DNA from: Romanomermis culicivorax
Taxonomy: Eukaryota; Nematoda; Enoplea; Mermithida; Mermithidae
Reading direction: 5' to 3'
NCBI GenBank assembly: GCA_963922205.1
Contig: CAWUHX010000211.1
Location: 1-64,000, forward strand
DNA length: 64,000 bases
In this document: positions 1 to 64,000 of the stretch, one piece after another
How positions within the stretch are numbered: position 1 is the first letter of the stretch
Layout of the letters: each line of letters starts with the position of its first letter
Notes under the pieces: generated by a model
The model's database searches: none
Seen by the model: only the letters and a program-made list of their open reading frames with translations
Told to the model about the DNA's origin: nothing
Position numbers and translations under genes: made by a program

Positions 1-16
1 CACACTCTATCAGATT

Positions 17-41
17 AAGCAGTGGTATCAACGCAGAGTAC
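17..41 (+). other. Match to SMART / template-switch cDNA PCR primer
   Basis: The 25 bases beginning AAGCAGTGGTATC and ending GCAGAGTAC match, from memory, the commercial SMART PCR primer IIA used in cDNA and low-input amplification. A chance 25-base match is very unlikely. It is best read as an adapter left in a read or a chimeric contig joint, so the 1-17/41 junction should be treated with caution. Confidence 0.75.
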
Positions 42-1073
42 TCATACGATTTTCATCATTTGGTGGGTATACAGCGAAGCTTGAAAATCGTGAAACAAGT
101 CATGGAAAAATTTAACAGAGCACACATTCTAAGTGGTGGCGATCTTTCTATTCATCAAGTTCTGCTAGCAGCAACCTAGAAGTTCAACAGTGTTATTTTG
201 CACTGTATTAGGAGGTCAGGAGTTCAGGATTACTTGCTTGTTCACTTGCACAAAACACTGCTAGAGTAGTTCTTTTTCAACAGGTTCAGGATTAATTTTA
301 TTCCATATGTATTACCAACAAAGCAAATTACTTATAGTTTTTTCGCTTATTGTGTTTTATATGTCTCGAATGCGAATATTTTGTTCACATGACGGAAACA
401 TTAGATTCTTGACAATCACATGAAGTAACCACTAGAAAAAATGGTCTAAGTATCATATATACATGGAAAATAGCTCAACTGGCAACTATCAGACGGACTA
501 GTTCTCGGCACCAGACAAGGGGCTAGATGTACCAAACGCATCTGAGCCTTTCTATTGATTCAGTGGCGTAAAAATTGACCTGTACCAAACTCTGCACCAC
601 AGAACTGATACACACTGCACCACAGAAAATAATAATGAACTGAACTGATTGAATGGCGTCTCTTGCACCTACTTCTATTTATAGGTACCACTGAACCTTT
701 AGAAGAGTTCAGGGCACCTCTATAAAGGTTGCTTGCACCAAAATGTAGCGGTTCGGTAATACTTTATTGTGCAGATTTCCAGTTGTCACTTAGATACTAA
801 TTGTTTTCATGTACCCAAGCCAATGAGCTATAGAAATTTCACAATTCATGCACTAACAACCAGAGTAGGTGTAGAGCAATGTTCGAAAAACAACTCAGTA
901 TTTCCCACTATGTTGGCCAGTTTCAGATGCTCACGTTAGACAACGCACCAATATTGTTTTTCGTGCGTCGATAATTAACATTTTCAGCTTTTTTAAACAT
1001 TTTTCCCAAATAAGCATAATTTCGAAAAACAGCAGATTTTCCAATTCCAAGAATTACTACATAGATTCCTGCA
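42..1073. other. Unassigned, no gene recognised
   Basis: Both strands carry only short frames and no convincing splice-bounded coding exon. Short direct repeats around 540-720 (variants of TGCACCACAGAA and CTGAAC) suggest a degraded repeat. No family was recognised. Confidence 0.4.
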
Positions 1074-1076
1074 CTA

Positions 1077-1427
1077 GGCGCCAGAAAACTGTGCTGATGT
1101 GATACGTGCGGCAGCATTGCTTAGACTTTCCAGTGCATCATGGGCTTTGTAGCAGAAGTTTTGAACTTCGTAGGCCTTGGCAATGGTGATGCTGCTGCAG
1201 GTTTCATGATTGTCAATTTGTGTTATGGCAGGGACAAGCAGTGCCTGTTGAGTCAGAGCAGTCACAACTGACACCATAAGAGGCTGAAAGGGCTATTAGC
1301 AGTGGCACTACCAGCTGGCGGTTAAGCCTAGCTGATGTGCCATTACCATCCGTTCCTGTTGAGTTTGAATCACTTGCCTGACCCAAACTGGGCAGCATTG
1401 CTGAGGTTGTCAGTAGACTGGCATATA
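1077..1427 (-). CDS. Possible 3' exons of an unknown minus-strand gene
   Basis: The minus strand has two overlapping open stretches, 1427-1310 and 1281-1077, in different frames. They join in frame if a 28-nt segment (1309-1282, starting GTAGTG and ending CCCTTTCAG with CTAAT inside) is removed as a tiny intron. The joined peptide is Ser/Thr-rich at first, then soluble and mixed, and ends at a TAG at about 1074. No domain was recognised. The upstream coding part would lie beyond the Tc1-type element, at 4452-4610. A chance pair of open frames remains possible. Confidence 0.33.
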
Positions 1428-1429
1428 TA

Positions 1430-1571
1430 CAGTACGGGACAAATTCGTTGCAGCACCAGTAATCTTTTGGTGAATGTCTTGGGGATATACTGGGTCTCTA
1501 CTGGTACAAATTTCGAGATGAAAAAGTGGATTACTGGTGCTTTACTAGTTGATAAGTTTGGCGGCCATGAC
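1430..1571 (+). repeat. Left terminal inverted repeat of Tc1-type element
   Basis: This stretch matches the reverse complement of 4308-4449 over about 142 bp. The shared core contains CACCAGTAATCTTTTGGTG and ends at GGCGGCCATGACG. Confidence 0.8.
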
Positions 1572-1602
1572 GCATCACTGGATTACTGGTGAATTACTGG
1601 TC

Positions 1603-2580
1603 CAGGGCCGTGCGCAGGATTTTTTCATGGGGGACGGACTAGATTTTTTCACTGAATAGCCGCAGAAAATGTTGATCTTACGCGGATATACTGCGTGCAT
1701 CACCATTTTTTTCCTCTAAGATTTTTTTCCACATGAGAACCGGACCCAAAATTTTTTTCCTCATTTTCCAAAAATTTTCCACATTTTTAAAAACGCTTAT
1801 AATGTGGCTACAGATCCTTTTTTATGCATTTTAGGAGCATACCCAAGCATTTTGTTGTATTTGTAATCAGAAACCTGCAAAAATGAGGAAAAAATTGAGA
1901 AAATTCTGGTTATGTTAGTCAAAATGAGCTCATGAAGAATATATTGGTGTTCTATGGAATGGTCCGGCGCCGAGCGCCGGATTTTTTGATTTTCACTTTC
2001 TAAAACAGTGGAAAATGAACTTTCATAACATTGGGAAATGAATTAAAATCAGACTGATGAAGCGTAATTTGCCTCCCATTCCAGCCCGAAGCGCCGGAAA
2101 ATTTTTTGGGTTTTTGTATTCTAAAACGCTGAAAAATAAATCTCTCCAACAGATAATTCGTGAACAAATGTTTTGAAATCGCGTTCTAGAGTGATGTCTT
2201 CAATTTCCACCTTCAATAAACGCAAAAGTTCAGATTGCAAACGTTTAAAAAATTCCAATCATCGAGGGAAAAAATTGAGAGACATGATGAAAAATCTCTA
2301 TTTTTGGCAACATAATTGACTGTAAACGATTAGAAAATGAAACGATCTAACTTGATTGATAGAAACTGTTGAGCATTAATTAGTAAGTCGAAGTAGATAT
2401 GCTAAGGACCGCGCCTGATAGAATATAGTTATAATTATACCCATGACCGGCGTGAAGCGCCGGAAAATTTTGAGATTTTGACCTTTTAAAGTCCACCAAA
2501 ACGCATGTTTTCGGTTTAGAGTTACTGCCTCAATGGGGGGGGGGGGCAGCCGCCCCCGCCCCCCCTTGCGCACGGCCATG
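1603..2580. mobile_element. hAT-like repeat with CAGGGCCGTGCGCAGG ends
   Basis: The left end CAGGGCCGTGCGCAGG and right end CCTTGCGCACGGCC are imperfect inverted repeats with the CAGGG start common in hAT elements. No clean 8-bp target duplication is visible (TACTGGTC against CTGGTAAC), so the limits are tentative. Related ends recur at 27702-27736 and 27778-27822. The interior holds several GC stem-loops of the CGGCGC...GCGCCG type. Confidence 0.45.
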
Positions 2581-2649
2581 CTGGTAACATATACTTCAAT
2601 AAAATACGTACGCATACTATTTATATGCAAGTAATCAATACAATGTCCG

Positions 2650-3075
2650 CATACATGTAACGGAGCTCCGAGGTCTGGGGGGGTTGGAGCAGTTTTTTGG
2701 GGCCGGGGGTCAGTAATTCCCAAAATTTTGGGGGGTCCTGATGGAAAAAAATTTGAATTTTTACATGAAAAATTTCCGAAAAACGGTTTAAAAAGTAGTA
2801 ATTTTTGTCTAAATAATGATAAAATATGTACTTATGGCGCGAAGCGCCGAGAAAATTGACGTTTTTGACCATTTTTTGTTCGAAAATTGACACTTTTCAG
2901 GAAAAAAATGACATTTTTCAGTATTTTTCCAACTAAAACTATGGAGGTCCCTAGGGCTACCATATGGCTAGCCATAGGATTGGAAAATGCTGGGGGGGCC
3001 CAATGGCTAGCCATATGATCGGCGATTTCTGGGGAGGGGGTTCCCATAGCACTTCCCCCCCTAATTACATGTATG
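2650..3075. mobile_element. hAT-like MITE, family A, copy 1
   Basis: This 426-bp element has ends CATACATGTAA and TTACATGTATG and is flanked by an 8-bp target duplication AATGTCCG (2642-2649 and 3076-3083). A copy of the same length and orientation lies at 34083-34508. There is no coding capacity. An 8-bp duplication with CA...TG ends fits the hAT superfamily. Confidence 0.8.
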
Positions 3076-4307
3076 AATGTCCGTAATTTTAGCCTTCTAT
3101 CTGCTTTGTGTTTTTCTCCTCCACAAAAATATGGGCGTCCGCCATCCTCATGAATGTAAATTAAGCAAAAAGGAGAAATGGCGTTTTATTGTGGGCGTTC
3201 TGCCACTTAGCATTAAAGCTACTGTACAATTTTAGTGAAATTAAACTGTAACTGCATGCATCAATGTAGTGTTTACATCTATGTCTTGATTTATCCACCA
3301 CTCATTTGTTTGTATTTATCCGTTTTTATTTTGAATTGATAACTTTTCCAAAAGCAATCAAAATTTACATTTTTAATTCTACTATTACCGTATTACTTGA
3401 ACTGATTTGTTTACACTTAACATGAAAAATAACAACTAAAATAGTATTGGTGCCTGAAGTTACAGAAAACTTCCATAAACAAAGACTGTATCAGTCTCAG
3501 TTGATGAAATGTGCTTCTGGCCAAATCGAGACACACATCAGAAATTAAATACCTGCTATTGTTTATACACATGAACATGATAGAACATCAACCTTCAAGT
3601 ATGTTTATTTGGAAAATTCGGATTGAAAACTAGAAAGAATTATGATTTTTCTACATTTAAAAATAGATCACATCTCAGTATGCTTCAAACTTTAATGCAC
3701 ACCTATAATCGTCTTTTTGATGAAAGCTGAAAATAGCTTTTGCTATAGCTCTCAAAAGGAACCATAAAAATAACGAACTATAAGATATTTTGTCAAAAAA
3801 CTCTTCACATGGACTGTCATTTGCCTGAACACAGCCTGTTCAATGTTCATCTTTCCTAAGTAGGAAACCGAAAAGAATTTAAAAAGAAAACAAAAGTCAC
3901 ACAAAAACTGCACAAATTCCTTCTATCTGAAAATTGATGGTCATAATCTTTCCGATTTGATGACATTATAGTATGTATCTTGAAACGCTTCTAAACTAAA
4001 ACCTACAAAGCAAGTATCAGTTAATATTTAAGTAAAAATATTCACTAGCTTAAATGCTCATTGGCTGAAACAGTCACAATAAAAGCTCATTCATTCTTTC
4101 TGATCTTTTTTCGCTACACAACTTTTAGGCGAGAAAACAACTAAATGCTTTTCCACTCATTAATATTCATCAGGATGGCGGACGTCCGTGTTTTTGTTAA
4201 GGAGAAAAACGCAAAGCAGAATGAAGGCCAAAACTACAGACATTGTATTGATTACTTGCGTATAAATATTATGCGTGTATTTTATTGAAGTATGTTACCA
4301 GTAATCC

Positions 4308-4449
4308 GTCATGGCCGCCAAACTTATCAACTAGTAAGGCACCAGTAATCCACTATTTCATCTCGAAATTTCTACCAGTAAAGACCCAGTATATCGCCAA
4401 GACATTCACCAAAAGATTACTGGTGCTGCAACGAATTTGTCCCGTACTG
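4308..4449 (-). repeat. Right terminal inverted repeat of Tc1-type element
   Basis: This is the reverse-complement partner of 1430-1571. It ends in CCCGTACTG immediately before the TA target duplication. Confidence 0.8.
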
Positions 4450-4451
4450 TA

Positions 4452-4610
4452 GTGTGCTGGTTGTTGGTTTGGACTGTGTTTTAAGTGTTTGAAAATCTAG
4501 AAGCAAAAATAAAGGAATTTAAAGGTGGTAAACTCACTAAGGCTATGTGTGATGAAGATGATATCATCTGCTGTTGAGGCTAGCAAAGGCACTGCATGAT
4601 TGTCAAGAGT
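4452..4610 (-). CDS. Possible upstream exons of the unknown minus-strand gene
   Basis: On the minus strand an open stretch from about 4610 to 4530 ends at a strong donor, GTGAGT. A 41-nt intron closing with TTTTTGCTTCTAG follows, then a second open stretch reaches the Tc1-type element. The reading phase is kept across the intron and also matches that of 1427-1310 on the far side of the element. The peptide resembles no family I know. Treat it as a model only. Confidence 0.3.
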
Positions 4611-4619
4611 TAGCACTTA

Positions 4620-7600
4620 GCAGTCAGTGCCGAATATTATTTATGGTAGGGTACGAGTTTGAGCACAATTGAGCATGTGGCTTGTCTTTGGCTGTGTGTA
4701 GCATTCACAGCATAGTCATTAATGATTTGTACAAACCTTTGACATATCCTTGGGCACAAGAGTGGTTCCAAGGTTGTATGCAGCACTATGATAGGAAAGC
4801 ATGAGGGGTTAAGATCCCTCAGGCAATTACCTGCCCTAGTCCATGGGTTGGAAGAGAGCTAAAAATGGGCACGAGAGATAGCCAGGGATCATCCTTAATG
4901 CACAGGTTTTCAACCACTCAATTATTACCTGAAAAGACTAGAGAAGACTTAGTTTACCCGAGGAAAAAAATCCCCAAATTGAGAAACCTTCAGTTTCCAA
5001 ATTTGAGCTATACTTGATGACTAATTCTGAATAGGAGTGTCCAGGCCTGTAGGCAGAGGGGATTGGGGGGGCCATGGCCTCCCGAAATGTTTGAAGTGTT
5101 AAAAAAACAAAGGTTTTGGTTTTTTTCCAAGTCAAGTCAGAAATGCTAATTTTATAGTAAATTGTGTGAAAAAATGTGTGCCCCCCACCCCTGAAAAATA
5201 TTTCTGGCGAAAGACTTGGGAGTGTCTTCTCTTACCTAAATTTATATGACGAAAATATAAACACTTATGCACAAACAGGGGGCGATTATGCAATAATAAT
5301 GACAAAATAAAACTAGTAAAGGCCCTACAGGGATGTGACTAATAGAGAATGTGTGGGCAACTGAAGGCACGGGCCGAGAGAGAATTGAGGTCTCACCCAC
5401 ACCTACCAAATCTGATAACTATAGTAAATACCTCATAATAGTCCACTACATTCTATCGGTCGTGTACCTTCGAGTGGCTTTCAACAATTGACACATTATT
5501 ACAAAATGAAGCTAAATTGGTGGAAACACATTACAAAACCCAACTTGTTGGACCTCTTACAGATATGAAGTATATGTGAGCATTTTTAGCCAAAAAAGAC
5601 TTGGGGGAAAGTTTTCATCTCTTTCCTAATTTGGGGAAGTACTTCGTGCCTGCTTTACTGTCCTTTCTAGACTGCTTTTGAAGACTGTCTTTGTATATGC
5701 TTATATGTAGCATTTGCACATCAACAATTATAGATAAGTCTTTGACCCTGTATTTGTCATCTTATTGAATGAATGCTAATAATTACGATTTCGAATCGTT
5801 CCTCGCTTGAGTAAATTTTTTTGATAGAGAATTTTCGAACAGCAAAGAATTTTGCTTTTTCTCTAAAACTTCGTGATAGACAATTTACAGACAACAAGTA
5901 TGACGCCCAAAGAATTTAAAATCAAGCACTTAGGTGTGCTTTACAAATCAACAACCAAGTCCTGGCACTGATAAGATCCTTGGAATCATCATGACCATAA
6001 TTGACTAGAATAAGTTAAGACAGTTGCATTCGCATGCTCAGGATGGGATTATAACTTTGTTCCTGAGAAAAGTCTTGTCCTCATGTAATTATTGGCTGTG
6101 TTCTTATGTCAAACAAAAACTTTGAAATGGTCGTGATTTGTAGAGTAAGCTGAAAATGAGTTTTCTGACATTTTGGAAGTCCTACACATGGAGTTATTTC
6201 GGCATTCTTGCCGAATGAGTAGGCAATACTAGCCTTAACATTCTTTTTCTTAAAAACACGTGTAATTCATTGGAAAAAGCCTGAAATTGACGTGAATTGA
6301 ATGAAAAAGAAGAAAACTTCAATTTCTTTCGTATAAAGATAAGCAAATTAATCGGTTTTAGTGGGAACAACTAGCAATTTCTTTGTTCCCCGAAGTTGCA
6401 CATTTCAAGTTTGCATGCAGAAAAAATTTGTCCTGTAATACCCGCTGTTTTTTCCTCGGGTATTCTTTCCCAGTAAAAACTGTTATCCATATGAAAGCCA
6501 CAAATTCTCAATTTTCATTGAAGTCCAAACAAAACATCGAAGATTGCAGATTAAACAATGAGATGAGATACCCCGATGATGAAAATTAAGAATAATGCTC
6601 AAAATTTTGTCCCACTGTTCCCAGGTTTTTCCAATATGCCGTACATGACGCAGATATGACGGTAGTAGCATCCCAAATGGACTAAGATCAATTTTTTTCA
6701 CTCAAAACTCTTAGTTGCCCAAATATGGGCACTTATATACTGAATAATATGATTATTACTGGTGAAAATTTACTAATTGTAATTGGTATACAAATAATTT
6801 CTTCCTTTGTTGTAAGTGGGAGCATCCCAATTCATGAATTTCAGAGTTGGATTCAAATGCGCCTAATTCTTTCATATTGATAGCACACATCAACAATTTT
6901 GGATGGCCAGAATGCAGTTAACAAAACTGTGATCTTTTCTGTGAACATATTTCCAATTTGAGGTTACAGCAAAATGTGTCATGTTTTTGAACAAACTGCA
7001 AGGATTGCATTCAAGTGCAGTCAAATTTGTCGTGACTTGACGAAACCAATGCCCTAATCCCAGATGGCTACAAAACTTGTGATTTAGTTGTTGTCAGTGA
7101 CCCTCGATAAACTATTTTCGTTTTCAATATCCAAAGTGCGTGGAATGCACCCTCTTCTCAGTGTTGTGAAATGTCAGATCTTGCTGGTTGAAGAAACCAT
7201 CTTTTTTTTGGTTATCCGATTTCCAATTTTAGTGTCCTGCTGTTTTATTTAATTTTTATAAAAAATGGTTGATTTCTTCTAGCTTATTTTTATAATTGTC
7301 TAGTCAATTGGTGGCAATATCTAAGCCTTTAAAAAATTTAGTATATATCAGCACATTGTCCATGTCTGTCCTCCTTTTGTTAGTGTATGATTTGTGGCTT
7401 TTTTCCTGAATTTGGCAAAATGTATTTTATAAAATATTTTTCATCTTCGTCAAAAGTAATTGATTTTGATTTTGGGCATTATAACTACATCGAAGTGAGC
7501 ACAATTGCAAAAATATTTATTAAAAGGCTCACAGTTTTTGAAATTACTACCAACTTCAATTTTAGTATTACAGCACAAATCAGCTAGAAATTAGCCCTTT

Positions 7601-8020
7601 TTCATACATTCAGTCAAAACAACAAAAATCTTATCAATTTCGAGCTAAGAACAGGCAACCATCAGAGGTCTCTAAGGTCAGATTTTCAAGGTGTGGGTAA
7701 AGTTGAAAATTAGCTAAATGTCCACTAAACATGTGACTAAACATCACTAACCATGTGAAAATTAGCTAAATGTCCACTAAACAATACCCCCCTCATACCC
7801 CTCCCTATGGGGTAGTCTATCAACCACAATTATAAAATCAGAGAGCCAACCAAAACTTTTGTTTCAACCAGCAAGAACTTCTGCCGTTGTCCAGCTGTGC
7901 CCTATAGTTTTGTGTGGTTAGTGTGGGCTTCATTATACAATCTACAATACTTTCTTCCTTTTCTTGAAAACTGACATCATCAACCTTTATTGTAAATCAA
8001 TATTCTTCTACCTTTTCCAG
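4620..8020. other. No recognised gene; expected place for missing FANCI 5' exons
   Basis: FANCI exon 1 of this annotation begins with an acceptor at 8020 and a split codon, so further coding exons must lie upstream. I could not identify any in this stretch. It contains a repeat at 7661-7822 and otherwise AT-rich sequence with short frames only. Confidence 0.4.
7661..7822 (+). repeat. Dispersed repeat, copy 1 (partner at 20524-20700)
   Basis: The stretch from AGAGGTC..AAGGTCAGATTTT to CCCCCCTCATACCCCTC..ATGGGG matches 20524-20700 in order and orientation. Copy 1 also carries an internal duplication of the AAAATTAGCTAAATGTCCAC segment. No ends or target duplications were identified. Confidence 0.6.
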
Positions 8021-8184
8021 CTGTTCAAGCTTTTCGCATTAAAATACAAATAATGAGTTGTCCAACCAATGAACTCATTTCAAATGTGGATGATAAATTA
8101 AATGATATCCGCTCGTCGCTCATCAGTGATATGCCACTTAAGGTTTACGACTTACTCAATATTCTTAAAGACGATAAAATCGAG
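8021..8184 (+). CDS. FANCI: FANCI visible exon 1
   Basis: The acceptor is CCTTTTCCAG and the donor GAG|GTGTCA. The exon starts with the last two bases of a codon and ends in phase 0. A DMPL motif lines up with DVPL in vertebrate FANCI, and the spacing to exon 2 fits. The internal ATG at 8053 could be mistaken for a start. This is the least certain exon by similarity. Confidence 0.55.
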
Positions 8185-11100
8185 GTGTCATTCTCATTGC
8201 CATAATACTTAAGGACACTTTGACGTTGCTTGTTTTTTGGTGTATTTTCAGGTTTGCAGGACTTCAACATTACACCAGTTATTTTATTTCCTCTGTGGAT
8301 TAAAAGATGATGAAAACTACAAGTTTGGGCTTCAAAATTTATCATTGAGAGACGTCATGAATAAACCTTTCATTTAGAAGTTCAAAGGATTTGGCAGAAG
8401 TCGAAGGGACAATTATTCTTCATATCATGTTCACCATAAAACAAACGTCAAGTTTTGGAAAAATTATTTTAGCTTTAATGAAAGTAGGTTCACGTATTGT
8501 ATTGTAAACCCAGGTCGTTATGATTTCCACAGTTGTAGAGAAGGACAACATTTTGCTGCGACTGTATAATATTGATGTATTTATAGAATCAAACCACACT
8601 ATTGTTCAATCTTTTCGCCGCGTCAGTCTGCTTGTCGATTTCTCAAATAAAACGATATAACGAACAGGTAAGATAACTCCTACTCTTCTTCAAGAAGATT
8701 TCTTTTTTTGTGATGGGTTTTATTTTGGATAATGGCATACAATGGAACATAAAGTATTGATACACACATGGAAAGGAAAAGCAGAAACAACATATTCATA
8801 ATACCACTTACCCTTGAGGCTAGGGGATGGTTCTATAGATTTTTTGCTTTGTTGAGTTGACTTTCATTTTTATGATATTACAAGCTCCAGGATAGATTTT
8901 TATGCTTCACAAGTATGACAATCCAAAAGTTTAGGAAGCAGCTAGAGTCATTTTTTAAGCATTCAAGGGATAATTGCTTTCTTGTATTTATCACTTTGTA
9001 TTCTTTACTATGGTATCAGTTTCTTTTTATGGGTTGACGAAAATTGCTAATCAGTAAAATCCTGTGTGACATGCCAAAATCAGTGAATATCAATCTATAA
9101 AAAACTGAGAGCCAACTTTCTGACCATATTGCAGTTTTATTGAAGTGCTTAATTGTATTTTTGTTTCAATTTTCAACTCAAAAAACTGAGGCTTCATTTG
9201 CATATTATGTGCCTTTTCTCACGGGCAGTTTTAATCAAGTCACGTGATAGCATTGGAAAGAAAATTTTTGCACTTTTGAGCCTTACACAATCACAAACTC
9301 TACCGAGTTTTCGCGCCTTTGGGTCTTTCGGGCAAATGGGCCTATTCATGCTTGTGTTGTGTGGTAACATACAACATTCCACCCGTAGGATGGATGTTTT
9401 AGCCAATCCACGGGTTCCGAACCCGGCCATTTTTGTTGAGCCCTGGTCGGGATGGTTACACCTACCCCGACATTGGCCACTGGTAGGACAGCTACGGCGC
9501 CACCCAGGAAGCCCTGCAACACTTGTGGGCTACACCCAGCAGTGCTTGTAAGCTGGGTTCATACTTCTGCTCAGCGAGCAAATTTACCCCTAGCATGCTC
9601 GGAGATGCTCGGCCTGCACCTTGCTCATCGAGCACGCTCGGAATTGGTTCATGCGAGCAAGCTGACCAGCTACTGCATTGTGCGATGCTGTTATTTGTTT
9701 AAAGCCAAAATTATAAATATCATACATGGAATTGTTGAAAGCCATAGGCTTGCTCAAAGGCCGTTTTGCCAAACTAGGGAAGGTAGAAACACGAGAAGAA
9801 TTCGATCAAGAGTGACGGTAAAAGTCGACCTCACTGAACTGCTCAGCTTTTGAACAGCCTCATGGAAGCTATTTTTAGGCAAAATCTTTCATTTTATTGC
9901 AAATGGCCTTGCCAAAAAGAGCAGGAGGAGCTTAGTTGCTGAATCTATATTACTCTTGACTAAATCTGTAGTCAGTAAAGATTCACATGCAATCTCTTGA
10001 GACAAAGCTGACTTAATTCCCGGATTTTTCAAAATTTCGTATCAATCAATGTAAATTATGTCTTGCAAAAGCAGACTGATATGTCAGACGGAATGATTAA
10101 TTTAATTGATAATAAATTCAGGATCAAAAGATCCCTTTCTTTGTCATCAAGCACCATCAATAAAGGAAAAGACATTTCCAAAATTGATTGGTGTAAATGA
10201 TGAAGGATATCATCCTTTTTAATAATCCAATTTTTAGCATCCTTCTCCAGGAAACAAGATATCTCCTCATCAATAGCAGCAGCTATGGCCAAATTTGAAT
10301 CCAGAATTGGAAAATTAGCATATCGTTTGGCTATGCTATCTGAGCTTTCATGGTGACTGCATAATTCTTTACTGATAGGATCAGTTAGTTTGGGTTTTAG
10401 CACGCAAGGAGAACGTCGAAAACGCGATGAATCAAAAGAAATAGCACTGCAATTGTCGTCAGCAACTCACATACCTGTAATTGGGGGGTTTGGCTAACCC
10501 TATACCCAAATCCCCCCAAACTTGCAAAAATTAGCAACAATTGGCAAAAAGTGCCTTTTTGGGAAAATTTTCGACCCCCCCCCCCAAAAAAAAATTTTGG
10601 GTCTTCCCTCCCCACGACTGGTCGGACCTCTCATAGGTATGGGAACTGAATGACCTGTCGAAGCAAATTTGCTGTTCTGATCGATGTCCATTCTTTCAGC
10701 TGCTTGATCTGGTTCAACAGATCTTGTTGGGGATGTACTTACGGTAGCAGTTATCCCACACCTATGCAAAATTGGTGAATTGGGGGAAGCCACAATTCGA
10801 CCAGAAGAAGGATGTTTTATTCATTCTCACAACTTGTTGTGTTGTGGGCAAGTCGCGTCCGTTAAACTTTATATTTGTTTATTCTTACAACCAGTAAACG
10901 AAATGCTGACAGCCCCAGCATATTTACATATTAGTAATATTAATAACAATTATACTTGCGCACTTAGTGGAGGAGGGCGCCGACTTACTGGGACCCAATG
11001 CCAAGGAAAGCCCCGGTCTTTCTAGGATATCATTATAGTGAGTTCTGTATATTTGTGTTAGCCTTTACGAAGCATGAAGACCCTGATTGCTTTTCGATTG

Positions 11101-14100
11101 CAACGGTTAGATATTCTAGTTACTTATTAGTGACTGAAGGTTGTGTTTAGTTCTGCTAGAGAACTGTTGCACTGTGTTTAGCTGATTACTAACAGGAAGC
11201 TCCTTTGAGTAACCTACAGTAGTTGGTTGAATACAAGCCAATAGACTCTTTAGTTACATTGCTGACATCTTCGGATCTAAGCCGAGACCTATCATAACAA
11301 TCTATAATCTGCCGCAACAGTAGCTTGGGAATCATTAGGAATATGATTTTTTGAAAAATCATCCACTGCAACAGTCTGACTGACTTTTAACAGAAGTCAG
11401 TGTAAAATTTCTCTTACTCGCAGCTACAGCTCAAGAAGAATTATCAGATCCCTTCGAATATTTCGACTGATACTTTGAACTTGAACTCGAAATTAGAGAA
11501 TGAACGAGGTTGTAGTCTAGACCAACAATGAGGTTGTTTGTTATTCCTCATATCTTGTTGGGATGATCGAGGACGACTACGCCTGGATGAGTGACCTTGG
11601 TTGCTCGAACGAATAGTATTAGAAATAGAGCCTATAGATGCTGTAGTAACAACCGAATGTTGAGACATTGGAAAAAATTTGCTAACCGTAGAAACCCAGA
11701 AGACCAATGAATAGAAAGTACCTAGCTAGCTAACAATAGATCGATGACGTATATTCTGCAAGTTAAGGCTCATTGATAATGAAGAATAATAATTATTATA
11801 CCCATGGAGGGCGCAAAGCTCCAGACAATTTTAAGATTTTGACCTTCTAAAGTTCACCAAAATGCACCTTTTCGGTTTTGAATTCCTTTTGAACCATGAT
11901 CTTGATAATTTTCATTTTTAGAACATGAGTTCGCCCGTCCCCCATTTTCGCTCCCCACTGTTTATGAGCTCCTCGTTTTAGGAAAAGTGTATACAAAAGT
12001 TTTTGTGTATATTTTTGACAGTATGTTTACATAAAAACTTGGTTCTCCACAACGATTTTCTCCTAGTACCAATATTCGCATCTTAAAAAAATACTCGTGT
12101 CATGTCTAAATAAACCACTAAACCTGAAACGTCAGAAAATTCATTCAGTTTTGACGTAGCATTCTCCATGTCTTTTTCGTCGCCAACTAGGATTGTACTA
12201 TCATCAGCACAAATCGAAACTTAATACTTTTCACTTTTAATTTCTAACCCTTAATATTCTTTACTTACGTAGAATTTTAGCTAAAGGGTTCATTGCTCAC
12301 ATGAAGATATATGGGGTAGGAGGACATCCTTGACTGACACTTTTTTCACTTGGTTGAGAAACCTGCATTTTGTAGAACTGCTTCTTCGATTGATCTAATT
12401 GCATAATTTCTCGCTGAAATTGGACTTCCTCAATTTATTTATCATGAAGTTGCAATCCAATGAATCAAAAGCTTTTTCTACATCTATAGAAACCAGATAG
12501 CCCGTTTTTCCTTTTTTATACAGTAGTCAATAATATCCAGTATGTCGCTTATATTTTCACCATTGTCTTACCAGACACCTTTTTGATCTTCATGTATGAT
12601 TTTGACTGATATTTTTTAGTCTATTTTCCAGTTTTTCCTAGAATTTTATTGCCCACATTTAACCGAGATACTGGACACCCATTCGCCAAATTGGCTACAT
12701 CACTTAGATCTTTCCCACTTGGCATTCCATCTTTCATGATAAATTTTTCAGGTTCGCAAAGAGTTCATGAAAGAAATGCAGTCGTTTTTTCATTACTGGT
12801 GTTTTATCAATAAAAACATTTGTTTCTCAATTTTCAACTCCAGAAACAAATTTCTATCATTTTTGTCTGTTTTCGTTCTCCGGACTTCATCTGCAAAAGT
12901 ACCGTTTGGTGATATGGGGACTCCTTTAGAATTCGATCATTCGTTTGATGCAAAAAATTGATTGAGCCCGGCTCTAGTCGTATCCTATTTGCCATTTCCG
13001 GTACTTGCAGAAAAAGAATATCAACTTGCAACAAAACTCATATGTTAGTCGAAAGTAATGGATTAAAGTCAGCCAACATCGAGTCATATCCTCGTCACCT
13101 GATACAAATTTTTGTTACGTCGAAAATTTGTATGTATACAATCAACACAAAATAAACTCGCAAACGTTTACGGAATGATAGTGAATTCCATCGTTATCTC
13201 AACTTGTCGTATGCCCAAACCCACGTGGCCGGCGCGTCAGAAAAATAACGCTCAGTGAGGGGCTCGATCCCTCGACCTTTTGCATTCAAGGCAGACGCGC
13301 TGTCCAACTGCGCTAACCGAGCCACGTGGATGGTTCAGAAATTGTGGTTGTAGTGGTGGTGGTGAGTGCGGGGCATGCCGCGTAATGAGTAGCCAGACGC
13401 ACCACTACAACAAACTTCCAATCATACAATCTCTATTCACTGATTTTTTTCTACCCGTTTCGGATGATCTTTTTCCAGATTATGAGACTTGTTAATGATT
13501 ACTTGAGTAAAAATATATTCATTCAGTGATTTTTTAGTCTATTGATTTACTAAAATCAACGTTGATAAGTTACGCGAAAGAACATGAAAAGGCTCGCAAC
13601 TGCGCTTGGTTACGGAACGCTTACGGATCAAATTTTGAAGCGATGGATTTCCTGGCTAAATTGGTCGAATATTGGTATAATTCAATTTGACAAGTGTGAT
13701 CTATTTCCTGAAAATACTATACAAGGTGGAACTCGTATTTGAGAAAGTGGACAATCTTTTTCACCTGCAATTTTTTACAACACAGCTATTCTTGGCTCTG
13801 TTCAAAAAATTGGTTTTTTGTACAAAGAACAAAGAGACTTTCAAGAAACTTCCGCGTCAAAAAAACGCGTATTCAGGCTCCAAAACTGAAAGCCAGCACA
13901 AGCTTTTCCGGCGCTACGTGCGGAATTTTATTTTTACGTGTATACTCAGATTGGTTCATCTAAACTAATTTTAAAAATATGTCCTCAGATAATTTTTTTC
14001 GCTGTCTATCGGAATAGTGTCAATTCGGTGATTTCTTTCTGTATTGCTGATATTCTTGAAGTAGTATAATGATTTAGGAAGGAAATACTATAAAAACTGC

Positions 14101-17100
14101 AGAAATCGAAACTTTTCTTGCATTCTGCATGAAAACGAAGTTGTTTTTGACTTTAGTTTGCCTCTTTGACTTAAGTGCAAGAAAGATTCCTCTGGAATAA
14201 ATTTTGTGCGTAAAACACTAAATTCTACCTTTCCAGTGTACAATAAGTTATCTCCGCAGTTTTTTGACTAATTTTTGTTTATTTATAAATAAGCTTGTAC
14301 CAAAAAGCGGCACTAGATTTTCAGAATTCTCTTTTCCAATTAAATGCGTTGAATTGCCAATTTTAAGATTTGCAAGAAAGATTTGATGAAAATATTCTTT
14401 CAAGATTTTTTCCGAAAAAATATAATTCAATGAGTGTAAACATTTGACAATTTTTTCGTACTATATGTTTGGCTTCGAATGTTTTTGAATATTTGAGCTG
14501 CTTTGTAGATTATAATATCTAATCCTTTCAGTTGTTATTCGAATTTTGGTTTCTTTTCTACGCAAAATTGAAATGTATTCGTTTCAGCTGCGCTAACGGA
14601 TGGGATTATGCCTCAGAAGGTTTACAAGAGCTTGGATTTGCCTTTTTGGAAACACATTTGCCCAAAGTTACTATTGTTAACGGCAAAATTTATTCTGAAT
14701 GCTCGAACAAAGTTGCTCATACTGCCTGTCGTTGGGGTGAAATGATTATACTACAGTGTTTCAAGGTGAGCTAAAAAATTCACCTGTTTTCGGACTTATT
14801 ATTTAGTAAACAATTATTTAATATTATGATGCTTGAAATTTTGATCATCAGTGCACCAAGTTTGCTTTTCAAAAATACTTCTGGTTGTATCTTATTCGGC
14901 GTACATTTAAGCATATTTCTGTGCCACATAATGTTTTTGAATATTGTCAGATATATCGCAGAGTACGAGGGACTCTAATAAACAAAGTGTTAGACGCCAT
15001 ATTTCTGCAGCCATCGTCAGCCTTATATTACGTTGGTATGACTGAATTTTTACAATAAAATGTAATGTTTTATAGCTTATCTATCGTTTTCTAGAGCTTT
15101 TATCACAATTCGTTTTACATGGAATTGCGTCCATTGTTGAATCCAGCGAAAAAATTTTGCAGCGTTTCGACGATTTATTAGTTTTATCTTCAGACGTCGC
15201 AGCACCGTTTTTAAAATCCATCGTTCCTGTTTTGAAATTGAAGCCAAAAATGCGAGAAAAATTAGTCGATGTTTTACGGAAAGCTATGTTTCACAAGTGA
15301 GTATAGATCACATGAGATTCGCAGTCAAATTGTCCTTATATGCTATTATTTATTTTTTTCATTCTATAGAGACATCGATGCCAGAAAAACGGCCGTTAGT
15401 GGATTCTTATTGTTCCTGAAGTATTTCAACGTTATGGACGTTTTGAGCGGTAGAAGTCAAAGTCAATCGCAGTCATTTCCTACCTTCTCTAGTCAGGTTT
15501 GCATACTAAATTCATTATGCACTACCTACTGATTACTGATGAAAAGTACATTATGAAGCAAAAACTGATCGCCTCGAGATAAGTGTAGTTAAGACTGAGT
15601 TTCAGCTCTTTGCATTCAATATCAAAATTACTGTAATATCGTGCGTAAAAATTTCAATCAAATCCGAAGCTCATACAGATCGATCGTTGGGGCCTTATGA
15701 GTTGTTACCATTCATTTATCGACTTTAGTTGTCGAGTCGTTTCTTACTTATTTTAAAAGTAGTCACCACATGTAATTTGAGATAAATATCGTTGAGAACG
15801 CTCGGCGTGATGAAGATATTGGTCAGATCAACTACAGTTTCAAGGATTGCAACCATCAGAGCTTGAAAATTTTCATATGAACTAGATTTTGCTAATGATT
15901 TGCAAAAAAAAATTGTTTCCATATCGGAGCTTTTTTTCAGGCCATAGCTAGCACATCCGTTGTCGATTCTGAAAAATCCCTAGAGCGGCTGTGCCTGGAA
16001 GTTGTTTGCTGTTTGAGAAAGGCTTTTACATTACAAAGCGAAGTCCGTAAATTGCTCTACACTGTAACAAAAAAGATTCTGGCTGTTCAATAATGCGCAT
16101 TAAATATTACGTATTTCAGGGACTATGCAGCTCTGTGCGTAAAAATGTCCAGCTTTTGCCGGCAGTAATAGATTTACTTGATAGACAATTAGTTCCTTAT
16201 CTCGAAAACGACGAAGAAAAGTTGCCACCGATTTTCATCCGAAAATGTATTTCTAGCTCCTCAAAAGAGAACGTTTGCCTGACGGAACCATTGGTAAAGA
16301 TGACTGCTAACGTTACGGATAATGTCCTGTGAATAATTTCGATGTATGTATACAATTTATATTAAGGAGGTTATCCCAAGCGCAGCTTCCCCGATCCGGG
16401 CGGGGTCATGCTTGCCCCGATTCGGGGCTAGACTTGTCCCGGTTTGGGGCAAGAAAATTCAAAACTAGTATTTTCGATAAGATTGTTAGCTCGATTTATA
16501 ATATAATTTCTGCTTAGAAAGTGTAAATACATAACAAATATTTCTCTTAATGAAAAAATCTGACTTCTGTCATATAAATTAAGGATATTAAACTAGCACT
16601 CCATATCATAGCTGTGAAATCGTACTTTTCAAAGTGAGATTAGAGATTACTTCGGCGAACAAATCATTTGTTTTCAGAGTATATTGCTTTTAGAGAGTGT
16701 GAAAGAAGAAGGCATGTGTAACCATATCCAGAGAATAGGTTCAACTCGGTGCAGCTATAGCTATCTTATGAGAGGTAACTTCTTTACCAGGTGAGCTAGT
16801 TTCCACCAACAGATCAATGTTTATGTCAGGATTAGTTTGGTTGAATGGCTGGTTAACAGTACGCGAAAATGAGTATTTTCTTCAACGGTTCGACATTAAT
16901 TTTTCGTTTCTACTAATGACCAAAAAGTGTATAAATTCTGAAATGAGCCTATTAAATCAACTTTGATTGCATCGTGCCTATTTTCTATGAGATAAATCTA
17001 CTAAAATCCAGTTTCCTACACTAGTTCGGCTTTGGCAACCACAAAAACGATTTGTGAACCAACCAGATTGTTGTTCGATTGGTACCAGATTAACCTTTAG

Positions 17101-20100
17101 AATTGATCCAGTTATATGTGCAGTTTCTTCGGAAAAAAATGCAGTTCCAGTTATATGTGCAATGCAGTTTCTTCGGAAAAATGAGTTTCTCATAGTTAGT
17201 AACGGCAGTTCACTTGAAAATTTAATTTTTTTATTTACAATACTCATATCCTTTCTAACTTATCAATCAATGCCGTGTTGATGCTCACAAGGAATGAATA
17301 AATTCTCATTAACACTTTTTCTGTGGTTGATACATTAAGTATGATACCAATGATAACCTTTATGTTTATATGTTGGTATGTTATATGTCTGCCTCGGCTA
17401 AAATATCGGCTCTGGGACAACCCTAATTTTTATCGCATAATCGAAATTTTGTGGGAACATTTTTAGTGCCCGCTTCAGGTATTTACACTTGACTAAATTT
17501 TACCCTTACAATTCAGAGTTATTTGATTCAATCTATTAATATTTGTTGTAATCTTTACGACAAATCATCGAGAGAGATCGTTCTTTCACAATTGTCGCAA
17601 GTGTCCAGATTCTCGATGACCGTGTCTAATCTCAAGAAAATTGTGATGTGTATCATTAAGCGAATATGTAAGACCGAATTGGAAGATTTCGAATTGGTGA
17701 GCATAGCAGCGTGCGTGTATAGTTTCAAATTTTAAAAATGTTCCGTTCGTTTCTCTTTCGGCTTGCTGGCTTTTTGTGACCCATCAATTCAGAAGTTGTG
17801 AACTGGCTTCTTTGTTTTTTGTTTCTTAACTGAGCCGTAAATTTTTCAGGATAAATCGGCGGATTATTCAGTCGGTACGAAAGAAGGCGCTGAAAATGCG
17901 ATTTTAGCTTTTCAACTACTCTCAGTATACGAATCGTTGATAGAAGTCTGTTTCTCGGAAGAACATATGGAGTGAATTCTAGTCTTTAAACTTGATAATT
18001 TGCCTTTCTGCACTTTCTTTTCTGAATATTCTTACCTTTGACATTGATTTCGTGAACATGAAATCTCGAATGTTCAAATTGAATAGTTTTCGAGTTTTTT
18101 CCCAGGTTAAATTTAATTAGAGAAACATAAGCTGATTTCAATCGCTTCATCCTAAAATTTCGGTTGTCAACTTTATACTACATAATAATCCGTTTTCTTT
18201 TGTTGCATGGTCACATACACGTTCCACTCGTAGAACTGATGTTTCATCCAATCCGGGGATTCCTAAACCCAACCATTTTTGTTGGGTCCTGGTCGGTGTG
18301 GTCACACCTAACCTCAGTGGGGACCCAGACTTGCACGGCAAGAATTTTCCACGATAGGGTCCTCGACTTTAATTGAAGGGCTTCGAAGGTGATGGAGTAA
18401 AAGGAAACAAAAAAAACTCCACAAGCACGTTTATCATACATAATATGCTAAAAAAATAAATAAATAAAAATTCTACCGAATTCGGACCAGACAGGGGTGT
18501 TCAGGGTCTCAGGTAGGGGTTTATTCCCTATGTGCACGTGTGGTGCCACCCAAAAAGCCCCTCAACACCTTGGCGGCTCGCATGATATAACATGCTTTTT
18601 TATGTCCTAGCAATCAAAAATATTGGCTGACATGTGAAGAGTATATGAAAATGCTGAACCGTTTTTTTTATTTTCAGTGTAGATCTAGCCAATGCAGTAA
18701 TTGAAATCCAAGAGCGTCATTCCAAATTGTCGGAAGTACTGCATGAAAAATGTGTCATTGGTGCGACGAAAAAAACGACCAACGTCGTGCAAAGTAAAGT
18801 CGACGAAACTAACCTTAAGCACAATTTGAAGAAGTGTGAACACAAAGTTATGGTGCGATTATCATCGTTGGTGCCGTTTTTAGAGAAGCTCGCCTTGTAA
18901 GTTGATATTCGCCATGTGCTGAAGGAGGCTTTTTTTTAGTTTGAAAACCATTTTTAGGAGCCAACTTGAAATTTTGGGAGCCAAAAATTTTTAATTGAAG
19001 AATATCGAAAAATGGGCTTCTAACACACTGTGGAACGTATATAATTAAATTATATGAATATTTAATCAGTCGATACCTGTTCGAAAAAAATTACTGTTCA
19101 AAATTTTATTTCCAACCAGTGTTTTCGGTTGCAGACTTCTTTCTACATGTACAAAGATCAGCCAAGAAATCTTTGTGCAAAGAAAATTTTTTATGCAAAA
19201 AACACGATATTTCGTTTATTTTTGCACAAACCTTCTTCCAAGATAGCACGTGAGTTCATCTCCTTCTGATTCAAAGGTGTTGGGTTTTAAAATGCAGCTT
19301 CTGCTCTTATTGTTCTGTTATTTCCTATATCTTTCCGGCGCTACGCTACGCTATCATTTTACAAATTAAACGTGAAATTTATGAAAATCATCTTCATTAT
19401 GATTATGAATTCAAACTCGGCTCCATATTTAAAATAATAGTTACAAAAAATTGAAAAATTGAGATTTTGATCTTTTAAATGCACCAAAATTCATCTTTTC
19501 CATGTCGAACCCCCATATTTTTTCACCTTGTCGAGAATTTTTTCCCCCAGAAAGTTTGATTTGTAAAACAACAGCGAATAGACTAATTTGAAAAATTATA
19601 TAATGAGATCCGGCGCGAAGCGCCGAAAAATTTTCGATGTTTTATGATTTTAGAGCCTGTAAAACACTTACTTTAAATCTAAAATTGAATAAAAATAACA
19701 AAAATTCACTATAATATAAATGAATAAATCAAAATTTTAGGAGCCAAAATGGCTCCTAGACCTAAAATTTTCGGAGCCATTTCCAAACTTTTAGGTGCCC
19801 AGGCGACTAAAATGACTAAAAAAAGCCTGTGCTGAAGAGATGTTGAAAATTGAAAATACTATTTCAAGAAATTTATGGAATAAAACTTCTCAATGTCTCG
19901 CCAATTTGAGTTTTCTTCGTATGTAAATAACTCACGATAAAAGTTACTGTATATGAATCAAAATTCCTACTGAAAAATTGACCGATAAGCTCGAGGTTGA
20001 CAGTTTATCTTTCTATATAGAGCGTTCACTCATTTCAGAAGTAACAAAACTTTGAACGCTGACGAAGAAGCTTGGCAAATCATTAGAACCAATGTCGACT

Positions 20101-23100
20101 TCATTAGATGGATTTTCAGTATTTTACAAGGATCCGTGCTCGAACTGAAATCGTCTTTTGCGGGTGGTTTGGAGCTGTTTCAAAATTTATCAGCATTGAC
20201 CAAGTTATACATACATACGATTTTTTCTTTTAAATGCAGAATCCTATAGTTTTCTTACAGAATTCTGTACTACTTACATATACAGCATGATCAGATTGAT
20301 ATTGAGCTCAAGCGGGCGAAAATGATGTTCTTGAACGAAAAGTCGCTCGAAATTTCGTCGCATGTTATCGAACTAGTGTGCTGTCATTTCAAAGATAATC
20401 TCGAAGAATATTTCAATTGCTTTTTAGGTAATCGTGCCTGTAACCACCCTCAACTTAATACAGCACCATAAATCTGTATACGATGTTGTATTCATCAATC
20501 GTCAAAATCACTTGACGTAGTACCAGAGGTCCCCAAAGTCAGATTTTTCAGGTAGGGATAAAATTGAAAATTTGCGGGGGTAGTGTAGCTGAATGTCCAC
20601 TAACATGTCATTCTCAAAATTAGGCAGCCAGTGATCGATTTTAAGGACTTTGAGTAGGGGTACCCCCCTCATACCCCTCTTCATGGGGCACTCTACGTAG
20701 TATGTTTTGTAGTCGAGTGAATCTTATTTTTATCAGTCGATTTTTTTCAGATAATTCGAGTGAAAATCTTCGCGGTAAACTGTTCAAGATAATTCAAACT
20801 TTTGTCGTAAGTTTTATCGCTATAATGAGAGTAATGGTGTCACAAATAATTTAGACTAAGGTAGTGCGTTTCAAGTCAGGTATTCAATAAGTATTCGAAA
20901 TTCGGTTCTTAAATGCACTGCCTTTTGACACTGTGGCTCAGAAATTCCACTTAGGCGTCCAGAATTTCGCACTTAATATAAATTTGGGATAGTGCTTGAA
21001 TTTACTAAAAATTATTTGTTTCATTTTTAGCTGGCTTAAAGCACACATTTCCGTCCAGAAATTTAACTTGTTCATATCAAATTTGAAGGCTGAAAATTTG
21101 AGCTTTTCGGGCGGAAAAGCATTGTTGTCCTTGGAAAAAAATTGAGCATTGTCCGTGTAATCGCTATTCACTGTATACAAACGCAGATTTTCATATCTTC
21201 GTTTGTAGAGACTCTTGAGCCGAGTGTTGGTTGGTTCAGCGTCAGAAGAATCATCAGATAATAAAGCTTCTTTTAAAGTCGCTTTACCGCTGATTAGAAT
21301 AATAGATTTTTTGCTTAAACTTGCACCCGATATTGGTAAGGAATGTTCGCCGATATCAAAATCGTGTCATTATGATCAAGTATACAACGCATTATGGCAG
21401 ATTTGTACCAATCAACATTTAAGTAAGTTATTACAGTGATTGGGTCGTAATTTGATTATGCCTAACTCGAAAGTATCCTGAACTACATTACCTGTCTGTT
21501 GAAATGTATTCGTCATAGTGTAAATCATAGCACTTTTGTTAACAGCTGATACGGCCGTCGGAAAAAGTTTATGGACGATGCTGATCAGAATGCAAGTCGG
21601 ACTTAAAGAAGTCCCCAAAGAAATAATTGTTGTCGCACAAAACTTGTTGAAAGTTTACGGCGCATATAAAGAAGTAATTCCTAAACTATATTACATTTTC
21701 ATTACGTTTACAACTGAAATAGTCGTGCAGGAATTTGAAGTACCAGAGCCAAATCATACATACGCATCAATTAATGTTAAAACGGCAGCCCCTGTGTCGG
21801 CCACTGTACTAGGTGCTTTGGATATGTTGAGCGATTGTGCCTTGTCGTACGTGTCTAAATTAAAAATGCTGGTCGTCTCTGCAAAAGATTCGCCTATATC
21901 CCTACAAGCCAAAGGTAGTGATCTAAATTTAGCGTTAGGTTATTTTAATGATTCTTTCTGGTAGTACTGTCCTTTTATGACTCGCGATTTTTCGCTATTG
22001 TTCCTAGCAATTCACTTCCTAGCGATTATATTGTTTTTCCATTAGGTCTCTATTTTCTTGTTTCCCTCCTCTCTTCAGTTACTATAATTTGTCTCCTTCT
22101 TTTACAGAGCGACATCATTCCGAGTCGTTAATTTGCGACGTTTTGATGCTGCAGTCGAAAATATGGGAACAATTGTTGCAGGCAGCCTTGCCTTCGACCT
22201 CATCGGACGCCCATGGTCGATCCTTGCAACGATTTTATAGCGTGCTTAGTCGATTTGTTCAATATGTATGTTAGTGTCTAAGCACATTATTTTTGTGGCC
22301 TTTTTATTACATCGCACGATCTTTCATTTAGTATTTGTTGCTATTCCAAAAGAAAATCGGTAACGTAGAATTTTGCGAAAAATTTGAAAAATTAATCAAA
22401 CATGGAACAACACAACTAACGCCCAGCGTGTACCACTTTATGCGATATTTTCAGGTAAAATGTATAAGCCTTAGTTTTATCGTAGAAGACACAAGTCAAA
22501 ATTACTTTTTCAAGTTACTCGACGGCTTGAATTTATTCTGTTGAAATAGTTATGGCCTGGAAAACCCGTGGAAAGTTGAGGAATTTCGATTCGGATTCTT
22601 ATGATGTAGTTGTTTTTATTACAAGAGAACTTCCCATTATTGTAAGAAATGCCAAGCTACTAACATTCAATTTGCCTATGTTGAATATCGTTTCAGTATG
22701 AATGAAACGTTTCAATGAAAAAGAACGCGGACATTAAAGCGCAGGATAGTACAGCGCAGAAATATGAGATGAAAAAAATAAAAAACCGTTAATGAAATAA
22801 TTTGGAAAATAACTATGTTCCAGCTCAAAAATGCTGATTCTTCACATTTTTTCATAACTCTGGAAAACTTCATGTTAATACATTTTCCACCACAGAGTAG
22901 TGATGGACCGATGGCCAAAAATTTGCATCGGCCAGAGTCACCGATGGCCGATTGCCGATGCATCGGCTGTAACATGTACAAAATGCAACCTGAAGTTGCT
23001 ACACTGCAATAAATTTGAAATTATTATGAATTATTCACCAGGCTCTACTGATATTTTCAACATTCAATAATTAACAACATTTCATTCATCCAATTTGTCA

Positions 23101-26100
23101 TCAACAAAGGCATCTGTTGAACTACCTTCATTTTGATTGCTGAGTTCACTAGAAGCTTCTTCAACTTCAGCTTGTTTTTCCAGTTTGCACTATTGAATCC
23201 AATCTCAGCAATAAACGGGATCTTTTTCCACTTCTAACATCTTTTGCCTTTTAAAATGATCATTCACTAGCTACTGACCTAATTGGAGCTGATAAAAATT
23301 TCAAGGCAAGCTAAAGAAATTTTTTTCATAATGACTCATAATATTTCATAATGATAATAATTGATAATGAAACTTATTTTCAATTGCGCACTATTTTGAC
23401 TCACATTGGCTAATTCTGGTTTTGTTGCAGCATTTTTCTTCCCTTATTCTAGTAATCTACTATTCCAAAACAAGGGCTTTTGCTTGCTCAAATGTTGACT
23501 TTGCATATTTTTCGGGCTACAGCTCATCTTCAGATGAACTTGCAATGGCCAAATGGTGCCTGAAATTGATCAGTTTTATGTAAATGCTTGAATTATTTAC
23601 ATTATTATTAATTGTGGCTTACTGAGAAAGTTTGGAGAATGAGTTTGAAGATTCATTAAAATTTTTGAACCATGTTTTCAGAAAAGCGTTGATTTTGTTG
23701 TTCTTGATCGACAATCATTATAACCAAAGCTAGTTCAGCATTGTCTTCTGCTTGAGGATCACAGAATGCCTAAATTATTTAATTTTGATTTGTATGATCA
23801 ATATGTGTTATATTTCAAATTTCAATCCATCCTTTTTAAATCTAGGATCTAGTAAAGATGCCTGAACCCAATCCAGCAAAGTTTAAATATGGATTGAGTG
23901 GCGTAAAATTCTTAATCTACAATTCTTTAATTTATGTTTTTCAAAAAAATTTAGCCACAAAATCTAGCTTTCTTTTCTTCAGCTATTTTTTCCGAAATAC
24001 AGGCGTTTTTAGATTCATAGATTTTTACAGTTTCTGCAAAAGATTTTAACAAATTTACAAGCTGACAAAACATAATTATCTAAGGTGTTGATACATTATA
24101 CATGTATTAAAGTATATTCCTACCGCCGTAGCTAAAATATTCCATTCATAGCTTGTCAAATTCTTGTTATTTAGTTCATCAATGGAAACACAGGGCAAAT
24201 ATGCCAGACATTAAAACAACCATTTTCAAAAAAAAATGTATTTACTAAAGTAACTGTAAAATATATCTGTGAACAATCTGTTTTTTAAGCATAAGCACCT
24301 GCATTAATTGTAACAAAAAGTTGACAAACAATCGGCCATCGGCCGATTTTTTGGGATGGCCGATTTTTTGGCAAAACATCGGCCGATGTCAGAAAAACGC
24401 AACAATCGGCCGATGCATCGGCCCATCACTACCACGGAGTATATATTTTTCCTGTTTTTTATTCTTTTTCTTTCTTTTTTCTTATTTCGCAACTCGAACT
24501 TTTTTCGTCTCCTATTCCTTATGTAATATCTTTTTTCTTTGTTTTGATTTTCTTTTCTTTTTTCTTTCTATTCTTTTCATATCTCATGTTCGTCCACTCT
24601 CTCATTACTTATATTCTTTCTTTTTACATTTTTTATTCAGCTACGGTGAGAATTCTTTCTGTTTCCTTTGTAAAAACACTTTGTGACTAAGTAAACGGTG
24701 GAATCAATGCTTGTTCGAGAAAAAAATTGTATATCTTTGACCTTTGAACCTTTGAATCAAGTGGCTATATTTTGTTATTCTCGAATTTTAACTCGCATTC
24801 AGGAATATGTATATACGCAGTTTTCAGGAAAACGCCGCCAACTTTTGAAATATAGCTCCTTGCTAAATATTCTTTCTTTGTGTTCAAAAACAATTCAAAA
24901 ATCACATTCATTGCAGGCTAGGAATTAGTTTTTTCAATTGCACCCTAATGTCCCTACGCTCTATTGTTTTGCGTTCTATTGTCCCACGCTTTAATGTGTC
25001 CGGTCTAGGGTTTTTTTGTACATGACCCATTTGTACATGTACAAACGGCAGCCAATATTTCATTTGTACAATTTGTACACAGCAAAAATAGGTATAAATA
25101 AGTAACCAGCGTTCCTACGCGTCATGGCCAAAGACTAATAACCAAGTTAGTGTAATTTTCAAATTTTATTTATAACTACGAAAAAAATTCATTAAAATTG
25201 AGCAAAAAATTGAAATTTTCGAGTTTCAAGTCTAATTTACAAGCATAGTGGAACAAAGTTTCTAGAAAACTATCTAATAGCATAATGAACGTTAGATGAT
25301 AAATCGATAGTCAAGTCCTCTATGATGACAAATGAAAGTCCGAAAAAGATGTTAATCTTTCCGGCGCCTAGCGCCGGAAAATTTTTTTTGTGTTTTGACA
25401 TCTTTTGACGCTAGAAAATCAATTTTTCAAACATTTATTTCAAGAATTAGATTCGAATTTTGTGTTCAAAAGTCGTAATTTTTAGAATTTTATCTTTTCA
25501 AAAATTTTAAAACCAGTAATTTATTCGTTAACTCTCATGAACTTGGCCGAAAAGATATTAGTGGAAGAGTAGAAATTTCAGAAAACTACTTCCATGAGGC
25601 TTCTGAATATATTTCAAGTTAAGAAGGAAAGGAATAATCACTTCAAAAAGTTTAGAGTTTAGATGTATTGATCTTTCTCAAAAAACCTTTCAAGGAAAAA
25701 CTGTGAATCTTCATTAAATATCATGATAAAATATTTAAGATTATCACTTAAAACATGAAATAATATGTTTGAGATGATGAAAACTATTATACATTAAATG
25801 GTAAGTGAAGGTAGACATTCTGAACGCTGTGTCTGGGCTAGTTAATACATACTAATGATTAATAAAGTTATTTTGAAAATTTTGAGATTAGGAACTTCTA
25901 AAATGCACCAAAATGCATATTTTCTGTACCTTATTTCCAAAATTTTCTTCCCTGAATGGAAAAGATCCGTTTGTACATGCACAAATGACTACCTCAATTT
26001 CGTTTGCCCCCAAAAATTTTCATTTGCCTCCGGCAAAAAAAACACTGGTCCGGTCACGAAAAATTTGGCCATCTTGCATGCTGGTGCTTTTCAGAAGGTC

Positions 26101-29100
26101 AAAACCTGAACATACCTGTAAGAGGTCCGACCAGTTGGGGGGGGAGGTCGAAAAAAGTCGAAATTTTTCCCAAAAAAGGCCAAAAACATACACCTTTGCC
26201 AATTTTTTCAAGTCCGGGGGGTCGGGTATATGGTTGGTCAAGTTGGGGGGAGGGTCCCCCCAATTACAGGTATGAACCTGAAAGGTTTAAAGCATAAGTA
26301 TTATTATTTATCTGAATTTGGCTGCAGTGCAGCTTTTAGTAATTCTAGTACCATTACTCAATCAACATTTTGCTTTTTTAATACATCTGTAAAATGTTCC
26401 ATTTCATCTCTAACATAATATTCAACGTTTTTTCAAGAGTAATTTCATCTCTTCTGCTGATCGCGTCATTTTTTCTACCTGATGATTTTTATGATGGACA
26501 AATTGAAATATGAAATTTTCTCAAGTTTATCATTTATGAACATTAAGAAACATTCTGAAAGCTTACTTTTCAGTTTTTATGTCAAGATGCTAGATTTTGA
26601 AATCTGCTCATTCATTCAGTTCACCATTAAATTCATTCAACTGAAATTTTAAATTCTTTTACGATTTCCACTCTAGATGCTTTTGATGTAGAATGTCCTC
26701 TAAACCATATTTTTAGCTGGCAATTTTCTGGCGCTTGGCGTGTATACTTATGACTAATATGCAGTGCTATTCATCTTGTTGGTCGGAAAACAGTTGAAGC
26801 ACAAAATTCCTATGAGAGAAGCACAAAATTCTTATGAGAGATGCATTGTATATCGTTTTGCATGACGAATTTAGAATCAATTTCCGAAAATTTCAATTTT
26901 TACATTAGTTTTGAGAATTTTCTGTATGAATAACAATGCAAAAATACGTAAAATGCACACAAATAACAACTACATAAAAATTTTTGAGCAGAAAATTCGT
27001 TTAAAAAACTTTTCACGTGTGAGAAAAAATTTTGGATCGTTAACATAGTTGTAGAAAAAATGTTCGTGGAAAAAATATTAATTCTCAGTAGTGATTCACA
27101 CGACGAAAATTTCCCACCCGGGTACCCGTTTATCTATTACCCGGATACCCGAATTATCCGGGTTACATATTATAATAGTAACATAATTAAGTATTCAATA
27201 GTATATAAGTAGAAACGCATACTTTGAGCTGAAATATATAAAACTCCATTTTCATCAATTTAATGAATACATGACTAGATTAAGCATCAGAATAAGCAGT
27301 AAGAAGATCAACAAAATTAAAAATGTTGCTCGTTTGGGCCTGCTTCCAATTTTTCTGCATAGGGCAGGTTGCACTGTGCAACTTGGGGGAAAATTGGTTG
27401 CGCAGATAAATTTTTAGTTACTCGATCGCCTCTGAAATTGATAAATTCGCCAACTTCATTAAAGAAATGATTAAAAGCTACTCCCCTTGTATTTCATTCA
27501 ATTCGTATCAGTTTTCGACTTTTAAAAGTGTACTACCTGAGGTTTGAAGTAAAATTGAAAGATTGGCAAAAGTAATTTGTTTGGCGCCAACCGCCGAAAA
27601 ACTTTGATTTCGAGGCCCCTCCGCCATTGAGGCAGCATGCAAACAGTGTATCGCGTAAAATCAACATTTTATGGGGCTATTCAGTAAAAAAATTCAGTCC
27701 GCCCCCCCCATGAAAAAATCCTGCGCACGGCCCTGTATATATGTATAAGTACGTATTCAGTAAGAAAATCTTCATTGCCAAGGGGGCGGCCGCGCCCGCC
27801 CCCCCTGGGTACGGCCCTGCAAGAATCATAAATGGTTTGGCGCTGGAAAGTTTTCGGTATTTTTTATCTTAAAACGCATAGAAACGCATTTCTGGGCAGG
27901 AAATCCTATAACTTGATCTGATCAAAAGAGCCGCCAGGCTCTAGGTTGCACTGCGCAACTTGCTGAAAACATTGATTTTTGTGTGCAATGAATCCTGCCT
28001 GTTCCGTCTCGTCTCTAAAACAGGTATATGTGTGTGGCTTACACAAGCCGAACTGTATTGTTTTCTGCTTGTATACGTAAAGTGCAACCACGGAGACGGC
28101 ACGTTGTTGTTCAGATTGTGTCCCGTTAAGGTGCGTTTATACTTCAACGTATATCCGTCACGGATCCGTGACGGATCTTCGGAACCAATCAAAATAGTCA
28201 CGTGATTCCGTCAAAGTAAAAACAGAAAATTTTCCCGGATCCGTCACGGTTCCGTGACGGAAAGTATATCCCGGAAACTTGGAAAATTTTTAAAACATCC
28301 GTCATTTTTCGTCCGTGACGGACAGTTGCCTAGTTAGTTTTCTTCCGTTTTCGAACTAATATCTGTCCCAAAGTCGATTGGAACTTGTCCTAAAAGTCTC
28401 AACATGAATGTCTGTAGTGAAATTCACTAGGGAAACTCAGCTAGGAGTGGTCGTCCATGATGGACAGTTTACCTAGTCGGTTTCGTTCTGTTTTTAAACT
28501 GATATCTGCCCCAAATTTGATTGAAACTCGTTTTAAATACCACGATATGTTGTAAATGTGGTCTGTTTAGTGAAATTCAATAGGAAAATTCAGTTTAGGA
28601 ATGGTGGTCGGGAGTTATTGTGTGAAAGTCAGTCTCGAAATATACATTTTTTGTTTTTTTTTTAGATTCTGATTTTATTAAATCAGTTTGTCTAAACTAA
28701 TGTTATTCATCGTCACGTAAAATTTTTCTTTCTATTAAATTCAAATTTTTTGTTTCTTAAATTTTAAATTTCTAAATTTTTTAAAATTTTAAGTTTTAAA
28801 TTACTAAATTTTTTAAATTTTCAGATTTTAAATTGTAAATATCTGAATTTTTTTAATTTTTAATTTTTTTCAAATTTATTTTTTTAATTTTTTTTAAATT
28901 TAAAATTTAATTTAAATTTTCAAATTAAAAATTTTTAATTTAAATTTTGAATGAAATTTTCTTAAATTTGAATTTTAAATAGTTTTTTAAATTTAAATTT
29001 TAATAAAAAAAATTTTAATAGAATTCTAAATTTAAAGGATTAAATTTAAATTTTTAAATTCTTTTCAAATTTCGATTAAATTAAATTGATTAATCAAAAA

Positions 29101-32100
29101 TCGATGTTAGAAATAATTTAAAACGTAAAAAACATAGATTAAAACTGCTGATTATGTTAAATATGATTAACGAATTAAATCGATTAAAACAAGAACGAGC
29201 AAGCAATTTATTGCGCCCCCGCCCCACCTTATTTAATAAGAAAAGAAGAAGGCCAATTTAATAGATTAGTTAAAATTTGATTAAAATTAAATTAGTTTTA
29301 GTAAACTGGAGTGGAATGGCGGCTAAAACACAAAGTTTAAAAAAATACTTAAAAATCGATAGCAATATCAATTTCAAATGATTATACGGACAATTCACGT
29401 GATCCGTCAAGTAAACGGAAGGTCTAAAGGCCCTGCTATACTTCGACGTCTGGCACTGGCCGTCACTGTTAGAAGTATAGCAGCTCATAGCCGGCGCCGG
29501 TTTCAAGCTGCTATACTCCGTCTTTTTGATAACGGTCGGCGCCGATTGTCAATTTTGATTCAATCGAAATTTCTTAACCGTCACTAGCCGTCGCGTATGT
29601 TATAACATATGAATTATGGTGCGAAAAATGCATCTTGGTGTTTTATCATTTTTCGTTGGTTTCTAGTAGGTATCCCACGGCCGGCACCGGATGAAGTATA
29701 GCAGCAAAAATTTGCAACCGGTGACGGCCGGCGCCGGTTTAAAAGTATTTCATCCGGCGCCGGCCGTCGAAGTATAGCAGGGCCTTAAACATCCGTTAAA
29801 AAGAGGCGTGGTTAGATGATGAATGGTGATTGGCTAGTTGGGTATCCGTACGGATTGGTGACGGAGATCCGTTGAAGTATAAACGCACCTTTACTCTAAG
29901 TAATGCTATGAATCCCTTTATCCCAAGTAATGCAATTTTTTGAAAAAAATGATGTCCTGTTACTCCAACAATGCTATATGAATCTTATAAAATTTCCCGT
30001 AGGTACTTTAACACTTTCTAAAGTTTTAAGCAAACTAAAACAAACCCTAAAGCAAGACACAGAAAACGAAAGAAAAAGAAATATAAAGAAAAGCATAGAC
30101 AAAGAAAAAACAGCATGAACATAAACCGAAACAAAAACAGAGACACGTAAAACACAAGAAAAATAAATAAATAAAATAATAATAGTTGAAGAAAGAAAAA
30201 GATAGAAAACTGATGAAAAAACGGCTAGTGCCGAAATGTTCCAGTGCCGAACTGGCTGGTGCCCAAACGATGACGCCGGAACGTGCCTTTCCGTACTTTG
30301 CGTGACCTTCACATTAGTCTGTCTTTAGAGAAATCGTTGTGTGATGATGAAAATTGAGAACCAAAAATATATGTGAGTCAGTAATTTGATTCTATAACTT
30401 AACTTGGGTGCAGGTGTCGTATGCCCAAATCCCCGTGGCCGGCGCGTCAGAAAAATAACGCTCGGTGAGGGGGTCGAACCCTCGACCTTCTGCATACAGG
30501 GCAGACGCCACTGTTTTTTCTCTGCACAGTGCAGACTTTTTAGGCTTCGTGCACAATTTTTTTTGGTGATTTCTGCACTTGTGCAGAATTTTTTTAATCG
30601 TGTGTTTGATCACATCGGATAAAAAAGATGCATTTTGGTGCATTTTAGAAGGTCATTATCTCAAAATTTTCAGGCACTTCGCGCCGATTATACCTTCAAT
30701 AAGCATTATTATTTATTTCCTAGCTCTGGCGCGGCTTCTAGCATGTCTACCTTCACTTACCATTTAATCTTCAATAGTTTCTACCATCTTAAACGTATTA
30801 TCTCATGTTTTCATAGGTAATCTTCAATATTTTATCTTGATATTTAATGAAGATTCGCATTTTTTCCTTGACACATTTTTTTAAAAAGGTCTATATGTCG
30901 AGTCTCCTGAACTTTTTGAAGCAATTATTTCTTTCTTAATGTAAAATCAATTCAAAAGCTTCACGCAAGTAGTTTTTGGAAATTTATTCTCTTCTTACTC
31001 ATATTTTTTGTATCAAGTTTATGAGCGTTTGGGAATAAATTGATGGTTTTAAAATTTTTCAAATGATAAAATTCTAAAAATAACGATTTTTGAACACAAA
31101 ATTCGAATCTAATTTTTGAAATAAATGTTTGGAAAATTGATTTTCCAGCATCGCAGAAAACCCAAAAAAATTTTGCGGCGCTTCGCGCCGGAAAGATCAA
31201 TATCTTTTTTGGGCCCTCACTTGTCATCATAGAGGACTTGACCGTCAATTTCTCATGTAATTCAAAGTCATTATGCTCTTGGATAGTTTGCTGGAAAATT
31301 TGTTTCACGATGCCTGTAGGTTGGACATCGATCAAACTCAAAAATTTCAAATGTTTCCTCAATTTTAATGAATTAAAGGCTCTAAAAACACCATAAGGTT
31401 TGAAAAGCTCAAAAATACATAAGTAAAGCGTCTAAGAGCATTTTTAAGCGAAAAACGACTTCGGAAAAATGGGGAAACAAACTTTGACCCCTTCCTCCAT
31501 TTCGGGAAAAGGCCCGGGAGAAAAACAGTGGTAACAGGAGAAAACCGCAGTGCAGAAATTTTTTTGACTTTTCTGCACTGAGCAGATAGACCCGTGCAGA
31601 AAAAAACACTCGCAGACGCGCTATCCAACTGCGCTAACCGAGCCACGTGGATGGTTCGGAAATTGTGGTTGTAGTGGTAGTGGTGAGTGGGGGATATGCC
31701 ACGTAATGAATAGCCAGACGCACCACTACAACACAGGAGATTACCCATAGTTTCTTCTGTAGCGCTCTTTACAACATAAATTTTTTTATGCTCGATAGCT
31801 ACTTGGATAGGCTATGGAATATTGCATACTGTGTTTACGCCACTTGAACACTATATTCACATCACAGTGTAAACTGTAAAAGCCATTTTCTGAGTATGGT
31901 TCCGAATATTAGTGCAAAGCAAAGAGAAGTGAGCGGGCTATAGTGTGGTGCGTAAAAGTCTGTGGAAAACCAAGAGACGCAAAAATCGTTGAAGTTTTGT
32001 GCAATGAAACTTTCACACAATTATTTTAAAAAAGTCAAATCATCTCCATTTTGTCATAATTTTTTATAAGTTTGTAATAAATGTTTAATTGTCAAAAAAA

Positions 32101-35100
32101 ATATTTTTCAAATCAGCTATAGATCCAATGAGAATAATTATACGTATAGTTACCGCGTAAAGTACATTACAGTTCATCTAAATTACGAATAAAGGCTTTA
32201 ATTTTGAGTTGAAAAATTTTCATCATTTTATTAAAAAAAAAATTTCGGTAAAACACTGCAACAACTTTTGAACACCTGCTTTTCTTTCCTACAGAGTCAA
32301 ATTTGCATATTGAAATACTTTTAAAATCATTAGCTGCAAGAGATCATTTCAAACTTATTGCAATTTTAAAAATTTAGGCATTCTGGGAGTAACAGGACAC
32401 TTGGAGTAAAGGGACACAACGATTGTTCAATATGCACTCAGTACGTTCCTACACATACAATGAACAACATTCAACACTATCTACTTTCCTTTTTGAATAC
32501 GATCAATTACCCGAATTTACCCGTGGGTACCCGGGTAATTCGGATACCCGGTGTGAAGCTCTAATTCTAAGTACAAAGAAGCTGTCTACAAGTTGAATAG
32601 GAAGAAAATGAACAGCTACTGAGACGAAAAGAAATGCGGCAGCTGAAATTAACTTGTTAGAAGATAAGGAACGTAAAATTGGAGTCGATTCACCTTTCAA
32701 AAAAAATTTGTTGATCTTACAAATCACAGAATAAAAAATTGTGAAAATATTTTAAAACCGATTCAATAGAATTTTGTTGTGATCATGTCTGCCTTATATG
32801 TGAGATTTTTGGTTGGTTGATTTTTGAATTTCAGTTGTCATATTTGATGTCTGCGAACAATATGGAGCACAATAATTCCTGATTTCATACAAGCTCGGGT
32901 ATCAACTCTCGTTCCGGTGCGCAACAGATGAAAAATTTCAGGACTCAAATGATGGAACATGAATTTTCCAACCTATGTTCGTAATAATTTAGCTAGAAAC
33001 AAAAAATTTGTTGAAATTTAATGAGAAAGTCTCCTATTTTCATTAAATATGCATACAAATTTCGAAGATAACTGACGAAGTCAGGTGAAGCATTTTACAT
33101 AATGAAAACTATGAAGAGATGAACCAAAAAAAAAATATTGCATGCTGAAGTCCGTATCACAATGATAGCTGATATAGCAAAGGATAGCCAGAGCCACAGT
33201 CTTTTCTTGTACAAGTCTCTTTCGATATGTAAAAAAAAGTAGACAAAAAATTATTGTACAGACAAAATTTTGTTTATAGACTAAAAATCGCGAGTTTTGT
33301 GTGTATTTTGCACAAAACTTCTTCCAGAGCAGATTTTCTCTACCTAAATTTATGCTTTTCATAGCAGACAACAAGTACACGATATGATACTGGAAAATGC
33401 AGCATTTTTTTGTTATAAGCTTCTCATGCAGAATGCTAGAGAATTCCTATTTTATGTTGTTTGTGCGGTTGTTCATGAATTTTCCTTTTGAAATAAGGAT
33501 CATACTACTTGTTCATAAATATTGGTAAAACAGAAGCTTTAGCCAATACTTATACTATTACGTTATAGCCAAAAATGTCTGAAATCTACAGACGTTATTT
33601 TCAAAGCTTGCTTGGGGAACCAATCAGAGAACTATGGAATACAATTTGGTGCAAAGCGTGGAAAAATTTTCTGGTGTTTTACTGGTTTCAAACCCTGAAG
33701 AAGCGTATTAAAATGGTAAAGATGTATTTTTGAACAGAAAATTTGAACCTTATGTTTTTTGAATAAATGATCGAGAAATTGATTTTCCAGCATTTTAGGA
33801 AGTCAGAATTAAAATTTTTCCGACGCTATGCACCGAGAAGATAAGAAGCAACTGTAGCTGCATTTTTCAATATCGTGTATTTTTGTGTTATATATTAATG
33901 ACATAACTTCAAATGCTATCTGGAAGAAGGTTTGTGCAAAAATACACGCAAAATGATTTCTTGGTTTAAAAAGATTTTTGGCGGATTTCTGTTCATGTAC
34001 AAAAAGGCTGGTACAAAGAAATACCGATTCCTATACTTCAATTTTCCAGAACGAAAATCCCGCATTGACCACTGGTTTGTTGCGTACATGTAACGGGGTC
34101 CCAAGGCCTGATGGGTCGAACGACTTTTTTTGGGGCCGGGGGTCACTGATTCCCAAAATTTTAGGCGGAGAGGTCTCTGAAGGAAAAAAATTCGATTGTT
34201 TAACCAGAAAAGTCCAAAAAACGGTTTAAAAATAGTAATTTTTGTCTAGAAAACCTGTAAGAAATGTATTCATGGCGCGGAGCGCCGAGAAAATCGGCAT
34301 TTTTGACCATTTTTTGTTCAAAAATTAACATTTTTCATCAAAAAATTGGCATTTTTCGGTTTTTTTTCCAGCCAAAAGTATGGGGGTTCCTATGACTACC
34401 ATATGGCTAGCCATAGGATTAGAAAATCTTGGGGGGTCGCCCAATGGCTAGCCATATGGCCGAAGATTTCTGGGTGTCATATAGCACTTCCCCCCAATTA
34501 CATGTATGGTTTGTTGATGATCACCTCGTATTTCTTGGTTCAGAGATTCCCAGATTGGTTGACTCTAAGATTGGGTGGATTTTTTAGTTTCAAAGGTATA
34601 TTTATTTTTGGTTCGTATACTGTCACCAGATCAGTTCCCTGGCTTAGATAGTTGCTTGGTTGACTCTCTGATTAGTAGTCAACCAACTTAGATAGTTGCT
34701 TGGTTGACTCCCAGGATGAATTAGTTGGTTGGCTGAATATTTGAAGTTTGACGCCCGATTTTATTGGTTGCTGCCAGAACAGTTGATACAAAAATTGACT
34801 GACTCCCAAATTAGTTTGTTGTTTCCTAGATTGATTGGTTACTCCTCAGATCAGTTGATCGGTTGCTTCTCAGGTCAGTACGTGGCTGCTTCTCAGGTCA
34901 GTTGGTTGGTTGGTGTCTTTCCAGATAGTTGATTCTTTCCCAAATTTGTTAGTTAGTTATCAGATCAGTTGATTTTTCGACTCCCAGACTGGTTGGTTGC
35001 CTCTCTGATCAGTTGATCGATTGAATGCTGCATTTATTTGTTGGTTGTTCCTCAGATTTGTTGGTCGATTGTTTCCCAGATCAGTTGGTTGGTTAGTTGG

Positions 35101-37635
35101 TTCACAAATGGGTTAGTTGCCTCAAAGATCAGCTGGTTGGTTGGCTGATTCCCGGATTGGTTGGTTTGGTTGGCTGCGTTTTTGGTTGGCTGGCTGACTA
35201 TTTCTCTGTCTCCTTCTTTCTTCCCTTTTTTCCTTCTTTCTTCCCTTTTTTCTTTCTTTCACCGTTTTTCTCTTTCTCACTCTATTTCCCTTTCCCTCCT
35301 CTCTTCATCCCTCCATGTAGTATTGATTTTATGGAGCCACCGACACGTCAGCCCCAACGTGGCTACCGAACCCAAAAACGTAGCAACCCGGTGGCTCGGT
35401 TTGCCGGGCAGTACTCAGGTATGTTGACGGCATTACCTAATGCTGATTGGAGGCATCAGTTTGAACTTTGACATAATTTTCCAGTGAATGACTTGAATAT
35501 TTAGCAATCTAGCTGAAGATGGAGAAGTGGAAGTATGAACAAGAGAATTAATGACAAAAATGCTGCGACAGTTAATAGTAAGAAAAAGATAGGAACTTAT
35601 TTTGACCTTATAAAATTTTTATTCAGTAAGTCCCGTTGGGCCTGTACCACCTAACGGTTTCATAGAAGTTCCAATACAATCAACATTCCTGAATGTCCAA
35701 CAACACATCATTATACGTCAGCTCAGCAATAGTCTCTGTGCTTTGTATCAGGAATGTCCCAGGCGCTGGCGCCGGCCTCATGATATCTAGAATCTAGCTA
35801 TCTAGGCACCGGTGATTTTGTTATCCTCAAATTAAACGTCATGAAGTACAGCGACGCACACTTTGAAAGTGAAGTTTTTATTGAAATCAACAATCTAAGA
35901 GTATATCTGCATAAAAATAGCAATTCAAGTTAAAACAAAATCCATGTTTGATGATCACATCAGAATTTTGAGGCATTGATAAACTTGATTCATTTCAGCA
36001 AATACTCGTCTTTGATCCGCTACTGAATAGTAAACTAATCGATTGACATCCAAATTTCCTAACATGAATAGCAATAATTTAATGCTTATATTTTTATCGA
36101 TGTGATATTATTTCGGCTTCATAATCACGTCTTTTTTGGGATAGAATCAATTTGAAACAAAAATTTTCTAGAGACTCAGAAGACTCCAGTTTTTAGGCTA
36201 AATTTTCGGCTATAGTCGATTGGATTTTTTAGATTTTCATCACTTTTTAAAATATTTTTTAAATTTTAAAAATTCACAACTGTGAATTTTAAAATTTTTC
36301 CTCACATTATGCAAAAATTTTTCTCCCTTTACCACAGTTGTGAATTTTAAAATTCACAACTGTGCTAATCTGAGAAAAAATAACTAGGATTTTTCAAATT
36401 CGTCCTATATTTAATATACTATGTATAAGGCACCGGCAACGGAAAAAATCAGCACCGGGGCATCACTAATATTTTCCAAGCTTTTCTAGTGATGGCTTTG
36501 CAACAAACGATAGATTTTTTTATTATAATATTCAGATTGTCGAGATTTCCCAGTCGAGTTTGAGTTACCTTCTTCAATTGCATCATGTTTTTTCGCTTCT
36601 TGTGTTATATAAAATGAGTTATGGGATTCGCACTCAGATCACTACTTTATTTTTATGTCAGCTACGTAAATCTGACAAAAAGAAGCTTTTGTGCCAATAA
36701 AGTAAAAAGTAATTCGTTTTTGAAACAATAAAAAGTACAATTTGAAACAACTACTTGTTTCCTGAAACAATATGTATTTTAATTGTTTGCCAAGGTTGTG
36801 TCATACTCAAATATAGACTCCATTGACATAAGACTATTATATTACTGATTTTGCTCTTTCTGTTGATCAGATCCGTTTTAGAAACCGTGTACGTTCATCC
36901 ATATTTCCAGGATCTTTCGATAAAAAAAGCCATCAAGACGTCAAACATCAATTTCGCAAAATCGAAAGCCATTCGAGAGATGAAATGTTTTTCTACTTTG
37001 GTGCTAAATATAGAACAATACGAAAAGTCTTTATTACAATTGAGTGCTAAATCGAAAATCAATTTAATGCGATTCGCTAAATTGGGATCGAATCGTGATT
37101 TTCGCATCGACTGTGAACTGGTCAAAAAAACATTGAATGAAAATGTAGACGAGCCGAGCGACGTCGACGAACGAAATGAAAATGGACCTTCTAGGGTATG
37201 TTGAAGTCAAGCGTAATGTTCTGAGGTTAGAAATCGTCCCGATTTTCCTACGCCTCGGTGGATGCTAAGAAGTATATTTTTTGATTTTGGACGTATATGA
37301 AATGCGGCTATAGTTCCTTGTTCTTGTTGTTGGCTAAAGTAATTTTATCTTTGAACAATGCGTTTTGGCACATTGGACAAGGGCAAGTGCCCACAGTTTC
37401 TCTCCCGCATGATGCAGTTTATAAATTGAGTCTTCTGTCAACACGTCTTCGTTCTCTTCCTAAACCTCTAAAATCTTATGTAAGAAACTCTAAAGCACTC
37501 TTTTGATTCTAGCCAATATCGAGCACGGCGGTTTCATCGGCGGCTAGAGCGAAAGATCAAAAGACAAATTCTTCGCAGAATGAAAAACCAAAGGCCAAAA
37601 GACGTAAATTGATCAAAGAAAGCGAAGAATTTTAG
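8021..37635 (+). CDS. FANCI: FANCI, Fanconi anaemia group I protein (24 exons visible, 5' end missing)
   Basis: FANCI pairs with FANCD2. The complex is phosphorylated by ATR and monoubiquitinated by FANCL/UBE2T to clamp DNA during interstrand-crosslink repair in the nucleus. The spliced exons give about 1190 residues against about 1328 in vertebrates. They match the family in order: VEGTIILHI, a DLLK helix, LQELGF, the LRKAMF..DARK block with an SQ cluster, TELEDFEL, KTAAPVS, IEQYEK and a basic KAKRRK tail. Every junction keeps phase except the exon 2-3 region, which is uncertain. The N-terminal 150-200 residues are not found. Introns of 4.9 and 14.5 kb are filled with transposons. The order and density of matches exclude the paralogue FANCD2. 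Confidence 0.93.
8252..8322 (+). CDS. FANCI: FANCI visible exon 2 (3' border uncertain)
   Basis: The acceptor is TATTTTCAG. The peptide LHQLFYFLCGL matches the PPLVYQLLVL region of the family. I end it at CAA|GTTTGG, which gives a 55-nt intron and keeps phase into exon 3. The same frame stays open to 8374 and that extension also looks FANCI-like, so the true border may differ. Confidence 0.5.
8378..8483 (+). CDS. FANCI: FANCI visible exon 3
   Basis: The exon encodes EVEGTIILHIMFTIK, nearly identical to the VEGTIILHIVFAIK core of vertebrate FANCI. The donor is AAA|GTAGGT in phase 0. The acceptor is placed at TTTAG (8377), but an alternative at 8387 is possible. Confidence 0.85.
8587..8667 (+). 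CDS. FANCI: FANCI visible exon 4
   Basis: The exon has 27 codons in phase 0 on both sides, with acceptor TTTATAG and donor CAG|GTAAGA. The stretch SISQIKRYNEQ aligns with SVTRIQRFQDQ. A 4.87-kb intron follows. Confidence 0.82.
9355..9550 (+). repeat. SINE-like dispersed repeat, copy 1 (partner near 18213)
   Basis: CATTCCACCCGTAG.. through CCATTTTTGTTG..CCTGGTCGG..GGT.ACACCTA and GCGCCACCC..AAGCC matches 18213-18345 and 18545-18590. The GGTTCCGAACCC block resembles a tRNA-type B box, which hints at a SINE. Limits are approximate. Confidence 0.5.
10056..10793 (-). pseudogene. Gag-like mobile-element pseudo-ORF, interrupted by a MITE
   Basis: Minus-strand reading gives one open segment at 10793-10642 and, beyond the MITE at 10641-10470, another of about 130 codons at 10460-10056. 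The second segment, with a WIIKKDD..L..L.QS..EM..PLLMVLD pattern, is reminiscent of Gag-like ORF1 proteins of DIRS retroelements. That reading is inference. No tyrosine recombinase or reverse transcriptase was found next to it. Confidence 0.4.
10470..10641 (-). mobile_element. hAT-like MITE, family B, copy 1
   Basis: This 172-bp element has ends CATACCTGTAATTGGGG and CATAGGTATG and is in reverse orientation relative to 26111-26274. The flanks GCAACTCA and GGAACTGA are a decayed 8-bp target duplication. It interrupts the gag-like pseudo-ORF. Confidence 0.65.
12130..13060 (-). pseudogene. Degraded LINE (non-LTR retrotransposon) fragment
   Basis: On the minus strand, broken frames give reverse transcriptase blocks in the right order: GYLVSIDVEKAFDSLD at about 12510-12455 (the first catalytic Asp), VSQGCPPTPYIFM at about 12340-12300, and ADDSTILVGD at about 12208-12178 (the ADD box). 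Further upstream, 13034-12840 contains DILFLQ, typical of the apurinic endonuclease domain of L1-like elements. Stops and frame changes show that it is inactive. The distance between the endonuclease and polymerase parts is too short, so material is missing. Confidence 0.65.
13205..13412 (-). mobile_element. tRNA-derived SINE, copy 1
   Basis: A repeat of about 208 bp is shared with 30415-31733. On the minus strand, 13322-13249 folds as a tRNA: acceptor GCTCGGT/ACTGAGC with one G-U pair, D stem GCGC/GCGC, and T stem GAGGG/CCCTC. The anticodon stem has one mismatch and the loop would read TGA. The tRNA part is flanked by CCACGTGG on both sides, and the unit ends in a TTGTAGTGGT-rich tail with its own inverted copy. 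Confidence 0.7.
13538..13674 (+). CDS. FANCI: FANCI visible exon 5
   Basis: Acceptor TTTTTTAG, donor TTG|GTATAA; 45 codons plus two bases. DLLKSTLISYAKE aligns with DLLKTSVVKSFKD, and the ten residues before the conserved Trp of exon 6 match the family spacing exactly. Confidence 0.82.
14588..14765 (+). CDS. FANCI: FANCI visible exon 6
   Basis: Acceptor CGTTTCAG, donor AAG|GTGAGC. The exon encodes GWDYASEGLQELGF, matching SWDHVTQGLVELGF, and ends with a CFK equivalent to the family's TFK. Confidence 0.9.
14951..15035 (+). CDS. FANCI: FANCI visible exon 7
   Basis: Acceptor ATTGTCAG, donor GTTG|GTATGA. RGTLINKVLDAI matches RQEILEQVLNRV. Confidence 0.85.
15095..15296 (+). CDS. FANCI: FANCI visible exon 8
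   Basis: Acceptor TTTTCTAG, donor CACAA|GTGAGT. The peptide ends VDVLRKAMFHK; LRKAMF is identical to the vertebrate motif that leads into the ubiquitination helix. Confidence 0.92.
15370..15496 (+). CDS. FANCI: FANCI visible exon 9 (ubiquitination lysine and SQ cluster)
   Basis: Acceptor TCTATAG, donor CAG|GTTTGC; it completes a Lys codon and ends in phase 0. The peptide begins DIDARKTAVSGFLLFLK. The Lys of DARK aligns with the lysine monoubiquitinated in vertebrates (K523 in human, from memory). It ends RSQSQSQSFPTFSSQ, a dense run of Ser-Gln sites in the place of the ATR-phosphorylated cluster. Confidence 0.93.
15941..16063 (+). CDS. FANCI: FANCI visible exon 10
   Basis: Acceptor TTTTTTTCAG, donor ACT|GTAACA, 41 codons in phase 0. 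LCLEVVCCLRKAF aligns with FCLEIMDSLRRCL. Confidence 0.85.
16120..16293 (+). CDS. FANCI: FANCI visible exon 11
   Basis: Acceptor TATTTCAG after a 56-nt intron, donor TTG|GTAAAG, 58 codons. EEKLPPIFI..LTEPL matches PDLLPPLKL..LQEPL. Confidence 0.9.
16294..17516. other. FANCI intron, 1.2 kb, with short GC-rich inverted repeat
   Basis: The only structure seen is 16378-16451, where CTTGCCCCGATTCGGGGC and GTCCCGGTTTGGGGCAAG form a GC-rich imperfect stem in AT-rich surroundings. A short tandem duplication (CCAGTTATATGTGCA) lies at 17109-17175. Confidence 0.5.
17517..17696 (+). CDS. FANCI: FANCI visible exon 12
   Basis: Acceptor AATTCAG, donor TTG|GTGAGC, 60 codons. It ends CKTELEDFEL, matching KSELEDFEL of the family. 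Confidence 0.92.
17850..17971 (+). CDS. FANCI: FANCI visible exon 13
   Basis: Acceptor TTTTTCAG, donor GA|GTGAAT. It begins DKSADYSVGTKEG, matching DKSADFSQSTSIG directly after ELEDFEL. Confidence 0.92.
17972..18677. other. FANCI intron with SINE-like repeat copy 2
   Basis: The 706-nt intron contains 18213-18345 and 18545-18590, two parts of the same SINE-like repeat seen at 9355-9550, separated by an AT-rich stretch. Confidence 0.6.
18213..18590 (+). repeat. SINE-like dispersed repeat, copy 2, split
   Basis: GTTCCACTCGTAG..CATCCAATCC.GGG..CCATTTTTGTTG..CCTGGTCGG.GTGGTCACACCTA matches copy 1, and GGTGCCACCCAAAAAGCCCCTCAACACC matches its 3' part. The middle 200 bp is unrelated. Confidence 0.5.
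18678..18896 (+). CDS. FANCI: FANCI visible exon 14
   Basis: Acceptor TATTTTCAG, donor CTT|GTAAGT; 73 codons. Similarity here is weaker (helical repeat region), but phase is kept on both sides and the exon lies between two strong ones. Confidence 0.83.
18897..20038. other. FANCI intron, 1.1 kb, with a GC stem-loop repeat
   Basis: At 19614-19629 a CGGCGCGAAGCGCCG hairpin of the window-wide repeat family is followed by AAAAATTTT. A related stretch, GAGATTTTGATCTTTTAAATGC, lies at 19458-19480. No coding sequence was seen. Confidence 0.6.
20039..20203 (+). CDS. FANCI: FANCI visible exon 15
   Basis: Acceptor CATTTCAG, donor CCAA|GTTATA (weak but in phase). The helical peptide WQIIRTNVDFIRWIF aligns with the LSVLRSSNEFMRYAV region. 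Confidence 0.83.
20261..20427 (+). CDS. FANCI: FANCI visible exon 16
   Basis: Acceptor TTTCTTACAG after a 57-nt intron, donor TTAG|GTAATC. ISSHVIELVCCHFKD aligns with LCLEGLQKIFSAVQQ. Confidence 0.83.
20524..20700 (+). repeat. Dispersed repeat, copy 2 (partner at 7661-7822)
   Basis: This intronic copy runs from CAGAGGTCCCCAAAGTCAG to CCCCCCTCATACCCCTC..ATGGGG and matches 7661-7822. It lacks the internal duplication of copy 1. Confidence 0.6.
20751..20806 (+). CDS. FANCI: FANCI visible exon 17 (short)
   Basis: Acceptor TTTTTTTCAG, donor GTC|GTAAGT; 56 nt. It encodes a short helix (LRGKLFKIIQTFV) that bridges exons 16 and 18 in phase. Confidence 0.75.
21209..21422 (+). CDS. FANCI: FANCI visible exon 18
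   Basis: Acceptor GTTTGTAG, donor TTAA|GTAAGT. RLLSRVLVGSASEES aligns with RSLLNLLSSQEEDF, and VYNALWQICTNQ with VQMLSWTSKICKEN. An internal GGTAAG at 21335 could act as an earlier donor but would drop conserved sequence. Confidence 0.85.
21546..21673 (+). CDS. FANCI: FANCI visible exon 19
   Basis: Acceptor GTTAACAG, donor GAA|GTAATT. Following this exon, 57 nt with intron-like ends are in frame and stop-free; I treat them as an intron because the family has no matching insert. Confidence 0.8.
21731..21914 (+). CDS. FANCI: FANCI visible exon 20
   Basis: Acceptor GTCGTGCAG, donor AAAG|GTAGTG. HTYASINVKTAAPVSATVL matches HFAIVNLRTAAPTVCLLVL. Confidence 0.88.
22108..22265 (+). CDS. FANCI: FANCI visible exon 21
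   Basis: Acceptor CTTTTACAG, donor TAT|GTATGT. WEQLLQAALPSTSSD matches FHELVQTALPSGSCVD. Confidence 0.87.
22332..22454 (+). CDS. FANCI: FANCI visible exon 22
   Basis: Acceptor TCATTTAG, donor CAG|GTAAAA, 41 codons. EKLIKHGTTQLTPSVYHFM matches EKLVKLSGSHLTPLCYSFI. A 14.5-kb intron follows. Confidence 0.88.
22898..24431. mobile_element. hAT-type element, non-autonomous (1.5 kb)
   Basis: The left end TAGTGATGGACCGATG and right end CATCGGCCCATCACTA are inverted repeats, with more copies of the CATCGGCCGAT motif inside both ends. They are flanked by CCACAGAG (22890-22897) and CCACGGAG (24432-24439), an 8-bp target duplication with one difference. TAGNG ends and 8-bp duplications fit hAT. There is no transposase frame. 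Confidence 0.8.
25357..25395 (+). repeat. GC stem-loop repeat (CGGCGCC..GGCGCCGG type)
   Basis: TTTCCGGCGCCTAGCGCCGGAAAATTT is a perfect 8-bp-stem hairpin in AT-rich sequence. It is one of about ten such copies in the window. Confidence 0.6.
26111..26274 (+). mobile_element. hAT-like MITE, family B, copy 2
   Basis: This 164-bp element has ends CATACCTGTAA and TTACAGGTATG and a perfect 8-bp target duplication AACCTGAA (26103-26110 and 26275-26282). Its ends resemble those of family A (CATACATGTAA), so the two families are probably mobilised by related transposases. Confidence 0.8.
28129..29890. mobile_element. PIF/Harbinger-type element, non-autonomous
   Basis: The inverted ends are perfect over 21 bp (begin AGGTGCGTTTATACTTC) and lie between TTA trinucleotides (28126-28128 and 29891-29893), the PIF/Harbinger target duplication. 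Subterminal copies of GATCCGTCACGG follow. The interior includes an almost pure A/T stretch (28655-29100) and a nested MITE (29428-29785). There is no transposase. Confidence 0.82.
29428..29785. mobile_element. Harbinger-type MITE nested in the larger element
   Basis: This 358-bp element has inverted ends AGGCCCTGCTATACTTCGACG / complement, flanked by TAA (29425-29427 and 29786-29788). The interior repeats CCGGCGCCGG palindromes. The TATACTTC-AACG / TATACTTC-GACG core is shared with the outer element's ends. Confidence 0.85.
30415..31733 (-). mobile_element. tRNA-derived SINE, copy 2, split by a hAT MITE
   Basis: The two SINE parts (30415-30508 and 31612-31733) match 13205-13412. Together on the minus strand they fold better than copy 1: acceptor GCTCGGT/ACCGAGC 7 of 7, anticodon stem TCTGC/GCAGA 5 of 5, T stem GAGGG/CCCTC. 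The anticodon position reads TGT but position 33 is C, so it is not a functional tRNA. The break lies in the anticodon arm. Confidence 0.75.
30509..31611. mobile_element. hAT MITE (CAGTGTTTTTTCTGCAC family), inside the SINE
   Basis: The ends CACTGTTTTTTCTCTGCAC and (inverted) GAGTGTTTTTTTCTGCAC, with an exact 8-bp target duplication GCAGACGC (30501-30508 and 31612-31619), identify a hAT insertion. A cleaner copy is at 56206-56596. The interior of this copy carries an extra 900 bp with a CGGCGC-type stem-loop at 31168-31195. Confidence 0.85.
34083..34508. mobile_element. hAT-like MITE, family A, copy 2
   Basis: It has the same 426-bp length as the copy at 2650-3075, with ends CGTACATGTAA and TTACATGTATG and a perfect 8-bp target duplication GTTTGTTG (34075-34082 and 34509-34516). 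Internally it carries the GGCGCGGAGCGCC hairpin. Confidence 0.85.
34540..35175 (+). repeat. Degenerate tandem repeat, 30-45 bp unit
   Basis: Many imperfect units of the form TTGGTTGGTTGCTTCTCAGATCAG follow one another, with GATCAGTTG and TTGGTTGGTTG as the recurring cores. It is followed by a CT-rich stretch (35195-35310). The frames through it are compositional artefacts. Confidence 0.75.
35331..35418 (+). CDS. Possible first coding exon of a small nested gene
   Basis: Starting at ATG 35331, an open stretch of 29 codons, richer in GC than its surroundings and basic (MEPPTRQPQRGY.., then KRSNPVAR), ends at a strong donor, TCAG|GTATGT. No next exon was identified inside the FANCI intron. It could also be a relic of a mobile element. 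Unknown function. Confidence 0.3.
36255..36366. repeat. Palindromic AT-rich repeats
   Basis: AATTCACAACTGTGAATT occurs as a near-perfect palindrome at 36268-36285 and again, inverted, at 36338-36361, so the 100 bp can fold into alternative hairpins. Confidence 0.6.
36911..37195 (+). CDS. FANCI: FANCI visible exon 23
   Basis: Acceptor ATATTTCCAG, donor AGG|GTATGT, 95 codons. IEQYEKSLLQLSAKSKINLM is nearly identical to [20 protein letters not shown], followed by SNRDFRI for TSRDFKI. The acidic tail that follows lacks a literal EDGE motif, which vertebrate FANCI has near here. Confidence 0.94.
37513..37635 (+). CDS. FANCI: FANCI visible exon 24, C-terminus
   Basis: Acceptor GATTCTAG; 40 codons then TAG. 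The Ser-rich tail ends in KPKAKRRKLIKE, a basic cluster in the position of the vertebrate C-terminal nuclear localisation signal (KKKRKK). Confidence 0.88.
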   Translation, partial: PISSTAVSSAARAKDQKTNSSQNEKPKAKRRKLIKESEEF

Positions 37636-37797
37636 AAATACAGAACATGTACCTATTTGAATTTTTATCATATTTGCTCGGTTCTCCATTGTCAAACATT
37701 CGGCTTTTCTTCAAGTTCAATTTGAAATTCAATTTTAACCTGTCTTTATTGTTGGATTTTCAAATTTTACTCTTTGTGTTCTACTTTGTTTCTTTTC

Positions 37798-37803
37798 ATT
37801 AAA
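37798..37803 (+). promoter_or_regulatory. Possible FANCI polyadenylation signal (ATTAAA)
   Basis: ATTAAA lies 163 nt after the stop codon, followed by a T-rich stretch. The position fits a poly(A) signal, but the hexamer is common in AT-rich DNA. Confidence 0.3.
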
Positions 37804-37909
37804 ACTATCATTTTTCCTAGTTTTTTGTATTTATTTTGTGCTCAATTCTTGTAGTCTTTCATGTTAGAAGTTTCGTCTCTTTCGATCATAATTTTTACTG
37901 TTTTTTCAG

Positions 37910-37993
37910 GATTCCCGATGAATGAACCTACGTCCTCTCGCGTCAAATATGCGGAAGCCCGTCCGTGTGGTTCCAGACATTGAACAACTGTTC
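37910..37993 (+). CDS. First exon of an unknown gene downstream of FANCI
   Basis: A strong acceptor (TTTTTTCAG) only 274 nt after the FANCI stop opens this exon. Two overlapping ATGs follow. The one at 37922 gives MNLRPLASN then MRKPVRVVPDIEQLF and reaches donor TTC|GTATTT in phase 0, matching the phase of the exon at 48393. The one at 37918 gives a 21-codon frame. The gypsy element would then lie in its first intron. Product not recognised. The acceptor with no visible upstream exon may reflect trans-splicing. Confidence 0.4.
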
Positions 37994-38363
37994 GTATTTC
38001 ATTCCCTATCAATGTCCTTATTTTAATTTCGCTTAAGAGTGATTCTTAAGCTATTGCGGAGATGAAGTAAAAATTCCAAGATTAGCAGAAGTATTATTTT
38101 CTGACGCGTTCTCTTGTTCTGCTCTCACAAACAACTTCGCTCCTATGTTTGGAAGATAATAATTATTTAATATCGCGTAAAATTCATTTCAACCCTTCAT
38201 ATGTCTTTAAGGCCAGACCTGGGCTGAGTTCCATAAATAAATATACTAGTAATGGGTTTTAGGAACTTATAAACTTCAGCATAGTGACCGTACATGCACA
38301 GCATATAAATTCTGCTGGGGGTCAGCCAGGACAGGGGGTGGAATACAAAATTTTTTGTCGTTC

Positions 38364-38367
38364 TTGA
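38364..38367. repeat. Target site duplication, left (TTGA)
   Basis: TTGA precedes the 3' LTR here and follows the 5' LTR at 47697-47700, the 4-bp duplication expected for a Ty3/gypsy insertion. Confidence 0.88.
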
Positions 38368-39262
38368 TGTAACGACCAGATTTGTGTGAGGTACTTTACT
38401 TCTAACCAATCGGTCGATACGGCGGGGACAAATAACGGGACGGGGGCGCGGGCGTACGATTACAAATACGGGGCGATAATATACGAACAATCGACGGTCG
38501 CTTGAACGTCGAATACAAAACGGGGGCGGCGCGGTTGCTTGCAAATAAAAAAATACACGACACGGTTTAATTGCTTTCGAAGACGGTTGCTTGCAAATGC
38601 GGGCGCGGGGTCGAAAAATTGAACGATACAAGAATGAATGAAATCACGCTTTGCTTCTTCTTTTATACGGCGATTCTGGCCACTCCCTGGGCGTCGCGGG
38701 AGGTCGAGCTTCTGTCCATCTTCTTCCGCCAATCATCGTTTCCTGCTACGCTTCTTATGCTTTCTTAATTACGCCTCTCTAATGCTTTCCTGGTACTGTA
38801 TGCTTTCTGTGCTTCGCTTGCTTTCTACGGTGGGCTTGGCCACACCTCTGTGCTTCTGTGCATGCTTCCTGTATCGGTTTCTCTGTATACACATGTTTTG
38901 TGGGGCCGCCGCTACTGTTACACTTGAGACTACCGTACGGCGGGGCTTCTACGTATTTTACTGTGTGCAGGTGTTGTTTACGATTTTTACGGGGGATTAC
39001 GGTAGCTGTGGAATGTGTAGTTTAGTGTAGGTTCTAGGGGAACAGCTGCCGTTTGTGCAAATTAATTGGGGCATCTTAATTGGGCTACCGGGGTGTGAAC
39101 GGATCAAAATAAAGTACTTCACGTAATTTTGTAGGAATGTTTGGGTGTGAATCCCAGACATCCTTGAGACGATAAAATGTGAAAATAAAATAATATCTAA
39201 TAAATGTCTATTACATACAGTATGCTACATATTTACAGTACTGCTTTAGCAGGTACGTTACA
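38368..39262 (-). repeat. 3' LTR (895 bp)
   Basis: It begins and ends with the inverted hexamer TGTAAC/GTTACA. It has the same length as 46802-47696, with three differences seen by eye (in GGTACTTTAC, GGGACGGGGG and CCAATCATCG). It contains a minus-strand TATAAAAG at 38667-38660. Confidence 0.92.
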
Positions 39263-39275
39263 TTTCCCTCCTTCC
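39263..39275 (-). other. Polypurine tract
   Basis: GGAAGGAGGGAAA on the minus strand abuts the 3' LTR, the position of the plus-strand DNA primer. Confidence 0.85.
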
Positions 39276-39293
39276 GGAGTTGAACGTCCTCGT

Positions 39294-40223
39294 TCAAGGC
39301 TTTCGAGGTTGAGGAAGGGTGGGGGTAGATTCGATAGTTGCTTTCCGAGGGTAGAAAGGGGTTGTCTCATTTACATGCACCGTAAATGTAATATTCTTAT
39401 GGGGGTGTTTGAGTGTAACGTTGGGGTACATGAAATTCGTAACTGTATAGGGTCCGTTTTGGCGAGGGAGGAATTTGGGAGTCAGCCCTTGTTTACACGA
39501 ATGATTTTTATAAAGAATAAGATCACCTGCCTTGTAATGTATGTTCTGAGCGTGCTTGTTATACTGACGGGTGTAGTGGGCTTGGGCTTTTTGCAAACTG
39601 TTCTGCACGGTTGAAAGTGCTTCTGTAAAATGCGATTTTACACGAAGGGCGTAATCGTCTAAATCAACCATGTAGGACGTGGGGAAAAAGCTTAAGGCTG
39701 CGTCTGACGGCAGATTAGCTTGCCTACCATGGAGTAATTCAAATGGGGGATACGAAGTGCTATCATTTTTATGAATGTTGATCAAAAAAACGGCATACGG
39801 GAGATAAGTATCCCAATCAGTGTGATTTGAATTGATGTACATGCGGATACGGGTGGCTAGGGTTTGGTTGCAACGCTCAACTTCCCCATTGGCAATTGGA
39901 TGATATGGGGTAGTGTGAATTTTCTGAGTATTGCATAAACTGGTGATCCGTGAGAAGAGATCGGATACAAAATCGGAGCCACGATCACAATGGATGATTT
40001 TTGGGGACCCATGACGACAAACAATTTTGGTTACGAATAGCTTGGCAATAGTGGCTGCGGTGATGTCAGGGGTCGGGAATGCCTCTACATACTTTGTGAA
40101 ATAATCGATAAAAATGACAATGAATCGGTTGCCGTCTTCAGTGAGGGGTAACGGTCCCATGCAATCAACACCGACTCTATCAAATGGGCCAGTCGGCTGA
40201 ATTGGTACCAAGTTTGCATGCAC
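39294..40223 (-). CDS. pol: Integrase core and C-terminal domain (separate frame)
   Basis: The 309-codon frame encodes the retroviral integrase catalytic core: VDCMGPLP with the first Asp, IIHCDRGSDF with the second, and HPIANGEVER with the Glu of the D,D-35-E triad. A C-terminal segment follows with GDLILYKN and the GPYTV pattern of gypsy integrase tails; no chromodomain was seen. Its frame is +1 relative to the upstream pol frame, and the zinc-binding half of the enzyme lies in that other frame, so the break falls inside integrase at about 40230-40245. The frame stays open upstream without a clear ATG, which argues that this is not an independent gene. Confidence 0.9.
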   Translation of the reverse strand: MHANLVPIQPTGPFDRVGVDCMGPLPLTEDGNRFIVIFIDYFTKYVEAFPTPDITAATIAKLFVTKIVCRHGSPKIIHCDRGSDFVSDLFSRITSLCNTQKIHTTPYHPIANGEVERCNQTLATRIRMYINSNHTDWDTYLPYAVFLINIHKNDSTSYPPFELLHGRQANLPSDAALSFFPTSYMVDLDDYALRVKSHFTEALSTVQNSLQKAQAHYTRQYNKHAQNIHYKAGDLILYKNHSCKQGLTPKFLPRQNGPYTVTNFMYPNVTLKHPHKNITFTVHVNETTPFYPRKATIESTPTLPQPRKP

Positions 40224-43200
40224 TTTGTTGGAGGGCTTTCTGTGTCTGGCATGGGTGACAAGTTTTGCAGTAACGTTTGATATCCCGGCTCATTTGGGGC
40301 CAAAAATATTTCTGTCTGAGCAAGTGTAAAGTTTTCCTGGCCGCAAAATGGCCTGTGAACTTGCTGTCATGATGTGAGGCGATGAGATGCTGGACTTGGG
40401 ACTTGGGGATGTACAGTTTTGCCTGTTTGTCGACTATACGGAAGAGAATGTTTTGATGCACTGCAAATTTGATAAGGGTAAGGGGGTGTTTTTGGGCGAT
40501 CTCTGCTAAAATACTCTTGACAGTTGGGTCAGTGCGTTGGAGTTCGGCAAAGTTTTTCTGTTGCTCTTCTTGTTCAGTTGCTTCGGCTTCCAAAACTGAA
40601 TTGATAGTTGATATTTCGGGGCGGGTTTCTAATTGCTCAATATCAAAGGATTGCTTTGCTGTCTGTGAGGGGAATCCGGAAACTGCATCTGCGTTGCGGT
40701 TAGCAGTGCCTTTTTTAGGTCGAATGTCGAGTTGAATACCAGAGAGGGCTAATCCCCAACGGGCAATGCGAGGGGACGGGTTTTCCTTCTGTAAGACTGC
40801 CTGAACTGCTGTGTGGTCAGTGTGTATGATAACATGTTGCTGGAAAAGATAGGGGCGGAAATACTTGACAAATTCGACTACTGCAAGGGTTTCTAACTCA
40901 GTGATCGGATAGTTGCGTTCTGCGGGTTTCAATGTGCGGCTCCCAAAAGCAATGGGGCGATCCTGACCTTTACTATCCAGCTGGCTGAGAATGGCGCCGA
41001 TTCCGAGTTTTGAGGCGTCGGTTTGCAGGATAAACGGTTTTGTGAAATCGGGATGCTGCAGTATTGGGGCATGGATGAGTAATTCTTTGAGCTTAGTGAA
41101 TGCGTTTTGCTGTTCGGGGCCCCAGGAAAATTCGGAATTCTTTTTGAGTAGCGATGTGAGTGGGCTAGAAACTTGAGAGCAATTTGGGATGAATCTGCGA
41201 TAATATGAGGGTAGGCCAAGGAATGACTTGACTTCTTTTGAGCTTTTGGGTGTGGGTATGTCATAGATGGCCTGTACCTTATGGGGATCTGGTGAAATGC
41301 CTTGCTGAGAAATGACGTGGCCTAAGTATTGGACTTGGGGCTGGCAGAATTTGAATTTTTGTATGTTTAGCTTAAGGCCTGCTTGTGAGAATCGGGCAAG
41401 AATAGTGTCTAAACGCTCCAGCATTTGGGCATGGGAGTCTGCGAATACCAAAACATCGTTGAGATACACAAGGCATATGTTCCATTGCAGACCCGAGAGG
41501 ATAACATCCATTAACCTTTGGAATGTGGCTGGGGCATTGGTGAGTCCAAAGGGGAGGTAGTTGAATTGATACTGGCCGGCTGAGCAATTAAAAGCCGTTT
41601 TTTCTCTGTCTGCTTGTGCTATGGGAATGGAATAATATGCATTGGATTGGTCAAGGGACGTAAAATATTTCATTCCCCGTAGGGTGTCTAGAATTTCGTC
41701 TATACGGGGTAAGGGGTAGGTATCTTTTTTGGTGACTTTGTTGAGGCCTCTAAAATCAATGCATAAATGATGGCCTCCATCTTTTTTGGGAACTAAAACT
41801 GTGTTGGTACACCATGGAGAATTGCTTTGGCTTATGACACCTGCTGCTGTGAGTTGCTCAACTTCTGCTTGTATGATTTGCTTTTCTTTTGGGGAAGTCC
41901 GAAAAAGGTGTCTATGTAGGGGTTGGGAGCCATTGGTGTCAATTGTATGTGAAACAAGAGTGGTTCTACCTACATCCATTTTGGATTTAGCATATAATGT
42001 GGGGTACTTCGATAGGGCGCGTAGGAGTTGCGTTTTTTCTGCTTCTGTGAGGTCACAGGAGGTTAAATTAACATTTTCTTTTAACCATGTGAATGTATCA
42101 AAACGGTTGGGCTGGTTTTGCGTGGAAGGGGTTACGTTAGCGGGAGTATTTTGTTTCGGGATGTAGCAGGAGACTGTACCAATGCATGTTCCAGGATAAA
42201 GAATTTGGGCTGTTTCTTGTGTGTTCAGGACGGATATGCGTATGCGATTGTTTTGATTTTCCGAGATACAAGCTGCAAAATGGACTTTGGGATTCTGCTT
42301 GGGTTTCGGAGTAAATTCGAGCTGTTTGACTTGTAGGTACGATTTGGGCAAGTTGACAGTAAATTCGGTTACTGTATGGGGTGGTAATTCTAATTTCTCA
42401 TCCAAATAAGTTCCACCACGGGTTGAAAGAAGGCTATATTCTAGGCCATCACAAGGTAGTATAACATTGCCAAATTTGACCTGTGATTTTTGATTGTTGA
42501 TAGTGTATTCCGAAAATCGACTGAGAAAGTTTTTGCCTAGAAGGATGTCTGCTGTGCAATCTTTTTGGACATGGACCATGATTGTTTCCTGGATTGTTTG
42601 GGCTGTCACTGTGACAAAAGTGGTTCCTACAAAGTGAATCGGAAGATTATTTGCTGCTTTTGCTTGGACTAGCGGGGGTTTCATGTCTAACTGTAAAAGT
42701 TGAGCGATTCGGGAATCAATGAGTGAATAAACTGCACCAGTGTCAATCATGCCTTTTGTCATTAATTTGCCGTTAAGTGTGATTGGAATATGAGGGGTAT
42801 GTTTCTCAGGTACATTTTGGGGTGGCTTATTTGATGCAGATTGGTGAATTTGATTAATGAGTTCGATTGCAGGAGTTCGGGGGGTATCAATATCGACAAG
42901 GACGTATTTCTGCTGTGTTTGTGCCCCACGACGATTAGCTAATTCTAAGAGAGCATGGCCGAACGATGGGGGAATGGTCTCATGTGAATGTCTGTTGTTT
43001 GATGGTATTTCGTATGCATGTTCGTTTGTGGCATGATGCTTTGGAGAGGGGAAATATTTTCGAAGAACGAGAAACGAATAAAAGACGCCTGCAATAACTA
43101 CAGTAATAACGGCTAGATTTATAATGATTTGCAGGGGTCCTTTGAGTAAATTGTTTAATCCGTCTGTGAGACTTTGGGTGGTACCGGTAATTACATGTTC

Positions 43201-45207
43201 TATGCCTTGACTGGCGCCAGAGAGTGTATTTCCGAGTGCTTGGCCAGTGCCTGAGATCATGTTGTAAACTGTATCGGAATTGAGAGACATTTGGGCGGTG
43301 TAATTGACGAGTTTTTTGACAATGTTTTCGAGTGTGTGAGTTTTGTAAATGTATTGTTTCAAAAAAAGTAAGTTTGTTGAAATAGTTGCAAGTTGATCAT
43401 GAAAAATGGCTGGTGTATTAAAATGGAAAAGGGAGAAATTTTGGTTCCAGACGATTTCTAAAGGTAAATTTGTGACATGCGGGGATCCTGTTTCACTTAC
43501 CCATGTATTATTCTGTTTGTAAAGGGCTACATGCATGTGATGGCAGTCAAGGGTTTGTGAAAAAGGGGTCAAATCATTGCCACCTGGATTTGAAAACATG
43601 AGTTCGGTTCCTACGAGAATGGGTAAAAGTTTGTAGCATGTTTGGTTGATTTTGTGGTTGTAAAAGATTTTAGATGCGTTTACTTGCTTGCAGGGCCAGA
43701 CTGTGAGGGCTTCTCCTGTGAATTCTGCTATGATGTCGGTTCTCTGTAGGAATGCACGCGCTCCAAGGGTTGCATCAAGACGTAAAATTTGCCATACGAG
43801 ATCAAGGTGACGCTGTGCCTGTCTGCATAATTCATTCCATACATTTTTGAAATTTTGAATTTCGAATTCCTGTATTTTGTCTGCTAGATAGTTTAGTTTT
43901 GCATTGATGGGTTCAAAATCATCAAAATCGTATAGTGTAGTATGAGTTTCGTTGGTTTTTGGGGTTAAGAATGCGTTACGATGTGGTGTGCTTTTGTCTA
44001 ATTGTACGATAATGCCTTGTTCGGTTAGAATGCTGTCTTGGATTTCTGGGCAATTGGGGTTCGAAAAAACTGTATTTTTAACCGAGAATGCACCTTGTAG
44101 TTCTTCTATTATCATGTGTGTTTGTGTGAGTTTGATGGGATGTGTATTTTTGTATTCGAAAGGGCATAAGTTTTCAAATGCTGTTTCGTTCCAGATAATG
44201 GATCCGTCGGCTGTGACACAATGACCTGATGTCGGTTTGCATGACCCTAGGTCGCCTAATGTACCTGTCATAGATTTTCCATTCCAAGATGCTATTTGTC
44301 CTATTTCTATGATGACGTTAGTGACCGAGGTACAATGGTCTGTACAACACCATGTGTATTCTACGCTTAGGGAGTTATTTGTTGACCAAAATCCTGGTTG
44401 GGTTTCGTATAATTTTTGACCGTTGTGTTCTTTGTCTATAACGATTGCCTTACAAACATGTGGGGTTAGATTTTGCATTTCGGTTTGGTCGAAGACAATA
44501 CCTTTTGATCCAAAAAATCCTGTATTAGTACAAATTTTGCGTTTGCGAACACTGCATTTGTATGCGTCTGTAATGTGGGGCTTAGTGGAGGGGATATAGA
44601 TTTTTCCGAGTGTCTGTACGGGTTTGTCTACTGTGGAAGGGGGCATGCATGATACAAGTTTTGGTATGCTGACTGAGTGACCGCTCAATGAAGTTCCACA
44701 CATCTGAAATTGGGCACTACACGATGTGGGGATTATTATACAAAGAAAAATACAAAACATCGGCCAATAGAATGTTTTAGTGGAGGCAGCGGGGCACTGT
44801 GTTTTTTCGTTGTGGCCGGTTTGGTGTTGGGGCTTTTGGTGTGGCCGTTTTGCGGTTTTGCGCTGGGGGGGTGGCCGGTTTGAAATCTGAATGGTCTGTA
44901 AAACTTTAGAAGTTGAGTTATGGAATGGGGTTTGGACTTGCTTACTTATGGGGGTCGGTAGAAGTGTTTGGCGGGGGCGGAATTGGTAGGGTTCGGGGGT
45001 CAGGCCATGGAGAAGGGATAACAAGTTGCGGCCTGTTTTCGACGGGGTTTCGGGGGCGGTGGGCGGCGTTGTGTCTTGCTTTCGGGGGATCTTGTAGCCT
45101 ACAGGGATGGTGGGTGGCGATTTTTCGATTTTTGCGGCTTCAGGCGTGGGAGGTGGTGACATGGCGCACCAATCGGGTACGTCCACATGGCGCACCAATG
45201 GTGACAT
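40180..45207 (-). CDS. pol: Envelope-like glycoprotein fused to protease-RT-RNase H-integrase zinc domain
   Basis: This is a single 1675-codon frame. Residues 1-145 are basic and Pro-rich. 146-165 is a hydrophobic, signal-peptide-like segment ending in SCSA. About 166-690 is a Cys-rich ectodomain with at least eight N-x-S/T sites and a CCTDHC motif. 694-715 is a transmembrane helix followed by RKYF. The protease follows with DTG at 822-824, then reverse transcriptase (LPFG, and YLND at 1248-1251 in place of YLDD), RNase H with Asp 1397, and the HHCC zinc domain ending CKTCHPC. The start is the first ATG; the frame is open upstream to about 45271 and overlaps gag. The glycoprotein's fusion class is not recognised. 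Confidence 0.9.
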   Translation of the reverse strand: MSPLVRHVDVPDWCAMSPPPTPEAAKIEKSPPTIPVGYKIPRKQDTTPPTAPETPSKTGRNLLSLLHGLTPEPYQFRPRQTLLPTPISKQVQTPFHNSTSKVLQTIQISNRPPPQRKTAKRPHQKPQHQTGHNEKTQCPAASTKTFYWPMFCIFLCIIIPTSCSAQFQMCGTSLSGHSVSIPKLVSCMPPSTVDKPVQTLGKIYIPSTKPHITDAYKCSVRKRKICTNTGFFGSKGIVFDQTEMQNLTPHVCKAIVIDKEHNGQKLYETQPGFWSTNNSLSVEYTWCCTDHCTSVTNVIIEIGQIASWNGKSMTGTLGDLGSCKPTSGHCVTADGSIIWNETAFENLCPFEYKNTHPIKLTQTHMIIEELQGAFSVKNTVFSNPNCPEIQDSILTEQGIIVQLDKSTPHRNAFLTPKTNETHTTLYDFDDFEPINAKLNYLADKIQEFEIQNFKNVWNELCRQAQRHLDLVWQILRLDATLGARAFLQRTDIIAEFTGEALTVWPCKQVNASKIFYNHKINQTCYKLLPILVGTELMFSNPGGNDLTPFSQTLDCHHMHVALYKQNNTWVSETGSPHVTNLPLEIVWNQNFSLFHFNTPAIFHDQLATISTNLLFLKQYIYKTHTLENIVKKLVNYTAQMSLNSDTVYNMISGTGQALGNTLSGASQGIEHVITGTTQSLTDGLNNLLKGPLQIIINLAVITVVIAGVFYSFLVLRKYFPSPKHHATNEHAYEIPSNNRHSHETIPPSFGHALLELANRRGAQTQQKYVLVDIDTPRTPAIELINQIHQSASNKPPQNVPEKHTPHIPITLNGKLMTKGMIDTGAVYSLIDSRIAQLLQLDMKPPLVQAKAANNLPIHFVGTTFVTVTAQTIQETIMVHVQKDCTADILLGKNFLSRFSEYTINNQKSQVKFGNVILPCDGLEYSLLSTRGGTYLDEKLELPPHTVTEFTVNLPKSYLQVKQLEFTPKPKQNPKVHFAACISENQNNRIRISVLNTQETAQILYPGTCIGTVSCYIPKQNTPANVTPSTQNQPNRFDTFTWLKENVNLTSCDLTEAEKTQLLRALSKYPTLYAKSKMDVGRTTLVSHTIDTNGSQPLHRHLFRTSPKEKQIIQAEVEQLTAAGVISQSNSPWCTNTVLVPKKDGGHHLCIDFRGLNKVTKKDTYPLPRIDEILDTLRGMKYFTSLDQSNAYYSIPIAQADREKTAFNCSAGQYQFNYLPFGLTNAPATFQRLMDVILSGLQWNICLVYLNDVLVFADSHAQMLERLDTILARFSQAGLKLNIQKFKFCQPQVQYLGHVISQQGISPDPHKVQAIYDIPTPKSSKEVKSFLGLPSYYRRFIPNCSQVSSPLTSLLKKNSEFSWGPEQQNAFTKLKELLIHAPILQHPDFTKPFILQTDASKLGIGAILSQLDSKGQDRPIAFGSRTLKPAERNYPITELETLAVVEFVKYFRPYLFQQHVIIHTDHTAVQAVLQKENPSPRIARWGLALSGIQLDIRPKKGTANRNADAVSGFPSQTAKQSFDIEQLETRPEISTINSVLEAEATEQEEQQKNFAELQRTDPTVKSILAEIAQKHPLTLIKFAVHQNILFRIVDKQAKLYIPKSQVQHLIASHHDSKFTGHFAARKTLHLLRQKYFWPQMSRDIKRYCKTCHPCQTQKALQQSACKLGTNSADWPI
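41458..41460 (-). other. Reverse transcriptase catalytic Asp replaced by Asn
   Basis: The codon is AAC where the family has GAC or GAT (first Asp of the Y-x-D-D box). A single G-to-A change accounts for it. This residue binds catalytic metal, so the enzyme of this copy should be inactive. Confidence 0.88.
43063..44772 (-). other. Envelope-like glycoprotein module within the long frame
   Basis: This marks the part from the signal-like segment (44772-44713) to the membrane anchor (43128-43063). Size (about 570 residues), paired cysteines, sequons, one C-terminal anchor and a short basic cytoplasmic start are those of a type I membrane glycoprotein. No fusion peptide or furin site can be named with confidence. 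An internal Met (residue 150) lies within the signal-like segment, so separate expression by splicing is conceivable. Confidence 0.75.
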
Positions 45208-45230
45208 GGCGCACCAATCGGGTACGTCCA
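45154..45230. repeat. 45-bp tandem duplication at the start of the long frame
   Basis: TGGTGACATGGCGCACCAAT.. through CGTCCA at 45154-45185 recurs at 45199-45230, an offset of 45 bp, so it adds 15 codons in frame and duplicates the ATG context at the start of the env-pol frame. Confidence 0.8.
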
Positions 45231-45232
45231 GA

Positions 45233-46558
45233 TCAAGGACATATACGGGGGTGGGTGTTGGGCATGATAGTTCCTAAAGTAGTCTGAGGGCCGTTAGTTA
45301 TGGCGGGTAGTTTTGAGTAAAATGCGGGGTCATCAATGTCCATGAGGGGTTGGGGTTGCCTGTACTCAATACAATTTTGAATATTACGACTCTGCTGATT
45401 TGGGCAATACCTGCTTGTATGACCTCTCTGCTTGCATATGAAACATTGAAAATTGGAGTAGGGTTTTGAAAGGCAGTTATCTGATCTGTGTCCTGTTTGG
45501 GAACAGTGGATGCATCGGCTTTTACAATCACGTGTACTGTGATTATTACGGAAACAGATTTCACATGATTTTCGGGTGCCTACTGATTTACAATTACGAG
45601 CTACATGTCCGATTTGTCCACACTGGAAGCATGTGGGTTGCCTAGGGGTGGTATTGTTCCTGTAAGCATTATTCCTACTGTAAGTGTTATTACTGAAATT
45701 GTTGTAGCTACTCTGTTGTGGGGGTTGAGGTTTTTGTTTGATCTGCAACTGTAAATCTTTTACTTGTTGTTCTAACTGATGCAAAAGGTCCTGTTGGTCT
45801 GTGTTTTTGGTTAGGGAAAAGATGGGTTCGGGTTTTGGGGGTATAAAGGGAAGGGCGTTAGATTTTAACTCATTTCTAAGAATTTGCTGTTCAATGTAAG
45901 CTGCTTCGTCTGACATTTCTTTTAGAGTCGCGAACCATCTGTACTTAATTGCTTCCCTGATTTCGTTTTGCATGCCTTCTACAAAGAGGGGTTTTATGAT
46001 CATTTCTCGTGCGTCTGTGTTAAAGTTAGGGTAGGCGAGGGTTGCGAGATGTTCTAGATCAAATAAGAATTCCATTACTGTTTCTGAACGCTCTTGTTTT
46101 CTTTCGCGTAAGAATTGTTGATGTAGCTCATTATCTCTATTGTTTGGGAAAAATGCCTGTAATGCGACTTTATACTGCTCATATGTGTGGGGAGGGTTTT
46201 CGGAATTGGCTAAGCTTTTGAATTTTGCTAACGTGGCTCCTCCTAAATGAATCTCTAAACATGCCAACTTTAACTGTATGTCTGTATCTTTCATGCCTTG
46301 GAGTGCCATGAATTGTTCTAATCTTTTGTTCCATTCACCAAAATGTTGGGTCACGCCGCCCGTGAATACTGTAGGTTTCGCGTAGAAATTGTTTGCCATG
46401 TTATTACGAATGTTTGCTGTTCTTAGATCGTCTATTAGGGTAGGGTTTACTGTATTCTGATTCAATTGTGTGCGTAGGGTACGAAAATGTTCTGAAAATA
46501 AATCGTTTATCTGCTCTCTAACGATTTCTCCTAAATGATCTTGCGTTTGGTGGGTCAT
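45233..46558 (-). CDS. gag: Gag (capsid and nucleocapsid) of the gypsy element
   Basis: Starting at the Met of MTHQTQDHLG, 441 residues carry a capsid-like region (EWNKRLEQFM..., YEQYKVALQAFF, RERKQERSETVMEFL) typical of the retrotransposon Gag family, a Gln-rich linker, then four CCHC zinc knuckles in a row at about 45630-45430 (CFQCGQIGHVARNC, CEICFRNNHSTRDC, CIHCSQTGHRSDNC, CFICKQRGHTSRYC). The frame is open without a stop upstream to 47065, through the primer-binding site and into the LTR, so the start is a choice: 46558 is the first ATG after the PBS. The end overlaps the env-pol frame by about 39 nt. Confidence 0.88.
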   Translation of the reverse strand: MTHQTQDHLGEIVREQINDLFSEHFRTLRTQLNQNTVNPTLIDDLRTANIRNNMANNFYAKPTVFTGGVTQHFGEWNKRLEQFMALQGMKDTDIQLKLACLEIHLGGATLAKFKSLANSENPPHTYEQYKVALQAFFPNNRDNELHQQFLRERKQERSETVMEFLFDLEHLATLAYPNFNTDAREMIIKPLFVEGMQNEIREAIKYRWFATLKEMSDEAAYIEQQILRNELKSNALPFIPPKPEPIFSLTKNTDQQDLLHQLEQQVKDLQLQIKQKPQPPQQSSYNNFSNNTYSRNNAYRNNTTPRQPTCFQCGQIGHVARNCKSVGTRKSCEICFRNNHSTRDCKSRCIHCSQTGHRSDNCLSKPYSNFQCFICKQRGHTSRYCPNQQSRNIQNCIEYRQPQPLMDIDDPAFYSKLPAITNGPQTTLGTIMPNTHPRICP

Positions 46559-46778
46559 TCTTGGTTTACGTTGGGATTTCTGCTTAAATGCTTCAATTTT
46601 TGCTTCACGCTGTATTCCTTTAAATGTATCGCTTAATGTTTCGTTAGAGGGGATTTCCAGTTTGCTTTCTACGAATACTGTCTTACTGTAGGAAATGATT
46701 ACTACTGTATTATCTAATGCTTCTAAATGCCCGGATAAGAGTACACCTAATTGGGGGCAGGGAGTTCCAGTGGTTAAC

Positions 46779-46796
46779 GTAACGGTACGGTCACCA
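46779..46796 (-). other. Primer-binding site
   Basis: Five bases after the 5' LTR the minus strand reads TGGTGACCGTACCGTTAC, beginning with the TGG that pairs with tRNA CCA. I could not identify the tRNA from memory. Confidence 0.7.
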
Positions 46797-46801
46797 AAAT
46801 A

Positions 46802-47696
46802 TGTAACGACCAGATTTGTGTGAGGTACCTTACTTCTAACCAATCGGTCGATACGGCGGGGACAAATAACGGGACAGGGGCGCGGGCGTACGATTACAAA
46901 TACGGGGCGATAATATACGAACAATCGACGGTCGCTTGAACGTCGAATACAAAACGGGGGCGGCGCGGTTGCTTGCAAATAAAAAAATACACGACACGGT
47001 TTAATTGCTTTCGAAGACGGTTGCTTGCAAATGCGGGCGCGGGGTCGAAAAATTGAACGATACAAGAATGAATGAAATCACGCTTTGCTTCTTCTTTTAT
47101 ACGGCGATTCTGGCCACTCCCTGGGCGTCGCGGGAGGTCGAGCTTCTGTCCATCTTCTTCCGCCAATCGTCGTTTCCTGCTACGCTTCTTATGCTTTCTT
47201 AATTACGCCTCTCTAATGCTTTCCTGGTACTGTATGCTTTCTGTGCTTCGCTTGCTTTCTACGGTGGGCTTGGCCACACCTCTGTGCTTCTGTGCATGCT
47301 TCCTGTATCGGTTTCTCTGTATACACATGTTTTGTGGGGCCGCCGCTACTGTTACACTTGAGACTACCGTACGGCGGGGCTTCTACGTATTTTACTGTGT
47401 GCAGGTGTTGTTTACGATTTTTACGGGGGATTACGGTAGCTGTGGAATGTGTAGTTTAGTGTAGGTTCTAGGGGAACAGCTGCCGTTTGTGCAAATTAAT
47501 TGGGGCATCTTAATTGGGCTACCGGGGTGTGAACGGATCAAAATAAAGTACTTCACGTAATTTTGTAGGAATGTTTGGGTGTGAATCCCAGACATCCTTG
47601 AGACGATAAAATGTGAAAATAAAATAATATCTAATAAATGTCTATTACATACAGTATGCTACATATTTACAGTACTGCTTTAGCAGGTACGTTACA
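46802..47696 (-). repeat. 5' LTR (895 bp)
   Basis: This is the partner of 38368-39262. Element transcription would start about 25-30 nt after the TATAAAAG at 47101-47094, that is near 47065, making about 630 bp of U3. Confidence 0.92.
47094..47101 (-). promoter_or_regulatory. LTR TATA box
   Basis: TATAAAAG on the minus strand within the 5' LTR, with the longest downstream open frame beginning about 29 nt later. The same box is in the 3' LTR. Confidence 0.65.
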
Positions 47697-47700
47697 TTGA
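47697..47700. repeat. Target site duplication, right (TTGA)
   Basis: TTGA directly follows the GTTACA end of the LTR and matches 38364-38367. Confidence 0.88.
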
Positions 47701-47934
47701 TAATGAAAGAAAGGTCTTCTAACATCCAAACAGCATATTCTCACACCTATATTAGTCAAATATGTGAAACTATTTGCTTAGACAGCACTTTTTAAAGTTT
47801 TAATGTTACTCATTTGGAATCAAGTATGCTTTGTTTAGAAAAATTGCTAAACTACAGCATCATTTCCATTTTTATGACGACTTTTTATTCTCTCTTTCTC
47901 ATTTTCTTCGTCAATTTCTTTATCATTGCTGGGG

Positions 47935-48035
47935 TAGTCAAATCTGCTGGGGGTCAGCAAGAATCTGCTGGTTGTCAATAAAAATCTGCTGGGGGTCAAA
48001 ACCCCCCTCCACCAACCCCCCCCCCCCCCCCGCCC
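47935..48035 (+). repeat. Short CTGCTGGGGGTCA repeats and C-rich run
   Basis: AATCTGCTGGGGGTCA occurs three times in imperfect form at 47940-48000, then a run of C residues (48016-48031). The same TCTGCTGGGGGTCAGC word is at 38310-38325 on the other side of the gypsy insertion. Confidence 0.55.
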
Positions 48036-48392
48036 ACGTGCATGTATGATAGTGACCACTACGATATTATTTGGAAAAACAGATTTAAAGTGTTGGACTA
48101 GTAAATCTACTAGTATTTTTATGAAACCGTAAAAGGTTATCCAATTTTTAGAAGTAACTTTCTTTGCCGTGGGATTGATTAAAATCAATTCAGTTAAAAG
48201 TTAAGAACTGAATCAGTCATAATAGAACTTCTGTAGTTCAGAATCGAGCATTAATCAAAAAATGTTTCTGCTGACTCACATTTGCTAGTTTTACTGTAAA
48301 ATTACTTGTCAGGATTTCCAAATTCTGCATCCGACTCGTTATTGCATGCACATCTAGTTAAAGACCATAAAATTAGAGTTTACTTATGACAG

Positions 48393-48450
48393 AGAGTCGG
48401 TTCTGTGAGTTCGTTCATACCGAAGACTGTTTTTAAAAGGAAATTTCATC
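48393..48450 (+). CDS. Exon of unknown gene
   Basis: Acceptor ATGACAG, strong donor CATC|GTAAGT; 19 codons and one base, RVGSVSSFIPKTVFKRKFH. Phase fits the exon at 37922-37993 before it and an 11-nt segment after it. No family recognised. Confidence 0.42.
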
Positions 48451-48496
48451 GTAAGTGCGCAAATATAGCTCTAAAAATATGCTTTAAATTTTTCAG

Positions 48497-48507
48497 ACAC
48501 CCTTAAC
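48497..48507 (+). CDS. Possible 11-nt microexon of unknown gene
   Basis: ACACCCTTAAC sits between TTTTTCAG and GTAAGC. It completes a His codon, adds Thr-Leu-Asn and restores phase 0 for the next exon. The strength of both splice sites is the only evidence. Confidence 0.33.
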
Positions 48508-48559
48508 GTAAGCAATAATTTTTGGATTGATTATTATTGAACAGTATTGTATCATGTAG

Positions 48560-48678
48560 GGGGTACGCGTAACCGGATATGAAAGAAATCGACTTATTTT
48601 TCAAGAACTTGAACCGAATCTTCAAATGCCACAAGAACCGTATCTGGAACCGAATGATTTTTGGTTTCGTTCTTACAG
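48560..48678 (+). CDS. Exon of unknown gene
   Basis: Acceptor ATCATGTAG, donor TACAG|GTTTAT; 39 codons plus two bases, an acidic, Pro-containing peptide (GYERNRLIFQELEPN, then EPYLEPNDFWFR). It looks like genuine protein, but no domain is recognised and the following exon is not identified. Confidence 0.42.
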
Positions 48679-48712
48679 GTTTATGTGAACATACGGAATG
48701 ATAATAATATAA

Positions 48713-49824
48713 ATTTATCTGAAAATGCCATGAAATGGCAAAAGGAGAATATGTTCTTCCTTTTTGCTTGTTTCACTGGCTTAAAAGTTCGATATTAGGC
48801 CTCCCCATCATTTCATTTCAGCAAAATTCTAACTGAAAAAACTTTCCATTTTCTGAGAAACATATACGCGCCCAGTTAGTCATTTCTGAAAATGCCTCTG
48901 CGCAAAAATGGACAAATCCTTGAAAAATTTCTGTATCAGTTATTAAAGTTGATTTTTACAGAAGAAAAAAACTTTGGTTTAATGAAAAACCCGAAATCTT
49001 TGTAATTATTTATGTGCCATTCTTTGTTGGAATTTTTCATTACTGTATACAATGCAGTGGCCTATACCTTGTTTCCGAAAAGCAGGTGGTAAACCCACAG
49101 TATTCCTGATTCGCAAGACAACGAATTTACACAATTTGAAACAAATTCGAAAAATTAATCGCTGGTAAACAGCAAAATTTTTGTTGACGGCGATTTTTGG
49201 AAGACTGACGAACATTATTTGAGTAAAATTAGCCGAAGCATAGTTTCAAATAAGTTTAAACTAGCATTAATCGTATTAGAAATTTAAATTCCCGCGTTTT
49301 AAACTCGGAAAAAACAATACGTGTGAATCAAGAATATGGTGAGTTTACAACCAGGTTCTCGGAAACGAAGTATAGTATTATGCACAGTGAAATATGGGAC
49401 AAGGAGAAACATATTCATCTTTTGCCACTTCCTAGTATTAGAGAATGGTTATTGTTCTGTATAGTTTTTGTCAATTATAGCACTTTTTTTGTACAAGCCT
49501 GTAATGAATTTTAAACATGCAGTTAGAGGCATCACGTGTGTTCTATCATGAAAACGAAGTATGTATTGTACATACAGTAATCATGTAGATTGTAAAAGTT
49601 GCTACAAGACAAGGGAATTTCATGTGCAGAGGCTTGAAAACGTTTTGTCTTTTAAAAAACTGAACGCGTATATGTTTCTCAGAAAATGGAAAGTTTTTTT
49701 CAGTTAGAATTTTGCTGATATGAAATGATGGGGAGGCCTAATATCGAACTTTTAAGCCAGTGAAACAAGCAAAAAGGAAAAACATATTCTCCTTTTTGCC
49801 ATTTCCTGGCATTTTCAGATAAAT
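48713..49824. mobile_element. Foldback DNA element with 150-160 bp inverted arms
   Basis: ATTTATCTGAAAATGCCA at 48713 and its complement ending at 49824 open two arms (48713-48876 and 49659-49824) that match over most of their length. The middle 780 bp is unrelated and has no transposase. Target duplications are not clear, so the superfamily is open. Confidence 0.7.
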
Positions 49825-52492
49825 ATCGTACTTTCAAGCTCCTGCAAGGAAGGTGTAAAAAATTCTTTACTGAAAAAGTGTATTTTCGAAGTATAGTACG
49901 AACGCCACTAAAATGTGGCGAATTTTACATTTTTTGGCATATATCATTCATGCAAATTTTTAGCGTATGTTGAGATATTTCGAAAAACAAACATATGCAT
50001 CAGTGACAACAAAATACGCTCTTTGCAACGGCGCTACTTAAAATCGATGAATCGAAAAAAAATTTTTTTGTAAACAACATTTATGCAAATTTCTAACGTA
50101 CTATACATTTTTACAAAAAACAAATATCAAAACTGGGGGTTAGAAAAACAAGCTCGTTTCAATGGTGCAACAAAAGATCTGAAAATCGCAAAAAAAATTT
50201 TTAAATGGACATTTTCGCTTTGTTTACACTTTCTTTACACTGCACATACTAGATGTTAAGGTGGTTTACTCTGGGCATTTTACTCAGCTATCGAACAAGA
50301 AAAGAATTAGCTTTCTACGACTTATACAACTCGAGATATTTGTGCGGTCATCTACCCCAACTCGGCCAAATTTGCATATTTTCTTTGATAATTAAGTTTA
50401 CACTGCAAATTTTCAAACCGCCAGTCAGTATATTGTTCAACTCGAGGAGCTGCATCCAACGGAACAAGAATCGTCTAGAAAGACTAAATATTCGCAGTTA
50501 TTACTGGTCGGAGTTTTGAGATTTTTCTTTACACTGAAATAAGGTCGCATTTGCATATTTCGAAAAAATTTCGTGGTGGTCCCGAGATATGACCCTACTG
50601 AAGATATTAATACCATAATCGAGCTAATCGGTTAGAATAATCGTTAGTTATGAAAAGGTGGCAAAACAGTTTGTCTCATAACTTCAGCTACTGTATTCTA
50701 AGTGCTACCGTCATGTAGCCTGCATCGAGTTCTATATTTTTGACAAATTTCAGCTTTGGATGTCTTATAGTTTTTTAGAAATCTTGCCTTAAACGTGAAA
50801 ATCGGCATGCCCAAAACGAAACATATTGTAGTCTAAGCACTAACGTGCTCTACGATTATTTTTCAGAATATGTTTTAAGGACAGGGTAAGTTCGTATCAA
50901 TTTTTTATCAAAAAATAGTGAATTTTCTAGTGAGTCAAGTTGAATTTCAAGAATAATAATTTTTCATTGGTTTCCCCTTCCGACCTTCATTATTGCGGCA
51001 TGATATCAAACCTTCTCCACTAAAATTCACTCAGAGAGCAGAAGGTAGCAGGGCCTTTTAAATTTTTATATCTCTAGACCATGCGTTGCCTTCGGCATAT
51101 TTGAGCCGCTATCTATCAATATGGTGAAAATCTGAAAATAATAATTTTTTCCAATTGATGAGGCAGTAGATTATGGACCATTTCGTTTAATATACATGTG
51201 CAGCGACACGAAAAAAGTAAATCCGATTTTACACATAATTTTTATGGAGTTCACAATTTTATACTGTGAAAAAATATGAATTCCCTTAGTACAAAGGGAA
51301 AACCAAAATCAAAGAAACGGCATCTTGCTTATCCATTTTTGATTTACATTGATCTGCTGCCGACCCCTAAGCACACTTGACTATGCTGTTCGAAAAAATT
51401 ATCGTTCTGCCCGTTTGCCACTGATCGACGAGAAAGTTATTCTCATCGATTACAATTATAAGTTCGAAATAGAAAGATTATAGATGCTTACATACATCAT
51501 TCGTTTGGACTCTCCAATTTCCGAGTATTTGTCCGAAATTCAGTGCCAAATTTTCGACAGTATGACTCTCTGAATGACGCAATCAAAACGTACATTTTTT
51601 CATTGAAAATCAGTCTTGATTACGTAGGCTGTCGAGTTGGAATATACTAACGATTACTTCGTGAATTGGCCGAAGGATTATGTACCACTTGAAACTTGAA
51701 CAGCGCTTAGGTATCAGTCGTCAATGAAATTTTTGTGTTTTCATTTTCACCTATTCCGGATGGCATCGGTTTTTTCAGTCATTGAAATAATCCTTCCATT
51801 ACTTTTTTAAAAGTAACGCATCTTTAGCTTCTAGTTCGTGACAATCGAAAAAAATCAAATTCTGAGGCTGATTGCCAATTCAAGTTTAGTATAGATCATT
51901 TCCTACTTCTTGCATTAGTTTCATAAAACCCAAATCTTCAATAAAGCTAACCGACAAATCGTTCTTAAAAATCGCACATGAAAAATCCCATTACTTCTAA
52001 CGTACCAATTTTTTTTCAAGTACGATTCCAACAGAAAAATCACTTCAAACATGCTATCTCGTCGGAATTTCTTCCTTTTTTGATCATCGTCTCAAATTTC
52101 CGACCGTCTATATTTGTAGCTTCTTTCGTTTCTTACAAATTAGTTGCATTCTACTTTGCTTTCTTAACGCTTTTTATATGATTTAGGCTTAGGCTGCTAT
52201 CTCTCAACGGCACACGATCACCGGAACTGGATCCGGAACCGATAATTTTAAAAGAACCATATTCGTGACACTATCAAACTCATGGTTAAGCAAATAATTT
52301 TTGAACTCTGAATCCAGGCTAAGAATGCGTATTGCAGAAAAAACTAAAACAAAAATAAAATATTAGAAATGTAGTGTGAAAAATAACTGAAGAATCGGAC
52401 ATGTAATAAGCGTCACTAGGCTTTTGTATGGAATACTTCGGTTCAAATTTTAACCGGAACATTTGTAGGTACTCTTTTATTCAATTTTTTAG
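49825..52492. other. Unassigned sequence, no clear gene
   Basis: Frames are short and AT-biased. The stretch GGAACTGGATCCGGAACC at 52220-52237 and neighbours echo words in the exon at 48560, but no in-phase exon can be built. No repeat family was recognised apart from short AT-rich runs. Confidence 0.4.
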
Positions 52493-52623
52493 TGCGTTCG
52501 GTTCATGTTGATCTAAAGTTTTGGCGTTACCGTGAGAAATATCCCTCGAATCTATTTTTTTACCAGACTCAACATTCTCTGCCTCTACGTTTGCATCTAG
52601 TGAAAGTGTATCTTAACGTCAAG
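52493..52623 (+). CDS. Possible exon of an unknown gene
   Basis: Acceptor TTTTTTAG, donor AAG|GTTAGT; 43 codons after a split codon. The peptide (VHVDLKFWRYREKYPSNL, then FYQTQHSLPLRLH) has the composition of real protein. Its entry phase does not fit the exon at 48560 directly, so another exon would have to lie between. Family not recognised. Confidence 0.4.
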
Positions 52624-53340
52624 GTTAGTTCCTTCTCATGTTCATTCACATTTTCGCATAAACTGCGCTTGTTACGTCACCGTTCACTAGAAACTGGCCG
52701 CAAAATGAATAAAGTTCTTTTCATTTTCCCCTTTTTCCTGCTCCTATATCTATGCGCACATCCCTAGAAATATGCTCGATTTTCAAGGTAGTTTTCATGC
52801 CGTATACTGTAAGCTGAGCTCTCTCTGTACATGGCTCTGGAAAAAAGGCCGGGATGAGAAATCTTATCAGGGGCTGCGATAATATGTAAATGTGTATGCT
52901 AGGGCATTCTATGTTATAGCCATAGTCGCTTTTTTACCGCACATCCGAAAAAGCTAGGAGAATATCGACCCGAAGGGTTGGCGCACTGTGCGCGTACAGT
53001 TCTAGCTCGTGTTTTAGCTGAAATTCCCAAGTTATGCTAGCTGCAAAAAAAGCTTGCGAACGTGAGCACACGCGCCTTGTGGAAGGTTTTCATTAGGGTC
53101 GTTCGTCGTCCGCACCCCAGCTAACAAGCTTTTATAGGAGGAAAAGCTGAGAAAATTTTGTAAATTAAGAAACTTTCTTGCCTTTAATGTACGGTAGTAA
53201 CTCACTCGACTTTCTCTTACTGTAACTTAATTTCTTCTACTATAACATATATTCACATCGACTGAAATTCAAGTGCATTTAACTTTTATGTTCCAAACTA
53301 ACAAAAGTAGCTGTTCTTCTATACGCTCACTTTTTTCCAG

Positions 53341-53712
53341 GATTAATGGCGAAAAATGGGAGAAAACGACGATTACGATCCGCTGGCCTTCTGTTATGCC
53401 TTATAACGCAGTCGTTGTGGTAGTTCTAGCAGTTTCAGCGCGTTTTACGGCGAACTTTTAACCCGGCGGAGCAGAAATTCGATCCGAGGAAAACGTTTAT
53501 TGAATTTACGTAAATGGCCGCAGAAGGTGACAACGTCGAACCGGAACTTATGGAAAGTTGGACGGCTGGATCGGCATCGGGAGGCGGTAGCGGTGGTTCC
53601 ATACATGAGTACGGACACTTTTTTACGAAAAAAAATTTCGGTAAACCGACTTATTGTCACAATTGTTGCGAAGTATTGTGGGGTATTATTAGCCAAGGAT
53701 TTGTCTGCGAAG
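53341..53712 (+). CDS. DGKQ: DGKQ-like diacylglycerol kinase, first coding exon with 5' leader
   Basis: The kinase phosphorylates diacylglycerol to phosphatidic acid, ending one lipid signal and starting another. A strong acceptor (TTTTTTCCAG) at 53340 opens a 173-nt leader. The coding start is ATG 53514, directly preceded by an in-frame TAA. The 66 codons hold an acidic start, a Gly/Ser linker, then HFFTKKNFGKPTYCHNC and GFVCE, the first half of a typical C1 domain (H-x12-C-x2-C). Donor GAAG|GTAAGC. Two short upstream ATGs (53346, 53357) begin frames that end within or near the leader and could damp translation. The kinase domain is beyond the window. Confidence 0.82.
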
Positions 53713-56700
53713 GTAAGCTCTTTAACAAGTATTTGTTCGATTTTTCTTATTTTTAGTTGATTTTTCTTTATTTTGTTTGTGATATTATTTTGTTTATTGT
53801 CCTTCATTGTTCATAGAAATTCGGGAAAGGATTATCGTTTCGACTTCGAAACTTTGCTACGGGGTTCCCGGCCGTTATGAGTTTAACTGTCTTATAAAAC
53901 ATAACAAGTAGTTAGGAGTGTGAATTTCTGCTAGAAGAATTCCCGACAGTGTGTTATCGCACATCAGGTATCCGCGAACGCCCTCCTAGCAGTATTTTTT
54001 GCACGAGCTTCTTTGTACCTGTACAAAAATCAACCAATAATCTTTTTACGAGGAAAATTTATTTTGTATCTATACCAAAAAATTCCTATTTTGCTGGCAT
54101 ATTTGCACAAAACTTTTTCCAGATAGCACTTCAGTTCATGTCCTTCATAACACAAAAGACACGGTATTGAAAAATGCATCTACGCAACGGAAATACTTGT
54201 AGGTTCTGACACGTATACTAAAATGTTGGGAAATCAATTTCCGGATAATTTGCTCAAGTAAAATGATTATCAAATCAAACCAAGAAAACTTTTCGTATTT
54301 TCCCGATTTTAAAGTCTAGAAAAGCGTTTTCTGACTAGAAAATGCTGACAGAATCTCCGTGACTTTGTAAAAAGATCAAAAACAAATTTCCACGGAGTCA
54401 AAAATGTTTGTTTCGTACAAAAAACACCGCCCCCCCCCCAGAATGGCCGGCGGAATACCCAAACTGAAGGAAGCTACTGGAACCCCCACGCTTATCAGGC
54501 CAAGATTGTATATCTGTCAAGTTTTTGGTTTAAAATAGTCCATTTTTACAAAGTTTCAAAAATGTCAAGTTTTTTGGCGTATCGCGATCTAAAGAGTTGT
54601 TTTATGGGTTTTTAGAACCAAAGCACGTATTGTTTAGACCTTTCAGCATAGCTCGAGGCCATGATCTTTTTTTTAATCTGCCATCTGTTATACAACGTAC
54701 ATGTATGCTGTATAGTATGTCGCATTTTCAAACTTTCTCTGCCTGCAGTTTCCTGTTTGCTCACTAACTAGAGGTGTAATTTCCCAAACCATGAGTGATA
54801 TATTGTGATTCTATTACCCATATCGAGCCGAGAAACGTTATACTCGTTTGCATTGAAATTTTCCCAAATCTACCGAGCAATGAAAACGTCTGTATATCCT
54901 ATCTGGAAAGAAGCAACGGATATAAATTAAAAACATTACGAAGTTGCATTAACCATAACCTGTTGATCTTAATATGCCCGAAAAACTCAGACTTAACTTC
55001 ATCATTGTCTACTATTTGTAATTCCATTATTTGTTGTGGGCCAAAAATAAACAGCGGTATGTTAAGCCTCAAAATTTCTTCGGAAATATTTTGCCACATT
55101 GGATTTTCAAAAAACCAATAGTAATTTTCACTTGATCTCGATCCGTTATACAATCTACCATTTTTGGCGTCGTTATGAAAGAACAAAATCTTTATTTGAT
55201 CCGCCACATATTAAACAGTCGCTGTTGATTTAAAATCATGAAAAAAATGTTCTAGATCGTTTACTAAATTTATTTACATTCATTTACGAAATTCTCACCT
55301 GAATTCCTTTCTTTTTATGAATCAGTATATGCACCATTTTCAAAGATATTACTTTCGATGAATGCTAGTCAGGGACAAGAGCAACTGACGAAAATATATT
55401 TTTGAAAAACTGAAATTCTCAAAATGTTTAATACCGTTAAAGACTCGAAAAAATATTAATTCATTTATTATAACAGTTCTTCTATCTTGTGTTGCTATGA
55501 AAGTGATATCAAAGAACTTTTAGAGAAATCTGATTTCTACGGATATTCGTTTACTTTTATATTACAGGTCAAAAATCAGCTCTTGCTAATTTTTACGCTA
55601 TCTATCTTACAGTCTCCTCTTTTAATCTATTGTTTCTGCATGTCTTTCTCCGATCGTTTCTTCAAGAAATTTCGTCTGTTCCCAAGCATATGGTGACACG
55701 GCACAATTTTTTCGACCGTAAAAATCGTAATTGCTCGTTGTTCGTAGAAAATACCCTCTCTTTTTTCCTTAAACTCTTTACAAATCTTTTTATTTGCACG
55801 TACTTTCGTTTCCTCTTTCTCAGCGTCGAATAATGATACTCGTTTGGAAGATTTATATTTTCCATGAAAAATTCTTGGTAAAAGTTTATAAATGTCTATA
55901 ATAATATATAGGTATCGAAAAAGAACAGAAAATGAATGATAATAGCGAGTGATAAGTATGTAATAATAAGAGGGAACTTCATCTTCTCTCCGTGCAACAT
56001 TTGAAGGAGAAATTTTCTAGCGTGTTCTTACAAGTTCTCAAAACATATTGAGGAACTGCTTCCCGTATTAAAGGGGAAAAACTTAACGCATATGTAAAAG
56101 TAAATTCAGTAAAGGGGATTATTGTGCAATCGAATAGTTTACTGTGAATAAATTTAGGTAAATTTCATGAATTCTTGTTACATGATTTAATACAAGCAAA
56201 GCAGTCAGTGTTTTTTCTGCACAGTGCAAACTTTTTAGACATCGTGCAGAATTTTTTTTTGTGATTTCTGCACTGAGCCATGTGTTTGATCACATATATT
56301 CTTCTATAATGTGTCATTCATTGATTCTGAACTTTTAAAATCAATTATTTTTCTTATTTTAAGACTTTGAAATGTCTAGTCAAAAACTATAAATTCGTTA
56401 TTTTGAAATTTATTTTATCAGAATGAATAAAATTTTGATGATATGTGTACGAACTTCTGATACCAATGAATTACACATTTAATTTGCTTCTTTCCTATAT
56501 TCACTATTATTGTATTGCAACAGGAGAAAACATCAGTGCAGAAACCTTTTTCGGCTTTTCTGCACTGTGCAGAAAGCCGGTGCAGAAAAAACACTGCAAG
56601 CGGCTACATTTTTCGAATTTCAAATTTTCCCGGGATAATCATTATGATTATATAGTTATACTGTCATAAACTTCCTGAATACTGGAGAGCATTGTTGTTT

Positions 56701-59700
56701 CCATCTAGACTTTCGATTCTTAAAGTATATGCTCAGTTTCTTCTAGAGATATCGAACTTCCAAGAAGAAGACATATAATGGATTCTGTGGCAACTTGGGG
56801 CCCGTTTTAACTTAGCGCTTTAAGTTATTTTCGCGACCAGACTAAGTAGCGTCTCACTTTGGCGCCCATTTTAATCGACAGCCGTGCGATCGTACAGAAA
56901 TCAAAAAATTAATTTCGAAGTGTGATGAATAATATACATCAGAGAGTTAGAAAGTTTATAAGATACCAAAAAAATTAACAATAATTAATTAGAAAAGAAA
57001 AATAATATATCTACGTCCGAAGAAAAAACGTGATGGAAAGGTATATACTATAGTAAGCAGAATAGATTGGTAGATGAAATTTGTATTCTGTGTCATAGAT
57101 AAACTTCATGAATGAGATCTATAATTCTTTGATCGATGGCACTTTGTTTTTGACTAGTTTTGGGTACGATCTGATTACGCTTGAGAAAGAACAGAGTCGT
57201 AAAGTTTTATTTTTAGCTGAAAGTGCTGAAGAACTATTTTCTAGTAATCTGCTTTATAGTAGGATTAAATTCAAATTCTGGAGTCTACACATGTAAAAAT
57301 TGAAAGACGATAGATCATGCGAAAATAAATTGTCCAGCAAAGAAACAGAAAGGTTTATGGTTCCCGTCGACGTGAAATACATAAATACGAGTGTAATCGA
57401 ATTGGGCTGAATCTAATGACGAAAAAAGAGACACCAAGGTGCAAAGGCTCTTAATGATTTGATTATCCTGTACTGAGCCAGATATGACAGAATGAAAAAC
57501 AATCAAAAAACAAGCGTAAACTATTAATAATAAGGGAGGATAAATCGATAATAGAAGGCTGAAAAGAAACTGAAAATTTACTTGATATTTTTTTGTTATT
57601 TTCAAATTAAATTGCTTCGATTTTACTTACCTGTTCAACATACCTGTGCATGGTCAATCAGCCTTAGGGTAGTAAACTGATTTTGTCCCGGAAAACCCGG
57701 CAGAGAACACTCAAACGGCCAAAATCTTCTGCTACTAACTGGGCTCCTGTCAAAAAACTGCAAGAAGAGCAGCCTCTGGGTTAAAAAGACTGGTAGCAAC
57801 TCACGTATGGTTCAAAGAAATTTAGGCAGTAAAGGCTTATCTGTCCTAGAATTCATTGATAGTAAATGTCATTTTCCAAGCCTGGTAGGGGTAATACTCC
57901 TACCATACATTCAATAAGTTAATTTTTTACTCTGACTTTAGTCTTTTTATTTGTTATTTTTATTTTAAATGCGCTCGAGGCCTTTAACCAATCTTCCAAT
58001 TGGGTTTATTCTAGCCATTCTTTTTGCTCTTTCGTTATTTGCATTTTTAATTATTAATTTGCATTCGTTCTTCCTATTTCTGCATTATTTATTTGATTTT
58101 ATAAGTTATTTTGTTCTGCTTGTTTGCATAGCACCATGGGTGCCTAATCAAAACAGACGCCAAAGTAAGACATACAAAAAGTGTTGTTTATAGACAATGG
58201 TCGCCAACTTGATGTAAGAGTCCTACTTTTGTGACTATAGCATTTCGCGCCAATTTGAGACGGGACGCCAAAGTAAGACCGTACCATATAATTAGCTGAT
58301 TGGTTCTAAAGTTATGTAGGGTGGAGTAAATTTTGTTGCATCGACATCGTCTGTACAAAAAAAATTCTAATATGGCAAAACTGAGAGATTTGGTTTCTAA
58401 TTAGAAATCAATTTTCTTTCGAACAATGAAAATTTGAGCGAGCAAATTATTTTGAGTTTATTAAAGTAGAGCTATTATCCGCACTATTGTCAAATGGACG
58501 TTTTGCTATCATTACTATGAGTAAGTAAGATTGGAAAAAGACATTGCCAGGAATACATAAGTCCAAAATAGAATATACGTCATAACTATTTACTTCGAAA
58601 GAAAAATAGAAACTATGGATGTCCCGGGAACCGGCACTGGCGCCAGTGCCGCAATATCTGTCACCGGCCGGCGCATAAGGTATTTTTCACCGAAACTTGA
58701 ATTCTGGTGAAACGTGTTTCAGAAGCTTCAAAAAACCCGTATCTTCTGCAACCGATATAGGATGTTGATCAAAGGAAATAAACTGCACGGTCGAATTAAA
58801 ACTCATGAACTATCGTGTTCAATGTCGCAAGTTTTTACGAAACTAACTTCTAAGGTCGTTCCATTGGCGTTATTTGTTTTTCTTCCCTGCTTGAACCTTA
58901 ATTTCTACTTTTTCTGTTGCTTTTTGCTAGGCTAAATATTTAATTTTGCCGGTGGATGAGCATCCACGTTCTAAAAGCTGCTGTACCCTAAGTCGTCTTT
59001 ATCTTGACCACATCGGCTAATTTCTTTAGTGCAATAGTTGCATATTGCCTTAGTTTTGTCGATTGTCAAAATGGTAAAGAAATTATGTATATATAACAGC
59101 AGAATAACTATTATCCATTCACTTTAAAATGATAGACACCGTAAAAACCAAAAAATAAGCACACTTTGATACGCAATTTTCATTACGTGGAAAACTTTAT
59201 GCTATAGAAAAATGCTAAATTTCTACGTAAGAATGGAAAAGGCCAAAATCATTGGAAAACATCATGCTTATTCACTGTCCATTTGGACAGAACTGCTTCA
59301 ATACCTGAGTGCTACTTGAGAAATTTGGACCACTTAACCTGGTTATTGGAAGAAATTCTCAACTGTCCTGTTTGCCGCTCAGTGACGACATTTCTACGTT
59401 GATTACAATAATAAGCCTACTTTTTTTCGTATTGAACTTATTTCCGTGGGTCCGCTGCTTCGATCTTTTCAAAATGTTCTGAGTATAGAAGTAGACATTC
59501 TAGAGAATTTATTATTAAATAAATTAAAGAATGTAATCTGCCAAAAAATTGTAAATACTGTATATCAAACCCACGGATTATAAAATTACATTAATGACGA
59601 ATATAAAATGACACAAAATTCATAATAGGCAAAAAAGCATGTAAGGTGTTCTTATTCACCGGCAAAAAAGTGGCACCACAACATTCCTGTCATATAAAAT

Positions 59701-61671
59701 CTTAAAAATTGTAGATGAACAGTGAACTAAGTCATTCAACTATAGCAATTCCGGACTACGACTAGCTGAATTTTTTAATGGTGTGTCATGGAACTGTGGA
59801 AAGTATCATTCACCATGCTTGATAGTGGTACTGTCTGTTTAAAATGGAATGGGCTAAATTTATAGCTGCCATACGTGGATCATTCTATCTTTTAACTTGA
59901 CATCAGAGAAAGTTTGAATTTTTTCTATTCTGACGACAAGTTCGTTTCTTATGTTAATATTTGCTTTTGAGAGGATTGTATCAAAATGAACTGTGAATTT
60001 CAGCCTGCTATCATGATAAAAAAATAATTTTGCAAGCATAACGGTATAGACTGTATGAAAAAAACATCAGAATCTTGTGCTAAGCGAGAACTGTGAGTTG
60101 AAGCTTGTGTGTATGCTTGTAAATAACTCGCCTGCTAACATTAAAATTAGAAGATATACAAATCATGACCGAAAGGGTCCTCATTTCTGATCTTCCAATA
60201 GGTCTGAGTTTACAATATCGTAATTACGTAACTAAATTCTTTCCTCAAGGAGAAACACAAGATGATATATCTCTGAACTTTTTGTACTCCTGACTGCTAA
60301 AAATTCGAATGTAAAACTTCTTGCTCGGCTGCCTGTTTTCCATTGCAACCTTTCTATTTCGGTAGATTGAGAGAATATAATGCATTTTTCCGTAAGGTCA
60401 GAGAAATCCCCGTCAGACCCGACTGTTTTTCCATCGGTCCCAAGCTGGACCGCCCGGTCAGCTACGCTTAACGGTAAAACTTTTTAATAGCCTAATACAA
60501 GCTCACCACTGTTAATGAAAATATGTTTTATATTAAATCACATTATGACGACAATACTTCATTGCAGTAATATCAGAACATTCACCGAAAATTGAACAGC
60601 TCGTCCTGAATTTTTTCAATTTTCCTCGTAATCAAGCTTTTGACTCTTGAATACTTTTCATTTTGGACATACTGCTACCAGTTCAGTTTTACGTTTTCAG
60701 ATTGTCGTATACTTGCATGTTCAGTTGGTCTGTAGCAACGAATCACGTTCCTCATTGTACTGTGAACATAATTTCATTTCCTCCACCGACGTCAATAATT
60801 TTTTCATGTGAATGGCATTACGTGTCGTTGCATCGTTTAATTTCTTTTCTAGTTTTATTATTCATTTTTATTTTCCAGACGCAAAATGACGACATCCATG
60901 TGTTTATTCTACGCCATACTCGTAAAAATCGTGCGTTCATAAAATGACGCTCTTATCACAATTTGCTCCCTCTCAGTTTCCCTCTCCCTCTCAACTCAAC
61001 CAAAAACGAAACATTTGCATAGAATGAAAGTTTGTGTCCCTGAATGTTTTTTTCCTATTTGTTTTCGGGAATAATGATGCGGCGATGGTCAATGACGTGC
61101 ATGTTTATAAGATAATAATCCGGGGCTAGCTCCGGCTCCATCTCTCCAATACCGCTAGCCAATTTCCCATTCATATAATTTTCACTCTTATGATTTATGA
61201 TGGCGTCACTGGAAATGCATTCTTTGTCGAAAAATACCTTGTGTATCCTATCTCCTTTCATTTGTTCGTCTTAAGGAGGAGAGGATCGGCTGATCCTATG
61301 GAAGAATGAATGACTAATATTTTTTTTTAACGATTTGTTAGCCACAATTTTCAAAAAGACAAGGGCAGGAGCAGCTTTATAGACAATAAATGGCACAAAA
61401 ATCTAAAAAAGACGCATGCATGCAAACATTTGAAAAACCTATTTTCCCATAATGCTCAATTTATTGCTATTTATTTAGATATTCTAGGTGCACGCGGATT
61501 TGGTCTCAGAATCGTTGTCATTGCTCCATGTTCGTAATGAATTTCTTACTGCACCAAATATCGCAGTTTATCTGTATTCTTAGCTTCAATTTTTATTATC
61601 ATTTCATCATTTTTTTGTATATTTTACCAGCGCATTTTTAGGTTATATATTAGGTTTACCGTTTCTTTTAG
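53713..61671. other. 8-kb DGKQ intron 1
   Basis: The intron splits the first C1 domain. It holds a hAT MITE (56206-56596) and a GC-rich CGGCACTGGCGCCAGTGCCG palindrome at 58633-58652. Splice-flanked open stretches at 55487-55567 and 58714-58850 were noted, but nothing supports them as exons of this gene. Confidence 0.75.
56206..56596. mobile_element. hAT MITE (CAGTGTTTTTTCTGCAC family), short copy
   Basis: The 391-bp element has perfect 17-bp inverted ends CAGTGTTTTTTCTGCAC. Flanks AAAGCAGT and CAAGCGGC are a worn 8-bp target duplication. It has the same ends as the insertion at 30509-31611. Confidence 0.82.
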
Positions 61672-61751
61672 TTTGCAATTTTACGTGTCACGAAAAATGT
61701 CTAAAAACGGTCGCTTCTTATTGTTCCGGTGTGGCGATGCAGCTTATAAAA
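61672..61751 (+). CDS. DGKQ: DGKQ-like kinase, exon 2 (second half of C1-1)
   Basis: Acceptor TTCTTTTAG, donor AAA|GTAAGA. The peptide CNFTCHEKCLKTVASYC completes the first C1 domain with exact spacing (C-x4-H-x2-C-x7-C), and its NF.CHEKCLK wording is close to vertebrate DGK theta. Confidence 0.88.
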
Positions 61752-62382
61752 GTAAGAAAATTCTACATCAAAATTCCAGAGTAAAACCAGTCCACAGCCA
61801 TACCTGAGCAAACCCTATTGATTCATCTGGTACCAACCAGTCCAAAACTGGTTTGGTTAATGAATATTTTTCCTAGTTGAAGAGCCAAATAGAGGTGTGT
61901 AGAAAAATTTTCAATAACCCTGCCATATCAGAAACAGAAATCGTGCAACCAAAGTTGATTTTCGAGCTAATCTTAGTCAGTCTCTACACACTGTTTATAG
62001 GATGTTCCCGAAAAGAATTTGATATACTGAGCTAATGCAATTATGTGTTCATAATAATCGTTTTTGTGAAATCAGATTTAGTATAAAACTTGATTTGGTC
62101 GGATTGATGATTAATTGATTGACTAATTTTGACTTGAAATCTGGTCTGCGTGAAAGCTGGTTCCTTATCGCATGAAGTAATTCATATTTTGCTTTTGGAA
62201 CGTAAAATAATGTTCATTTTACGTGAAGTTTTTTTCAGTCGTAGGAAAATTTTTCTGTTCACCTGACCTTCATGTGAAAATTTTTTGATTTTCACTTTTT
62301 TAGGCTTCTTAATTTCATCGTAGATAATATTTTTTACACCTATGAATTAATCGATAATGCTAGAAATTAATTTGCTATACAG

Positions 62383-62485
62383 AATCCAGTTGCTCATTGT
62401 TGGTCTGAACCGAGCAGGGTCAAAAAGAAATTTTGTTGCGTTTGTCGTCGGCGGACAGACGACAGTCTTACTGTAGAGTGTGAAG
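62383..62485 (+). CDS. DGKQ: DGKQ-like kinase, exon 3 (first half of C1-2)
   Basis: Acceptor GCTATACAG, donor GAAG|GTTAGT. NPVAHCWSEPSRVKKKFCCVC matches the theta-isoform pattern PVAHCF..KRKFCAVC and supplies the first His and two Cys pairs of a second C1 domain. This order is what points to the theta type rather than other kinases. Confidence 0.88.
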
Positions 62486-62545
62486 GTTAGTTTTTTCTTA
62501 ATAGATACGAATAAATTTCTACTGAGTTCGTCCTGTGTTCTCTAG

Positions 62546-62634
62546 TTTGCGAATACTATATCCATGCAGATTGCCTTGATTTAGCCGTTAGCGACTGTAA
62601 AGAAGCGGCTACGTATGTTCCTAATGCGGATGCG
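62546..62634 (+). CDS. DGKQ: DGKQ-like kinase, exon 4 (second half of C1-2)
   Basis: Acceptor GTTCTCTAG, donor GCG|GTAAGT. CEYYIHADCLDLAVSDC closes the second C1 domain (C-x4-H-x2-C-x7-C), as in theta-type CELHLHPDC..ACSDC. The third C1, Ras-association and kinase domains must lie downstream of the window or in unrecognised exons. Confidence 0.87.
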
Positions 62635-64000
62635 GTAAGTCTGTAATTTCAATCTTATGGTTGAACTGGAAATATCCTTCGTCCGAGATCAAATAACTTT
62701 TTTGCGAAAATCAAAACATAATTTTTCATCGGGTTACGCCTGATTTTCCATCAGCATGTATTTTTTGTAAAGTTAGATTCGCTTTCAAAACTTTGCTTGG
62801 GTAGATTGTTCGTTGAACTTGCAAAACTTTGACTGAGGTTCAAAACATGGGTTTAGTTGAGATCTGATTTTTTCCGTGAAAATTCCCGCGAAACCAAACA
62901 GATAAAAATCAAGGTAATGTAATAACTGCGCTTTTCTTCACCCAAAGTCTTCCCCACATGGCTTAAATGCTGAAAAAAATAATTAAGGTGTAGCTTACAT
63001 GCATCATAAATTTTCGAAAGATTTGAAAATCATCTGACCCATCTTATGAGGCCGTGCATCCCAACCCACACCTGGGAAATGTGCTCACCTGCTGATATTT
63101 TTAACCAGATACAGAATGTTGTAAACCAGCAAGAGACCAAAAAATCTAGGTCAAAACATCACAAATCCTACAATTTCGAGTCGAAAACAGGCAACCAAAA
63201 TTCGAAAAAGTCAGGTAACCAATCGAAAATTTAGATTCATCGACCTGTAAGAACAGCCTAGCACTCACCTAAACTATAATATTGGGTCCACACCTCACCT
63301 AAACTATAATATTGGGTCCAAAGATCCGACTTTGACTAGAAGTTGCACATGGAATGGAAATTGCGCCATTTGATATTAGAAATAAGACAGATTTTTGATT
63401 TTTTCACTTGAAGCGAATTACTGTTTTTTGCGGCATACCTATTAGCGCAGCCGCTAACTTTCCTTTATTTGCAATACTTTTTCCTAGCGCGACTAAATTT
63501 TTCATTAGCGCAGACTCAATTTTATTAGCGCCGCGCAAAAAACGCAATGAAGCAAGTTTCCGTGGAGTCGAGGAAATTAAATTCTCCAATTTCGCAATTC
63601 ACCGAGCCAGAAATCATTCTTTTGATTTACATCACCACTCACGCGTAAAGATTCAAGATACTTTTGAATGCTTGGAGCTGAAGGAAAAACATTTCCTAGT
63701 TTCAACCACGATTTGGAATTATGGGTAATTTTTAGAGCTTTGAAATGACGGAATTTTTCAAGAAAGTCTGTCATGACAACGCTTCCTAGAGATATCGCAA
63801 GCTACTGTTGCAATTTAAGTAGGTACTAATTCTCTTTGCGCAAAAATTTTCTTATCTGCTCATTAACAAAATAGGGAAATGCGCCTCTATCATTCTCGTT
63901 CTCAATAGATTATAAAAATCTTCAAAACTAATTTGTATCTGCATGCAGTTCATGAGCAATACATATTAATTTCCTGGTTTTATCAATGATCCCCTCTACG
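62635..64000. other. DGKQ downstream intron, nothing coding recognised
   Basis: Contains a 29-bp tandem duplication (63268-63320, unit with ACCTAAACTATAATATTGGG) and three ATTAGCGC words at 63430-63525. No exon with DGK similarity was found, so the intron after exon 4 is at least 1.3 kb. Confidence 0.5.

What the first reader, a model, noticed from the sequence alone, without database searches (positions are those of the whole stretch)
40180..45207. Envelope-like glycoprotein placed between gag and protease, in one frame with pol
In Metaviridae and retroviruses that have an env gene, it lies downstream of pol. Here a signal-like segment, Cys-rich sequon-bearing ectodomain and transmembrane anchor precede the DTG protease with no stop between, and the integrase frame runs to within about 20 nt of the polypurine tract, leaving no room for a 3' env. 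The order LTR-gag-env-pro-RT-RH-IN-LTR is new to me. It raises the question of how the enzyme part ends up in the cytosolic particle: splicing, internal initiation, or a membrane-anchored polyprotein with pol on the cytoplasmic side. The last would fit the topology predicted by the single C-terminal anchor.
Basis: partly seen in the sequence, partly recalled or inferred. Interest (0 to 1): 0.88.

Follow-up and report, generated by a model that had tools for sequence, protein, structure and literature searches.

The report
Retrotransposon with envelope inside Gag-Pol
A jumping gene in a worm genome, apparently a parasite of mosquito larvae, carries a virus-type membrane-fusion protein in the middle of its main protein chain, between the shell part and the enzyme part, where retrovirus-like elements usually carry it after the enzymes.

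Summary
The window (minus strand, 38368-47696) has a Ty3/Gypsy-type LTR element ordered LTR-gag-env-PR-RT-RH-IN-LTR. The env is a Monjiviricetes (chuvirus-type) fusion glycoprotein (PF24664, E 1.9e-18). The order is not a quirk of one copy. Among 120 listed RT relatives, 8 carry PF24664, and in 8 of 8 it precedes the protease; 6 are single 2293-2797 aa frames with gag. In the same genome (size and scaffold number match Romanomermis culicivorax v2; inferred) I read the 20 best of 68 scored env matches: 20 of 20 run gag-env-protease, and 6 run gag to integrase in one frame without a stop, with LTRs 99.8-100% identical and 4-bp target duplications. Env dN/dS is 0.08-0.18 in five of six unsaturated pairs, 0.42 in one. 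The window copy itself is damaged. Most likely one Gag-Env-Pol polyprotein threads the membrane, Env outside, Gag and Pol inside; this topology is inferred. Splicing is the main rival and needs RNA data. The main survey of env-carrying Gypsy elements (Chary and Hayashi 2025) could not be read, so novelty is provisional.

The parts
46802..47696 (-). 5' LTR, 895 bp, TGTAACG...CGTTACA
   Evidence: 99.67% identical to the 3' LTR, 3 mismatches
38368..39262 (-). 3' LTR, 895 bp
47697..47700 (-). target-site duplication TCAA, 5' side
   Evidence: sequence
38364..38367 (-). target-site duplication TCAA, 3' side
   Evidence: sequence
46789..46796 (-). putative primer-binding site (TGGTGACC; the tRNA was not identified)
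   Evidence: TTGGTGACC lies at the end of the 5' LTR in the window and in 9 of 11 loci shown; L013 and L025 differ
45233..46558 (-). gag from its first in-frame ATG, with CCHC zinc knuckles; out of frame with env-pol in this copy
   Evidence: zf-CCHC E 2.2e-8; Retrotrans_gag E 3.3e-4, below cut-off
45154..45230 (-). short tandem duplication (32-bp match, 45-bp period) at the gag/env junction of this copy
44788..45207 (-). linker, residues 1-140 of the long frame; the frame is open from 45273
44713..44787 (-). internal signal-peptide-like segment, residues 141-165
   Evidence: hydropathy 1.53; a hydrophobic segment before env in 6 of 6 full-length relatives and in L013, L015, L016, L017, L028, the five loci looked at
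43138..44712 (-). env ectodomain, residues 166-690, 16 Cys
   Evidence: 16 Cys columns invariant in 7 of 7 full-length env pieces
43435..43956 (-). PF24664 Monjiviricetes_fusion match, residues 418-591
   Evidence: E 1.9e-18, 66.2 bits, cut-off 27
43072..43128 (-). transmembrane anchor, residues 694-712
   Evidence: hydropathy 2.4
42517..42786 (-). aspartic protease (DTG)
   Evidence: PF13975 E 3e-9
41311..41793 (-). reverse transcriptase
   Evidence: PF00078 E 4.9e-34
40741..41124 (-). RNase H
   Evidence: PF17919 E 1.5e-38, PF17917 E 1.1e-37
40234..40410 (-). integrase H2C2 zinc domain
   Evidence: PF17921 E 1.7e-22
39294..40223 (-). integrase core and C-terminal part, in another frame in this copy
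   Evidence: PF00665 E 4.9e-9
39263..39275 (-). polypurine tract GGAAGGAGGGAAA
   Evidence: sequence

Best explanation
A young but damaged copy of a recently mobile family of Ty3/Gypsy-type LTR elements in a nematode (host inferred). An ancestor took a class III-type fusion glycoprotein, probably from a chuvirus-like negative-strand RNA virus, into the gag-pol junction, where it has been kept. Shown: order, single frame in recent copies, recent mobility, purifying selection on env between most copies compared. Inferred: the genomic RNA is translated into one Gag-Env-Pol chain. An internal signal segment threads Env into the ER, the C-terminal anchor stops transfer, and protease-RT-integrase return to the cytosol beside Gag. 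Signal peptidase would cut Gag from Env, and the element's own protease would cut Env from Pol. Gag and Pol are thereby brought to the membrane under the spike, where enveloped, possibly cell-to-cell infectious particles could bud.
For: Order and env identity. Single-frame gag-env-PR-RT-RH-IN in 6 database polyproteins (gag of P0058 by BLAST). In the same genome 6 of 20 loci read have all six pieces in one frame, no stop, LTRs 99.8-100% identical, own 4-bp duplications. 13 of 68 scored env matches lie in open frames over 2000 aa. Hydrophobic signal and anchor segments are present in the four own subfamilies looked at and in six of six full-length relatives. Integrase stop 9-81 nt from the 3' LTR in 14 of 14 loci with LTR pairs. 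Env dN/dS: L015/window 0.11, L015/L028 0.18, L015/L022 0.14, L017/L012 0.08, L017/L026 0.18. Env and RT trees share the window clade and close pairs; distance correlation 0.48, 5 of 2000 permutations as high. No NPGP (2A) motif in 12 proteins and no donor/acceptor pair shared across subfamilies around env.
Against: No RNA or protein data. The window copy has gag and the integrase core out of frame. The window's own subfamily is decayed: L015 and L028 keep all six pieces in one frame but with 2 stops each, one of them inside the L015 env. Env dN/dS is 0.42 in L013/L025 on few differences (gag there 1.85, RT 0.45); L017/L026 has very few differences; three pairs share L015; deep pairs are saturated in dS. 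The splice scan is crude, without a host splice model. Within the window's subfamily (L015, L028, window) one donor-like and one acceptor-like site are shared. Fold prediction failed. The 20 loci are the best-scoring of 68, not a random sample.
Confidence: 0.65

Rival explanations
1. Splicing: the full-length RNA is mainly genome and Env source, and a spliced RNA that skips env makes Gag-Pol (or a spliced RNA starting near the signal segment makes Env). The single frame would be incidental.
For: Retroviral env comes from spliced RNA, and Cer1, another nematode LTR element, uses splicing for its CERV protein (PMC10309623 passages). Donor-like sites lie near the gag/env junction in L015, L028, L016, L017 and the window, and acceptor-like sites near the env 3' end in all six stretches scanned.
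Against: No donor/acceptor pair is shared across subfamilies; L013 has no GTRAG donor in the stretch scanned. The acceptor-like sites lie before the anchor, so such a splice would leave the anchor in Gag-Pol. One frame through gag, env and pol is kept over deep divergence, which splicing alone would not require.
Confidence: 0.25
2. Env no longer serves entry; the anchored middle part is kept mainly to bring Gag and Pol to membranes for assembly or transfer.
For: P0016, the closest RT relative among the database hits (65% identical, sister to the window 98/86), is one gag-pol frame with no env ectodomain match but hydrophobic segments before the protease.
Against: 16 invariant Cys and low dN/dS of env in most pairs compared argue that the outer part works. 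P0016 is a single sequence.
Confidence: 0.07
3. Chance chimera: a viral glycoprotein fossil that landed between gag and pol in one copy.
For: Chuvirus-type glycoprotein fossils are common in arthropods (PMC10084718, Results section and passages).
Against: Repeated in 20 of 20 own loci read, over four subfamilies, and in 8 of 8 database relatives.
Confidence: 0.01

Closest known systems
Errantivirus and other env-carrying Ty3/Gypsy elements of animals (Metaviridae)
   Same: Gypsy-type PR-RT-RH-IN, LTRs, short target duplication, captured env; [quoted passage not shown]
   Different: Their env is a separate gene after pol (recalled; the survey of Chary and Hayashi 2025 is not held). Here env is inside the gag-pol chain.
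Anakin (BEL-Pao element with chuvirus glycoprotein, mosquitoes; PMC7642597, passages)
   Same: Captured chuvirus-type glycoprotein in an LTR element
   Different: BEL-Pao, not Gypsy; the figure legend lists the glycoprotein after the integrase. PMC10084718 (passages) reports no clear capture of such glycoproteins by Gypsy or Copia elements; its two nematode fossils were flanked by simple repeats (Results).
Atlas virus (hookworm belpaovirus; PMC9094657, passages)
   Same: Nematode element with env fused in one polyprotein without stops
   Different: Order Gag-Pol-Env, env last, class II phlebovirus-type fusogen, Belpaoviridae.
Tas (Ascaris BEL element)
   Same: env with weak similarity to class III gB (PMC9094657 passage; PMC7642597, instead gives Tas a phlebovirus and Cer-7 a herpesvirus origin)
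   Different: BEL/Pao, env downstream of the polyprotein (PMC7642597 passage).

Membership tests
Metaviridae (Ty3/Gypsy) | PR-RT-RNase H-IN order in pol | tested here: met
Metaviridae (Ty3/Gypsy) | TG...CA LTRs and 4-6 bp target duplication | tested here: met
   TGTAACG...CGTTACA, TCAA; 4-bp duplications visible in 11 of 14 LTR-paired loci, none seen in L011 and L012, L028 unresolved
Metaviridae (Ty3/Gypsy) | RT groups with Gypsy elements in a tree with reference BEL, Copia and retroviral RTs | not tested
   RT hits look Gypsy-type by domain lists and names, but no reference set of other families was in the trees
Env-carrying Metaviridae such as Errantivirus | env as the 3' gene after integrase | tested here: not met
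   integrase stop 9-81 nt from the 3' LTR in 14 of 14 LTR-paired loci; env before protease in 20 of 20 loci read
Monjiviricetes fusion glycoprotein (PF24664) | score above the curated cut-off | tested here: met
   66.2 bits vs 27; also 8 of 8 relatives, 45.5-63.2 bits
Class III fusion proteins | class III fold | tested here: inconclusive
   AlphaFold2 pLDDT 34; profile match to three chains named gB (E 1.4e-4 to 1e-3) and one named ORF8 (1.5e-3)
Belpaoviridae (Anakin, Atlas) | env after pol | tested here: not met
Belpaoviridae (Anakin, Atlas) | BEL/Pao-type RT | not tested
   no BEL reference RT was compared

The most novel reading that the evidence does not exclude
An apparently widespread, recently mobile lineage of retroelements builds enveloped particles from a single membrane-threaded Gag-Env-Pol chain, with a captured class III fusogen as the physical link between shell and enzymes, so that host signal peptidase and the element's own protease share polyprotein processing and Gag, Env and Pol are made one to one.
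Probability: 0.5. Interest if true: 0.88.

Novelty: new variant of a known kind. Interest (0 to 1): 0.8.

Why it matters
Known retroviruses and env-carrying LTR elements put env after pol, as a separate gene or, in Atlas virus, as the last part of the chain. A conserved Gag-Env-Pol order shows another way for an LTR element to become enveloped. It makes testable how shell, spike and enzymes are sorted when all are one chain, and it documents a Gypsy-type capture of a chuvirus-type glycoprotein that an earlier survey did not find (PMC10084718, passages).

Tried and rejected
Programmed gag/env frameshift: rejected as a family trait, since gag and env pieces share a frame in L013, L015, L028 and the six stop-free copies; the frame breaks in the window are read as lesions of this copy. 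Troyka (PMC12440569, abstract, Introduction and domain section): no env, CG...CG ends, 3-bp duplications; not a match. Cer1 (PMC10309623 passages): the 'between gag and pol' passage concerns a stop codon. Bdelloid elements (PMC5408684 passages): env-like ORFs are ORF3, after pol. 2A skipping: no NPGP in 12 proteins. Sequon density: not above chance. Fold prediction: useless. Viral-contig scans found no relative, nor did genome contigs. All env-carrying RTs plus P0016 and P0028 as one clade: neither shown nor rejected (p-AU 0.24, group named after the quick tree was seen). Dropped rows: 4 of 121 proteins with short RT matches; then 10 long-branch rows and 51 of 96 further rows without env before the careful tree; one locus per own subfamily was used. 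Host tests by spliced-leader and rRNA families did not complete, nor was an own-genome search with the env piece or with the RT piece, meant to find env-less or env-last relatives. So the claim that this order is not in print rests on seven searches of an open-licence library and is weak; Chary and Hayashi 2025 (eLife 108449) is not held and was not read.
Full report
What is there. On the minus strand, 38368-47696, lies an LTR element with 895-bp LTRs that differ at 3 sites and a TCAA target duplication. Gag with zinc knuckles is followed by a 1675-codon frame holding a linker, a signal-like segment, a Cys-rich ectodomain, an anchor, an aspartic protease, RT, RNase H and the integrase zinc domain. 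The integrase core follows in another frame. The integrase stop is 31 nt from the 3' LTR.

What the env is. The region matches PF24664 Monjiviricetes_fusion at 66.2 bits (cut-off 27), with a sub-threshold match to herpesvirus gB (E 0.01). A single-sequence search of solved structures found nothing. A four-sequence profile finds three chains named gB and one named ORF8 as its four best, E 1.4e-4 to 1.5e-3, ahead of unrelated enzymes at 0.47. In seven full-length env pieces 16 Cys columns are invariant in 7 of 7. AlphaFold2 with four sequences gave pLDDT 34 and is no evidence. Sequons are not above chance.

Database relatives. With the env piece alone three shorter proteins were found, one named Romanomermis culicivorax (P0005, 53% identical over 48%). 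With the same piece, but among proteins 0.55-1.75 times the length of the 1675-aa frame, one was found: P0004, 2604 aa, with gag, env, protease, RT, RNase H and integrase in one frame. A search with the RT-RNase H piece scored 7975 candidates and listed 120 of 3646 hits; 8 listed proteins carry PF24664, and in 8 of 8 it lies N-terminal to the protease. Six (P0004, P0037, P0042, P0047, P0055, P0058; 2293-2797 aa) are gag-to-integrase frames; gag is seen by Pfam, partly below cut-off, in five and by BLAST in P0058. P0026 and P0027 start within or at env. The other six proteins scanned (P0016, P0028, P0045, P0062, P0082, P0126) show no PF24664; P0028 begins at an anchor-like segment just before the protease. 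P0016, the closest RT relative among these hits, is a gag-pol frame with no env ectodomain match but hydrophobic segments before the protease. It is sister to the window in the RT tree (98/86), inside the env-carrying clade, which suggests secondary loss of env. The eight are labelled jgi, lgn, ena or ncbi, without organism names.

Own genome. G000 has 359,112,060 bases in 595 contigs, equal to Romanomermis culicivorax v2 (359.1 Mb, 595 scaffolds; Table 1 passage of PMC10879605); I infer that host. PF24664 gave 68 scored matches of 2320 candidates, all over the cut-off, and none in 14 control genomes; 13 of 68 lie in open frames over 2000 aa. I fetched the 20 best-scoring loci. Gag-env-protease order: 20 of 20. 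All six pieces in order: 17 of 20. L009 lacks an integrase match, L014 RT and integrase matches. L027 seems to abut another copy, whose integrase lies upstream. All six in one frame: 9 of 20; without any stop from gag to integrase: 6 of 20 (L017-L021, L026). These six have LTRs 99.8-100% identical and own 4-bp duplications, so elements with the single frame have moved recently. Env match to protease match in one frame without a stop between: 14 of 20. Four subfamilies are present among the 20, with env 89-97, 53-60, 43 and 37-38% identical to the window's. P0005 is 76% identical to the second of them.

Selection and history. Six pairs are not saturated: env dN/dS is 0.11, 0.18, 0.14, 0.08 and 0.18 in five and 0.42 in L013/L025, which has few differences. 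RT in the same pairs gives 0-0.22, and 0.45 in L013/L025; gag gives 0-0.13, and 1.85 there. Three of the pairs share L015. The env and RT trees agree on the window clade (97/96 and 100/99) and on the pairs P0004/P0027, P0055/P0058 and L017/window. P0037/P0042 is paired in the RT tree and the env trees but unresolved in the RT tree; P0047 and L016 are unresolved in the env tree. The distance correlation is 0.48, reached in 5 of 2000 permutations. One clade for all env-carrying RTs is not rejected (p-AU 0.24) but not shown.

How it most likely works. With gag, env and pol in one frame, a signal-like segment before the ectodomain and one anchor after it, the simplest reading is a chain with Gag inside, Env outside and Pol inside. 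Atlas virus of hookworm, a Gag-Pol-Env polyprotein without stops, is a precedent for env fused in one chain, though last in order (PMC9094657 passages). No 2A motif was found. No donor/acceptor pair is shared across subfamilies, though the window's subfamily shares one weak pair; the acceptor-like sites lie before the anchor, so that splice would keep the anchor in Gag-Pol; the scan is crude. Cleavage by signal peptidase and the element's protease, budding and infectivity are inferred.

Known or new. Captured env in Gypsy and BEL elements is known, chuvirus-type env in BEL (Anakin) is known, and type III fusion glycoproteins in Gypsy elements are mentioned (PMC13172572 passage). The Gag-Env-Pol order in one chain was in none of the passages that I read. 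The most relevant survey (Chary and Hayashi 2025) was not available, and five later paper searches failed, so the novelty claim is provisional.

Noticed in passing
G000:C180 at 404, 8769, 17134; G000:C25 at 197813 and 206184: Env matches spaced exactly 8365 bases (three) and 8371 bases (two), as in head-to-tail arrays of the element sharing LTRs, or an assembly artefact at the contig start.
   Followed up: no
P0016, residues 430-600: A gag-pol frame without the env ectodomain that keeps hydrophobic segments before the protease: the membrane anchor may have a use of its own.
   Followed up: partly
P0047, residues 500-555: An RNA-recognition motif (PF00076, E 6.2e-7) between the zinc knuckle and env of one Gag-Env-Pol polyprotein.
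   Followed up: no
window 48740-49796: Inverted repeat with about 138-nt arms, 94-95% complementary, some 780 nt between them, ends AAAAGGAGAATATG: looks like a short non-autonomous DNA transposon.
   Followed up: partly
window 45154-45230: Tandem duplication (45-bp period) at the gag/env junction of this copy.
   Followed up: partly
window 16051-16332 and 53514-53756: Likely host exons: FANCI helical domain (PF14680, E 2.2e-11) and a C1 domain (PF00130, E 5.2e-6).
   Followed up: no
P0007: A 1383-bp contig labelled Gammaproteobacteria MAG encodes a related env: probably retroelement DNA in a bacterial bin.
   Followed up: no
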